Below, one piece after another: positions 1 to 64,000 of a DNA stretch of 64,000 nucleotides. The translations under genes were made by a program, and so were the position numbers. The DNA is from Megaustenia siamemsis. Its lineage: Eukaryota > Mollusca > Gastropoda > Stylommatophora > Ariophantidae. The notes under the pieces were generated by a model. The model did no database searches. It saw only the letters and a list, made by a program, of their open reading frames with translations, and was not told the DNA's origin. The stretch's first letter is position 1. Each line of letters opens with the position of its first letter. The stretch lies in the NCBI GenBank assembly GCA_032433765.1, contig JAVIAB010000092.1, positions 99,463,403 through 99,527,402 of the forward strand, written 5' to 3'.

Positions 1-1075
1 TTTTACGCTATTCTCAATCTACTTATTATTGTTCTCTGGAACACAAAACATCAACAACAACATTCACAGAGGCCGTATCGCTATCAGTACATGACCGACC
101 CAGCTGCTGGAATGGTACCAGGGTAGGACCCTGGGGAGGCGAGAAATGCCGCCTCACATCATGAGGTTCGATGCTTAAATCGAGGCTATCTAGAAGTCTC
201 CGAACACTTCTAGACGGCCGATCACATATGTATGATAACTTGCGTGTTAAGACGCCGATTCAAGTTACCTTAACCATTGCTATACATTAAGCCGTATCTG
301 TCAGTCTCTCTCTCTCTCCCCCCCCCCCCCCCATCCCTCTCTCTCTTTTCTTTCACTTGCATTCTTCCGAATCTCGAAGGAGATACAAAGCTCTCTCTCT
401 TGTCATTCTCGGAGCCTCAACTAACCACTGTCAGTTGCATTTTCTTGAAGGTAACTTTTCTCGATCGTTGTCTGTCCATCTTACTCTGGGTCAACCACGG
501 TTTCTTCTTCCGTTTCCTCTTTTATTATCTATTTTCTATGGAATCTGTTGGCATCCTTTCCAAACGAACAAATCATTTCATTTCTTGTCTCTGTATGTAG
601 TTGCAGAACGTATGATTGATTCAATGCCCAATCACGATTTCGAATTTTGCCTCTTCTGGACACTCCAAGCGATATTTTAAAACATCTCATCTCTATGGTG
701 ACAAGTTTATTTTTCATTTACTTGTGAGCGACCATGTTTGAGCACTGATAGCTCAAGGTGGGAATGAATATACTCTGCGTAAGATGTTTCTTTGTGATGA
801 AGTATAGGGGCTAGCATTTTGGTTAGCTCTGTTACTTCGAATGTCTGTACCTTTTATTATATATTTATTGAATAATTGCGTTATGTATAAGAGTTTATGT
901 TAGCTAAATAATTAACACATAATTACTGCTGTGGCTTCTCATATCACGAGATAAAGTTATTTGTCCTTTTAACTTTTCCGTCTCTACTTTGTTGAATTCT
1001 TCTGTTTAGCGGGTTATATTCTTTCCTCATCCTATTCCTACTTTACTCTAATTATCTGTACTACCTGCTTGTCCT
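1..1075. other. No gene seen
   Basis: Presumed intron. Contains short (CT)n and a C run at 307-332. The overlapping 107-codon frames at 277-680 have no recognised motif and are pyrimidine-derived. The segment 1413-2065 is likewise without recognisable content apart from a T run near 1740. Confidence 0.6.
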
Positions 1076-1081
1076 TCTCTA

Positions 1082-1412
1082 ATATGTGATATCTCCGTGT
1101 CTTTATCTTATCTGTGCTATCTCCTTGTCTTTCTCGTATCTGTGATATCTCCGTGTCTTTATCTTATCTGTGCTATCTCTTTGTCTTTCTCATATTTGTT
1201 ATATCTCCGTGTCTTTATCTTATCTGTGCTATCTCCTTGTCTTTCTCATATCTGTGCTATCTCCTTGTCTTTATCTTATCTGTGCTATCTCCTTGTCTTT
1301 ATCATATATATTATTATCTACTTGTCTTTCCCATATCTGTGCTATCTCCTTGTCTTTTTCAGATCTATGATATCTCCGTGTCTTTATCTTATCTGTGATA
1401 TGTCTTTTCTGT
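1082..1412. repeat. 28-bp minisatellite
   Basis: About 12 units around CTGTGCTATCTCCTTGTCTT plus TATCTTAT. Overlapping open frames in all three plus frames are by-products. Confidence 0.9.
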
Positions 1413-2065
1413 TTGTGTTTTTGAGTTAGAATAACCTGCTCTTCCAGAAGTGCCACAAAAGCACTAGTCTCGCTTTTAAACTCATTAACTCTAGTCTGAG
1501 AGATAATTGATAGTTTAAGATAGGTTAATAAACCTGGGTGAGTCTAACTCAACCTTGTGAGTTACAAGTAAGCAACTTGGGCCTTTTCATTTTAGCACGG
1601 GGTATGTTACGACATAACTTTTCTTGGCCTCAAGTATTTCCACGTTCTCTGTCCCGCCACTTTTATAACATTTCATGACCAATGTTATTCATAGTTCCTT
1701 ATCAGTTATGTCTCATTTCATGACCAAAACTTTTTTCCCTTTTTTTTTTATTTCAGTGCAACTTTTGAGTTCCACTACCAACGTGTTTTGTCAGTCTCCG
1801 TTGTTAATAACTACTATCTTGCTTTCACCTATTTTACATCACGTTGAGTGACACTGTCTTCTGCTGAATTGTGCTTATGTAGAGACAGGTTTATAAAGTC
1901 ACAAGCGTCGGTATAAGCTTATGTGAATGATTTAGTTTTCCTTAGTGTTGATGTGTGCTTGTATGCTATGTTTTGATCATCATTACCGCACTGCTGGTAC
2001 AACAATAGGTGCTCCCGACGTCTCGAAATACAAGGAGAATCGGAGACACACGTGAATGCATGCCA

Positions 2066-3035
2066 AGGGATCTAGAAGCGAACATGTGTGATTCTGCTTT
2101 CTTAAGTGTGGGTGTAAGCTTACATATGTAAAGTAAAGTACCCCCGTCACGCCAAGTGGCGTATAGGGAAATATGGTGTTAGTGACCCTATATTTTACAG
2201 ACCTTCAGCACATGATTTTTGGAGTAATGTGGTCAGTATTACGCCCGTGCTGCTTTACTTTCCCAGAAAAAAAGTCCGGTACCCAATTAAGGCTGGGTGA
2301 ACCCGGAAGCCGTCGGTTGGGATCGAACCCTACCCCTTGTCCGTGGTAGTCCAGTTCACTAACCACTGAGCTATCGCGGCTACTTTACATATGTGATTCA
2401 CCTTTCTTAAGTGTGGGTGTAAGCTTACATATGTGATTAAGCCTTCTTAAGTGTGCGTGTAAGCTTACATATGTGATTCACCTTTCTTAAGTGTGGGTGT
2501 AAGCTTACATATGTGATTAAGCCCTCTTAAGTGTGGGTGTAAGCTTACATATGTGATTCACATTTCTTAAGTGTGGGTGTAAACTTACATATGTGATTCA
2601 CCTTTCTTAAGTGTGGGTGTAAGCTTACATATGTGCTTAAGCCTTCTTAAGTGTGGGTGTAAGCTTACATATGTGATTCAGCCTTCTTAAGTGTGGATGT
2701 AACCTCGCATATGTGATTCAGCCTTCTTAAGTGTGGGTGTAAGCTTACATTTGTGATTCACCTTTCTTAAGTGTGGGTGTAAGCTTACATATGTGATTAA
2801 ACCTTCTTAAGTGTGGATGTAAGCTTACATATGTGATTCACCTTTCTTAAGTGTGTGTTTAAGCTTACATATGTGAATCAGCCTTCTTAAGTGTGGCTGT
2901 AATCTTACATATGTGATTCAGCCTTCTTATGTGTTGGTGTAAGCAGACATATGCGATTCGACTTTCTTATACATCGGTGTAAGCTTACACATGTGATACA
3001 GCTTCCATAAGTGTTGTTGTAAGCTGACATGAAGA
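2066..3035. repeat. 40-bp minisatellite, split by a SINE
   Basis: Units of 40 bp (GTGTGGGTGTAAGCTTACAT then ATGTGATTCACCTTTCTTAA), about 17 in all. The SINE at 2130-2384 sits inside the second unit. Units degrade toward 3035. Confidence 0.92.
2130..2384 (-). mobile_element. tRNA-derived SINE (family A) inserted in a 40-bp array
   Basis: The minus strand starts with a tRNA-like head: A box TAGCTCAGTGGTTAGTGAAC and B box GGTTCGATCCCAACC, then a body ending GGGGGTACTTTACTTT. Flanked by the perfect duplication TTACATATGT (2120-2129 and 2385-2394), which is itself part of the interrupted 40-bp array. Other copies are at 50332 and 51665. Confidence 0.88.
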
Positions 3036-3039
3036 GAGT

Positions 3040-3175
3040 AAGATGATAAAACAAACGAGGAAAAGACGGCCAAGATTTATGAGACATGTCTGGAAAGGAG
3101 GCCAGTTGGAATAATCAGTAACAACAGGGAAAATAGACGGTATGAGAATTAAAGGTAGACACAGGTAATATATGC
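3040..3175 (+). pseudogene. LINE C-terminal fragment (family 3)
   Basis: Plus strand, interrupted: KRRPRFMRHVWKGGQLE, a stop, VTTGKIDGMRIKGRHR. It matches the GHVMRR...VTTGKI.G.R.RG..R signature of 10245 and 12190. It follows directly on the 40-bp array. Confidence 0.5.
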
Positions 3176-3235
3176 TGGCGCATATAAATTAAAAAACGAA
3201 CACATTGGATCGACTTTGAAAGAGTGGAAGCTGAA

Positions 3236-3740
3236 CTTTCTTCTTTTCTTCTTCTTCTTCTACCTTCTTAGCTCCTTATGGAGCATAGGTCTTCAACAAA
3301 CACTTTCCAAGTCGTTCTGTTTTTTTTTGTCATTCTTTTAAGATCATTTTATGTCTTCCCCATCATCTTCATCTCTGCTTCTATCTGTCTTCTCCAAGAA
3401 TTCCCTGGTCTTCCTCTTTGTCTTTTCCCCTGGGGATTCCAAAAAAGGGCCTGTTGTGTAATACTCTCAGTTGGCTTACGCAGTGTGTGTCCTATCCAGC
3501 GCCATCGTCTTCTCTGTTTCTCTTTATCCACTGGTATTCGACTGGTACATTTCCATAATTCTATCGTAGTGATTTTGTCCTGCCATTTCCATCATTTTAT
3601 TCTGCGTAAGCATCCATTAATGAAAGTCTGTATTTTCATGATTGTCAACTTTGTTGTTTTCCATGTTTCACAGCCATATAATAGGACCGACTTAACATTG
3701 GAGTTGAAAATTGTAATTTGGAACTTTGATTAAACCAAAA
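3236..3740 (-). pseudogene. RTE-type LINE 3' end (family 2)
   Basis: Minus strand: RRRWRWIGHTLRKPTESITQ, ALFWNPQGKRQRGRPGNSWR, with a (GAA)n-like 3' tail (TTC on plus, 3240-3262). The GHTLRKP and GKR.RGRP motifs are typical of the C-terminus of RTE-like elements common in molluscs (from memory). Frame broken. Confidence 0.72.
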
Positions 3741-4629
3741 GAAAGAAATCCGTCATATCAGTTAAACACTATCTTTGTCAATTCTCTGCAACTTAAAGTA
3801 GAAGAGAAGTATTTAGAGCTTAAATAAAGTTTAGAGATTACCTCTAGAAACAAATCACGGTTCAACTCATCATTTTTACTTGGCCCCCAGTCTTGATTTT
3901 CCACATTCACCTTCTGATATCTCCCTATCTACTCCCAGATAAATGATACATTCATGAGGAATGAGAGATTTCAAACACGCAATTTCCCCATCAAGTTACG
4001 ACAGCATTTGACCAAACATTAGATAAGCTCGGAGAAATTGAATCTCTCAAATCGTATGTATAATCTTTATGTCCTTATTGGCACAGCATCTGAATGTTCT
4101 AGTTAAGACATAATATCGTTTATGCAAAGGATTCTGTCTCTCATTTGAGTTTTTTTTTTTCTGAAAGCACGGAAATGTGTCCTTGACCGCGAGGACACTT
4201 GTACACATCCGGTGTTAGCGTTTATCATCACGTGTTCAGATTACGCTTAACTCCAATGAATGATTTGTGAGTCACGTGAGCAAAGAAGCCATAACAATAA
4301 AAATAAAAAAATCTGCCGGAGCAGGCCACAAGCACGTGCCCTGTTAAGCATCGTCGAGCGACACTTATGACTTCTGCCCAGCGCTGTTTGAATCCTCTGC
4401 GAGGCTGACGGGTCGTGTTATGCATATTTGATAACGAGGCCTCCCAATAGAAGCTGCAAGAAGGCCGTTATGTCTGCTTTCCATGATGGAGTCTATTCGT
4501 TTTCAGTGCTAATTGCCAACAAGGTATGGCAAGATAAGGCAGGGCCAAGTTGTCTGCCCATCTTTATGTGTTAATGCTGTTCTTGTCACTGGTGGACAAA
4601 GGGTGGGACAAAGGGTGACCCCATTCTGG

Positions 4630-4660
<31 letters not shown>

Positions 4661-4848
4661 CATGCTGTGGTCACTTTACATAGACCATGCAATGACCGGA
4701 ACATACATATTTAGTTGTTCTTTCTTTCGTTCCGACTTTGTAGTCGTTTGTGAGTGGTAGTGAAATGATTAAAAATTACAATTATAACAAATAAGTAATT
4801 GGTAAGTACTTACTTGGGAGCAAACAGCAATAATAAAATATAACAAAG
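3741..4848. other. No gene seen
   Basis: Presumed intron. AT-rich unique-looking sequence with a (CA)n run at 4632-4652 and a T run near 4151. No exon-like frame. Confidence 0.6.
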
Positions 4849-5108
4849 AGAACTCCTATTGATATAAAAAGAGAAGTAAGACAAGGATGCATCTTATCAC
4901 CAAGCTTGTTCAATCTATACACTGAGCAAATCTTTAAAAACATCTCAGAGATACCAGGCCTAAACATTAATGGAAAGATAATCAATAACCTAAGATATGC
5001 TGATGATACTGTTCTACTAGCAGAAAATCCTAAAGATCTACAACAATTGCTTAATGGAACAAACATGACAAGAAAAACATATGGATTAGATATGAATATC
5101 AAAAGGCT
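4849..5108 (+). pseudogene. LINE reverse-transcriptase fragment (family 1)
   Basis: Open plus-strand frame with RT motifs RQGCILSPSLFNLYTE and LRYADDTVLLAENPKDL (YADD active site), ending at YGLDMNIK. It has no endonuclease, fingers or 3' end. It abuts an oppositely oriented LINE fragment at 5109. Family of APE-type non-LTR elements; the clade (RTE-like or related) is not certain. Confidence 0.8.
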
Positions 5109-6315
5109 AAAATGGACGCCATTCCGCTCTGTCTCTTGCTTTGATGGTGCATTTTTTCACAGGCTGATTTGTCCATCTGTTGATATTACTGGTCCATGTT
5201 AGTTTGGTCTGCCTCTTCCTCTTTGACCTTGTATTTTCCCGTCCACGATTACTTTTAGTAGGCTGTTGTGTCTTTTAACATGCCCCAAGAAACTAATTTG
5301 TCTTGTTTGAACTGTGTTTAATAGTTATCTTTTCATTTTTAATTTTTTTAAGATTTCATCGTTTGTTTCCTTTTCTTTCCATCATATTCTACATATTAAA
5401 AAAAATAAATCCACATTTAAAAGGCGTCAACTTTCTGTTCTGTTTTCTTGTCTAATGCCCATGTTTCTGCACCATACAGGAATGTTGAGAAGACATAACA
5501 TTTTGTTATTCTTAGTTTTAACCATTGTGTTATTTGTTTTGATGTTAGTATATTTTTCAATGCATTAAAATAACTTTTTTGCCATTCCTATTCTTTTGTT
5601 TATTTCAGATGTGATACTTTGTGCGCGCCTCACAGCACCACAGCTGGAAGTTGTCAGCGACCCACAGCTGATGGCTTGCACCAGGATCGGTGAGCCAGAA
5701 TTATCCATACCTTGCTCCACCTCTCCGTGGTGCCTCTAGAAACAGACTAATCTGTCTAGTCTGGCCAAGCGAGTAGGGATCGAAGAGGGAAGACAACCCG
5801 GTACTCAAAAATGTCGTGCTGAATTTTGATGTGTTGGGCCGAAAGGCGCAAATATCACAGTTATATTGCAAACCACAACACAACGCAGACACACCCACTT
5901 AACGTCCTTTTAAGGGCGGATGGTGAAAAGGAATTCTATAGTCTACTAGAATACTTTAGTCATCGGGCGAACACAAGCAAGCAAGTACATTTTCCATCAC
6001 TGGTTATAGTATGCTCGAGGTAGCTGTAGCTCTGAACTGTCTCAAGGTCTCAGATGTATTCCTTCAATTCTGATATCCACTTGTATGTTTTGAGAAATAT
6101 CTTTGTTTATGGTCATAGTTTTAGTGTTGATATTCATACCTAATCCATATTTTTTGCTTGTCATGTTTATTTCATTAAGTAATTGGTGTAGATCTTTAGG
6201 ATTTTATGCTAATGATACAGTATCATCAGCATATCTTAGGTTATTCATTGCTGTTAAGTCTATTTAAACGTTCTTGTATTTCTTCTGTTTTTCTTTGCAT
6301 AAGTGTTGGTAATGT
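5109..6315 (-). pseudogene. LINE 3' half (family 1), interrupted by another repeat
   Basis: Minus-strand copy of the same family as 63261-64000. The 3' coding end is at 5109-5300 and the thumb region at 5300-5610. After the nested repeat it resumes at about 5988-6315, where the YADD region can still be recognised. It has many stops. It overlaps the same protein region as the plus-strand fragment next to it, so these are two separate insertions rather than one inverted copy. Confidence 0.7.
5625..5985. mobile_element. Unclassified interspersed repeat nested in a LINE
   Basis: Shares CTGGAAG(T/C)TGTCAGCGAC, CCACCTCT and CACTTAACGTCCTT with the segment at 52836-53130, in the same order. It splits a minus-strand LINE: LINE sequence stops near 5610 and resumes with ATTTTCCATCACTGG near 5988. 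Without a recognised RNA-derived head I leave it unclassified. Confidence 0.6.
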
Positions 6316-7984
6316 GGAAAGCTATATTGCACTTAATAACGGACACGGGTATGGCCTGGTGAACGTAATTTAAAATAATTTAAAATATATACTACCAGAC
6401 TGCGTGGGCATAAGATATAAAAAAAACAACTCCAGACTGTGTGGGAAGATAGACACGGGGTCAACAAATATTTATGTTATTAACAGACCTGGTGAAGGCG
6501 AGACGCGTAGTCGGGTGACAAGGGAGTGCCATCATAGATATGCATGGACACTCACCCGCAGATCAATCAGTTAGAGGAAAAGTGAATGAGATAGTAAATG
6601 AGCAAAGAAATCAGTGACCAAATTAGTTAGAGACAAGCAGAAAGCAGATGAAAAACCAGCAGAGGAGCTAGAAGTAGATGAGTCACTAACATATACCAAG
6701 GCGGAGCGATTAGAAAAGCTGCCAACTAGTATAGATAAATAAGACGTTAGAACAAGACCGATATTGGATCAAAGTGTATAGACTAATGGATCTAGTTAGT
6801 CCACAACATGACTTGTGTATAGATAGCTAGAAGTGCAATATGCGATGTGTTAATTAATTCTAGGAGTATGTGAGTCAGCGGTCATCCAGACTGCCAGGTA
6901 ACATTATTAGTGGCCATGAAGTTATGTATCGTACATTTAAAATATGGAAATGTACTACTGTGACTGGTGACCAAGGGGCTGTAAAATAGCAGTGGCGTAT
7001 ACTGTTTTTGGGGTCTGGGCTACCGACAAAATAATAAATAAAAACATACATTATATTCAGTGGGCTAACATAAAGTAATATTTTCTAATGACATCACTAC
7101 ATTTTAGATTTCTTATTTATTTGTTAATTATATCCGTCTTTTTTGGGACGAAAATGTCTTTATGACTTTGTCATTCAAAGTACTGTTGGGTTGGTTTCTA
7201 AGTTTCTGAGGGAAATTATTTCTCGATAGACATTAATGCCAAACCAGATAAGCGTCTTGTGTCTGAGTCGCGCGACAATAAGATTTAATTCTCTTGAGAG
7301 CAGAAACAGTTCTTTCTACAGATGCTGATGCGCATAACGTAGTTATAAATAGCTAAGGAAGTTCCGGTAATCAGACATAGTTTCACTTTCACTTTTAACG
7401 CTTCTAATTGGCTAGAGCTAAAAATAACACATGAAACCGCATTCCTCTAGCGGTAGCTCCCATTATATTATTTTGACTCCCATTTTTGAATGTCAAGGTC
7501 GTTAATACTGATAGAGGAAAAATGTACCGCTAGCTACTAGAAGTTTCAATGTAGAGTAGTTTCGGTTTCATTAACAAACGTTATAGTGGCCAGAGGAAAA
7601 CCTTGCTTTAATAAATGCAAACACGAATAATTATATTTTAGTGTTATTGGACACTTCAAACGTTTGTAGATTGTCGTTGTCGAGAGGATGAGATTTGACT
7701 TGAATGTGTTAAAGAGAAAACGATGCGGTCTCAGTTTATGAAGTACGAACGACATAGCGCGGCATTCCATTATATTAAAAGTTGAACGTAACACAGCCAG
7801 CGCCATAATAGGAAGCCAAATCCAGTGTTTAAATATAGTGTCAAGATAACGCACCAAGATCCAAGTAACAAACACAGTGTTACAGTACCTAATCGTCTGC
7901 AAATAGAAACTCGTTAATCACGCCTGTCTCCAATGGGTTGGCTAATTTACATATGTAGTTCATGTAAGTAATAAACAATAGGGG
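6316..7984. other. No gene seen
   Basis: Presumed intron. No recognised element. The 118-codon minus frame at 7546-7902 has no known motif. A G run begins at 7981. The stretch 8166-9350 likewise has only pyrimidine-rich sequence. Confidence 0.55.
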
Positions 7985-8165
7985 GGGGGGGGGGCAGATA
8001 GTATGCACCCTGGTCTTACTCCTGATCTAACTTCAAAGTGGTCTGTATAGCCTGCTGCTGTTCTGACTGTGCAGCTGCTTTTGATGTAGCGACTTTTAAT
8101 TCGGTTCGTTAGATGTTGGCTTACTCCGTATTTTTCTAGAGTACCTGGTTTCCGGCTTTCTGTTC
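7985..8165 (-). pseudogene. LINE reverse-transcriptase palm fragment
   Basis: Minus strand: LEKYGVSQHLTNRIKSRYIK, SSCTVRTAAGYTDHFEVRSG, VRPGCILSA, which is the conserved GVRQGC.LSP region of non-LTR RT. It ends in a 14-base G run on plus (7981-7994). One short open piece, nothing further. Confidence 0.65.
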
Positions 8166-9350
8166 ATCGTCAATCCTTAAAAAGATGTTAAGTTGCGCTT
8201 AGAAACGCTGTGTCGTCGCTAATTTACAGCAAACAGCAACCTTTCTTTTCTAAATGTATTTGTCTTTTTTCCAATTTTTTTAAAACAAATTTTATATCCA
8301 CTGCCCGTAAGTAAAAGTGGTATTTTTGTTCTTTGCGCCAAAAGAAAGTTGACTCAGTTATTGGCTAATCTGAAGTAATACAGTTCTTTCATGATAGTCA
8401 ATGATGGCAGTCATATTGGGCTCAACGATGAGCGTGTATCAAGGTTACTTTGTTCGAAGGTGACCCTGATATGTACATGCGAGTGTGCTAATTATTACGT
8501 GGTTGATCTAATAAGGAAAATTGTAAAAATTCAAACACAGGAAAGATGTTATACGAGAGAGGGATTCAGTCAAAAAGTAATTCACTGACGTTACAATCAG
8601 ATAAGCTACCACTGATGGTATAGCAAAGGTTGTTCATTATGACGCACTTTGAATTGACACGTATACGTTAGGCATGAATTCATGAACACGCAGTTGTTGG
8701 CGACATCATGTTGACAGTTATCAAGTCAATTAATAGTGCTCTTTATGAATGATAGAGCGGGATCTTTCACTCCATTCATCTAACCCTCCTTCCCTCTCAT
8801 TCTTCAAAATACATTTTCTCTCCTTCTGCATTGTTTATTTCTCTACTTCTTTCATTCATACTTTACCTGCTTTTCTCTCTCATTTTATACAACTAATCTT
8901 TCTCTTCTCGCGCTCTCTCTATCTCTCTCTCTCTCTCTCTTATTTTTCTCTGCTTTCTCCTTATCGCGGTATCTCCCACCATCTCTCTCTATATTTCTTT
9001 CTCTCCTGTGGCACTCACCAACTTTTTTCTATAGTTCAATCTTTACTCTCTCACTCTTTCGTTCTTTTTTTTTTTTTGAATTCTCATATTTCTCTATCTT
9101 TCTGTCTTCAGTAATTTCGTGTGTAGCGGGCGTGCTTAACACTGCGGTGCGTGCTGAGTAAGGGATCTGTGCCTACTTATCTCATCTTACCTTCCATTAT
9201 AGTATACTATCTGTTTCTCTGCCTGTCTCTATGTATCTCTAACTCACTGTCTATCTCACATATTTTTTTCCCATTATTTTTTAAACATTTTTTTTCCAAA
9301 TCCGTCTGGCACTCTCACCCCTCCTGACGCATTGTCCAATGCTTCCTACT

Positions 9351-9525
9351 CATCCTCTCTCTCTCTCTCTCTTTCTGTCTTTCTTTCTTTCTCTCTTTCT
9401 TTCTTTCTCTCTTTCTTTCTCTCTTTCTTTCTTTCTTTCTCTCTTTCTTTCTCTCTCTCTTTCTTTCTCTCTTTCTTTATCTCTTTCTTTCTTTCTCTCT
9501 TCTTTCTTTCTCTCTTTCTTTCTCT
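9351..9525. repeat. (CTTT/CT)n pyrimidine tract
   Basis: Mixed CTTT and CT repeats. A looser pyrimidine-rich stretch precedes it at 8740-9115. Frames on either strand are low complexity. Confidence 0.9.
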
Positions 9526-9809
9526 CCACCCCATCAACATGAACGAGGACATAGTGACATATACTAAATATAGTAATAGGAAACTCTTTGTACAGAGCTT
9601 CGCCGCAGGATCCAATCTGATCATCAGAAGTAGACCCTTCGAGCAAGTGTTTCAGCCCTTTAGCTTTTGACACTCTAAGGGAGGTGGGACCACCTGGGTC
9701 ATGACTCCCAGGGGCGTCGATCTTCGAGTGCATTAACTTGAAGACTCACACTGTATGCGGCATATCATAACTAAACATATTGTGCGAAACACTTCTGATC
9801 GAATCTACT

Positions 9810-10075
9810 GTCCATATCCGGGGCACACGACTCAACTTAGCCAGCACATTGATGTCCATATCCGGGGCACACGACTCAACTTAGCCAGCACATTGATGTC
9901 CATATCCGGGGCACACGACTCAACTTAGCCAGCACATTGATGTCCATATCCGGGGCACACGACTCAACTTAGCCAGCACATTGATATCCATATCCGGGGC
10001 ACACGACTCAACTTAGCCAGCACATTGATGTCCATATCCGGGGCACACGACTCAACTTAGCCAGCACATTGATGC
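9810..10075. repeat. 44-bp tandem repeat, six almost identical copies
   Basis: Unit GTCCATATCCGGGGCACACG plus ACTCAACTTAGCCAGCACAT and TGAT. Copies differ at essentially one position (GATGTCC versus GATATCC), so the amplification is recent. Confidence 0.95.
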
Positions 10076-10244
10076 GGTGGCAGCAGTCCGAAGTGGTGAC
10101 AATAAACTATGGGTTAAATCATTGACTAAAACCATTGTTATAGCCATGTAGATATGAACTGTTCTATATGTTGTTTTTTTCTCTTCTAGCACGTTGGTCT
10201 ATTGTAGCATTATCATGATTGGGTAATCTCATTAAAAGGCAGCT

Positions 10245-10502
10245 CCTAAAAAAACACCAGAAAGAAACAATCAACATTTTTCGGGCACATCATGAGAAGA
10301 GGAAAGTTGGAATACTTGGTTACAACTGGCAAAATAAAAGGAAAGAGAAATCGCGGACGACAAAGAGAGAAAATACTGGATAGCTTGGTGTCATGGCATG
10401 GAAAATAGTCAACAACAGAACTGTTACGATGCACTGTAGATAGAAGATTGTGGAAGGACATGATTGCCTACGCCAACCGGTATGGCACATGATGATGATG
10501 TA
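10245..10502 (+). pseudogene. LINE 3' end (family 3)
   Basis: Plus strand: GHIMRRGKLEYLVTTGKIKG, KRNRGRQREKILDSLVSWHG, a stop, STTELLRCTVDRRLWKDMIA, AYANRYGT, stop, then a GATGATGATG tail. A clear C-terminus of a non-LTR element. Confidence 0.7.
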
Positions 10503-10814
10503 TCTCATTAAAACGTCTCTCTCACTTTCTGTCTGTCTCTTTCTCTCTCTCTCTCTCTCAAGTTAAAAAAGAAAATATTTGCATAATGTACTTCATAAAC
10601 TCTGAGAGAGTGCTATAAGATATTCGTTTTGCCATTCGTTTCTTATAAGGCTCGACACTTGACTTCGCCCCCTGGGTCCCGAGATTAAAGGAAATAATGC
10701 GTGTGTGATATAATGTCGCAGGGGAGATAAGTATTACCTATCACAGTACTAGACAACTTCTCACAGTTGTGAGGAGTCAGGTGCTTTTCTCGCTGCTTTT
10801 AATCAGAGGTTAGT

Positions 10815-11032
10815 CATCGTCATCATCATCATCATTGTCGTCGTCATAATCATCATCAGCACCATTATTATCATCATCGTCAGCATCGTCATCATCATCA
10901 TCATTGTCGTCGTCATAATCATCATCAGCATCATTATTATCATCATCGTCATCATCATCATCATTGTCGTCGTCATAATCATCATCAGCACCATTATCAT
11001 CATCATCGTCATCATCATCATCATCGTCATCA
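10815..11032. repeat. (ATC)-derived repeat at a LINE tail
   Basis: Runs of CAT/CGT with a higher-order pattern containing GTCGTCGTCATAATCATCAT. It starts exactly at the 3' end of the minus-strand LINE at 11035. Confidence 0.85.
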
Positions 11033-11034
11033 TG

Positions 11035-11300
11035 CAGCTTGTTCTTACTCGAACTTGGCTTCCAATACAGCTACTCTGAAGTGTTCTCTATTCCACTCGT
11101 GATGTGTTGCGCCTACAGCAGTCAATTCCAGCTCATATGTGACATCTTGCATTTCTTTCAATCTTCTAGTTTGTCCTCTGCTTCGTTTACCTGTAACTAT
11201 GCCCTCCGTAATTATCTCCTCTATACCATTATGTTGTTTCACATAACTAAATATTTTATTTTCCTTGCTGTTATATTCTTTTCAACCAGTTTTCTGAAAT
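11035..11300 (-). pseudogene. LINE 3' end (family 4)
   Basis: Minus strand: MKQHNGIEEIITEGIVTGKR, SRGQTRRLKEMQDVTYELEL, EWNREHFRVAVLEAKFE, then an ATG-repeat tail that has expanded into the array at 10815-11032. A 54-bp internal piece of the same family is at 13045-13098. Confidence 0.68.
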
Positions 11301-11798
11301 TTTAAGTTCTCCCAAAATGTACCTCCTTCTTCTTTTTTCCGTCCATGCCATATTCTTATTCTGTAACAGTTTTATTCAAATGCGCTAATTCAGCCGATCT
11401 GTCGATTGTCCATAAGCCCATATGTTATTAGAAGGAAAAAAAAAACGTCTGATCTTTCTATGTGGGACTCAAACCGAATGCCTTTGAAGCAAGCAGCATA
11501 ATGTCAGTGATACAGTTCAATTATTTGGAAGAAATCTGTTGATATATTAGCTAGCATTTTTTACTACCTTACACCCAAGTGTAGGTGTGCAGCAGTGTGA
11601 AATTATAAAGCGAATGAGAGAATAGAAGCAATATAATATACAAGTTTGATACATGAAATGAAAGGATCGAAGAACTATAATATACAATGTTAATAAATCA
11701 ACCGCATTGATAAAAACATCGTAAATGAATGGGATGGACGGCAAGGATAACATACAATTTTGATACATAGAATGATATGATAACAACATTGTAATATA

Positions 11799-11838
<40 letters not shown>

Positions 11839-11879
11839 TGGGAGCAATCAGATGGTAGATGTATAACAGAGGTGAGATG

Positions 11880-12425
11880 CAGAATAGCTTAGGCAAAAAC
11901 AGCTTTTCAAAAAATTAAGAAATGTAATGTGAAATTTATTTTTCACAATGGATACAAGAAAAGGAGTTTTTAAACGTTATGTAGAGCCAGTCTTAACATA
12001 TGTATGTGAATCATGGACAATAGAACATGAGAAGAACAACAAAATCGCTGGAGGTTGTAGAATTGTGGCTTTACAGAATAATGTTGAGAATACCATTGAC
12101 AGCTAAGAAGAATAATGAAAACGTTCTAAAAGAGGCCACAGCATAAAGAGAGCTAATTTCCAATATTAGGAAAAACCAATCATCTGTTTTTGGCCATGTA
12201 ATGAGAAGGGAACAGATGGAATATATTGTGACAACTGGGAAAATTGAGGGGCGAAGAGATAGAGGAAAGCAAAGAAAAAATAATTTAGACAGCTTAAGAG
12301 AATGGCTTGGCAGAAGGTCAACAACAGAAATGATAAATAACTGTCTAAATCAAGAGTCATGGAGAGACATGATTACATACGCCAGCAGACATAGTACTTG
12401 ATGACGATGATGATGATGATGATAT
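11880..12425 (+). pseudogene. LINE 3' end (family 3) with ATG tail
   Basis: Plus strand: traces of VEPVLTYVCESWTIE in the first part, then REQMEYIVTTGKIEGRRDRG, LDSLREWLGRRSTTEMINNC and YASRHST, stop, and (GATG/ATG)n at 12401-12423. Several frameshifts. The tail runs into the 48-bp array. Confidence 0.72.
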
Positions 12426-12752
12426 ATTGAAAGGAGCTGAAAGGTACATCCGTTATGATATTGCTGATGATATATTGAAAGGAACTGAAAGGTACATCCA
12501 TTATGATATTGCTGATGATATATTGAAAGGAACTGAAAGGTACATCCGTTATGATATTGCTGATGATATATTGAAAGGAACTGTAAGGTACATCCGTTAC
12601 GATATTACTGATGATATATTGAAAGGAACTGAAAGGTACATCCGTTATGATATTGCTGATGATATATTGCAAGGAACTGAAAGGTACATCCGTTATGATA
12701 TTGCTGATGATATATTGCAAGGAACTGAAAGGTACATCCGTTATGATATTTC
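12411..12752. repeat. 48-bp minisatellite beside the exon 12900-12772 donor
   Basis: Seven units of 48 bp (AAAGGAACTGAAAGGTACAT plus an AT-rich remainder). On the gene strand each unit contains GTACCTTTCAG, which looks like a weak 3' splice acceptor. One edge grows out of the (ATG)n tail of a LINE fragment; the other ends about 20 bp from the exon donor. Confidence 0.9.
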
Positions 12753-12771
12753 CAGACACAGTGATACTTAC

Positions 12772-12900
12772 AGAAAACGGTGACTTTAAACGTTTGACTG
12801 ACATTTGGTTGGACGCCATTGTTAGCCACACACTCGTAATAGTCTCCACACATGCGAGAGATGTTGTGAATGACCAGTGACTCGCCGGACTGTCCAACAC
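12772..12900 (-). CDS. Lachesin-like Ig adhesion protein, exon encoding second half of Ig domain 2
   Basis: Minus-strand exon of 129 bp with acceptor TGTCTCTCGCAG|GTGTT and donor TTTTCT|GTAAGT. The split codon C|GT joins the previous exon in frame. The protein reads RVGQSGESLVIHNIS, then GDYYECVANNGV (second Cys of Ig2) and strand G TFKVTVF. HNIS and PNVS are sequons. There is one extra Cys (RMCGDYYEC) two residues before the conserved Asp. The exon ends in phase 1, so an Ig3 exon should follow to the left. I did not find one down to position 1. A 48-bp tandem array starts about 20 bp after the donor. Confidence 0.86.
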
Positions 12901-13044
12901 CTGCGAGAGACAGCCAGTCATAGCGACAATTCAGTGCTAAGTTAAACATTTTTCTTTAATATAATCGTGTTCTCAGTGCTTTCATGCTTAGTCTATAAAG
13001 TTGAAATAATGGTATGAGATATAAATTGTTGTTTTTGCATTTCT

Positions 13045-13098
13045 CAAGCAGAGGACAAACTAGAAGATTGAAAGAAATGCAAGATGTCACATATGAGA
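13045..13098 (+). repeat. 54-bp internal scrap of LINE family 4
   Basis: AGCAGAGGACAAACTAGAAG through CACATATGAG is identical to the reverse complement of about 11137-11190. No other part of the element is attached. Confidence 0.6.
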
Positions 13099-14225
13099 TA
13101 TAAATTCTATTGTTGTTTGTCTGTCAATTTTTCCGAGTGCTAACACATACTTCTTTGTTCTATTATTCCCTATTATCGCCTCGGAAGTTCCCCATATAAT
13201 AATATTTATGTATTATTATTTGTACCCAGTATGAGATATAAACCCGCGCCATAGCATAGGCGATCGAGTCATAACGCGGTCTGCCCTCCAGCTAGTAGTT
13301 GACCAGAACAAGTCTTTCCCACCCGGGTTGGTAATACGTTTTTAGAAAAGATTGATGTGTCTATTGAAGTACAAATCCAAATATTTATATATGTAGTTAT
13401 ATATGTAAATGTATGTGTATACGCGTGCGTTTAAATTTTAAACATTTGCTATGTATTTTCCAACGCAAGTACTTTGTATGTGTTTTTTTAATATTTACAT
13501 ATCAATGTTTGTAATTAATTTTGTGCATTTATTTACTCTTTTTGAATCGATTTCAGTATACATATATATATATATATATTCATTCACAGATAAACTGTTG
13601 TGTATTTATGTACTTATTACATGTCTTTCCGTGATTAGTATGTGCTATATGTACCAAGGTAGCAATCGATTTATCAAGTCAAATCTATTCTATCCTGTTA
13701 TATTTATGGAATAACTTTCACTACAGTCGGGGCATCCCTATATCAGCCCCACTACCGGTCCCAGCATTTCTCGAAGCGAATGCCGACTGATTGTTCTTAT
13801 AAGGTGTTAATTGTAGATACATCTGCTTTTCCCACAAAGCACTCCGGATCGACCAGACCCCTTTCCCAGTGCTAGACTTATCGGTCTCTCAATATATACA
13901 TCATTGTACCACTCGTTCTCCTCCTCTTCTATTAAAGAACGAAGAACAAACTCGGCAATAACCTCTTTGATCAAAGTCAGGCTCCACTCAGTGCCAGAGC
14001 TGCGAGCAAGCTTATTACTATTTCATCTCCTTGCACACCAACTTGACCTGGACAGTACACCCAGGTTCTCGTGCTCACTGTAGAGTCATTGAAGAGCTGC
14101 ATACACTCCTGCCTGTGACACTGTCTGTCAATCTTCTGCAGAATATTTTGCGAGCCAATCACAGCTTCTCTATAATATATATGAACTTCACAGTTCTACT
14201 CATCTTTCTCTCCATTCACCTTAAT
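13099..14225. other. No gene seen; AT-rich intron
   Basis: Intron between the 17221-17072 and 12900 exons. Short (TA)n at 13560-13579. Likewise 14475-15520 and 15773-16129 show no element. The earlier gap 11301-11879 holds only a (TA)n run near 11806-11833. Confidence 0.55.
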
Positions 14226-14228
14226 CTA

Positions 14229-14283
<55 letters not shown>

Positions 14284-14474
14284 GCCCATTCCAGTCCGTC
14301 CGCCCGCCCGCCTGTCTGTATGTCTTTTTGTATTTCTGACTGTCTGTCTATCCGTATGACTGTCTGACTGCTTGTCTGTCTGACTGCTTGTCTGTCTGAC
14401 TGCTTGTCTGTCTGACTGCTTGTCTGTCTGACTGCTTGTCTGTCTGACTGCTTGTCTGTCTGACTGCTTGTCTT
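14226..14474. repeat. (CTGT)n followed by a 16-bp array
   Basis: (CTGT)n at 14226-14284, then eight or so copies of CTGACTGCTTGTCTGT at about 14350-14474. Confidence 0.9.
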
Positions 14475-15520
14475 CTTAACTCTAATGGTTAGGTTTCTTG
14501 TTCAATCTTGTCGACAAATATGTCACACGTGTACAGAGCTGATACTTCGTCATGAAGCTCCACTTTCATCTCACTTGTCGCTACAACCTTTTTCTTAGGT
14601 TTGCTTGATATGGCACTCATTTTGGATGTCATAACTAATAGACAGTGGACATATATAACCAAACACAACAAAAATAAAGTGAAAAGAGCACAGGAAACAC
14701 ACGAGCCTAACGCAAGAGAGCCTTAGGCCCACAACAGAACGCAATTATAGACCGAATTCTTTCTTTTACTTTTGGTAGGGTCCTGTTTACCTTCCTGTGT
14801 ACTGGAAGTCTGTACGTAGAAAATCGTTCAAACTCTAGATCGAAAATCTTTCGAATTTAGGTTCGAATTCTGCAACGTTCGAATGGAGGATGTACGAGGC
14901 TTCATTGCATACTAAGGTAACCATTAATGTATTTACTAACGCGTCGTTTCAAGTTGAGTATCTGTATACTAAAGTATTGATACATTTGTCTATTTATGGT
15001 TCTAAATACAAAGTATCTATTTATATAGTATCTGATCATCGCAGTCATTCCCAAAATTATACACAATTTTGAAAAGAAATACCTCGTGTCAGTGTTTCCA
15101 TATTTGTACCACGGTGTCAATGTGCGTATATGTTTCTGAAATAATAACTACAGAGTGTCTCACTCGATACCGAACCAGGAGTAAGTTTAACTACTAAACA
15201 CTGGCTCCTCCAGTGTATACCAACACTTTCTCCAGCTGTCCTTTGCGAATTCACAAGTGCTGTACAGAAACAGTCACGAACAACAACCGTATTGTGTAGG
15301 CATCCTCACCCAAATGACATATATCAGCAGACAGGCGCACCAGGCAGGCTACGCTTCTCAGTGTCACAGGGACACACACAATGGACGCTTTCCTGTTATT
15401 CCCGCACAATGAATGATGTTCAAATGTCGGTGCAATATCTACATTGATACTAGAGCTATTGAGGAAAATACGCGTTTGGTAGCGATACTCAGTATATGTG
15501 CCTCTGTGCATTCACCATGG

Positions 15521-15772
15521 TCTATCTATATGTTGTCTGTCTATACATCTATATGTCTGTCTATATATCTATATGTCTGTCTATATATCTATATGTCTGT
15601 CTATATATCTATATGTCTGTCTGTCTATATATCTATATGTCTGTCTATATATCTATATGTCTGTCTGTCTATATATCTATATGTCTGTCTATATATCTAT
15701 ATGTCTGTCTGTCTATATATCTATATATCTGTCTGTCTATATATCTATATGCCTGTCTGTCTATATATCTAT
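15521..15772. repeat. 20/24-bp CTGTCTATATATCTATATGT array
   Basis: A 20-bp unit with optional extra CTGT. All three plus frames stay open as a result. Confidence 0.9.
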
Positions 15773-16129
15773 AGCTGTGTCACACCATTCCATATTCTTC
15801 GTACTTTTATCACATTTTCCCACAGTTTTCAGACTAGATGTAAAATTTGTGCCATGAGAACCCATAATTTTATCACACCCTCCCATTACACCATCCCATA
15901 GTTACATCACACCTTAATTTTGTTATTTATAACATATTTATTTACATATCACCATGCCATATTATTAACAAACACTGCCAGACTTTCAATACACAATTAC
16001 ATGTTTTATCACATTACCGTGTAATTATCACACAATCATATTTGTATAATTCACGACTTCATTCTCACACGTTATCAAATACGCACCTCCGGTTAATTTA
16101 TACAGCACACACCCCTATCTTCTCCCATA

Positions 16130-16860
16130 AATGTATCAAACACACACCTCTCTCCTCTCATACATGTATTACTCACACCTCTCCCAGCTTTCATACACGT
16201 ATTACACACACACCTCTCTCCTCTCATACATGTATTACACACACACCTATCTCCTCTCATACATGTATTACACACACACCTCTCTCCTCTCATACATATA
16301 TTACACACACACCTCTCTCCTCTCATACGTGTATTACACACACACCTCTCTCCTCTCATACATGTATTACACACACACCTCCCTCCTCTCATACATGTAT
16401 TACACACACACCTCCCTCCTCTCATACATGTATTACACATACACCTCTCTCCTCTCATACATGTATTACACACACACCTCCCTCCTCTCATACATGTATC
16501 AAATACACACCTCCCTCCTCTCATACATATATCAAACACACACCTCTCTTCTCTCATACATGTATCAGACATACCCTCTCTCCTGTCATACATGTATTAC
16601 AAACACCCATCCCTTCTCTCATACATGTATTACACACACCCCTCCCTCCTCTCATACATGTATTACACACACCCCTCCCTCCTCTATACATGCATTACAC
16701 ACATCCCTCCCTCCTCTCATACATGTATTACACACACCCCTCTCTCTCTTCTCATTCATGTATTACACACACCCCTGCCTTCTCTTACACAATTATCACA
16801 CACATCCCTCCCTTCCCTCACACGTGTATTACACACACACACACACGCTTCCCTCCTACA
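16130..16860. repeat. 33-bp minisatellite in the 4.2-kb intron
   Basis: About 22 units of 33 bp (TACATGTATTACACACACAC, CTCTCTCCTCTCA). Unit length is 11 codons, so frames of 370-396 codons arise and even run through the antisense of the 17221 exon. These are not genes. Confidence 0.93.
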
Positions 16861-17071
16861 CCTATATATCATCTACACCTCTTCCTTATAAATGTATTAT
16901 ATCCTTCACATTTGTTCACAGTCTACATATTTGCACCCATCAGAGATACCTTTGTTGTGACCGCCCTTCCACATACTTGTCATATTTTACACACTGTAGC
17001 CAAAAACAAACGTCTCCCTTTATCTTCAAGCTCCCCTCACAATTTTACTACGCCCCTGCCTGTAAACTCAC

Positions 17072-17221
17072 GTTCTTTCAAGCCGCTGCCTTTCTTGTGC
17101 AGTCGGTACCAGGTGACCTCAGGTGCTGGTGCTCCAGTGGCGTTGCAGAAGAGCTCCACCATCTCACCCTCAGGCTTCTCAACGTCCGTGGGCTTAGAAT
17201 GGTCAATAATCCTTGGCGGCT
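17072..17221 (-). CDS. Lachesin-like Ig adhesion protein, exon encoding first half of Ig domain 2
   Basis: Minus-strand exon of 150 bp with acceptor TTCATCTTACAG|AGCC and donor GAAAGAAC|GTGAGT. It is phase 1 on both sides. The protein begins EPPRIIDHS, the typical Ig1-Ig2 linker PPRI of lachesin-like proteins. It then has EGEMVELFCNATGAPAPEVTWY: the first Cys of Ig2, an N-glycosylation sequon (NAT) and the strand-C Trp. It ends in a basic stretch, LHKKGSGLKE. A 4.2-kb intron, mostly a 33-bp minisatellite plus LINE debris, separates it from the next exon at 12900. The frame is intact with no stop, so this is a functional exon rather than a relic as far as can be seen. Confidence 0.88.
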
Positions 17222-17499
17222 CTGTAAGATGAAGAGAATTTGTTAGCTGACAGGAAGTGACGGTATTTCTTGTTTTGTTTGTTTATGTCCCAAGAAAAGG
17301 TGACTCTACGGGTTTTTTCTAGCGTCAGACGAGAGTAATCTAACATGTCAGTGGTTATCAAACTTTTGTCTTCGTTAGTCAAATAAACAACTTTTCATTG
17401 AACACCTCTCCTTTCTATTTTTTATTTCTCTTTCAAATTACAGGGTAACCTTGCCATATTACAAAATAACTGGCACTCCCGTTTTATTGCAGGGAAATG

Positions 17500-17860
17500 T
17501 ATATTGTGTTATTTGTATACAGCCGTACAGTTTCAATTTTCCATTTTCCATCATTGGTTATAGTATGTCCCAGGTAGTTGTAGCTCTGGACTGTCTCCAG
17601 ATGTATTCCCTCAACTGTGATATTTAATTGTAGGTCTTGAGAATTTCCTTTGTTTATGATCATAGTTTTAGTCTTTTTGATAATCATATCTAGTCCATAT
17701 TTTTTGCTTGTCATTTTTATTTCATTAAGTAATTGTAGATCTTTAGGATTTTCTGCAAGTAGTACAGTATCGTCAGCATATCTTAGGTTATTGATTATAT
17801 TTCCATTAATGTGTAGGCCTGGCATCTCTATGATGTTTTTAAAGATTTACTCAGTGTGTA
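17500..17860 (-). pseudogene. LINE reverse-transcriptase fragment (family 1)
   Basis: Minus strand: MPGLHINGNIINNLRYADDT, LLAENPKDL, GLDMIIKKTKTMIINKG and YNYLGHTITNDGK. It is broken at both ends. Its upstream end meets a plus-strand RNase H fragment of another LINE at about 17870. Lies in the 26-kb intron, about 280 bp from the 17221 acceptor. Confidence 0.78.
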
Positions 17861-17877
17861 GATTGTTTTTGTACAAC

Positions 17878-18420
17878 AGTTATAAAAATAGGTACAGCGA
17901 GCTAGATGACCTAAGAACAACCATAGAGCAATTATGCAATAACTTTCAGAGAGTGATCATCCAGTGGATACCATCACACTGTTATATACCAGGAAACGAA
18001 TGCGCTGACAAACTAATAGGTAAGGAGAAAGGGAGATTACCACGCTACGATGAAGCCAAATCCATCATCAAAGGCCAGCATCATGAACAATTGAAACAAG
18101 AACACTCAAAGTATAACGAGAGGGATGGATACCTCCGACTATTAAGGAGGGATCATGTCATCATACTTCACCTACGCACTGGCCACAACACATTGAGAAA
18201 GAACATGTTCACAAAACTCAAAATATGAACTACCAGCCAAAATGCTACTAGAAAACATGGCAACAAAACATGTTCAACAGGATTGCTCCCAGTACACAGG
18301 CTTGAAGTCGACGTTGTGGCCCATACTCATCTTCCTGGAAGAGAAACTCTACGGGGCAACCGAATCACTGAAACAGATAGTTGTCTTCACAAGAAAGTCC
18401 AGAGTCCTAGTCTGAATAAG
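17878..18420 (+). pseudogene. I/Jockey-like LINE RNase H fragment (family 5)
   Basis: Plus strand: ELDDLRTTIEQLCNNFQ, IIQWIPSHCYIPGNECADKL (the last RNase H block with its His and Asp), then LRTGHNTLRKNMFTKLKI, typical of the region after RNase H in I/Jockey-type elements. It is truncated 5' at the junction with the minus-strand LINE at 17870, and 3' it loses frame. Confidence 0.72.
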
Positions 18421-18565
18421 CCATGGCCGCAGAGGTATTCCACAATAGACTGCTTGCTGCTAGTTCTGGTAGTTCTTGGTTGTTTCTTAGTCCCATGGTT
18501 GAACCTCTACCCGTAATTGTTCTGCATGGAGATTATCTTGGTCTGCCTTGTTTTATTTTACCAGA

Positions 18566-18670
18566 TTGTTTCCTTGTAAATCCAGATTGCTTCCATGTAA
18601 ATGCAGATTGTTTCCATGTAAATGCAGATTGTTTCCATGTAAATGCAGATTGTTTCCATGTAAATGCCTG
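18566..18670. repeat. 21-bp repeat
   Basis: Five copies of CAGATTGTTTCCATGTAAAT plus G, with the first ones variant. Confidence 0.9.
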
Positions 18671-18805
18671 ATAGATGATTGTTTATAAATGTCGACATAT
18701 TCATTGCATTCTATTACCTATTGGTGAACAGGCGTTGATAACTGATGTTGGTAAAAAATAGTTGCTTTCTACTGCTGCTAAATATATATTAATTTTTTTT
18801 AAACT

Positions 18806-18965
18806 GGTAAATATACATTTCACTTTATTGCTGGTAAATATACATTATTTTTTTTTACTGGTAAATATGCATTCCACTTTATTACTAGAATATATACATT
18901 TCATGTTACTACTGGTAAATATGGATTTCACTTTATTGCTGGTAAATATACGTTTTCTTAAAACA
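18806..18965. repeat. 27-bp AT-rich degenerate array
   Basis: Six units such as CTGGTAAATATACATTTCAC plus TTTATTG. Similar to the looser 27-bp pattern at 19620-19760 and the tight array at 19797. Confidence 0.75.
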
Positions 18966-19796
18966 TATTTTAGCTTGTCGTTCATGTAAGGTATAATAAC
19001 TACAGGTGGAGCAACTTAATGTTGTTAATCGATTGCTCAGAAACCAAATGGAAATAGAACTGGAAAAACTTCAACATTAAATGAGCTGGCGAGATCAGAA
19101 ACCAACCAGAGACTGCTGCATTACATTTTCCCCTGGCACATTAATGCAACAGAAGCGAGTAAAGGAAAGTGTATTTATTTTCTAATTCATGACATTTAAT
19201 TGTCTTTTGCATTGTAATACCAGGGTGGTTATATTAAGATATCAATTTCACAACCAACATTACTATTATCAACATCATTGTTTCAACATCAAGATCCTCA
19301 TATAGTGATGTTTACGACAATTTATGTGGCATTAATTTTTCTGTGGGCATTTAAACATATTCTGCGACATTTTGTTTTCCCAGACACCTCCTTCCTTAAT
19401 TATTGTGTCTTCTCTATATTTTTCTCGACATTTACTTTCCCTGATCATTCTGTTGTCAAAATATTGCAGACCGCCTGTCATTTTCTGATTTGTAAAATTT
19501 CGCAGTTTCTATATTTTAACTATTCTTTTATTCAAATATCTAATATCACTGGCAATAATGTGTGTGTGTGTGTGTGTGTGTGTTTGTGTGTGTTTGTGTG
19601 TGACAGCTGGTGAATGCAGCTTACACTTGATTACTGATAAGTGTAGTTTACACTTTAAAACTGGCATGCATTTTACTACTAGTAGGCGCACTTTACACTT
19701 TACTAATAATAAAAACACTTTATACTTTACTATAGATAAATGTGCTATACACGTTAGAGATTGAACTTATATTCTATTGATCACATTCTTTCCACT

Positions 19797-20205
19797 CTGT
19801 AACTGGGATGTGTACTTTGCACTCTGTAACTGGGATGTGCACTTTACACTCTGTAACTGGGATGTGTACTTTCCACTCTGTAACTGGGATGTGCACTTTA
19901 CACTCTGTAACTGAGATGTGCACTTTACACTCTGTAACTGGGATGTGTACTTTGCACTCTGTAACTGGGATGTGTACTTTACACTCTGTAACTGGGATGT
20001 GCACTTTACACTCTGTAACTCGGATGTGCACTTTACACTCTGTAACTGGGATGTGTACTTTGCACTCTGTAACTGGGATGTGCACTTTACACTCTGTAAC
20101 TGGGATGTGCACTTTACACTCTGTAACTGGGATGTGCACTTTACACTCTGTAACTGGGATGTGCACTTTACACTCTGTAACTGGGATGTGTACTTTGCAC
20201 TCTAC
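19797..20205. repeat. 27-bp minisatellite
   Basis: Fifteen units of CTCTGTAACTGGGATGTGCA plus CTTTACA, with TGTACTTTGCA variants. Both strands stay open. Preceded by (TG)n at 19558-19602 and degenerate relatives. Confidence 0.95.
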
Positions 20206-21141
20206 TTTTGGTAAAAAAAAAAATTACGATTTGCTTTTTGATACTGGAAAGAGAACTTTACGCTTTGCAAACTTCATTTAAAAAAAACAAAAAAACTAAA
20301 GGAATAGAAAATAATTATTCTAATTGCTCGAATAGATCTTCCTGCGATAAGCAGCGGGAAAGGGGGGGGGGGGGGAAGGGGGGGGGTGTAAAGGCACGCA
20401 TTTGCCAAGGTGCTGCAAATGCAAAGTTTATGAACAGAATGCAAAATTTAAAAAAAAAAAAATTAAGTGGTATGGTTACAAATTTACGTAAGTGAAATTA
20501 TTTATGTAAAATAAAATCAACAACTGTTATCGACTTGTCACTCAATCACGTAAAGATGTTACCATATCATTTTTTCCTGTTGTTATCATTTCATCCTTGC
20601 GATTAGTAGTGTTGCAAATAAACTGAGAACCGCTTTCGGAAAAAAAGAGCTTTTTATGTTTGTATTTGTGCCCAGACATTTATAGACTGCAAGCTGTGTT
20701 TTTCCATAGTAAGTTAATTAATGTTTGTTTGAAAATTGTTCTATTTTTGTAACAAAGGTGTTGCTTTAAGAAAAGAAAAAAAAAACTAGATGAAAATAGT
20801 TTATACCAGATTGTCTTTAAATTATTTTTATTTGTCAACATAAAATGTGCAACTTCCTTGTAAAAGATATGAGGGTATTATATTACCTTATACTGGTGAT
20901 ACCATACACCTTTGTAACTGGTGATAAATAGACCATACAATTGATTTATCAGATTACCAGTTAGTTATTTCCCTTGACAGATATTATAAAAAACTCTTTT
21001 CTGTACAAAAATTGATGGTATATCATTTATTTTCTTTAAACACGTGATGATACCAGCTGCGTTGTTTCAACAGATGGTAGGTTATACATTTTCTCATCAC
21101 GTTTTCGCTTTTTTCTTCAGCGTTCAGTGTTTAAATGGGCG
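20206..21141. other. No gene seen; homopolymer-rich
   Basis: G runs at 20359-20387 and A runs at 20214-20222 and 20449-20461, otherwise AT-rich. The gap 18966-19555 also holds nothing recognised. Confidence 0.55.
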
Positions 21142-21935
21142 CGGATGCGTTATATAGGTGGTTTACGGCAAACGTTTCGTTGTATCGGTGATTTACGGCA
21201 AGTGTTTCGTTATATAGGTGATTTACGGGAAGTGTTTCGTTATATACGTGATTTACAGCAAGTGTTTCGTTATATAGGTGATTTACGGCAAGTGTTTCGT
21301 TATATAGGTGATTTACGGCAAGTGTTTCGTTATATAGATGATTTACGGCAAGCGTTTCGTTGTATAGGTGATTTACGGCAAGCGTTTCGTTGTATAGGTG
21401 ATTTACAGCAAGTGTTTCGTTATATAGGTGATTTACGGCAAGCGTTTCGTTGTATAGGTGATTTACGGCAAGCGTTTCGTTATATAGGTGATTTACGGCA
21501 AGCGTTTCGTTATATAGGTGATTTACGGCAAGTGTTTCGTTATATAGGTGGTTTACGGCAAGCGCTTTTTTGTATAGGTGATTTACGGCAAGTGTTTCGT
21601 TATATAGGTGATTTACGGCAAGTGTTTCGTTATATAGGTGGTTTACGGCAAGCGCTTTTTTGTATAGGTGATTTACGGCAAGTGTTTCGTTATATAGGTG
21701 ATTTACGGCAAGTGTTTCGTTATATAGGTGATTTACGGCAAGTGTTTCGTTATATAGGTGATTTACGGCAAGTGTTTCGTTATATAGGTGATTTACGGCA
21801 AGTGTTTCGTTATATAGGTGATTTACGGCAAGTGTTTCGTTATATAGGTGATTTACGGCAAGTGTTTCGTTATATAGGTGATTTACGGCAAGTGTTTCGT
21901 TATATAGGTAATTTACGGCAAGCGTTTCGGATCGA
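21142..21935. repeat. 30-bp minisatellite
   Basis: About 26 units of GGTGATTTACGGCAAGTGTT plus TCGTTATATA. The last eight are identical; earlier ones vary at GTG/GCG and TATA/TGTA. Open frames of 313 (plus) and 269 (minus) codons are by-products. Confidence 0.95.
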
Positions 21936-21979
21936 CACATCCTTCTTCACGTTGTGTAAGCTTCTAATACAGAAATATA

Positions 21980-22062
21980 AAAAGTTGATTTTACACGCAT
22001 GTGACAAGATGATTTTACACGCATGTGACAAGTTGATTTTACACGCATGTGACAAGTTGATA
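21980..22062. repeat. 24-bp repeat, three copies
   Basis: TTTTACACGCATGTGACAAG plus TTGA or ATGA, three times. Confidence 0.85.
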
Positions 22063-22240
22063 AGTTAACAGTCAAGGAAATTTGATACCTTCAACAAACG
22101 ACATATCACTTAATTTTTTTTACTATAATTTCTTTCTGCCTCTCTCTTTCTCTCTCTCTCTCTATTCACTTCCACTTATACCCCTTCTATTGTCAAGAGA
22201 GTTACAATGCTCCAGTTCTCGCCCTTATGCCTACCTCAGT

Positions 22241-22373
22241 TATTGTTAATTTGTGTTGTAGAGTTTCTCGAATGTTTTCAGTCCATCCTACTCTAGGTCT
22301 ACCACGGCCTTCCAACTCCTCTTTTAGTATATGTTTTGTATGAGATAGAATCCCTTGCAATTCTTTCCATTCA
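22241..22373 (-). pseudogene. LINE 3' fragment, inverted arm 1
   Basis: Near-exact reverse complement of 22573-22710, running from TTATTGTTAATTTGTG to AATTCTTTCCAT and differing by a small indel. The two copies face each other across about 200 bp. Confidence 0.75.
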
Positions 22374-22572
22374 AGAACATATTTCGGTTTTTATTTTTGT
22401 CTCTGTTGTGTAGCTCAGATTCGATAATACTCTTTCTACAAGACCTATATCACTTGTTTTCTATTATTTACACAATTAAGGAATGTTTCCTTCACCATCA
22501 TCACTGACGTCATAGTCATTGGCATCATCTCATTGGATATACTCAAGGGCGGGGGAGAGTATTTCCCTTTGC

Positions 22573-22800
22573 ATGGAAAAAGAATTGCAAGGGATTCTAT
22601 CTCATACAAAACATATACTAAAAGAGGAGTTGGAAGGCCGTGGTAGACCTAGAGTAGGATGGACTGAAAACATTCGAGAAACTCTACAACACAAATTAAC
22701 AATAATCTATGTCAACCTGCACCATCAAAGCAAGAAACAGAGTAGAATGGCGATCCATGGTAGCCAACCTTCGTTGTGGAGAAGGCACACGATGATGATG
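22573..22800 (+). pseudogene. LINE 3' end (family 1), inverted arm 2
   Basis: Plus strand: KEELEGRGRPRVGWTENIRE, then NLHHQSKKQSRMAIHGSQPS and RRRHT-like residues, with an ATGATGATGAT 3' tail at about 22789-22800. The first 135 bp are repeated in inverse orientation at 22241-22373. Confidence 0.72.
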
Positions 22801-23074
22801 ATTCCTATATTCAGCACACTTGTTGAACTCTCTCCACGACAGTCTGTTAAGCGACGTAATATTCTTTGTCGTCATTGTTCTGTTTCATGTTTCCCGTCGA
22901 TATTTCCAGCTACAATATTTTAAAACTTTCATTTATTCATGACGTAATCCAATACAGTTTTTTTTTTAATTAGATGTGTTTCAAAGTTTAATTTTCTTTA
23001 CAGGCTTCTTTCTAGTTGTCTTCATGACTGCTTTTAGCTGTCTCTAGTTCTCTCACCGTTTCAAGTATCCGTCG

Positions 23075-23420
23075 AAATTGTAACTAACGAAGAGTTAAAG
23101 TCAGAAGCAATAGCCAGAACCGCACATGCAATGACAGCGCTGACAAGACTATACCACATGTGGATAAGTAAAATCACCACCAAATGAACAAAGGTAAGAT
23201 TATTACGAACTGCAGTGACACCGGCATTTCAATACGCCTACTGGAGACTGCTGCTCTTGAAAAAAAAAACACAGGTTCTTGAGATGGTATATAAATAGCT
23301 TATACAGATCATATCATTAATGATAAACTTCCGTTTCTAAGATGGCGGATCTGGTCCGCGTTCTCTCAATCGCTGCAGAAAGTGCATTCGATATCTGATT
23401 AATTTCGGTTCTCCATCGCA
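23075..23420 (+). pseudogene. Degenerate LINE thumb region
   Basis: Plus strand: TNEELKSEAIARTAHAMTAL, RLYHMWISKI, then LLRTAVTPAFQYAYW, which resembles the KI.LLR.LV...LLYG.E.W stretch of non-LTR RT proteins. Stops and frameshifts follow. Confidence 0.5.
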
Positions 23421-24409
23421 CTCCTATGCGTTAAAGTCAAGATGATGATATACTTATAACATCTGCGCCGATAAAATAATGTCGTACGCCAGCAATATTC
23501 CACTTTCGAGAAATCAAGTGTTGTGAATGCGACCTTCCATCGTCTAGGCTTGTTCTGCGCTTTACGTCCCATTGGTACTGTTCATGACCGTTGTTGGATT
23601 TGCTTGACGCAAGTTATTTATATGTTCTCATTAATGTGAAATCGGGCAGATGGTGCTCGTAAACCTGGGAGGGCCGACCATCTAGGGGCAGAATCCCCCT
23701 ACAGAAAAGATCATCTGCTGCCTTGCAGGAAGATTGGGGACAATCAAAGGCTAAGGAATGCAAACCTGAATAAAATGCTGGCTGAAATCGGATGCACTGG
23801 GCCACTGGCGCAGAACACAGTGCAACGTTTTAACAGGTGTTCAATCAGAGTGGATCTGGCAGACTCTAATTGTGATGTTCTGCTAGTGGGGGCGATCAAC
23901 ACACTTAACCTGACAGAATGAAGTAGTGGATAATTAGGGGTGTTAGAAGGAGAGGCTATTAGGGGTACAAAAGGTCAAAAGGTGAAGGTGAGAGATAGCC
24001 GTAAACATGTAGTAACTCATTGTCCACGTGAAATGACATGATTAGGTGAGCGTCTCGAAAAACACGAGGTTTGAAAACGAGACAAAGATTCAGTTAGAGA
24101 ATTTTAGTTGGTTGAAATAGTCATTCGAGAGATGTGCGAGAAGCTGTGCGGACGGACGTGTCAAGTTTGACAACCCGGTACCGAGAGCATTATGTTAGTA
24201 GGAAAAAGGAACAGAATGTTAGAAATTAGATTTCAATGTAGGAATGACAGTAAGTAAAAGAAACGTGTGATAGAGATAGAAGAATATTTCATGGACTTAG
24301 GAAACTGTGCTAGAAATAGTTGTGATTTAATTCAATAAGGTGTGTGTAGAGTAGGGGAGTTAATTAGAGTTTAGTAGCACAACGAGGACAGTAGTAGGAA
24401 CTCGGTAGA
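23421..24409. other. No gene seen
   Basis: Unique-looking sequence leading into diverged 111-bp units. Part of 23614-23870 is GC-richer and may be an old mobile-element piece, but no motif identifies it. Confidence 0.5.
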
Positions 24410-25760
24410 GTTCATATTGTGCTCAGAGAACTAGGAAGAACGAGTGTGTTCTTACTAGTATTGGCTGAATGTAAGCCGTATCAGGAATTTATGAGGAACT
24501 GGGTATGTTCCATATTCTATGTAGAGACGGTAGAGAGCAGGATTGTTCTTACTGGTCTTAGGCTGAATGTAAGCCGCATAGAGAGATTATTTTGATGAAT
24601 TTCGTAGATTCAATGTTGTGTGACAATATTGAATATAGAGACTTAGAGAACAGGAATTGTTCTGACCATTAGCAGGCTGTGTGTTAGCCATAAAGAGACA
24701 GTTGATGAATCCAATAGATTCGACATTGTGTGTCAATGTTGAATATAGAGACGTTAGAGAGCAGACATTGTTCTAACCATTAGCAGGCTGTGTGTTAGCC
24801 ATAAAGAGACAGTTGATGAATCCAATAAATTCGACATTGTGTGTCAATGTTGAATATAGAGACGTTAGAGAGCAGACATTGTTCTAACCATTAGCAGGCT
24901 GTGTGTCAGCCATAAAGAGACAGTTGATGAATCCAATAGATTCGACATTGTGTGTCAATGTTGAATATAGAGACGTTAGAGAGCAGACATTGTTCTAACC
25001 ATTAGCAGGCTGTGTGTCAGCCATAAAGAGACAGTTGATGAATCCAATAGATTCGACATTGTGTGTCAATGTTGAATATAGAGACGTTAGAGAGCAGACA
25101 TTGTTCTAACCATTAGCAGGCTGTGTGTCAGCCATAAAGAGACAGTTGATGAATCCAATAGATTCGACATTGTGTGTCAATGTTGAATATAGAGACGTTA
25201 GAGAGCAGACATTGTTCTAACCATTAGCAGGCTGTGTGTCAGCCATAAAGAGACAGTTGATGAATCCAATAGATTCGACATTGTGTGTCAATGTTGAATA
25301 TAGAGACGTTAGAGAGCAGACATTGTTCTAACCATTAGCAGGCTGTGTGTTAGCCATAAAGAGACAGTTGATGAATCCAATAGATTCGACATTGTGTGTC
25401 AATGTTGAATATAGAGACGTTAGAGAGCAGACATTGTTCTAACCATTAGCAGGCTGTGTGTTAGCCATAAAGAGACAGTTGATGAATCCAATAGATTCGA
25501 CATTGTGTGTCAATGTTGAATATAGAGACGTTAGAGAGCAGACATTGTTCTAACCATTAGCAGGCTGTGTGTTAGCCATAAAGAGACAGTTGATGAATCC
25601 AATAAATTCGACATTGTGTGTCAATGTGAAATATAGCGATCTTAGAGAACAGGAATTGTTCTGACCATAGGCGGGCTGAATGTAAGCCACAGAGAATATT
25701 GTTTTGATGAACGCAGTAGGTTCAATGAGCTGTGCAATTAGTGTGGAGTATAGGGTGGCG
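24410..25760. repeat. 111-bp satellite-like array
   Basis: ACGTTAGAGAG recurs at 24751, 24862, 24973, 25084, 25195, 25306, 25417 and 25528, an exact 111-bp period. Core units are almost identical. Both edges carry diverged units, as in satellites homogenised from the middle. No coding frame. Confidence 0.95.
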
Positions 25761-26514
25761 CTGGGCCACTAAGAAATTAACTAATTAGGCATAAGGCGTG
25801 TTTCCCAGAGGAGACACACAAGCCAGTGAGTAGATGTGAATTCTGTACTTGAATAAGTGTAGGACGTATGAGTGAATGACAATAATGTATTTGTCATACC
25901 ATGCCATCGTGGGAAGTGCAGTAAAATAAAGCAACGTATGTTTTGTTTACGAGTGTCACTTCAGTCATTCTTGTTGTCACGTCCATCGTTATAGAGTTGC
26001 TGTATTCTGTCCCCGTGATGAACGGATGGGGGTGTCGCAGGCCATAAATAACACAACGCGAAGTACAAACGTAAATGATTACGGGCCAACGTGATGGGAA
26101 AACAAAGGAATCCTGTCCATCCAGTCCAGTAGAACACCAGGCCGGGCTCAGATCTTTACGAGCCTTGCCACTATTGCAGAGCAAACGTCAGGTTGGGCTC
26201 AGATCTATACGAGCCTTACCTTTGTCAGACGCAATCGGTCTGAACACAGTCACAGAGCAGGGGAGCTTTGTTCGAGCTGAAAGGGCGCAATTGGTCCTAA
26301 CGTGTGAGCTCATATGTCTCAGAGTTCACAGAGTTCTTTCCCGATCAAGTAACGTGAGGCGATCTTTCGGCGGCTGAGCAAGTGCCGTCGAGAGTTATCA
26401 GTGATCGAGGTTCAGTATCTCTATCAAGGTTCAGTATCTGTTCAACGCCTCGCTCGCCTCAAAGAAGCATCCTGATTTCAAGGTTATCTTCGCATAATGG
26501 CAAATCAGTCTTCC
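25761..26514. other. No gene seen; short internal duplication
   Basis: GGGCTCAGATCT.TACGAGCCTT occurs twice (about 26144 and 26195). No protein motif. The following 26621-27055 also holds nothing recognised. Confidence 0.5.
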
Positions 26515-26574
26515 CCTTTACAAGCTGACTTCATGTGAGAGTCTGAAATCCTACTCTGATTGAGTCCTGATCGC

Positions 26575-26620
<46 letters not shown>
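26515..26620 (+). pseudogene. 3' terminus of LINE family 5 with (GA)n tail
   Basis: GAGAGTCTG.AATCC.ACTCTG followed by ATTGAGT, TGATCGCA and a (GA)n run is shared with 62812-62895. This shows the element ends in (GA)n. Only about the last 60 bp plus tail are present. Confidence 0.65.
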
Positions 26621-27055
26621 ATGTGAAATGCTTCGTCAGCCGCAGTTTTATCTCTTTAGGGAATTCGCACCGTGTTCTGTTCGTCGTAGGCTACATTCAC
26701 TAGAGTAATCAAGAATCTAAAGGGCGCGTCGTTGCTGTGCTTGCGACATTGTTATGTGTGTTACGTCATCGTAATGGCTCATCGTACATCCCTAGACCGG
26801 ACGTACGCTAATCTTACAGTCTGTTATTTGATGTACCACGGGGATACTCTGACGACTAACTGTGTGTTTATATGTTCGAAATTGGAGTCAACAACGATGG
26901 CCTAACATCATCAAGCGCTATACATTTTAAAAGAAATATGACGATCATCACTTTCGGGAGGACGTGAACTTCTGGTATATGGTGGATAGGCGGCAGGAAT
27001 CATTGAAGGCTATGCATGAAAAGTGTTCCTTGTTGCAGTTTCCTCGTTTTCCCAG

Positions 27056-27372
27056 TCCATGGGGGACTGGTTGGTCTCGAGGCAGGACGCCTGCCTCGGG
27101 ACAGAGAGGTTGTGGGTTCAAATCTCGGCTACACCGGTTGGGATTTTTATTTATGATTTCTCTCTGCGACAACCACCTCTGGTCTCAGCAGCGAGAACCG
27201 GCTTGAAAAGTCAGTTACTCATCGACGGAAAAAAACTTGAGTACCTCCGAAGTCGGAGTTATCTGCCTGTGCCACGAGGGACCCCTGTGCACACGGCTGC
27301 CAGGGAACAAATGATTAACACGCAAAATTCAGTTCCTAGTCTCTAGGGACTTCGGCATATTGAAAGCTGGCG
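27056..27372 (+). mobile_element. tRNA-derived SINE (family B)
   Basis: The head is TGGTTGGTCTCGAGGCAGG with B box GTGGGTTCAAATCTCGGC. The body contains TCTCAGCAGCGAGAACCGGC and GGGACCCCTGTGCACACGGC, and ends near an A-rich ACAACAACAAAA tail. About 80% or more alike to the 56802 copy by eye. Open frames across it are not genes. Confidence 0.82.
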
Positions 27373-27539
27373 AACGCAACAACAACAAAATATCATTTAA
27401 TGATGAAGTGCGCAGTACTTGCTGCCGGAGAGACTGAGTTTAGTACTCTGTGCATACCGTGAGCTGTGTTTTCATCCGGATTGTGTTTCGATATACCGAT
27501 TGCTTACAATGAATGATAATATCGTATGACGAAGGACAG

Positions 27540-27745
27540 TTCACTCTCACTTTCGGTGCCGCTTAGCCTCATGTCTTTTTGGCATGTGCTGTAGCTGCTA
27601 TGATGGGGACTACAGCTGCCTTTCTTTGTTTGGATTCTTCAATGAGATGAGCTTTAATACGGATGATTCCACTGTTACGGGATGTTTGAGCAATCATGGA
27701 TTGTAAGTCCTTTGCAATGATACCGGCGCCTTCGACTAATCATAA
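27540..27745 (-). other. Unrecognised short coding-like frame
   Basis: Minus strand, about 55 codons: VEGAGIIAKDLQSMIAQTSR, NSGIIRIKAHLIEESKQRKA, AVVPIIAATAHAKKT, stop. Its composition looks like a real protein end rather than a repeat. A stop lies just upstream. It could be the C-terminus of a mobile-element protein, but I do not recognise it. Confidence 0.3.
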
Positions 27746-27879
27746 CCTTAGCAAAAGAATGCAACGATCTACGTGACTAAATCTAGACATACTTTCTGCT
27801 GTATAAGAACAAAAGATTAACATGATAGGACATTATAAGAGAGATCTACAGGCCTCGTGAAGACCATGTTTCAGTGCAC

Positions 27880-28054
27880 AGACCAGAAAAAGAAGACAAA
27901 GTCAGATAGAGAAAGCTGGGGGACGACAACATCAGAGAAAAGACAGGATGAACCTTCATCACATCTCAAATAGCAGCTCATAATCGTGAAGGTCAAAGGG
28001 AAATTGCGAAGACATCGTCAAGGTTGCCCCAAAGATCGCCAAGGTTGCGTGATA

Positions 28055-28118
<64 letters not shown>
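27880..28118 (+). pseudogene. LINE 3' end with (ATG)n tail
   Basis: Plus strand: AAHNREGQREIAKTSSRLPQ, SPRLRDR, stop, then an uninterrupted (GAT)n run at 28052-28118. The RDR-stop-ATG end is the usual finish of one class of LINE fragment. Confidence 0.5.
28052..28118. repeat. (GAT)n microsatellite
   Basis: About 22 trinucleotides, forming the tail of the LINE fragment at 27880. Antisense frames give poly-Ile or poly-His. Confidence 0.95.
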
Positions 28119-28120
<2 letters not shown>

Positions 28121-31079
28121 TATGCTTAAATGTTTCTGTGGGAACGGTATTTCTTTTGCCTCCAATTATGGTCCAAAATGACGTCACTAAATATAAGCTG
28201 TTGAGTGATTATTTTTGTTCTATTGCAACTCATTATTTAGAACAAAAATTCATCTCACAATCTTCCTATAATGAGTAGATCATTTGTGTGCATACTAGCT
28301 CTGATGTGAATTCTAGTTTGGTGTGCGTGTATTATTTCTTTGTGCATATCTGTTTATTCATCGAGTGTTGATCCAAAAGATTGTGCTAAATACTTGTAAA
28401 TCTTCTATAATATATTCCTCTCTCTCAGTATCTGTTACATCTCAACCCTTCATCTGTAAGATGAACGAAACAACTGTATCATGACAACTCATTATTCGTT
28501 CACATTGATGCGCTCTTGTTAAAAAATGTTTATTCTTTGAATTGTGTTTATTTTTTAAAGACAACTTTTGTTCATTAATTTCTCTGGCCATGATACTGTA
28601 AGCTCTTTTTTCTTTAACGTCGGTGTTAAAATTCATTTCTTTCTCCTTTTTTACCTCGTTTTGTTATTTCTATTTGTTCAGCCCTCGTTTCCGCACCGGA
28701 AAGATATCTCACATCAAATTTTATTATCTGTCCTTTAATTTCAGGATTGGTTTCTTGTTACGCAAAGATTTTGTTTTATTTTTGGCTATTGAAACTGTGT
28801 TTTATGCAGCCTTTCACTTCTTTTATTTTGCGATTTTTACAAAATGGCTTTCAGTTCCAAGGACTGGCCACAATTTTAATGACTATATTCAGAAAAGGGC
28901 ATGCAGAAAAGGGAGCGTCGCGCTTACACATTTAGAGGTTTCCTGTAGGCATTATTAGATGCCAGCTTGGATGTATTTAAAACTTACCTGTAGCCAACAT
29001 TGGAACAGTTTTTATGAGGTCAGGCAGATTTACAAACACATTTGTCAGTTACTTGACATGTAACTAGATGGGTTTTATCTATAGATTATCTTCAATCTCA
29101 TGGTTTCACTGATATTGTACACTGTATAGGAGGTGAGTGCTAATTTACAGATTAATTTGAAATCTCACGGGGGCACTCATACTTTAGTTTAATTAAGTTT
29201 AGTTTAGTCAACGGATAATCTCATTCTACGTCCAACAACATGTCTGTAAGTTCTCCGCTCACCTACTCAGCTAATATCTCAGTGTATAACGATTGAGAAG
29301 CCGTTCTCGATGTAGCTTTTTTGAATGTATACAACATTCCTCTTAACTCGAAAATCCGGCAGTCGCAACAAGACTGCAGATTAAACACGAATACCACTGA
29401 TCACCTCATCTCGACAAAACTATTTATTTTAGAGCGTCGGGTTTAAGTTATTTGTCCTTTGGAAAGTCACATAATAGACCAAGTAGTAGTAGGCGCAGGG
29501 TATGTCAAGAATTGATGTACTACAACTTCTGATTCACTGAAAAGACCGCAGCCAGGTGCACGAAGACCCCAACGCCAGCGCAAAATCCTTAAAGTGAAAT
29601 ATTTAATCCATATGGCCCAGTGATCCACATGAGAGAGAGCTGAAAGTATAAATCAGCCTTCGAAATGTAGGTCATATGGCGGCTATAAAACTTTTAAAGA
29701 CATAACGTAGTACGCACAACAGACTTGACAATAACAAGCGTTGTATTCACACCGCCTTATTCACTGAAAAGCTCGCAGCAGTGCACAGACTCCATAGCAC
29801 CAGTGCAAATCCGTAAAGTAAATCCTCCCGTTGACTCAGTCTCCAAATGCAAGTCGATCGATAGAACACAAACTCCATTCCATAATATTGGAGCAGTTAA
29901 AGGTTATAGTAAAAGATTGTGTCTCTAGACCCGGTCATCGCTTTAGTTACTGTCATGATCTCCCAACTACTGGTAGTTACAGGGAAAGCACCGCTCTCTT
30001 TACTGCTTTTTCTTTCATATGGCCCGTGAATCCCCTTTAGCTTTGACTGTGCCGAACAACGAACCCATCAGTGTATAGGACTCCTCACCTTCCATGAGTG
30101 AATTATAATAAGTGAATTATCATAACTCAAGGCCTCCCTGTACCTCTGCCACTATGACTACATGCTTTTGTTGCCTGCTTTCTCTGCTCACAGTGACGCA
30201 AAATCGAAAAAGGAGGAAGAGCACAACTGGCACCCGTATTAACTCTTTCCTTTGTTCAATGTCCCCAAGTGGACAAATCTGTTCTCAGCCTGCGTCATGC
30301 ATAATTTTCTACTTTTTGAGCCTGCTGCCCTTTATCCTACCAATCTCACTGTGCAGTGACTGCTGTACTGACTCTGAGATAGTCACACTATTACATCATA
30401 ATCATATCCACAATGATGGGAAACTCAAGGAGATCGCCCTGCATGTTGTAGCTTTCGTGCATCCAAATATGATACGCGTGGCCTCGTTTCCGTTCCAGTC
30501 TTTCAATCTGCGTGTGACCAAGAGAATAACGTCATCGTCAACTCAATAACAGAAACCACAAGTTCTTCGAATTGGAGAATAATATGATGGTGTTCACAGT
30601 CTGCTGTCGTCGCCAGTACCCTCGTTGTTGAGAGATCCGGTTTGGCCTTGGTCAATGTGCTGAAGGAAAGCAAGACCTTCATCTAACAGTATTCCTAAAT
30701 ACCGTACTGTATTTGTGCTCACAACCCGTGAACCTATACTCACTAATGGTGTTGATGTAATGACAGTTCTGTGTTCAAAGAGAACCAGGTCACGGCACTT
30801 ATATCTTACATGTAATTTGTAGGGTTTAATTCACATAGGGACATGTAACAACAAAGGAAAATCACTAATTCAGACAGTTCGAGCAGCTCAAGAACGACAA
30901 ATGATATAACCTCGACACTCTTTTCGGTACCAGTGAGAAAGAGAAAAGATGAAGAAAAATTCACATAGGGATTTCCTTAAACCATGTCAAAAATGAGTAC
31001 CTGATCTCTGGTAAGAACGAAAATGTGTTTCCGGATTAAGCTTTGAACCGCGCTACCCCAAAAGATGTACCCAAAGAAT
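28119..31079. other. No gene seen; longest stretch without a called repeat
   Basis: About 3 kb of intron. A weak direct duplication (ATTCACTGAAAAG then GCAGC... near 29530 and 29760) is the only structure noticed. The 145-codon plus frame at 30112-30549 has no recognisable domain. The segment 31311-31924 has short (GA)n near 31590 only. Confidence 0.5.
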
Positions 31080-31310
31080 TGGAGATTGTGTACAAGACTC
31101 CTGCACATCAGTATTGCTGTGGGATACCAACAGTGTTGTCTATAGTAACCAGTAGTGGCACAGTCTGGACGATAGACTCAAGTCCAATAAGACAAATAAC
31201 CTCCACCAGAAAGAAATGTGTTAGACGCATGGCAGGAAACAGACTGGAAAATGAGATCAGAAATTAAGAACTGAGAAAAAAAAACCGAATGATTCTCGGC
31301 AATAAATGCA
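31080..31310 (+). pseudogene. Possible LINE thumb fragment
   Basis: Plus strand: KKCVRRMAGNRLENEIRN, a stop, ELRKKTE. It recalls the R.CIR.I.GI.L.D.IRNE.LR conserved block of non-LTR RT. No other motif is clear. Confidence 0.3.
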
Positions 31311-31924
31311 TAAAAAAACGCGGTAAAACTATGTAAGGATCAAAATGCAACATGAGTCTTCAATAAACGAGACCCAAGGGCCATCCATGAAATAGATGTA
31401 TTGATGGAATATTAGAAACACAAGGAAACATAACAGGAACAGAAGCCAACGCAAGCGCAAAACAATTGCAAACAATATAGTGCCTCCCGATGAAAAAAGG
31501 CATATGCGGATAGAAACGAAGTGGTACAGTAAAATTTTACACGCAATTAGATGATGAAGATTTACATTCAGATATATAGCAGGAAAGAGGGAGAGAGAAA
31601 GAGAGAGAGATAGATTGTGTGCGTGTAGCAGCATTCATTAAAACAAACCGTTCCCCAAATTACCGATACGATAGTTCGATCCATATTGATTGAGGTCATT
31701 TTTTTAAATCTGGTGTGGAGGAAAAAACCCCAAACTCTGACCTGAACACCCGTAGTGAGTGCACACACGCGAGGGCTCTCATCCAGGATTGAAATTGATA
31801 CATTTAAAGATTAGTAGTGAGAATGGGAAAGGTCACATATAGGCTCTCGTGAATCTAGAATAAGACAGGACGCATGATGACATAGGAGCTATCATAAAGA
31901 CAGAATCGAACTGAGATAGAAGTA

Positions 31925-32350
31925 GAGCGAGTTCTCATAAAACAACATGGGACTGAGATAGAAGTAGAGCTCTCATAAAACCAACATGGGACTGAGATTG
32001 AAGTAGAACTCTGATAAAACCAACATGGGACTGAGATAGAAGTAGAACTCTGATAAAACCAACATGGGACTGAGATAGAAGTAGAGCTCTCATAAAACCA
32101 ACATGGGATTGAGATAGAAGTAGAGCTCTCATAAAACCAACATGGGACTGAGATAGAAGTAAAACTCTGATAAAACCAACATGGGACTGAGATAGAAGTA
32201 GAACTCTGATAAAACCAACATGGGACTGAGATAGAAGTAAAACTCTGATAAAACCAGCATGGAACTGAAATAGAAGTAGAACTCTGATAAAACCAGCTTG
32301 GGACTGAGATAGAAGTAGAGCTCTCATAAAACCAAAATGGGACAAGACAC
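31925..32350. repeat. 39-bp minisatellite
   Basis: About 11 units around CCAACATGGGACTGAGATAG plus AAGTAGAACTCTGATAAAA. A multiple of 3, so long minus frames appear. Not a gene. Confidence 0.92.
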
Positions 32351-32589
32351 ATGAGAGGTCTCATTAAAATCAGAACGGGAGAGAGATACAAGTAGATCTT
32401 TTAAGAAGCAAAAACAGATAGGACATACATAGGCTTTTCGTGAAATCAGAATGGGAGAGGATATATGTATATTTCCCGTGAAACCAGAATTGACACAGAA
32501 ACGGAGCTCGTGTATACAAGGACAGCATATAATGTCTCGTTAAACAAGAACAGGATAGGACAAATGCCGATTTTTCCGGTCAAACCAGA

Positions 32590-33112
32590 ATGGGACAGGA
32601 CATATGTAGAATTGTCGTGACACCATACATTTCTCGTTCAACCAGAATGGGGCAGGACATAATTATAATTCTCTCTACACCAGAATAGGACAGGACATAT
32701 GTAGAATTCTCGTCACACCAGAATAAGACACGACATATGTAGAATTCTCGTCCAATCAGAATAAGACTTGACATATGTAGAAGTCTCGCCCAGCCCATAT
32801 AAGAGATGGCATATGTAGAATTCTCGTCAAGCAGAATACAACATGACATATGTAGAAGTCTCGCCCAGCCCATATAAGAGATGGCATATGTAGAATTCTC
32901 GTCAAGCAGAATACAACATGACATATGTAGAATTCTCCTCCAACCAGAATAAGACATGACATATGTAGAATTCTCTTCCAACCAGAATAAGACATGACAA
33001 ACGTAGAATTCTCGTCCAAACAGAATAAAACATGACATATGTAGAACTCTACTTCAATCAGAATAAAACATGACATATGTAGAATTCTCCTCAAACCAGA
33101 ATAAAACATGAC
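32590..33112. repeat. ~38-bp minisatellite left of the palindrome
   Basis: Degenerate units around ACATATGTAGAATTCTCG. They have the same orientation as the array at 41599-42775, so the two are one array split by the 8.5-kb element. Sequence from 32350 to 32590 is a looser relative containing AACCAGAATGGGA-type segments. Confidence 0.88.
33107..33112. repeat. Target-site duplication, left (CATGAC)
   Basis: The six bases preceding the left terminus are repeated directly at 41599-41604. Caution: CATGAC is also part of every unit of the host 38-bp array. The array phase resumes correctly if one copy is removed, as expected for a simple insertion. Confidence 0.7.
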
Positions 33113-33640
33113 AGTAGTATACAATGTTCCAACTGGTCATTATTGTGGCGCTAAATTAACAAAGATATATAGGGCGGCGCGCGGCGCACCTTTCGCGCGA
33201 AATGTACACGAAAGACAAGGGGAGTTAACCATGACCGCGCGTGTCCGGATGTTGACCTCTAGTCCCGGTGACCCCGGAAGTGACCTGTTTATGTTTGGTG
33301 TGTGCTAACTTTGGAGTTCTTTATGTACTTGATCGTTAGTGCTAGGTTACTAGATTATATAACATCTAGGAAAAACGAGCAATATAAAACAGAAGACAAA
33401 ATATATATTTTATACTTTTATTAGCTCAATAGGTGTATAACATACATTGATATTATATATCATTACAAACATAGTCAGTACATTGAGTAAATATATAGCA
33501 CAAGTATAACAATTATTTATAGCTATGTAGTTGGGTGTCAGCTTAACGTTGTACCATAAATGAAGCATAAGGGTGAAACAGTTAGAGATTACTGGTTAGT
33601 CTAAGCTGGTAGTGTAAATATGTTCCTCGGTGTTAGTGGT
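33113..33640. repeat. Terminal tip of left arm (TIR) of the palindromic element
   Basis: The tip runs AGTAGTATACAATGTTCC, then a CpG-rich block near 33171-33202 that includes the perfect 12-bp palindrome TTTCGCGCGAAA (33191-33202), and then AT-rich sequence. It is matched by the inverted tip at the right end. One small cluster of differences (CTGGTCAT versus GTGATCAT) lies about 20 bp from the end. No coding frame is recognised. Confidence 0.8.
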
Positions 33641-33643
33641 TCG

Positions 33644-33691
<48 letters not shown>

Positions 33692-34060
33692 ACTATTCCT
33701 GCCTAGATTTCCCTCCATTGAAACACTTACTCATTCTCTCCATTTATCCCTATCATCGCGCCTTCCTTCTCTCTCTCTCTCTCTCTTTCGCCCCTATCCT
33801 CTCTTAGACTTCTAACCTATCAGTCCACCCTCCTCCTCTCCCTTTAGCTCCCCCGCCCGCCCTCATATTTTTAGCGTCCATCCTATTGTAACACTTGATT
33901 ATTCTCACCATTAATACATAGCATCTCACCTTCTTTCTCATAGGCTTCTCTCTCTCGCTCTCTCTCTCTCTCTCTCGCTCTTCTAACCCCGACTAGACTT
34001 CTCTCCTACCATTCCACCTTTCTTCCTCTCTCTCTCTCTCTCTCTTTACCTCGCCTAGCG
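33640..34060. repeat. Pyrimidine-rich (CT)n stretches, left arm
   Basis: Several (CT)n runs with interruptions, inside the left arm. The inverted (GA)n version is at 40660-41065. From 34060 to 34455 the arm is AT-rich with nothing recognised. Confidence 0.85.
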
Positions 34061-34454
34061 TTCCGCCTTCATTCGTATTTTTACCTTACCACCAGTGTAA
34101 CACATTAATAACATTGAATATCAATTACAAAAAGACTTGAAATATTTACTTTTTAAAGAACCAATAAGATAAACATATGAAAAACGAAGGAATAATACAC
34201 TCGACAAGGCTTAACAGACGTACTTTATACACATCACCATTAATACAACTGAAATTCCTTTAATGATAACCTATCACATCGTTATGAGCTAAGAGAAAAA
34301 CAGAAAAAAAAAATTCAACTTACACCGTAAAATATTCCACTACAACACAGACCGCTAGACTGAACAGTACTATGAAAATAAACGGCCGTGAATCAAGCGC
34401 GCTTATAACACGAAGTCTCACATCCGACTAGTTTAAATATAATCTGGTAAATAA

Positions 34455-34955
34455 AAGTTAGGAGACAAGGGCAGAAACCTAGGAGGCAAGGGCAGAAACC
34501 TAGGAGGCAAGGACAGAAACCTAGGAGGCAAGGACAGAAACCTAGGAGGTAAGGGCAGAAACCTAAGAGGCAAGGGTAGAAACCTAAGAGGCAAAGACAG
34601 AAACCTAGGAGGCAAGGGCAGAAACCTAGGAGGCAAGGACAGAAAACTAGGAAGCAAAGGCTGAAAACAAGGAGGGAAGATCAGAAATCTAGGAAGCTGT
34701 GTTAGAAAACAAGGAGGGAAGGTCAGAAACCTAGGAGGCAAGGTCAGAAACCTAGGAGGCAAGGTCAGAAACCTATGAGGCAAGGTCAGAAACCTAGGAG
34801 GCAAAGGCAGAAACCAAAGAGGCAAGGGCAGAAACCTAGGAGGCAAGATCAGAAACCTAGGAGGCAATGTCAGAAACCTAGGAGGCAAGGGCAGAAACCA
34901 AAGACACAAAGGCAGAAACCAAAGAGGCAAGGGCAGAAACCTAGGAGGCACCTCG
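34455..34955. repeat. 21-bp minisatellite in left arm
   Basis: About 24 copies of a unit close to AAACCTAGGAGGCAAGGGCA plus one base. Unit length is a multiple of 3, so both strands stay open (172 codons on the minus strand, proline/leucine/phenylalanine-rich). There is no sign of a real protein. At least one substitution separates it from the right-arm array (TATGAGG versus TAGGAGG near 34773). Confidence 0.9.
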
Positions 34956-35309
34956 ATGGACAGCTAGACAACGGAAGAAGCAGAGATTATCATTGTAAAC
35001 TTTAGAATGGGAATCGGTTTGAAGGATATTATTACCTTGATTTGATGCAATGTAGTGTGGGATATCTAGCAGACACCCTATAGGATAATCTTGAAGTTTA
35101 TAAACATAAACACTCGTACTGACTAAGGCTTCCAAGGTGTATTTGGTTGTATCCCTATTTTTGTCTGTATAACCTAATATATCACTTTCATTTAATCTAT
35201 CGATATACGTTTCAAAGTCATTTCTGTTGTTAACTAACAAGGGTTTGTCTAACCCTGTCGCGTTATTTGAGCTTGCGTGAAAGTAACGCAGCCCCTGTGT
35301 ATAGGCCAA
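34941..35309 (-). pseudogene. Type-B DNA polymerase-like N-terminal fragment, left arm
   Basis: A 122-codon open fragment reads outward toward the left terminus. Features seen: YFHASSNNATGLDKPLL near the start, KYTLEALVSTSVYVYKL in the middle, PIGCLLDIPHYIASN, and YNDNLCFFRCLAVHRG at the end. After that it runs straight into a 21-bp minisatellite and stops. From memory, this order of motifs resembles the N-terminal region of protein-primed polymerase B proteins of invertebrate Maverick/Polinton elements. The polymerase catalytic domain is absent, and a stop lies just upstream of the first codons. It cannot encode an active enzyme. It is identical at protein level to the right-arm copy. Confidence 0.6.
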
Positions 35310-35319
35310 ATCGCAAACA

Positions 35320-36985
35320 TTTTACCCCAGAACACAAAAAATTTAGGCTCATACTCAAAATGTCGATCCCAAAACCATAAAAATCTACTCCCATACTCAT
35401 ACTAGTTAGACACATCGAACAGATAGTTACATCCAAAGTCCCAAATAGTTAGGCCAAATCACTAACATTTTACCCACAGAACACAAAAATATAGGCTCAT
35501 ACGCAAAAAATCGACCTCAACACCCTAAAAAGGTACTCACATAGTCATACTAGTTAGACACATTGAACAGATAGTTACAGCCAAAGTCCCAAACAGAGTG
35601 GCCATATCACTAACATTTTACCTCCAGAACACAAAAATTTAGGCTCATACTAAAAAAGTCGACCTAAAAATCCAGAAAAAGCTACTCACATAGTCATAAT
35701 AGTTAGACACATCGAACAGATAGTTACATCCAAAGGCCCAAATAGTTAGGCCAAATCACTAACATTTTACCCACAGAACACAAAAATATAGGCTCATACG
35801 CAAAAAATCGACCTCAACACCCTAAAAAGGTACTCACATAGTCATACTAGTTAGACACATCGAACAGATAGTTACAGCCAAAGTCCCAAACAGAGTGGCC
35901 ATATCACTAACATTTTACCTCCAGAACACAAAAATTTAGGCTCATACTAAAAAAGTCGATCCCAAAACCAGAAAAAGCTACTCACATAGTCATAATAGTT
36001 AGACACATCGAACAGATAGTTGCATCCAAAGTCCCAAATAGTTAGGCCAAATCACTAACATTTTACCCACAGAACACAAAAATATAGGCTCATACGCAAA
36101 AAATCGACCTCAACACCCTAAAAAGGTACTCACATAGTCATACTAGTTAGACACATCGAACAGATAGTTACAGCCAAAGTCCCAAACAGAGTGGCCATAT
36201 CACTAACATTTTACCTCCAGAACACAAAAATTTAGGCTCATACTAAAAAAGTCGATCCCAAAACCAGAAAAAGCTACTCACATAGTCATAATAGTTAGAC
36301 ACATCGAACAGATAGTTGCATCCAAAGTCCCAAATAGTTAGGCCAAATCACTAACATTTTACCCACAGAACACAAAAATATAGGCTCATACGCAAAAAAT
36401 CGACCTCAACACCCTAAAAAGGTACTCACATAGTCATACTAGTTAGACACATCGAACAGATAGTTACAGCCAAAGTCCCAAACAGAGTGGCCATATCACT
36501 AACATTTTACCTCCAGAACACAAAAATTTAGGCTCATACTAAAAAAGTCGACCTAAAAATCCAGAAAAAGCTACTCACATAGTCATAATAGTTAGACACA
36601 ACGAGTCGAAAGTTATATTCAAGCGACCTCAACACCATAAAAAAGGTACTCACATAGTCATACTAGTTAGACACATCGAACAGATAGTTACATCCAAAAG
36701 TCCAAATCACTAACATTTTACCTCCAGAAACAAAAATTTAGGCTCATACTAAAAAAGTCGACCTATAAACCATAAAAATCTACTCACATAGTCATACTAG
36801 TTAGACACATCGAACAGATAGTTACAGCCAAAGGCCCAAACAGAGTGGCCATATCACTAACATTTTACCTCCATAACACAAAAATTTAGGCTCATACTAA
36901 AAAAGTCGACCTAAAAATCCAGAAAAAGCTACTCACATAGTCATAATAGTTAGACACAACGAGTCGAAAGTTATATTCAAGGTCC
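35320..36985. repeat. Dimeric ~296-bp higher-order satellite, left arm
   Basis: Direct copies recur with starts near 35451, 35748, 36044 and 36340, so the period is 296-297 bp. Each unit is made of two related ~148-bp monomers. One monomer contains CACAGAACACAAAAATATAG and the other CTCCAGAACACAAAAATTTA. The array is AT-rich with no coding frame. Its inner edge has degraded and rearranged units (36600-36985). Confidence 0.9.
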
Positions 36986-36989
36986 AAAA

Positions 36990-37670
36990 AAAAAACCGTT
37001 ATTTTAGACATCCTCATTGCAAAAATTTACATAAAAAACCACTTTTAGGATTTTACCCCCTTAGCATTTTTGAGGGTTACGCCCATTAAATCGGTAAAAA
37101 AATCGTAATTTTAGCACGTAGGCTTACCTAAAACTTTATTTTAGACATCCCCACACCAAAAATTTACTTAAAAATCACTTTTGAGATTGTTACCCCCTTA
37201 CCATTTTTTAGGGTTACGCCCATGGAATCGATAAAAATCGTAAATTTAGCACATAGGCTTACCTAAAACTTTATTTTAGACATCCCCATTGCAAAAATTT
37301 ACATTAAAAACCACTTTTAGGATTTTACCCCCTTATCATTTTTTGAGGGTTACGCCCATAGAATTGATAAAAATCGTAAATTTAACACGTAGGCTTACCT
37401 AAAACTTTATTTTAGACATCCCCACACCAAAAATTTACTTAAAAAGCACTTTTGAAATTGTAACCCCCCTTACCATTTTTGAGGGTTACGCCCCTGAAAT
37501 CGATAAAAATCGTTAATTTAGCACGTAGGCTTACCTAAAACTTTATTTTAGACATCCCCACACCAAAAATTTACTTAAAAATCACTTTTGAAATTGTTAC
37601 CCCCCTTAAAATTTTTTAGGGTTACGCCCCTGAAAGCGATAAAAAATTGAAATATAACCTCAAGGCATAC
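36990..37670. repeat. 136-bp satellite, left arm
   Basis: Five copies at a spacing of 136-137 bp, marked by GGGTTACGCCC at about 37074, 37211, 37347, 37483 and 37619. Each unit has runs of C and A and the motif CTAAAACTTTATTTTAGACA. No frame is open. Confidence 0.9.
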
Positions 37671-37753
37671 CTCCCACATAATTTTTGACACCCCTACATA
37701 TCAAATTCCAACAAAAAAACAACAAAAAGCTAGTAGTAGCGGTGGCTGTGAAC

Positions 37754-37849
37754 TCAACAGAAAAGTGGAATAACATGCACCGAAATACAATAGATTTGGC
37801 ACTGAAACTGTTTCGGTGCCAAAACATGCACGAGAAGTAGTATGTTAGG
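37754..37849. other. Central spacer of the palindrome with internal hairpin
   Basis: Ninety-six bases not shared by the arms. Bases 37796-37822 form their own hairpin: TTGGCACTGAAAC and GTTTCGGTGCCAA pair at 12 of 13 positions with a single-base loop. The arm edges on each side read GTGGCTGTGAAC and GTTCACAGCCAC. Confidence 0.85.
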
Positions 37850-37929
37850 GTTCACAGCCACCGCTACTACTAGCTTTTTGTTGTTTTTTTGTTGGAATTT
37901 GATATGTAGGGGTGTCAAAAATTATGTGG

Positions 37930-38612
37930 GAGGTATGCCTTGAGGTTATATTTCAATTTTTTATCGCTTTCAGGGGCGTAACCCTAAAAAATTTTAAGGG
38001 GGGTAACAATTTCAAAAGTGATTTTTAAGTAAATTTTTGGTGTGGGGATGTCTAAAATAAAGTTTTAGGTAAGCCTACGTGCTAAATTAACGATTTTTAT
38101 CGATTTCAGGGGCGTAACCCTCAAAAATGGTAAGGGGGTTACAATTTCAAAAGTGCTTTTTAAGTAAATTTTTGGTGTGGGGATGTCTAAAATAAAGTTT
38201 TAGGTAAGCCTACGTGTTAAATTTACGATTTTTATCAATTCTATGGGCGTAACCCTCAAAAAATGATAAGGGGGTAAAATCCTAAAAGTGGTTTTTAATG
38301 TAAATTTTTGCAATGGGGATGTCTAAAATAAAGTTTTAGGTAAGACTATGTGCTAAATTTACGATTTTTATCGATTCCATGGGCGTAACCCTAAAAAATG
38401 GTAAGGGGGTAACAATCTCAAAAGTGATTTTTAAGTAAATTTTTGGTGTGGGGATGTCTAAAATAAAGTTTTAGGTAAGCCTACGTGCTAAAATTACGAT
38501 TTTTTTACCGATTTAATGGGCGTAACCCTCAAAAATGCTAAGGGGGTAAAATCCTAAAAGTGGTTTTTTATGTAAATTTTTGCAATGAGGATGTCTAAAA
38601 TAACGGTTTTTT
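37930..38612. repeat. 136-bp satellite, right arm
   Basis: Inverted copy of the five-unit array. It differs from the left arm by isolated changes, such as TAAGACTATG near 38341 where the left arm predicts TAAGCCTATG, and by homopolymer lengths. Confidence 0.9.
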
Positions 38613-38619
38613 TTTTGGA

Positions 38620-39400
38620 CCTTGAATATAACTTTCGACTCGTTGTGTCTAACTATTATGACTATGTGAGTAGCTTTTTCTGGATTTTTAGATCGACTTT
38701 TTTAGTATGAGCCTAAATTTTTGTGTTATGGAGGTAAAATGTTAGTGATATGGCCACTCTGTTTGGGCCTTTGGCTGTAACTATCTGTTCGATGTGTCTA
38801 ACTAGTATGACTATGTGAGTAGATTTTTATGGTTTATAGGTCGACTTTTTTAGTATGAGCCTAAATTTTTGTTTCTGGAGGTAAAATGTTAGTGATTTGG
38901 GCTTTTGGATGTAACTATCTGTTCGATGTGTCTAACTAGTATGACTATGTGAGTACCTTTTTTATGGTGTTGAGGTCGCTTGAATATAACTTTCGACTCG
39001 TTGTGTCTAACTATTATGACTATGTGAGTAGCTTTTTCTGGATTTTTAGGTCGACTTTTTTAGTATGAGCCTAAATTTTTGTGTTCTGGAGGTAAAATGT
39101 TAGTGATATGGCCACTCTGTTTGGGACTTTGGCTGTAACTATCTGTTTGATGTGTCTAACTAGTATGACTATGTGAGTACCTTTTTAGGGTGTTGAGGTC
39201 GATTTTTTGCGTATGAGCCTATATTTTTGTGTTCTGTGGGTAAAATGTTAGTGATTTGGCCTAACTATTTGGGACTTTGGATGTAACTATCTGTTCGATG
39301 TGTCTAACTAGTATGAGTATGGGAGTAGATTTTTATGGTTTTGGGATCGACATTTTGAGTATGAGCCTAAATTTTTTGTGTTCTGGGGGTAAAATGTTTG
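38620..39400. repeat. Dimeric ~296-bp higher-order satellite, right arm
   Basis: Inverted counterpart of the left-arm array but only about 780 bp long against about 1670 bp. The difference matches three 296-bp higher-order units, so copy number changed after the two arms formed. Confidence 0.9.
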
Positions 39401-39404
39401 CGAT

Positions 39405-39773
39405 TTGGCCTATACACAGGGGCTGCGTTACTTTCACGCAAGCTCAAATAACGCGACAGGGTTAGACAAACCCTTGTTAGTTAACAACAGAAATGACTTT
39501 GAAACGTATATCGATAGATTAAATGAAAGTGATATATTAGGTTATACAGACAAAAATAGGGATACAACCAAATACACCTTGGAAGCCTTAGTCAGTACGA
39601 GTGTTTATGTTTATAAACTTCAAGATTATCCTATAGGGTGTCTGCTAGATATCCCACACTACATTGCATCAAATCAAGGTAATAATATCCTTCAAACCGA
39701 TTCCCATTCTAAAGTTTACAATGATAATCTCTGCTTCTTCCGTTGTCTAGCTGTCCATCGAGGTGCCTCCTAG
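39405..39773 (+). pseudogene. Type-B DNA polymerase-like N-terminal fragment, right arm
   Basis: Inverted twin of the left-arm fragment, with the same 122 residues. It reads outward toward the right end and ends at the same junction with the 21-bp minisatellite. The shared junction shows the polymerase gene was already truncated before the arms became inverted copies, or that one arm has been copied onto the other. Confidence 0.6.
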
Positions 39774-40255
39774 GTTTCTGCCCTTGCCTCTTTGGTTTCT
39801 GCCTTTGTGTCTTTGGTTTCTGCCCTTGCCTCCTAGGTTTCTGACATTGCCTCCTAGGTTTCTGATCTTGCCTCCTAGGTTTCTGCCCTTGCCTCTTTGG
39901 TTTCTGCCTTTGCCTCCTAGGTTTCTGACCTTGCCTCCTAGGTTTCTGACCTTGCCTCCTAGGTTTCTGACCTTGCCTCCTAGGTTTCTGACCTTCCCTC
40001 CTTGTTTTCTAACACAGCTTCCTAGATTTCTGATCTTCCCTCCTTGTTTTCAGCCTTTGCTTCCTAGTTTTCTGTCCTTGCCTCCTAGGTTTCTGCCCTT
40101 GCCTCCTAGGTTTCTGTCTTTGCCTCTTAGGTTTCTACCCTTGCCTCTTAGGTTTCTGCCCTTACCTCCTAGGTTTCTGTCCTTGCCTCCTAGGTTTCTG
40201 TCCTTGCCTCCTAGGTTTCTGCCCTTGCCTCCTAGGTTTCTGCCCTTGTCTCCTA
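39763..40255. repeat. 21-bp minisatellite in right arm
   Basis: Inverted counterpart of the left-arm 21-bp array, with the same order of unit variants. The 172-codon open frame is a by-product of the 21-bp period. Confidence 0.9.
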
Positions 40256-40659
40256 ACTTTTATTTACCAGATTATATTTAAACTAGTCGGATGTGAGACT
40301 TCGTGTTATAAGCGCGCTTGATTCACGGCCGTTTATTTTCATAGTACTGTTCAGTCTAGCGGTCTGTGTTGTAGTGGAATATTTTACGGTGTAAGTTGAA
40401 TTTTTTTTTCTGTTTTTCTCTTAGCTCATAACGATGTGATAGGTTATCATTAAAGGAATTTCAGTTGTATTAATGGTGATGTGTATAAAGTACGTCTGTT
40501 AAGCCTTGTCGAGTGTATTATTCCTTCGTTTTTCATATGTTTATCTTATTGGTTCTTTAAAAAGTAAATATTTCAAGTCTTTTTGTAATTGATATTCAAT
40601 GTTATTAATGTGTTACACTGGTGGTAAGGTAAAAATACGAATGAAGGCGGAACGCTAGG

Positions 40660-41021
40660 CGAGGTAAAGAGAGAGAGAGAGAGAGAGGAAGAAAGGTGGA
40701 ATGGTAGGAGAGAAGTCTAGTCGGGGTTAGAAGAGCGAGAGAGAGAGAGAGAGAGCGAGAGAGAGAAGCCTATGAGAAAGAAGGTGAGATGCTATGTATT
40801 AATGGTGAGAATAATCAAGTGTTACAATAGGATGGACGCTAAAAATATGAGGGCGGGCGGGGGAGCTAAAGGGAGAGGAGGAGGGTGGACTGATAGGTTA
40901 GAAGTCTAAGAGAGGATAGGGGCGAAAGAGAGAGAGAGAGAGAGAAGGAAGGCGCGATGATAGGGATAAATGGAGAGAATGAGTAAGTGTTTCAATGGAG
41001 GGAAATCTAGGCAGGAATAGT

Positions 41022-41065
<44 letters not shown>
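40660..41065. repeat. Purine-rich (GA)n stretches, right arm
   Basis: Inverted counterpart of 33640-34060, with different run lengths. The 40255-40660 segment is the AT-rich inverted copy of 34060-34455 and holds nothing recognised. Confidence 0.85.
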
Positions 41066-41067
<2 letters not shown>

Positions 41068-41069
41068 CG

Positions 41070-41598
41070 AACCACTAACACCGAGGAACATATTTACACT
41101 ACCAGCTTAGACTAACCAGTAATCTCTAACTGTTTCACCCTTATGCTTCATTTATGGTACAACGTTAAGCTGACACCCAACTACATAGCTATAAATAATT
41201 GTTATACTTGTGCTATATATTTACTCAATGTACTGACTATGTTTGTAATGATATATAATATCAATGTATGTTATACACCTATTGAGCTAATAAAAGTATA
41301 AAATATATATTTTGTCTTCTGTTTTATATTGCTCGTTTTTCCTAGATGTTATATAATCTAGTAACCTAGCACTAACGATCAAGTACATAAAGAACTCCAA
41401 AGTTAGCACACACCAAACATAAACAGGTCACTTCCGGGGTCACCGGGACTAGAGGTCAACATCCGGACACGCGCGGTCATGGTTAACTCCCCTTGTCTTT
41501 CGTGTACATTTCGCGCGAAAGGTGCGCCGCGCGCCGCCCTATATATCTTTGTTAATTTAGCGCCACAATAATGATCACTTGGAACATTGTATACTACT
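41070..41598. repeat. Terminal tip of right arm (TIR) of the palindromic element
   Basis: Inverted copy of the left tip. It ends ...GTATACTACT at 41598 and is followed by CATGAC. The palindrome TTTCGCGCGAAA lies at 41509-41520, exactly symmetric to the left one about the element midpoint. Confidence 0.8.
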
Positions 41599-41604
41599 CA
41601 TGAC
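41599..41604. repeat. Target-site duplication, right (CATGAC)
   Basis: Direct copy of 33107-33112, immediately after the right terminus ...GTATACTACT. Confidence 0.7.
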
Positions 41605-42775
41605 ATATATAGAATTCTCCTCAAACCAGAATAAAACATGACATATGTAGAATTCTCGTCCAAACAGAATAAGACATGACATATGTAGAATTCTCGTCCA
41701 AACAGAATAAGACATGACATATGTAGAATTCTCGTCCAAACAGAATAAGACATGACATATGTAGAATTCTCGTCCAAACAGAATAAGACATGACATATGT
41801 AGAATTCTCGTCCAAACAGAATAGGATATGACATATGGAGAATTCTCGTCCAAACAGAATAAGACATGACAAATGTAGAATTCTCGTCCAAACAGAATAA
41901 GACATGACATATGTAGAACTCTCGTCCAAACAGAATAAGACATGACAAATGTAGAATTCTCGTCCAAACAGAATAAGACATGACATATGTAGAATTCTCG
42001 TCCAAACAGAATAAGACATGACATATGTAGAACTCTCGTCCAAACAGAATAAGACATGAAAAATGTAGAATTCTCGTCCAAACAGAATAAGACATGACAT
42101 ATGTAGAACTCTACTTCAATCAGAATAAAACATGACATATGTAGAATTCTCCTCAAACCGGAATAAAACATGACATATGTAGAATTCTCGTCCAAACAGA
42201 ATAAGACATGATATATGTAGAACTCTACTTCAATCAGAATAAAACATGACATATGTAGAATTCTCCTCAAACCGGAATAAAACATGACATATGTAGAATT
42301 CTCCTCAAACCGGAATAAAACATGACATATGTAGAATTCTCGTCCAAACAGAATAAGACATGACATATGTAGAATTCTCGTCCAAATAGAATAAGACATG
42401 ACATATGTAGAATTCTTCTCAAACCAGAATAAAACATGATATAAGTAGAATTCTCGTCCAACCAGAATAAAACAGGACATATGTAGAATTCTCGTCCAAC
42501 CAGAATAAAACATGACATATGTAGAATTCTCGTCCAACCAGAATAAAACATGACATATGTAGAATTCTCGTCCAACCAGAATAAAACATGACATATGTAG
42601 AATTCTCGTCCAACCAGAATAAAACATGACATATGTAGAATTCTCGTCCAACCATAATAAAACATGACATATGTAGAATTCTCGTTAAACCAGAATAAAA
42701 CATGACATATGTAGAATTCTCGTCCAACCAGAATAAAACATGACATATGGAGAATTCTCGTTAAACCAGATTAAA
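41599..42775. repeat. 38-bp minisatellite right of the palindrome
   Basis: About 31 units of 38 bp (ACATATG at 41641, 41679 and so on). Three units make 114 bp, so long minus-strand frames repeat every 38 residues. These are not genes. The units are more uniform than those left of the palindrome. Confidence 0.92.
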
Positions 42776-42989
42776 CACAGACATTTAAACGACACGGACA
42801 TACATCACCTCCATATTTTGCACGTAGCAAGAAGTAAATATCCGCACTTATGAAATGAACTTGTAACCACCACGTCAGACACGCTTTTAGACATTACCTA
42901 TAGCCATCAAGATGTTCTTATTGTTATGTCCAACCAATGTGACAACACGAGCGCACAGTTTGTCTCTATAGTTACCTTGACACATACTT

Positions 42990-43250
42990 GACTAGAATAT
43001 ACCTGTAACCACTTTGACATCTGCAAACACGCTTAGAGTTTACCTGTAACCACTTTGACATCTACAAACGCGCTTAGAGTTTACCTGTAACCACTTTGAC
43101 ATCTACAAACACGCTTGGAGTTTACCTGCAACAACTTTGACATCTACAAACACGCTTAGAGTTTACCTGTAACCACTTTGACATCTACAAACACGCTTAG
43201 AGTTTACCCGTAACCACTTTGACATTTACAAACACGCTTAGAGTTTACCT
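42990..43250. repeat. 41-bp array duplicating a 5' splice donor
   Basis: On the minus strand each unit reads GGTTACAGGTAAACTC followed by TAAGCGTGTTTGTAGATG and a short AT tail. The first unit is the real end of the Ig1 exon plus its donor at 43249/43248. Six further copies follow at 41-bp steps (near 43206, 43165, 43124, 43083, 43042 and 43001). The GTAAAC core is kept in nearly all of them. A more degraded trace continues to about 42861. Confidence 0.88.
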
Positions 43251-43453
43251 GTAACCACCAACTGAATTTTCTTTGTTCCCACGGGATCCGTGTTGATCTG
43301 ACATTTATAGTAACCAGCGTCCGTCACGCTGACATTTCTCAGGTGTAGGTTCCAGTCTTTAATGAACGGTCTCTCCACGCTAATGCGCATGTCGTTGAGC
43401 ACGCGCCGGTCCTGCAGGCTGATGACCGTTTCCAATGGGCTGACCCACACCAC
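43249..43453 (-). CDS. Lachesin-like Ig adhesion protein, exon encoding second half of Ig domain 1
   Basis: Minus-strand exon of 205 bp. Seen: acceptor ...TATTTTCAG before 43453 and donor G|GTAAAC at 43248, with an uninterrupted frame. The protein starts VVWVSP (strand-C Trp), then has DWNLHLRNVSVTDAGYYKC, the classic D-x-G-x-Y-x-C of an Ig V/I-set domain, and ends in strand G (KKIQLVV). NVS is a potential N-glycosylation site. The partner Cys must lie in an upstream exon outside the window. Known: the arrangement matches lachesin/IgLON/DIP family proteins, small three-Ig, usually GPI-anchored neural or septate-junction adhesion molecules. The exon ends in phase 1 and joins 17221 in phase to give VVTEPPRIID. 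Immediately beyond its end lies a 41-bp array that repeats its donor. Confidence 0.88.
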
Positions 43454-43639
43454 CTGAAAATAATAGAAATATATAGTCCATGTTACATAAGTTCGAAATC
43501 GTTCTGTGTTTTTTGTTGTTTGGCAGTCACATATATAGGGATTTCATTGATAGGATTATGATTTCAATCCTGTTAATGTCTATGTCTTTGGTGGCGTAAT
43601 TAAGAGAAGATAGTATCTCACTTGTAGGGCCATACTTCC

Positions 43640-43840
43640 ATGATAACATCATCTTCATTGAGTGCCGTTTCCTCATATAATGTTGACTACCATGAAGCGC
43701 CATTCTGTTCTGTCTCTTGCTTTGATGGTGCAGGTTGTCATAGACTGCCGTGTCCATCTTTTGCTGTTACTCGTCCATGTTAGTATTGGTCTGCCTCTGC
43801 TTATTTTACCTTGTATTTTCCCTTCTAAATTCTATAGCTT
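43640..43840 (-). pseudogene. LINE 3' end (family 1)
   Basis: Minus strand: a short stretch with LHHQSKRQNRMALHGSQHYM and then KRHSMKMM at an ATG-rich tail. About 200 bp remain. It lies about 190 bp upstream of the Ig1 exon acceptor on the gene strand, next to the TIR element at 43874. Confidence 0.65.
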
Positions 43841-43873
43841 GTGTTGACCTATAGATGTAAAGATGTTTTTTTT

Positions 43874-44193
43874 TTTGAGGCCACGAATGTTAAGCGTGTG
43901 TATGACCATGACAACGGTACAATTAAAAAGAGAGAAGGTGTCGAAAGCGAAAGAACAGATGGAGTTTTAACGAGGAATGAGCGGATGCATTTAGAGTTTC
44001 GCGCTAACAGTCAAATAAATGTAGTCATCTTTAATATCGCTCTTAAAAGAAGTAACATTTTAACTTAACATTTACAGTTAAATTAAAATCAATTTGGAAT
44101 TTATAATAACATTGCGTTTTGATACAAAATTAAATTGAAGTACTTCCTTTTCACCGTTAATTTTGTTACACGCTTAACAGCTGTGGCCTCAAA
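43874..44193. mobile_element. Short TIR element (MITE-like), 320 bp
   Basis: The ends are inverted copies. The left reads TTTGAGGCCAC, three mismatched bases, then TGTTAAGCGTGT; the right end mirrors this. About 23 of 26 terminal bases match. The interior is AT-rich with no protein. I could not see a convincing target-site duplication because the left flank is a T run, so the superfamily is unassigned. Confidence 0.55.
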
Positions 44194-44214
44194 TACCATC
44201 ATTACATCTGTAGG

Positions 44215-45715
44215 CCAAACCAAGCTATGGAAATGAGATAAACCAATACTAGCTATAGAATTGAGATATACCAAAGCAAGCTATAGAGTTGACATAGACA
44301 ATACAAGCTATAGAGTTAACATAAACAATACAAGCTATAGAGTTGATAAATACAATACAAGCCATAGAGTTGACATAAACAATACAAGCTATAGAGTTCA
44401 CATAGACAATACAAGCCATTGAGTTGACACAAACAATACAAGCTATAGAGTTGACATAGACAATACAAGCTATAGAGTTGACATAGACAATACAAGCTAT
44501 AGAGTTGACATAGACAATACAAGCCATATAGTTGACATAGACAATACAAGCTATAGAGTTGACATAGACAAAACAAACTATAGAGTTGGCATAGACAATG
44601 CAAGCCATTGAGTTGACACAAACAATACAAACTATAGAGTAGACATAGACAATACAAGCTATAGAGTTGACATATACAATAAAAGCTATAGAGTTGGCAT
44701 AAACAATACAAGCTATAGAGTTGATAAAGACAATACAAGCCATAGAGTTGACATAAACAATAAAAGCTATAGAGTTGACATAGACAATACAAGCTATAGA
44801 GTTGACATAGACAATACAAGCTATAGAATTGACATAGACAATAAAAACTATAGAGTCGACATAGACAATACAAGCCACAGAGTTCACATAAACAATACAA
44901 GCTATAGAGTTGACATAGACAATACAAGCTATAGAGTTGACATAGACAATACAAGCTATAGAATTGACATAGACAAAACAAACTGTAGAGTTGGCATAGA
45001 CAATAAAAACTATAGAGTCGACATAGACAATACAAACTATAGAGTTGACATAGACAATTCAAGCTATAGAGTTGACATAGACAATACACGCTAAAGAGTT
45101 GACATAGACAATACAAGCAATAGAGTTGACATAGACAAAACAAACTATAGAGTTGACATAGACAATAAAAACTATAGAGTTGATAAAGACAATACAAGCT
45201 ATATAGATGACATAGACAAAACAAACTATAGAGTTGGCATAGACAATACAAGCAATAGAGTTGACATAGATAATACACGCTAAGGAGTTGACATAGACAA
45301 TACAAGCAATAGAGTTGATAAAGACAATACGAGCCATAGAGTTGACATAAACAAAACAAGCTATAGAGTTGACATAAACAATACAAGCTATATAGTTGAC
45401 ATAGACAATACAAACTATAGAGTTGACATAGACAATACAAACGATAGAGTTGAGATAGACAATACAAGCTATAGAGTTGACATAGACAATACAAGCTATA
45501 GAGTTGACATTGACAAAACAAACTATATAGTTGGCATAGACTATACAAATTATAGAGTTGACATAGTCAATACAAACTATAGAGTTGACATAGACAATAC
45601 AAGCTATAAAGTTGGCATAGACAATACAAGCTATAAAGTTGACATTGACAAAACAAACGATAGAGTTGACATAGACAATACAAGCTTTAAAATTGAGATA
45701 TACAAATACAAGCTA
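44215..45715. repeat. 27-bp minisatellite, about 55 copies
   Basis: Unit CAATACAAGCTATAGAGTTG plus ACATAGA. The 9-codon unit gives a 410-codon minus frame, which is an artefact of period. Unit variants are scattered. Confidence 0.95.
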
Positions 45716-46078
45716 GAGAATTGATGTTATAGACAAAGAGTGTGCACCTCCTCTCAGCTACGTTCAACAGTCTAAAACGAATCAAACTGCGCAAGGTTCG
45801 CTGTGAAGACCTCTCAACGACCTCGACAGAATGCATGTCAAATAGTAATGTCATACAACTAACTAGTCAAGCTTGACCAACGCCATCTTGTAAGAAATGA
45901 AAGATGGGCGAAGAAAACGTCAAAGACAAAAGAAAAGATGAGAAGACGAGATAGAGTGGAAACGTCTTGACTTCGCTCGCTGACATTGGATAGCTGCAGT
46001 CAGAGAACATTGTAATAAGTTAGGTACAGCCATTAATATAAATATTGTCCCTAACGATTCTAAAAGTTACTGGATTAC

Positions 46079-46450
46079 ATGGAAGGAAGGAAGGAAGGAA
46101 GGAAGGAAGGAAGGAAGGAAGGAAGGAAGGAAGGAAGGAAGGAAGGAAGGAAGGAAGGAAGGAAGGAAGGAAGGAAGGAAGGAAGGAAGGAAGGAAGGAA
46201 GGAAGGAAGGAAGGAAGGAAGGAAGGAAGGAAGGAAGGAAGGAAGGAAGGAAGGAAGGAAGGAAGGAAGGAAGGAAGGAAGGAGGGAGTGAGAAAGGAAG
46301 GAGGGAGTGAGAAAGGAAGGAAGGATGGAAGGATGGAAGGAAGAGAGTGAGAATGGAAGGGAGGATGGAAGGGAGGGAGTGAGAAAGGAAGGAAGGAAGT
46401 GAGAAAGGAAGGAAGTGAGAAAGGAAGGAATGAAGTGAAAAAAGGAAGAA
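46079..46450. repeat. (GGAA)n microsatellite
   Basis: About 50 perfect GGAA units to 46280, then an interrupted tail with GAGGGAGTGAGAAAGGAAG-type segments. Confidence 0.97.
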
Positions 46451-47659
46451 TAGCAGGAAGTCGATAGTGCATGTTTCGCAATCATATGTAAAATATGGAG
46501 GCTTTTTTAAAATCTCACATCTGTTGTTATGTAAGTACCTAGCAATATGCTGTGCAACTATTTATATTTATTGATAGTATTAATTTCAATCTTGGTTTGG
46601 TCTTCCTGGTAGTATTTCCATCGTTTCTTGCACAATGAACTAAGATACTCAAAATTATCTACACTGCGATTCTAATCAATTAATAAATATGTTCATTTTT
46701 ATATAGGCATTATTTGTTTGGAAACGGTTTTCGTTCTTGTAGCATTCAATTAGAGAAGGTGTTTTTCACTTTTATACTGAACTGATGTTAGCAATTACTC
46801 GGTGCAAACTTTGAGAGTCGGAAAAAAGGGCTACATCATCAGCGTATTATATTTCTGTCAGTGCGTCACCTCAAGTCGCAACAGGGTCCATATATTCTAT
46901 TTATTTTATCTCTATACTATACTACATATATATATACATACATACACATACACACACACACACACATATATATACATATATATACATACGCATACACACA
47001 CACACACACACATATGTATATGTATATATTATACATTTGCTGCGGAAACATTTGTTTGCACATTCTAATTAAGATTCATGTTTGCACATTATGATTGATG
47101 GTATTTAAGGCAGTTAAATATTCTATTGTACCTTTCCTCTAATTAAATCCTAATTTTTGGTGTGTACAGACTTTAGAAGGAGAAACAGACATTCAGAATA
47201 ATGAAAAAAAAAGGTTACAAGAATGTAGATATCTTGACTTTGTAAGCAGCGCACCAACATTTGCGTTAGTGGGATATTAACGCTGAGTCAACGACTGTGG
47301 AAATCAAAGGTTGAGCAAGCAAACATAAATAGCAATCATCGTTTACAGAAACGGTGTATTTTTTTTTCAAACCAAATGTTCAAGAAACAATATGCAGGCA
47401 AAAAAGAAAGAAAGAAAGAGAGAAAGAAATAAAGAAAGAAAATGCAGCAAATATTATGAAAGAGAGCACTAATAACTCACATTAAAAATGGTGCGTAAAA
47501 TTGGATAGACGAGTAAACGTTGTCGGAGCAAGAGTAAAATCGAGAGGCACAATTTTTGTCGGAGGGATAAAGTTTTGTGATAAACTAAAGCCACGAAAAG
47601 TAATCAAGTCAAACTTTAAAATTTATGAGTGGAACAGATTATCCACGTGAAGTTTGGAG
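46451..47659. other. No gene seen besides the TA/CA repeat
   Basis: AT-rich sequence upstream of the Ig1 exon on the gene strand. A short (GAAA)n patch lies at 47406-47440. The gap 45716-46078 before the GGAA repeat is also unrecognised. Confidence 0.5.
46929..47022. repeat. Compound (TA)/(CA) microsatellite
   Basis: TATATATACATACATACACA followed by CA runs and TATG runs. Confidence 0.9.
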
Positions 47660-47800
47660 GCTAGGTGGTTACAGGGGGTAAGATATTGGCTTCTTGGGAA
47701 TAAGTCCCGGGTTTGAGTCTCGCCATAGGCAGTGGGGAATTTTTCTCTTCGGATTCGTGGTTTCCACATGACGCTAACCTCCACAGGTCTCAGGGTAGTC
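47660..47800 (+). mobile_element. tRNA-like SINE head (family C) leading into a 31-bp array
   Basis: GAGGCTAGGTGGTTACAGGG (A-box-like) and GGGTTTGAGTCTCGCC (B-box-like), spaced as in a tRNA. Then TCCACAGGTCTCAGGGTAGT, which becomes the unit of the adjoining minisatellite. No tail or duplication can be defined because of the array. Confidence 0.55.
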
Positions 47801-48225
47801 TGATCCGATGTATAGCCCTCTCGGGGTAGTCTGATCCGATGTCTAGCCCTCTCAGGGTAATCATATCCTATGTCTAGCCCTCTCAGGGTAGTCTGATCAT
47901 ATGTCTAGTTTTCTCAGGGTAGTCTGTTCCTATGTCTAGCCCTCTCAGGGCAATCATATCCTATGTATTGCCCTTCAGGTTAGTCAGATCCGATGTCTAA
48001 CCTTCTCAGGGCAATCATATCCTATGTCTAGCCCTCTCAGGGTAGTCAGATCCGATGTCTAGCCCTCTTAGGGTAATCATATCATATGTCTAGCCCTCTC
48101 AGGGTAGCCTGGTCCTATGTCTAGCCCTCTCAGGGTAATCAGATCCGATGTCTAGCCCTCTCAGGGTAATCAAATCCTATGTCTAGCCTTCTCAGGGTAG
48201 TCAGATTCGATGTCTAGCCCTCTCG
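47785..48225. repeat. 31-bp minisatellite grown from a SINE-like head
   Basis: About 14 units of CTCTCAGGGTAATCATATCC plus TATGTCTAGCC, with GTC/ATC and CCG/CCT variants. The first unit continues the sequence of the SINE-like head at 47660. Confidence 0.92.
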
Positions 48226-49419
48226 GATACGAAAGTAACACATGTGGTCCGTATAATTTTTGCGTATATTAAAGAACACTTGGCAGAGTAAAAAAATCCA
48301 AAAGGAAAAAGCCAGAAATAATCGTTGCCAGTCGAAAAAAAATGGGTGAATTAGAGAATATACCTCTGCCGAAGACGGATGCGTACAGGCGAAAGGTCCC
48401 AGATATTGCAGCTTGAAGTAAACTACCGACACAACGAACTGAAGCTCACTTAACTGCACGGGTGAACGCTAAGAAGGAAGAGAATATGTGCCATCAACTC
48501 ACAGTATATGATGATGACTAATTCTGATTTTTTAAAAATGGCCTGCGTTAATAAAAATGATAGCAAACGATGAATGAAAATCAAATAATGTCTTCATCAT
48601 TTTTACACGAGTACAATAACTGACAAAATCCACGTCCCAACAAAATGATTTTTATCAAAATGATGAGCAGTATAACGGAGGACATAAAATCTTACAAAAA
48701 TGAAAGACGAATATGAAAAGAAGCAGCTACAACATTAGCCAATAGAGACGGCAATCTGCACATATTTGGACAGATATTGATACACGCAAGATTACCATGG
48801 AAGCCTTTGCAAATTTGGTGTTTGGGGGGAGATCAGGACTTCGGAACAGGAAGAAAAGATTAGTTTTAATGTCTTTCTTCCGAGCATGTTTGTTAGAAAT
48901 AAAATGTGACAAGCTGCGGTGCATGTAATAAAATACAGAGAAATAAGATTGTTACAAAATTGGTGAAGAGATGGAAATTGTTGTATAAACGGAAAGTGTT
49001 GTATAAACGGAAAGTGTTGGATAAACGTTAAGCTTAGAGAGAAATGGATTTTATTTCACAAAGAGAAAATTGCAATAACAGAAAAACACGGAAGGAAAGT
49101 GTTGCACAATGAGAACAAATTGCACAAAGAAAACAAATTACACTAAGAGAACATATTGCACAAAATGAATATATTGTACAAAGAGATGCGTTTGCAAAAG
49201 GGAAGTTGTTGAACAAAACGGCAATTGTGTGACAAAGAAGGCTGCTTACAAAAATCGAAACATATATAAAGATAAACTGGTAGTAGTTGTTGTAGGTTAT
49301 ACAGGAAATCCTTCGACTCTTGCATACATTCCTACAAATCTGTGACTGTAACAAACAAAACATGCCGTGCTGACAGAGACGGTTTCAGAAGAAGGAATTG
49401 TTGTACAATCTAAAGCTGT
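48226..49419. other. No gene seen
   Basis: AT-rich. Loose duplications such as GTGTTGTATAAACGGAAA (about 48980-49020) and CACAAAGAGAACA-like segments around 49060-49200 hint at old tandem decay. The segment 49891-50319 holds nothing recognised. Confidence 0.5.
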
Positions 49420-49890
49420 TCTATAAATTAACTGTTGCACAAATTAACTGTTGTACAAATTAATTGTTGTACAAATTAACTGTTGCACAAATTAACTGTT
49501 GTATAAATTAACAGTTGTACAAATGAACTGTTTTATAAATTAAATGTTGTACAAATTAACTGTTGTACAAATTAACTGTTGTACAAATTAACTGTTGTAC
49601 AAATTAACTGTTGTAAAATTAACTGTTGCACAAATTAACTGTTATACAAATTAACTGTTGCATAGATTAACTGTTGTATAAATTAACTGTTGTATAAATT
49701 AACTGTTACATAAATTACCTGTTGTACAAATTAACTGTTGTATAAATTAACTGTTGCACAAATTAATTGTTCTATAAATTAACTGTTGCACAAATTAACT
49801 GTTGCACAAATTAACTGTTGCACAAATTAACTGTTGCACAAATTAGCTGTTGCACAAATTAGCTGTTGCACAAATTATTTGTTGCACAAA
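49420..49890. repeat. 16-bp minisatellite
   Basis: About 29 copies of ACAAATTAACTGTTGT/C with substitutions. Confidence 0.93.
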
Positions 49891-50331
49891 CTGCAAACAA
49901 AAACGTATTGCAATATCTGCCGCGAGGTGAAGAGTACCCACTGAAGAAGCGATATGTTTCTGGTGATGAAACCATCGTTTGTATGTGAAGCACATATAAG
50001 AGATGTCTGCATTATACTTTCAACACAGGCCCCTATAGTATCTTTAATCATATTAAAAGCAGAAATAGATACTAAGTTTGATACTTCCAATCCACGTTTC
50101 AGAACAACTACCTGAACATATTAGCAATGTAACAAACGTTGGTAACCAAGAAAACATGTCCCTGTGCTATGCTGAGATTTGTATGAGTAATGAGGCCGAG
50201 GATAAGTAATTTTGATTGGCATTATCCAAGAACAATTTGTTTTACCTACGCTAGTTTCTATATCTCAAGTAAAGTCCAAATTCTTGATTGAATATTACTT
50301 GTTCCCCATGTTTGCACACCAGCAGCAGTGT

Positions 50332-50589
50332 CCGCGATAGCTCAGTGGTTAGTGAACTGGACTACAACGGACAAGGGGTAAGGCTCGATCCCTACCGACG
50401 GCTTTCGGGTTCACCCAGCCTTAAATGGGTACCGGATTTTTTCTGGGAAAGTAAAGCAGCACGGGCGTAATACCGACCACATTACCCCAAAAATCATGTG
50501 CTGAAGGTCTGTAAGATATAGGGTCACTAACACCATATTTCCCTATACGCCACTTGTCGTGACGGGGGTACTTTACTTTTTTACTTTTA
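50332..50589 (+). mobile_element. tRNA-derived SINE (family A)
   Basis: Plus-strand copy of the 2130 element. It has the same A-box region, CTCGATCCCTACC at the B box, and body through GACGGGGGTACTTTAC. Flanked by a 12-bp duplication CAGCAGCAGTGT at 50320-50331 and 50590-50601, which fixes its ends. A SINE of a different family follows directly. Confidence 0.9.
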
Positions 50590-50601
50590 CAGCAGCAGTG
50601 T

Positions 50602-50975
50602 GCTTATGTAACCCTCGCCATACAGGCAGGTATTTTCCCTGGACTTTTTGTTGTCTGGAGTTTTGAAGTTTTGTGAACATTTTCCCATGTTAATTTTGTC
50701 CGAGAGGCGAACAATTTTGTGACCTACTCTTTCTGATTTGTAAATGCCAACGGATCTTTAACGTGCGCAGAATGGATGCGCAGTGGACTTGCTATTTGTT
50801 CACAGTTATCCCAGAGCTAGACATCGAACTTCAATACCCACAAACCGGGAGAGGCTAAAGTCAAGACGAGAACCCAGTGTTCAAGGAGGACAACTCCTAC
50901 CACTTGTAACGAGACTCGAACCCAAGACTATCTCTTCCAGAGACCGATGTCTTACCCCTGGACTAAAAGGTCATT
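50602..50975 (-). mobile_element. tRNA-derived SINE (family D)
   Basis: The minus strand begins TTTTAGTCCAGGGGTAAGAC, with B box TGGGTTCGAGTCTCGTTAC. The body includes GCGCACGTTAAAGATCCGTT and GGCATTTACAAATCAG, a body type I recall from molluscan SINEs. It abuts the family-A SINE at 50332-50589. No clear duplication was seen. Confidence 0.65.
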
Positions 50976-51244
50976 TATAGGTTCCAAAAGGGCCACGGGA
51001 TGGCAGGAAATTCGCAGAAAACGTCCAACTAGTGTGACGTTTCAGTGAGCTTCGCGAGCAGAGGCGGTTGTGAATAGAGTGACGTCAGCCGTCTATAGCT
51101 ACTGTAGCTGATATCGTCACGTTAGAAGGAGGGTTTTCCGGCTTTATTTTCAGCCCGCTGCCTGTGGAAGTCTACAGATGTCGTTGTCCAGACTATCCAA
51201 CATCCCCAAGGACAGTCATGATTAAACTATATCTGCACACACCA

Positions 51245-51645
51245 TAGCACATCAGTATACGAACATACATACATCAGTATACGAACATACATACATCAGT
51301 ATACGAACATACATACATCAGTATACGAACATACATACATCAGTATACGAACATACATACATCAGTATACGAACATACATACATCAGTATACCAACATAC
51401 ATACATCAGTATACGAACATATATACATCAGTATACCAACATACATACATCAGTATACCAACATACATACATCAGTATACGAACATACATACATCAGTAT
51501 ACCAACATACATACATAAGTATACGAACATACATACATCAGTATACCAACATACATACATCAGTATACGAACATACATACATCAGTATACCAACATACAT
51601 ACATCAGTATACCAACATACATACATCAGTATACCAACAACGCGG
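51245..51645. repeat. 22-bp minisatellite
   Basis: About 18 copies of CAGTATACGAACATACATAC plus AT, alternating CGAAC and CCAAC variants. Confidence 0.95.
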
Positions 51646-51664
51646 TAATTTCCATGCAATTATA

Positions 51665-51917
51665 AGTAAAGAAAGTAAAGAGCCACGTCACGATAAGTGG
51701 CGTATAGGGAATATGGTGTTTGTGAACATAATTTTTACAGACCTTCGGCGCCTGATTTTTGAGGTAATGTGGTCGGTATTACGCCTGTGCCGCATTACTT
51801 TCCCAGAAAATTCCAGTTCCCATTTAAGGCTGGGTGAACTCGGAGGCCGTCGATCAGGATCGAACCCGACCTCTTGTTTTTGGTAGTCCAGTTGACTACC
51901 TACTGAGCTATCGCGGC
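51665..51917 (-). mobile_element. tRNA-derived SINE (family A), older copy
   Basis: Minus-strand copy with more substitutions. The flanking duplication is imperfect: TTCCATGCAATTATA (51650-51664) against TTCCGTGTAATTGTA (51918-51932), 12 of 15 bases. This suggests an older insertion than the 2130 and 50332 copies. Confidence 0.85.
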
Positions 51918-51932
51918 TTCCGTGTAATTGTA

Positions 51933-52351
51933 GTCAACCATATATTGTGAGTGTCAAGAAATTAATGAAAATGGGGGAAACCTTTCTAGACTTTGACATC
52001 AGTGATATTGCAGCTATGATATTTGCCCTCTAACAAAAATCCAAAGAATATTAAATCAGTGTCATTCACTACTCAAACTGTCTTCATCTATCTACTCATC
52101 AAAGAAATATTCGTTAATTGTTTTCAATCGACCAGCCACTCAACAATTAGCCCATTTTCACTATCAGGCAGTCTCGGATTATTCATTAATCACTTTCAAT
52201 TCAACTCATGAAAATTTAACTATTTACAATCAATCAATTAACTAATCAAGCAATTATCAAATGCACTTATTTAACAAAACAGTAATCACTCCCGACAATC
52301 AATTATTGGTAAGTCTTAACACACAATCAGTAACCACTGTCAACCATGCAA
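51933..52351. other. No gene seen; AT-rich
   Basis: No element recognised. 52567-52835 is similar, with decayed AATCAAT-rich sequence that may be old units of the neighbouring array. Confidence 0.45.
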
Positions 52352-52566
52352 TCAGTTTTTCATATCAACTAACATGAACAGTATTTATAATCAATGAGTT
52401 TTTCATATCAACTAACATGAACAGTATTTATAATCAATCAGTTTTTCATATCAACTAACATGAACAGTATTTATAATCAATGAGTTTTTCATATCAACTA
52501 ACATGAATAGTATTTATAATCAATCAGTTTTTCATATCAACTAACATGAATAGTATTTATAATGAA
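52352..52566. repeat. 43-bp tandem repeat, five copies
   Basis: GTTTTTCATATCAACTAACA followed by TGAACAGTATTTATAATCAA and TCA or TGA. Almost identical copies. Confidence 0.93.
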
Positions 52567-52835
52567 TCAAGAGCTAATAAATCGCAACAAACCAACTTGT
52601 AATTAATTCAAAAATCCAAGAATAAATAACTATCCAAAAAAAAATAAATCAGAAACTAAAATTCTAACAATAATTCATTAATTACATTAGAGAACAAATC
52701 AATAATTTATTGCTCTCAACTAATTTCCAACAAATCTAATTACTCTGAAATAAATCACAAGTCACAACCAATAATCAATCAATGAAACAAAATCTCTCAG
52801 CTCATACAAAATTACTTAATTCAAACCATAGGCCA

Positions 52836-53130
52836 GACAACAGCAGAGCTGGAAGCTGTCAGCGACTCATAACTGATGTCTTGCTCCAGGATAGGTGAAG
52901 CAGAACTACCCAGACACTCTTCCACCTCTTTGCGTTGCCTCTAGAATTAGACTAACCTGTCCAGCCTGATAAAGCAGTTAGGGATCGTAGAGAGAATGAT
53001 ACCCGCTACTCACAAAAGTCGAGCTGAGGTCGAATGTGTTGGGCAGAAAGTCGCAAATATCACAGTTTTACCGCAAACTACAGCACAACACATCTACACC
53101 CACTTAACGTCCTTCTAAGAATGGATAGCA
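52836..53130. mobile_element. Second copy of the unclassified repeat, with its end expanded
   Basis: Matches 5640-5930 along its length. Its last part (CACAACACATCTAC, CACTTAACGTCCTTCTAAGA, GGATAGC) is the start of the 55-bp tandem array that follows, showing the array arose from this repeat's end. Confidence 0.65.
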
Positions 53131-53736
53131 AACTACAGCACAACACATCTACGCCCACTTAACGTCCTTCTAAGAACGGATAGCGAACTACAGCACAACA
53201 CATCTACGCCCACTTAACGTCCTTCTAAGAACGGATAGCGAACTACAGCACAACACATCTACGCCCACTTAACGTCCTTCTAAGAACGGATAGCGAACTA
53301 CAGCACAACACATCTACGCCCAATTAACGTCCTTCTAAGAACGGATAGCGAACTACAGCACAACACATCTACGCCCACTTAACGTCCTTCTAAGAACGGA
53401 TAGCAAACTACAGCACAACACATCTACGCCCAATTAACGTCCTTCTAAGAACGGATAGCGAACTACAGCACAACACATCTACGCCCACTTAACGTCCTTC
53501 TAAGAACGGATAGCGAACTACAGCACAACACATCTACGCCCAATTAACGTCCTTCTAAGAACGGATAGCGAACTACAGCACAACACATCTACGCCCAATT
53601 AACGTCCTTCTAAGAACGGATAGCGAACTACAGCACAACACATCTACGCCCACTTAACGTCCTTCTAAGAACGGATAGCGAACTACAGCACAACACATCT
53701 ACGCCCAATTAACGTCCTTCTAAGAACGGATAGCGA
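53075..53736. repeat. 55-bp minisatellite grown from an interspersed repeat
   Basis: About 12 units of 55 bp with start AACTACAGCACAACACATCT. Units differ mainly at CCCACTT versus CCCAATT. The first unit is the end of the 52836 repeat. Confidence 0.92.
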
Positions 53737-53789
53737 TAAGGCCAAGTAAAGCCTTTAGTTGTCATGGGGTGAAGAAAGGAAAGAAAGAA

Positions 53790-54262
53790 CCAAACCATAC
53801 ACACACATTCTTCTTCTCCTTCTGCTTCTACCTTTTAGCTCCCCGTGGAGCATCAGTTTCAAACACAAACTGTCCAAGTTGTTTCTTGTCATGCTTTTAA
53901 AATCATTACATGTTTTCTCCGTCATCTTCATCACTGATTCTCCAAGAATATCTTTGTCATCCTCTTTGTCTTTTTCCTTGGGAATTCCATAAAAGGGCCT
54001 GTTGTGTAATACTCTCAGTTGGCTTCCGCAATGTGAACCTCTCCAGCGCCATTGTCCTCGCTGAATCTCTTTATCCACTGGTGTTTGACTGATACTTTTC
54101 CATAATTCTATTTTAGTGATTTTATCATGCCATTTCCATCCTTTTCTTCTACCCAAGCATCCATTTATGAAGGCCTGTACCTTCATGATTGTTGTTCTCC
54201 ATGTTTTGCAGTCATATTATAGGACTGACTTAACACTTGTGTTGAACATTTTTATTTTTGTA
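53790..54262 (-). pseudogene. RTE-type LINE 3' end (family 2)
   Basis: Same family as 3236-3740: VQAFINGCLGRR, KITKIELWKSISQTPVDKEI, and a GAAGAAG-type tail (plus-strand TTCTTCTCCTTCTGCTTC near 53810). The frame drifts. The first part runs about 140 codons without a stop, but it is not a complete protein. Confidence 0.72.
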
Positions 54263-54984
54263 TACACACATTAATTACCATCAACTCCCTCTCCCTCCCT
54301 CCCTCCCTCCCTCAAGCCCAAATAAAAGACACAACATAAATGACTCTAAAACTTCCACAAATATTACTCATTCTCAAAATTAAAGTTGAAAATTACAAAC
54401 TGTTAATCCACACTCAAACTTAACTGATTCTAAATCTCCACAAACGTTATTTCCTTCCAATCCACCGTAATTTGTCACTTTCCTCGAGAACACACCACTG
54501 TCCAAATGTCTCACGCTTTTAAGACTATTGCGACTAATTATAACCACTTTCCCACATAATTAAGCAGTCCCATTCTTTAACACACACACGCAGAGACCCG
54601 CTCGTGACTGTTATCATACATTTTCTTACTCTGCCAGCAGCAAGTACCTTAGACCAACAGTTTCCTACCCAACACACAGAGGTCGTTCTCTTTGAGCCGA
54701 TTCTCCAGTTATTTATCGTAGACATTACCATTGAGTGAGCGGGACATGGCCGAAAGCACCGTACTGACTAATGAATATTCTAGAAGTGATGAGTCTTCGG
54801 TGCCAAGCTCCACAAGAATGCGGTTCAATACGATGTATTGTTCTATTTATTATTATATCTTCGGTAGGTAAACACTATGGTAATGGAACTCCTTATATTT
54901 GAACCGAACATACGCATACACACACTAACACACACACATATGCAAGAATCGTGAGTAATTTATTTGGTAACAGACGAAAAGATC

Positions 54985-55250
54985 TATGCTGGACGCTGGA
55001 AAGGTTTTACAGAAGAACATAGATAATAACATCAATAGCTGAAAGACAGTATCAAATATGGTATTTAATTTTTTATAGGGGAAATACAAGGTAAAGGAGA
55101 CAGAGGCAGACCAATACTAACATGGACGAGTAACATCAAAAGATTGACAAGTCAGACTAAGACACCCTACATTATCAAAGCAAGCGACAAAGCTGAATGG
55201 CGCTCCATGGTATCCAATATTCGATGCGGAGACGGCACTCAATGATGATG
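54985..55250 (+). pseudogene. LINE 3' end (family 1)
   Basis: Plus strand, degenerate: GDRGRPILTWTSNIKRLTSQ, KASDKAEWRSMVSNIRCGDG, then a stop and GATGATGAT as the 3' tail. This is the usual end of this family. Confidence 0.7.
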
Positions 55251-55429
55251 ATAGGCAAAAGCAGAAAAGGTAAGTTTATCATAAATATCAGGAAGATCAT
55301 GTTTTTTGATTGCTCGTGCAATAAGAGCTGAACAGCTGGAATAATATATCGTAGATAAGTGCAAACATAAAATATGTAATCATTAATATATTGTGGGGGA
55401 TCGCTAGAAGAGCTGCAGAAGATAATACA

Positions 55430-56540
55430 TAACTGTTGTAGACTAATATACAATCATAACCGCTGTAGACTAATATATCATAATAGACTAATATAACATA
55501 ACTGCTGTAGACTAATATACAATCATAACTGCTGTAGACTAATATACAATCATAACTGCTGTAGACTAATAAACAATCATAACTAATGTAGACTAATATA
55601 TAATCATAACTGCTGTAGATTAATAAACAATCATAACTAATGTAGACTAATATACAATCATAACTGCTGTAGACTAATAAACAATCATAACTAATGTAGA
55701 CTAATATACAATCATAACTGCTGTAGACTAATATACAATCATAACTGCTGCTGTAGACTAATATACAATCATAACTGCTGTAGACTAATATACAATCATA
55801 ACTGCTGTAGACTAATATACAATCATAACTGCTGTAGACTAATATAATAATAGACTAATATACAATCATAACTGCTGTAGCTGTAGACTAATATACAATC
55901 ATAACTGCTGTAGACTAATAAACAATCATAACTAATGTAGACTAATATATAATCATAACTACTGTAGATTAATATACAATCATAACTACTGTAGACTAAT
56001 ATACATCAAAACTTCTGTAGACTAATAAACAATCATAACCACTGTAGACTAATATACAATCATAAATACTGTAGACTAATAAACAATCATAACTATTGTA
56101 GACAAATAATCAATCATAACTACTGTAGACTAATAAACAATCATAACTACTGTAGACAAATAATTAATCATAACTACTGTAGACAAATAATCAATCATAA
56201 CTACTGTAGACAAATAAACAATCATAACTACTGTAGACAAATAAACAATCATAACTACTGTAGACAAATAATCAATCATAGCTACTGTAGACAAAAAAAA
56301 CAATCATAACTACTGTAGACAAATAATCAATCATAACTGATGTAGACAAATAAACAATCATAACTGCTGTAGACAAATAAACAATCATAACTACTGTAGA
56401 CAAATAAACAATCATAACTACTGTAGACAAATAAACAATCATAACTACTGTTGACTAATAATCAATCATAACCACAGTGGACTTATAAACAATCTTTCCC
56501 GCTGCATACTAATAAACAATCATAACCACTATACATTCCA
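55430..56540. repeat. 27-bp minisatellite, about 40 copies
   Basis: Unit ACTGCTGTAGACTAATATAC plus AATCATA. A second zone from about 56090 uses GACAAATAA variants, so the array has two sub-families side by side. Confidence 0.94.
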
Positions 56541-56801
56541 AGAAGCAGTAATAGATGTAGTAGAATATTATTCCATTATTCATAATCAACATACGCACAA
56601 TCAAAACTGTTATGTTAATTTGTTCAGAAATGCTATGTGAGTGTTGCATTGTATACTTGGACATTGCAAAAGGACCGAATATTTCCTATTATAAACAATA
56701 TATTAGTGTAATGTGTTGGAGGAAAACAAATAATAGAACAAATTAAGCGTATTGTGAATGTTGCAAATATATTTCTAGAGATGTATTCAATCGCAATAAT
56801 T

Positions 56802-57117
56802 GGGAGAATAGTTGGTTTCGAGGTAAGACTCTGGCCTGAGGTTGTGGGTTCAAATCCCGGCTACACCAGATTTTTATTTATGATTTCTCTCTGCGGCAAC
56901 CACGCTAGGTCTCAGCAGCGAGGCCCGGCTTGAAACGTCAATTACTAATCGACGGAAACAATATAAGTACTTCCGAAGACTGAGTTATCTGCCTGTACGG
57001 CGAGGGACCCCTGTGCACACGGCTGCCAGGGAAAAATGGATTAACACGCAAAGTTCAGTTCTAAGTATCTAGGGACTTCGTCAGAGGTAAAAAAGCTGGC
57101 GAACGAAAAAAAAATTA
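56802..57117 (+). mobile_element. tRNA-derived SINE (family B)
   Basis: Second family-B copy with head GTTGGTTTCGAGGTAAGAC, B box GTGGGTTCAAATCCCGGC and tail GAACGAAAAAAAAA. A short direct repeat CAATAATT at 56794-56801 and 57118-57125 is a likely target duplication. Confidence 0.82.
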
Positions 57118-57169
57118 CAATAATTCGTAACATGTAACATTGTGCTGTGCTGAAGTAAACAAACTTGGC

Positions 57170-57360
57170 AGTACCAGGTTTGACAATTTATGGGTGAGGG
57201 GGACTGGAGCTTTTCATCGATGCCTGTGTGTCCCCATATCAGGGACACATTCTTTTCCAGCTGCGTCGATAGGAAAGCTTCAAGCTGGCATTGAACCATC
57301 GCCGTTTTATATCCAAGCCAGGCTTCTAACAACTTCGCTACTGACAAACTTGCCTCTGTG
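57170..57360 (-). mobile_element. Possible tRNA-derived SINE (family E)
   Basis: The minus strand shows GTCAGTAGCGAAGTTGTTAG (A-box-like) and GGCGATGGTTCAATGCCAGC (B-box-like), spaced like a tRNA. Only one copy is in the window, so the assignment is tentative. Confidence 0.45.
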
Positions 57361-57689
57361 TGTGCACAAGTTTGAGTGTGTGTGTCTTTAAATGAAATAA
57401 AATGGCAATACTTAGTATACTTAAATAAATAAATAACTTAAATACTTAAATAGCCGTACTTAGTTATCGTTATATCAGCTCCACAAATGTATGTGGTGCA
57501 GTCCATGCGGATACTACATTCGAATAAAAAGGAAAAGTACAACCCGTAAAGCGTAAATTTATAGAAGAATCGGAAGAACTGGATGGGTAGACAAGAGAAC
57601 TATAAAGTTTTGAAACAGCTGAAAACTAGGAAAGAACAACTTAACACAGATCTCACAAGATACGGGTAAATAGCATTGTTTTGACAAGT

Positions 57690-57885
57690 AAAGAGACAAT
57701 ACAGCCTAGTTAGAATTATATCGAGGGAGAAATAAAAGATAAATAATGTGGAGAACATAGAATCAAGTGAACTAACTACATCAAGAAATAAACAGGAGAA
57801 CCTGTGACAATGTGCACCATCAAGGCAAGGAACTGAGTGAAATGACGCTCCATCTTGGAGGTGGTGACAGCACTAGATGATGATA
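57690..57885 (+). pseudogene. Degenerate LINE 3' end
   Basis: Contains a TMCTIKARN-like stretch and an ATGATGATAT tail, as in family 1, with several stops. Only the last part is recognisable. Confidence 0.4.
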
Positions 57886-57974
57886 TGTACACGTCAACAT
57901 TACCATTTATATTTTCTATGCGTGTAGACCAATTAGCACAGACTCGAGGAAGTGGACAAAATAATAATTTAAAC

Positions 57975-58350
57975 AGCTGTAATAACAGACACAAAGTTGA
58001 ACGCATTCGAAAATAAATGTCTAAGGAAAATACTTGGTATAGAATGGAACGAATTCAAAACAAACGAGGAAATTAGAGAAATCGCCAATCAACCACTAAT
58101 ATCTTCAGTAATAAAGAAAAGACGATGGTCATACGTTGGACATGTGATGAGAAGAGATAATAATCGAATAGCAAAGCAAGCCCTCATATGGGAAACAACA
58201 GGTAAAAGAAAAAGAGGAAGACCCAGGGAGACACTGAGAAGAACATTGATGAGAGAGGCAAGAGCAGCAGGAATCGGCTCCCTCAATGAGATAGAACTGC
58301 TTGCACAGAACAGAGACAGATGGCGAGATTTGATAAAATATCTTTAAAAG
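57975..58350 (+). pseudogene. LINE C-terminal fragment, 116 codons open
   Basis: Plus strand: AFENKCLRKILGIEWNEFKT, NEEIREIANQPLISSVIKKR, RWSYVGHVMRRDNNRIAKQA, TTGKRKRGRPRETLRRTLMR, ending DRWRDLIKYL and a stop. This is the intact C-terminal end of an RTE-like RT protein with no disabling change in the visible part. The rest of the element is missing. Confidence 0.75.
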
Positions 58351-58439
58351 AAAACTGCTAGAACAAAAATTCATATAGGAGAAGGTGTATCTTGGTCTAC
58401 GCCCTATGGGCCGGTTACGGATCGAAAGGTCAATAGATA

Positions 58440-58620
58440 GAATAACAGACAAAATTGGCAGACCTAAATTATGATACAGAGATATCTGTAAATCATCACT
58501 AAATGACTTCTCCATCTGAGAAAATGACTGGGAACATCTGGCAAGTTATCGCACATCATGGAGAGCATGTATAAGTAAAGTACAACATGATTTGAGACTG
58601 TGCTAAGGCAAAACTTAGAA
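58440..58620 (+). pseudogene. Possible LINE C-terminal fragment
   Basis: Plus strand, mixed frames: YRDICKSSLNDFSI, a stop, ENDWEHLASYRTSWRACISK. It resembles the KD..K..L........WE.LA.DR..WR ending of another LINE group. Highly degraded. Confidence 0.4.
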
Positions 58621-58961
58621 GAGAAAATACTCATGAAATAGGATGGAAAACTCTGTGGATCAGTAGGCCTGATTTGTTCATTCTGTTGCCGTGTGTGTTT
58701 GTCAAACATTGGTAGAATTAGCTATGAGAGAAGTTGTTCGACAAAAACATACACAACAGCCTCCACTAGACCGTCTGACAAGGCGAAAAAGGGCTATATA
58801 TTAACAGACATAAAGGAGTGTGAAGAATGTTGCTGGGTACAGCTTGTGATGAATAGTTGTTATAGAGGACATAGTAGTCGGTAATCTTGGTCGGAATGCA
58901 GAGCAGAAATCAGGGGAATGTCACAAATGCTGTAGTCAACGATGCTCAAGAGGTAGCAGGT

Positions 58962-59004
<43 letters not shown>

Positions 59005-59164
59005 GAGAAAGGATTGAGGGTGAAATTATGAGAGATTGAAAGTAAAAATAGAAGGAAAGGCAAATCATGGAAGACAGATAACTTGGAAGAATGAAAGATA
59101 TGAGGAGAGAAATAAAGTGTAGAAAAAAAGAAAAAGCCACGTAGACAGACAGAAAGACAAATAG

Positions 59165-59651
<487 letters not shown>

Positions 59652-59715
59652 AAACTTGAACAACATGTTATAGAGAAAGGTTAAACTTTTTGTGTGAGTG
59701 AGTGAGTGAGTGAGT

Positions 59716-60659
59716 GAACAATGGAGAACAAGACAGGTAACGAAGGAAATAAACAACTCAAGACACATCAATAACATCAATTCCATACTAAAAGAAACAT
59801 ATTTAGGTCTGCTGTTCGTCCTAGAAGGCTAAATCTTTCTGCCCTTTAAATACAACTCACGTATTTCACATCTTCAGTCAAATATATATATCTCACTGTT
59901 CTTGTACCGAGACTGAAATGTGACCTCCTGGCTAGCTAGCCATTACCTAGAAATCTAAGCTATTGATCAGTCGTGCTGAGTGATATATCCCGTAAGAGCA
60001 ACATTCATGATGGAGGCCGCGATAACCCGCGGCTTTCAAGAAAAGTCCAGAACTAACACTTGTCTAGATAGCGTATAAACCAAGTATTTTATGTCGGGAA
60101 CAACGCTTTTCGTATTCAACTGGCGTTCGCCTGCCAGAAAACCCCGTCTCAGACACCGGAAGCTCAGAAAGAAGCATGGCCGCCGTATTTTGTTCGGTAT
60201 CTCCACATCTGGCCCCCAATTGCTGCTTCAAACCTTTACCAGCATCTCAATGAAGCTCCTCGTTAATTCAGATTTCTGGACAAGCGTTTTCAGAGCCTGA
60301 TCGCTCGCGTCACATACATCATCATCAAATCTGAGGGCCGGCGTTGACCCCCGTAAGCCACAAAAATTAGTAAATGCATATGAGAGGAGCTGGTGTGACC
60401 TTACACCGTCCATCATTTTCACGCCATGACAGCGCTGTTTGGGATCAATCGAGGGCAGCTGTAGCTTCAGTTACACAGCTTTGAATGTGTTCCCGATATT
60501 TGTGTACCCCAGCCTCTAGCGGGTTAAAGTTGCGTCAACACAGATAATGATGAAATACAATTAAATTGATGAAAAAATATATTGTTGCTGACGACCTGAA
60601 AGCAGTTAAATGTATTTTCTATTGTCAAATTATTTATATGTAATCGTATGTGATAACAA
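59716..60659. other. No gene seen
   Basis: GC-richer than its surroundings around 60000-60480, with open frames of 64-69 codons on both strands but no recognised domain. Also checked for the missing first half of Ig1 and not found. 54263-54984, 57361-57689, 58621-59164 (which has a (GA)n run at 58960-59002), 61263-61477 and 62896-63260 are likewise empty of recognised features. Confidence 0.45.
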
Positions 60660-61262
60660 CCCCTTCTACTGCAACTCAGCATTATCATAACAAAAATGTA
60701 TTATAGTCTGTCTACTGCATCTCAGCATTATCATAACAAAAATAGATTATAGTCTGTCTACTGCAACTCAGCATTATCATAACAAAAATAGATTATAGTC
60801 TGTCTACTGCATCTCAGCATTATCATAACAAAAACAGATTATAGTCTGTCTACTGCATCTCAGCATTATCATAACAAAAATAGATTATAGTCTGTCTACT
60901 GCATCTCAGCATTATCATAACAAAAACAGATTTTAGTCTGTCTACTGCATCTCAGCATTATCATAACAAAAATAGATTATAGTCTGTCTACTGCAACTCA
61001 GCATTATCATAACAAAAATAGATTATAGTCTGTCTACTGCAACTCAGCATTATCATAACAAAAATAGATTATAGTCTGTCTACTGCATCTCAGCATTATC
61101 ATAACAAAAACAGATTATAGTCTGTCTACTGCATCTCAGCATTATCGTAACAAAAATAGATTATAGTCTGTCTACTGCATCTCAGCATTATCATAACAAA
61201 AACAGATTTTAGTCTGTCTACTGCATCTCAGCATTATTATAACAAAAATATATTATAGTCAG
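60660..61262. repeat. 46-bp minisatellite
   Basis: Thirteen units of TAGTCTGTCTACTGCATCTC plus AGCATTATCATAACAAAAAT and AGATTA. Variant positions (GCATC/GCAAC, AATAG/AACAG) are arranged in blocks. Confidence 0.95.
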
Positions 61263-61477
61263 TATATTGCAGATGCTCACTACCACCACAGAAGTAGTAC
61301 AGCAATGGAACACAGGATACTGCGACATAAAAGGAAGCAAAAAGGCCAAAGTCATCATAAAGAAAAGTGAATTCCTTACTTAAATGTTTTTTTCTAATGG
61401 CGTTAATAAAGAAGGATAAAAAAAAAAAACTACCATATACAAAACAAAGAAAACTATTGATGTAGCTTTATATTAAA

Positions 61478-62847
61478 TGTACATATATATGGGGCAGACA
61501 GCAATATTTTGAAAAAGACTATACGTAGGAAGAGTCAGACCAGTACTAGAGTATGGAGTCACAGCCTGGGCTATGGCTTCCAAATCACACTTTAGTAAAA
61601 TTAACAGAACACAGAACCGAGCTGCTCGTATTATCACTGGTGCTATGTAATCTACACCTATCAATACTCTAGAAACAGTAACAAGTTTACAACCCTTAGA
61701 TGACAGACGGGTCACTAAAGTATCGCAACAAGCGGAGAAATATAGAAGGCTCCTTAGCTAACCCATGCACCAAGGAATATCTGGTTCCGGAATTGTACGA
61801 CTAAAGAGGAGCAACTTCCCTGCAATTGCCAATGAACTAACTACTGGAGACCCAGTACTTTCCCAAACAATATCGAAATCCTTGGGCCCATCTGATATGT
61901 CTCCTCATGGAAAGCATAAAATACCAGAACTTAAGGAAAATATAACAGGAATCATGAAAAAAGCACTCAATCAGACACAGAAAGAAAACACGTAGCAGAA
62001 AAACACATACGCGATACCTACCCACAGGACTCTTGGTCACACATATACACAGATGGCTCTGCTACAAATGCCACCAGAAATGGAGGGGGAGGGGTGTGTA
62101 CTTGATGCTGAATAATCAGGACGAGATCACCAAGTCAATAGCTACTGGAAAATTCTCAAACAGCTTTAAAGCAGAAACTAAGGCCATCAGAGATGCTGCA
62201 ACACTGGCTACTCAACACAAAAATAACATGCACAATAAATTGGTGATTCTGACTGATGCTCTGTCAGTACTATCAGCTCTAAAAAGCCACAAGAGCAATG
62301 AACTAGATGACTTGAGAACAACCCTGGACCAATTATGCAATAACTTCCAGAGTAGTCATTCAGTGGATACCATCACACTGTAATATACACGGGAACGAAC
62401 GCGCAGACAAATTAGCTAAAGAGGGAGGGAGAATACCACAAGAGAACCATCCGCTCAGTTGTGATGAAGCCAAATCCATCCTCAAGGGTCAGTTCCATGA
62501 AAAATGGAAACGAGAACACCCAAAGCATAACGAGAGTGACGGATACCATCAACTATCAAGGAGGGATCAAGTCATCATACTTCGCCTACGCACTGGCCAC
62601 AATAGAATGAGAAATCACATGTTCACCAAATTCAAAATAGGTACAACCAGCCTATGCCACTGTACACTGGACAATATGACTATAAAACATGTTCTACAGG
62701 ATTGCCCCCAGTATACAGACCTGAGAAGAGCAATGTGGTCCACGCCCACCTCCCTGGAATAAAAACTATATGGGGCAATCGATTCGCTTAAACAGACAGC
62801 TGACTTAATGAGAGAGTCTGGAATCCCACTCTGATTGAGTCTTGATC

Positions 62848-62882
<35 letters not shown>

Positions 62883-62895
62883 GAGAGAGAGAAAA
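61478..62895 (+). pseudogene. I/Jockey-like LINE: RT end, RNase H and 3' end (family 5)
   Basis: Plus strand, several frameshifts. It starts in the RT thumb (RVRPVLEYGVTAWAMASKSH, NRAARIITGAM). It continues through a linker (KRSNFPAIANELTTGDPVLS). The RNase H domain has the expected acidic residues: YTDGSA, FKAETKAI, LTDALSVLSALKS and IPSHCN.HGNERADKLAKEG. Next come LRLRTGHNRMRNHMFTKFK and a Cys/His-type end (SLCHCTLDN, HVLQDCPQYTDLRRAMW). The 3' end is a (GA)n tract at about 62846-62893. The longest RNase H frame covers about 116 codons. Confidence 0.78.
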
Positions 62896-63260
62896 TATAC
62901 ATATCAACAATGTAACAAGCAACATGTTTATCATTGTCTTGTAACGTGTAGCAAACAAACAGAATAGCTGGACGAAATGATACAAAACTGACGGATGAAA
63001 CAAGATCACTAGTGGATAGAGGCAGCTATAGAACAATATTTTACAAGCATGTCGGCTCGACTGTAGATACAAAGAAAAGAACGTTGCCTGCGAGTATAGC
63101 TCTGCTCTCAGATGTGAATGCAAAGCTAGTAAACCTGTCTGCTGAGGACAACACGTTGAGTTCTGTTGGACATACAACTTCTAGATTCAACCCTAAACAG
63201 ATACCGTTCATTGGAAGAAAACAAAACTGACGTTGCGTTGACCATATGCCCTAAACAATT

Positions 63261-64000
63261 TCATCATCATCATCGTTGAGTGCCGTCTCCGCATCGAAGG
63301 TTGGCTACCATGGAGTGCCATTCCACTGTCTCTTGCTTTGATGGTGCAGATTGTCATAGGCTGACTTGTCCATCTTTTGATGTTACTTGTCCATGTTAGT
63401 CTTGGTCTGCTTCTGCCTCTTTTACCTTGTATTTTCCCTTCTAATATTACTTTTATTAGGCTGTTGTGTCTTTTAAAATGACCCATAAATAATTTCATTT
63501 GTCTTGCTCTAATTGTGTTTAGTATTTTCATTTTTAGTTTTAAAACTTCCTCGTTTGTTTTCTTTTCTTCCCATCCAATTCTACCTATTCATCTATAAAT
63601 CCACATTTCAAAGGCTTCAATTTTCTGTTCTGTTTTCTAGTCTTATGGCCATATTTCTGCACCATACAGGAATATTGAGAAGATGTAACATTTTGATATT
63701 CTTAGTTTTAGCCCTGGTGTTATTTGTTTTGTTGTTAGTATATTTTTCATGGCATTGAAATTACTTTTTGCCATACCTATTCTTTTATTTATTTCAGTTG
63801 TACATTTTCCATCACTGGTTATAGTATGTCCCAGGTAGTTGTAGTTCTGAACTGTCTCTAGATGTATTCCTTCAACTTTGATATTTAATTGTAGGTCTTG
63901 AGAATTTCCTTTGTTTATAATCATAGTTTTAGTCTTTTTGATATTCATATCTAGTCCATATTTTTTGCTTGTCATGTTTGTTACATTAATTAATTGTAGA
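63261..64000 (-). pseudogene. LINE 3' half (family 1), running off the window
   Basis: The best family-1 copy. The minus-strand frame carries KTKTMIINKGNSQDLQLN, YLGHTITSDGK, a CYIFSIFLYGAEIWP-type thumb, then after a frameshift LFMGHFKRHNSLIKVILEGK and GKRGRSRPRLTWTSNIKRW. It ends near MALHGSQPSMRRR with an ATG-repeat 3' tail (ATC on plus, 63261-63275). The RT core lies beyond the right edge. Confidence 0.78.

What the first reader, a model, noticed from the sequence alone, without database searches (positions are those of the whole stretch)
33113..41598. 8.5-kb fold-back Maverick/Polinton derivative: an element that is nearly all terminal inverted repeat
Seen: two arms of 4641 and 3749 bp, inverted and nearly identical, with 96 bp between them. 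The ends begin 5'-AGTAGTATAC with CATGAC duplicated on both flanks. Known: 6-bp duplications and 5'-AG ends are Maverick/Polinton hallmarks, and the fragment in each arm resembles Maverick polymerase B. Inference: a non-autonomous palindromic Maverick lineage, comparable to fold-back elements or giant MITEs but derived from a protein-primed, virus-like transposon. I do not know of this form being described.
Basis: partly seen in the sequence, partly recalled or inferred. Interest (0 to 1): 0.88.

Follow-up and report, generated by a model that had tools for sequence, protein, structure and literature searches.

The report
Palindromic Maverick satellites with hairpin ends
The 8.5-kb stretch is one of many mirror-image derivatives, without complete genes, of a virus-like transposon (a Maverick) in one animal-like genome, apparently made when one end of a shorter element folds back and is copied into its own mirror image.

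Summary
The palindrome is real and Maverick-derived: AGTAGT…ACTACT ends, 6-bp duplication CATGAC, arms 99.8% identical apart from an 889-nt tandem-array difference. Its tip has 4157 first-look candidates in the same 2.59-Gb genome; the 40 scored mark 26 insertions, 22 judged palindromic. All 18 insertions read at both ends have 6-bp duplications (one duplicated site, counted twice, after an extra ACT). The polymerase-like fragment is 85% identical to part of a PolB locus that ends in the same tip. New: two insertions are monomers, with this tip, one arm, then the opposite Maverick terminus, a 140-nt hairpin (z −10.5). The palindromes are what results if the monomer's 3' end snaps back on this hairpin and is copied to the far tip. 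Arms differ by 0.15% (median) within elements and 2.8% between; the hairpin stem, which snap-back would not recopy, differs by about 4%. A reciprocal family is mirrored around the other end. I read them as satellite Mavericks maintained by fold-back replication. No intact helper with these tips was found, replication was not observed, and no long reads were available.

The parts
33107..33112 (.). Left target-site duplication CATGAC
41599..41604 (.). Right target-site duplication CATGAC
33113..37753 (+). Left arm, 4641 bp
37850..41598 (-). Right arm, 3749 bp; with the centre it corresponds to the monomer form, 37732-41598 (inference)
   Evidence: compared with monomers
33113..33633 (+). PolB-side (P) terminus AGTAGTATACAATG...; used as genome query
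41079..41598 (-). Same P terminus at the right end
34459..34950 (.). 21-bp tandem array, left arm
39764..40255 (.). 21-bp tandem array, right arm
34941..35309 (-). Truncated 122-aa frame from the N-terminal part of a Maverick-type PolB, reading toward the left tip
39405..39773 (+). Same PolB fragment in the right arm, reading toward the right tip
35301..36604 (.). 148/296-bp tandem array, left arm (8.8 units of 148)
38998..39410 (.). 148-bp tandem array, right arm (2.8 units); the arms' length difference lies here
36999..37645 (.). 136-bp tandem array, left arm
37958..38603 (.). 136-bp tandem array, right arm
37732..37805 (+). Integrase-side (I) Maverick terminus kept at the centre (AGTAGTAGCGGTGGCTGTGAACTCAACAG...). 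The I-type palindrome L066 and the C1 monomer share a 74-bp exact prefix of this sequence type; the window copy differs from them at a few bases
37754..37849 (.). 96-bp centre: loop of the proposed snap-back, with its own small hairpin
37850..37871 (-). Inner 22-bp inverted copy of the I end, identical here to the outer one; proposed site on which the 3' end primes

Best explanation
The window holds a non-autonomous (satellite) Maverick/Polinton in head-to-head dimer form. Shown: a monomer form exists, with the PolB-side terminus at one end and the opposite (integrase-side) terminus at the other; that second terminus is a ~140-nt terminal hairpin; the dimers read as that monomer plus a reverse-complement copy of its arm, starting right after the last nucleotide of the hairpin; both forms sit between 6-bp target duplications. 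Inferred: during replication a displaced single strand of the monomer folds its 3' end back on the inner 22-bp copy, self-primes and is copied to the far end, which yields a palindrome with two PolB-side tips. A Maverick integrase supplied in trans then inserts it. Protein priming at the AGTAGT tip and hairpin priming at the other end would together make a cycle in which one arm is repeatedly recopied from the other, keeping the arms identical. The helper that supplies polymerase and integrase was not identified.
For: (1) Membership. Ends AGTAGT/ACTACT and 6-bp duplications: 12 of 14 tip-paired elements have the duplication directly adjacent; the other two are one duplicated insertion with an extra ACT before GTAGAT. 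(2) PolB. The fragment is 84.9% identical over 119 aa (E 6.5e-69) to a frame about 1 kb upstream of a DNA_pol_B_2 match (30.1 bits, cut-off 25.8) at C124:38.12 Mb, and that copy ends in the same tip (84% over 347 bases, 92% over 87, then TATACTACT). That frame's region has 14 database relatives at 27-39% identity, none named. (3) Monomers. C1:55494129 (CACACC on both sides) and C137:103223143 (CATAGT on both sides) end ...GTTCACAGCCACC(TA or GC)TACTACT after one arm. (4) Exact junction. Where read, palindromes continue ...CTACT|AGCTTTTTG, the reverse complement of what precedes the inner copy (L035 reads AGCTTTTGTG). (5) Hairpin. The C1 monomer's 140-nt end pairs all 22 terminal bases; z -10.5, 0 of 200 shuffles as stable. 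(6) Concerted arms. Within-element median 0.15% against between-element 2.79%; own partner strictly nearest for 21 of 26 arms, 1 tie; 0 of 10000 permutations as low; left-left and left-right distances equal (13 distinct elements, L039 dropped as a duplicate). (7) Arms recopied, stem not. In 16 distinct palindromes where both 22-bp stem copies can be read, I count 15 differences in 352 positions (~4%), with 7 of the 16 identical (four read by eye). Snap-back extends from the stem, so it recopies arms, not stem. (8) Reciprocal family. L066 is an 8.6-kb palindrome of the opposite end, CACGTC on both sides, tip sharing a 74-bp exact prefix with the C1 monomer's end; 57 of 57 close pairs of its fragment face inward, 61 of 61 of the PolB fragment face outward.
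Against: No replication intermediate, terminal protein or helper with these tips was seen. The C124 PolB is split over several frames. Only two clear monomers were found among 26 insertions, so the direction monomer to dimer rests on the anatomy; about 1 kb of the C137 monomer's interior was not read. The stem is not always a perfect match: 9 of 16 distinct palindromes have 1-4 differences between inner and outer copy, and the C137 monomer has one. One such difference (A/G at position 7) is shared by seven elements of several tip types, which could mean that dimers are inherited as dimers. The I-type palindrome turns around at a different place (117-bp centre), so the terminal-hairpin argument fits the window's family, not that one. 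Four of 26 arms are nearer to another element's arm than to their own partner (L038, L042 to L040). The integrase naming of the 54-aa fragment is recalled; Pfam and NCBIfam gave nothing.
Confidence: 0.68

Rival explanations
1. Copy-back by polymerase template switching on a linear protein-primed genome, as for adenovirus defective genomes with mirrored ends (recalled), without hairpin self-priming. The palindrome formed once and was then amplified as such; arms stay identical because the displaced strand folds into one long duplex in which mismatches are repaired.
For: Fits the homologous centre in 12 of 14 tip-paired elements, the stem difference shared by seven elements of several tip types, and the reciprocal family with another turning point. 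Concerted arms would follow from pairing within the strand.
Against: It does not by itself explain why the turning point is exactly the last nucleotide of a terminal hairpin that free monomers also carry, nor why repair would spare the stem (~4% different) while holding the arms at 0.2%.
Confidence: 0.2
2. The arms are kept alike by gene conversion between the two chromosomal arms after insertion, as in Y-chromosome palindromes (recalled); the element itself replicates conventionally.
For: Within-element identity is what conversion would also give.
Against: Array-length differences between arms persist (889 nt here; roughly 150-450 nt in L032, L035, L036, L040, L043). A SINE-like insert in one arm of L033 and a LINE piece at the centre-arm edge of L037 are not copied to the other arm. 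The stem next to the arms is less alike than the arms.
Confidence: 0.1
3. Assembly or library artefact (fold-back chimeric reads).
For: Large palindromes are a known artefact class (recalled).
Against: 14 of 14 tip-paired copies have two host flanks with a shared duplication, and 12 of 14 share one centre type; arms differ by indels; nested LINE and SINE-like inserts sit on one side only.
Confidence: 0.02

Closest known systems
Maverick/Polinton (vertebrate set, PMC8097293)
   Same: (AGT)2//(ACT)2 ends, 6-bp target duplications, two different termini, a PolB relative with the same tip in the genome.
   Different: Published intact elements are 12.7-24.6 kb with TIRs of 46-1447 bp (section 7). 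Here the element is ~8.5 kb, the inverted repeat spans all but the centre, and no complete gene was seen.
Adenovirus defective genomes with mirrored ends (recalled)
   Same: Protein-primed linear DNA (inferred here), palindromes built from one end or the other.
   Different: Those are particle-associated molecules; these are inserted in a host genome, highly repeated, with target duplications, and one monomer end has a long terminal hairpin.
Parvovirus rolling-hairpin replication (recalled)
   Same: ~140-nt terminal hairpin and head-to-head dimers.
   Different: No Rep/NS1-sized frame; ends and duplications are those of a Maverick; hairpin at only one end of the monomer.
Bidnaviridae (PMC4061559, abstract and passages seen)
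   Same: A replicon with Polinton-derived PolB and terminal inverted repeats.
   Different: A passage states that bidnavirus terminal repeats do not form the hairpins characteristic of parvoviruses; bidnaviruses are viruses, not inserted satellites.
Foldback transposons such as Tm1 (PMC3169594; search listing and abstract start only) and Drosophila FB (recalled)
   Same: Very long inverted repeats with internal tandem arrays (recalled).
   Different: Listed as Mutator/Foldback; ends and duplications here are Maverick-type and the arms hold PolB sequence.

Membership tests
Maverick/Polinton | 6-bp target-site duplication | tested here: met
   12 of 14 tip-paired elements directly adjacent, the other 2 (one duplicated insertion) after an extra ACT; also 2 of 2 monomers, L047 and L066
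Maverick/Polinton | Conserved end motif, (AGT)2//(ACT)2 being the commonest in vertebrates | tested here: met
   against PMC8097293
Maverick/Polinton | Family B polymerase of the protein-primed kind | tested here: met
   Only as a fragment and by kinship: 84.9% over 119 aa to the C124 locus that has PF03175 above cut-off and the same tip. The fragment alone matches no Pfam, PHROG or NCBIfam model above noise
Maverick/Polinton | Retroviral-type integrase | tested here: inconclusive
   A 54-aa piece resembling an integrase C-terminal region (recalled) occurs in the reciprocal family; Pfam and NCBIfam gave no match; not seen in the window element
Maverick/Polinton | Capsid, ATPase and protease genes | not tested
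   Frames in the window element are short and were not searched for these; helper loci were not searched for them either
Maverick/Polinton | Protein-primed replication of linear DNA | not testable with these tools
   No replication intermediate can be seen in an assembly
Parvovirus-like rolling hairpin | Terminal hairpin able to prime | tested here: inconclusive
   Structure present on the C1 monomer end (z -10.5); priming itself not observed
Parvovirus-like rolling hairpin | Rep/NS1 nickase gene | tested here: not met
   Longest frames inside the element are 172 aa of tandem repeat and the 122-aa PolB piece; judged by size, no profile search for Rep. Only similarity of mechanism is claimed
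Foldback (FB) transposon, Mutator-like | 9-10-bp target duplications (recalled) | tested here: not met
   6-bp duplications, AGTAGT ends, PolB remnant

The most novel reading that the evidence does not exclude
These satellites live by a hybrid cycle that I found described for no transposon: protein-primed initiation at one Maverick end and hairpin self-priming at the other, so that monomers and mirror dimers interconvert and each new insertion carries two fresh copies of a single arm. A similar process at the opposite end has produced a second palindromic family in the same genome.
Probability: 0.4. Interest if true: 0.9.

Novelty: new variant of a known kind. Interest (0 to 1): 0.78.

Why it matters
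How Mavericks replicate outside the chromosome is largely inferred. A family in which the insertion record itself preserves monomers, mirror dimers, a terminal hairpin and arm-to-arm recopying makes a single-stranded, fold-back stage testable from genomes alone. It also suggests that Maverick satellites can be numerous where polymerase genes are few: 12 DNA_pol_B_2 matches at about 6 loci (91 of 466 candidates scored, introns ignored), against 4177 first-look candidates for the fragment, 150 scored, all matching. It gives a natural parallel to the mirrored defective genomes of adenoviruses (recalled), and adds a source of long chromosomal palindromes.

Tried and rejected
PolB fragment against Pfam, PHROGs, PDB and NCBIfam: no match above noise. 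Fragment against 5.8 billion proteins: no candidate; full-length polymerases are outside the tool's length limit. Fragment against viral contigs and phages: none. A degenerate peptide pattern in viral contigs: 0. A 20-base tip in viral contigs: one hit, L001; beyond the 20 bases nothing convincing matches, so I treat it as chance. PolB loci on C137, C154, C100, C87 and C125: no match to the fragment in the stretches fetched. I first took the C1 copy for a truncated solo arm; its second end with the same target duplication showed that it is a monomer. I first read three-AGT ends in L040 and L015 as slippage; both are explained by a target duplication ending in AGT, which leaves only L038/L039 (one insertion) as a possible jump-back trace. 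A crude alignment gave 11% arm difference for L043; that was misalignment round a ~420-nt length difference, and the region alignment gives at most 0.46% for any element. Considered and rejected: assembly artefact; ordinary MITE; Mutator-type foldback. The genome-wide count of monomer ends by pattern did not complete, so the monomer-to-dimer ratio rests on 26 insertions.
Full report
Observation. The inverted repeat is as described. The arms are 33113-37753 and 37850-41598 with 96 bp between them; 3741 of 3748 aligned bases match, and the length difference is mostly an 889-nt gap in a 148-bp tandem array. The ends read CATGAC|AGTAGTATAC and GTATACTACT|CATGAC. The insertion sits inside a 38-bp minisatellite and its flanks stay in phase once the 6 bp are counted as a target duplication.

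It is a repeat family. The first 521 bases of the element gave 4157 first-look candidates in the window's own 2.59-Gb assembly. Forty were scored and all forty match full length at 92% or more. They form 14 inverted pairs spanning 6.7-9.5 kb, including the window, plus 12 unpaired tips. I fetched the 13 other pairs. All 14 elements are palindromic. Twelve carry a 6-bp duplication directly adjacent to the ends; two are the same insertion present twice, with an extra ACT before its duplication GTAGAT. Eleven of the 14 give 99.3-99.95% arm identity by simple half-splitting. The other three have local causes: a LINE piece in L037 and a SINE-like insert in L033, and L044, a shorter derivative (6.75 kb) that lacks most of the centre. 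The centre is homologous in 12 of 14; L036 and L044 keep only part of it.

The 12 unpaired tips. Two are monomers (C1 and C137). One (L047) is a palindrome that lost most of one arm but kept its duplication GTCGAC. Two, both on C105, are composites: one ends in an integrase-side terminus at tip +9.7 kb followed by a run of N, and for the other I saw only 2.5 kb of the interior. Seven run through the centre, one of them with a damaged centre, into element-like sequence that I take for the second arm; their far tips were not read. So I judge 22 of 26 insertions palindromic, 2 monomers and 2 composite. Palindromes have two such tips and monomers one, so this sample favours palindromes.

Why Maverick. 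The ends match the (AGT)2//(ACT)2 motif reported as commonest in vertebrate Mavericks, with 6-bp duplications (PMC8097293: section 7 read, other passages seen). The 122-aa fragment in each arm has no family match of its own. The genome gave 12 DNA_pol_B_2 matches at about six loci (91 of 466 candidates scored). One of these, C124:38.12 Mb, holds the fragment's relative at 84.9% identity, about 1 kb upstream of the polymerase match. The stretches fetched at the other five loci do not. Downstream of that polymerase lies the element's tip (84% over 347 bases, 92% over 87), ending TATACTACT; its other end was not read. The polymerase runs toward the tip, as the fragment does in the arms. That locus is split over several frames. 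The C137 polymerase has a long open frame but belongs to another lineage; whether it could help these elements is unknown. The fragment itself has 4177 candidates; 150 were scored, all at 94-99% identity. They give 61 outward-facing pairs within 10 kb, no close pair of another orientation, and 28 unpaired.

The monomer. The C1 copy starts CACACC|AGTAGTATACAATG and ends GTTCACAGCCACCTATACTACT|CACACC after one arm and the centre sequence. The C137 copy does the same with duplication CATAGT and a GC instead of a TA; about 1 kb of its interior was not read. The last 140 nt of the C1 monomer form a hairpin pairing all 22 terminal bases, at -38.9 kcal/mol against -11.05 for shuffles (z -10.5, 0 of 200). 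In the palindromes the outer repeat is followed at once by AGCTTTTTG (AGCTTTTGTG in L035), the reverse complement of what lies before the inner repeat. The dimer is therefore the monomer plus a copy of its arm, starting after the terminal nucleotide. In the window the kept terminus is 37732-37805 and the inner copy 37850-37871.

The other end. The monomer's second end is a real terminus of this kind of element, because it is also the tip of a second palindromic family. L066 is 8.6 kb with tips AGTAGTATAGGTGGCTGTGAAC, duplication CACGTC on both sides, and arms 99.5% identical. Its tip shares an exact 74-bp prefix with the C1 monomer's end. This family carries a 54-aa piece that I recall as resembling the C-terminal region of Maverick integrases; no profile confirmed it. 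That piece has 2324 candidates; of 150 scored, all at 98% or more, there are 57 inward-facing pairs, no close pair of another orientation, and 36 unpaired. Only one such element was read in full. Its centre differs (a 117-bp loop), so the terminal-hairpin argument applies to the window's family, not to this one.

Concerted arms. Over the tip region (about 1.3-1.7 kb) of 13 distinct elements (L039 dropped as a duplicate of L038) the arms differ by a median of 0.15% (maximum 0.46%) within elements and 2.79% (maximum 7.86%) between them. The own partner is strictly nearest for 21 of 26 arms, with 1 tie and 4 arms nearer to L040; no permutation of 10000 was as low. Left-left and left-right distances are equal, 3.93% and 3.94%. 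The tree agrees for 10 of 13 elements; three near-identical ones are unresolved. A palindrome copied faithfully since a single origin would instead give a left clade and a right clade.

The stem. Rechecking the 22-bp stem copies changed a statement in my draft. Among 16 distinct palindromes where both copies can be read, 7 have identical copies, including mirrored changes relative to the window (GTA/GTA in L032, GAT/GAT in L042), and 9 differ at 1-4 places. That is 15 differences in 352 positions, counted by me, four elements by eye. The C1 monomer's copies are identical; the C137 monomer's differ at one place. One A/G difference is shared by seven elements of several tip types. So the stem is about twenty times less alike than the arms. 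This fits snap-back, which extends from the stem and so recopies the arm but not the stem. It fits less well with repair or conversion of the whole palindrome. The shared difference could equally mean that some dimers are inherited as dimers or that monomers carry it.

Mechanism. A passage in PMC4061559 says that polintoviruses have been suggested to replicate through a single-stranded intermediate by protein priming. A displaced strand of the monomer would expose the hairpin, whose 3' end can prime copying to the far tip. That yields the dimer and makes one arm the template of the other. Shown: the monomers, the hairpin, the junction, the target duplications, the concerted arms with less-alike stems, and the reciprocal family. 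Inferred: priming in vivo, the order monomer to dimer, and enzymes supplied in trans. The main rival is template switching with later amplification; gene conversion after insertion is weakened by array-length differences, one-sided inserts and the stem.

Novelty. Judging by the listed titles and abstract starts, none returned a paper on palindromic Mavericks. I also saw passages of PMC6431247. Subscription papers and Repbase entries were not searched. Each ingredient is known; the combination, its scale and the preserved monomer-dimer series are what seem new.

Limits. Only the best-scoring hits are reported by the genome search, so candidate numbers are not verified copy counts. No long reads or orthologous sites were available.

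Noticed in passing
window 17641-18228 and 62316-62762: Frames with RNase H-like LINE motifs (recalled), pieces of LINE retrotransposons.
   Followed up: no
window 1-64000: The window is rich in minisatellites: 71 tandem-repeat rows (some describing the same array), several with 20-60-bp units and dozens of copies.
   Followed up: no
L038 and L039 (C51:133.17 Mb and C51:132.57 Mb): The same insertion with the same close flanks occurs twice about 600 kb apart; hits of the integrase-like piece at C51:132.08 and 132.68 Mb show the same offset, suggesting a recent segmental duplication or an uncollapsed haplotype.
   Followed up: partly
L037 element positions 4698-6741: A LINE piece with an open 673-aa frame (reverse transcriptase and RNase H-like, recalled) inserted at the centre of a palindrome; useful for relative dating.
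   Followed up: partly
L033 element positions 4586-4959: A ~373-bp SINE-like insert in one arm only, not copied to the other arm.
   Followed up: partly
L035, L036, L037, L043: A subfamily with a distinct tip-region branch in which the PolB fragment was not found, although three of the four keep the shared centre.
   Followed up: partly
G000 C105:31707849 (L048, L058) and C105:31190987 (L057): Composite elements joining the PolB-side arm to the inverted structure of the integrase-side family; the first is followed by a run of N.
   Followed up: partly
L059 (C137:9133900-9137300): A different PolB lineage with a long open frame (889 aa within L059, 1025 aa reported), without a match to the window fragment.
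   Followed up: no
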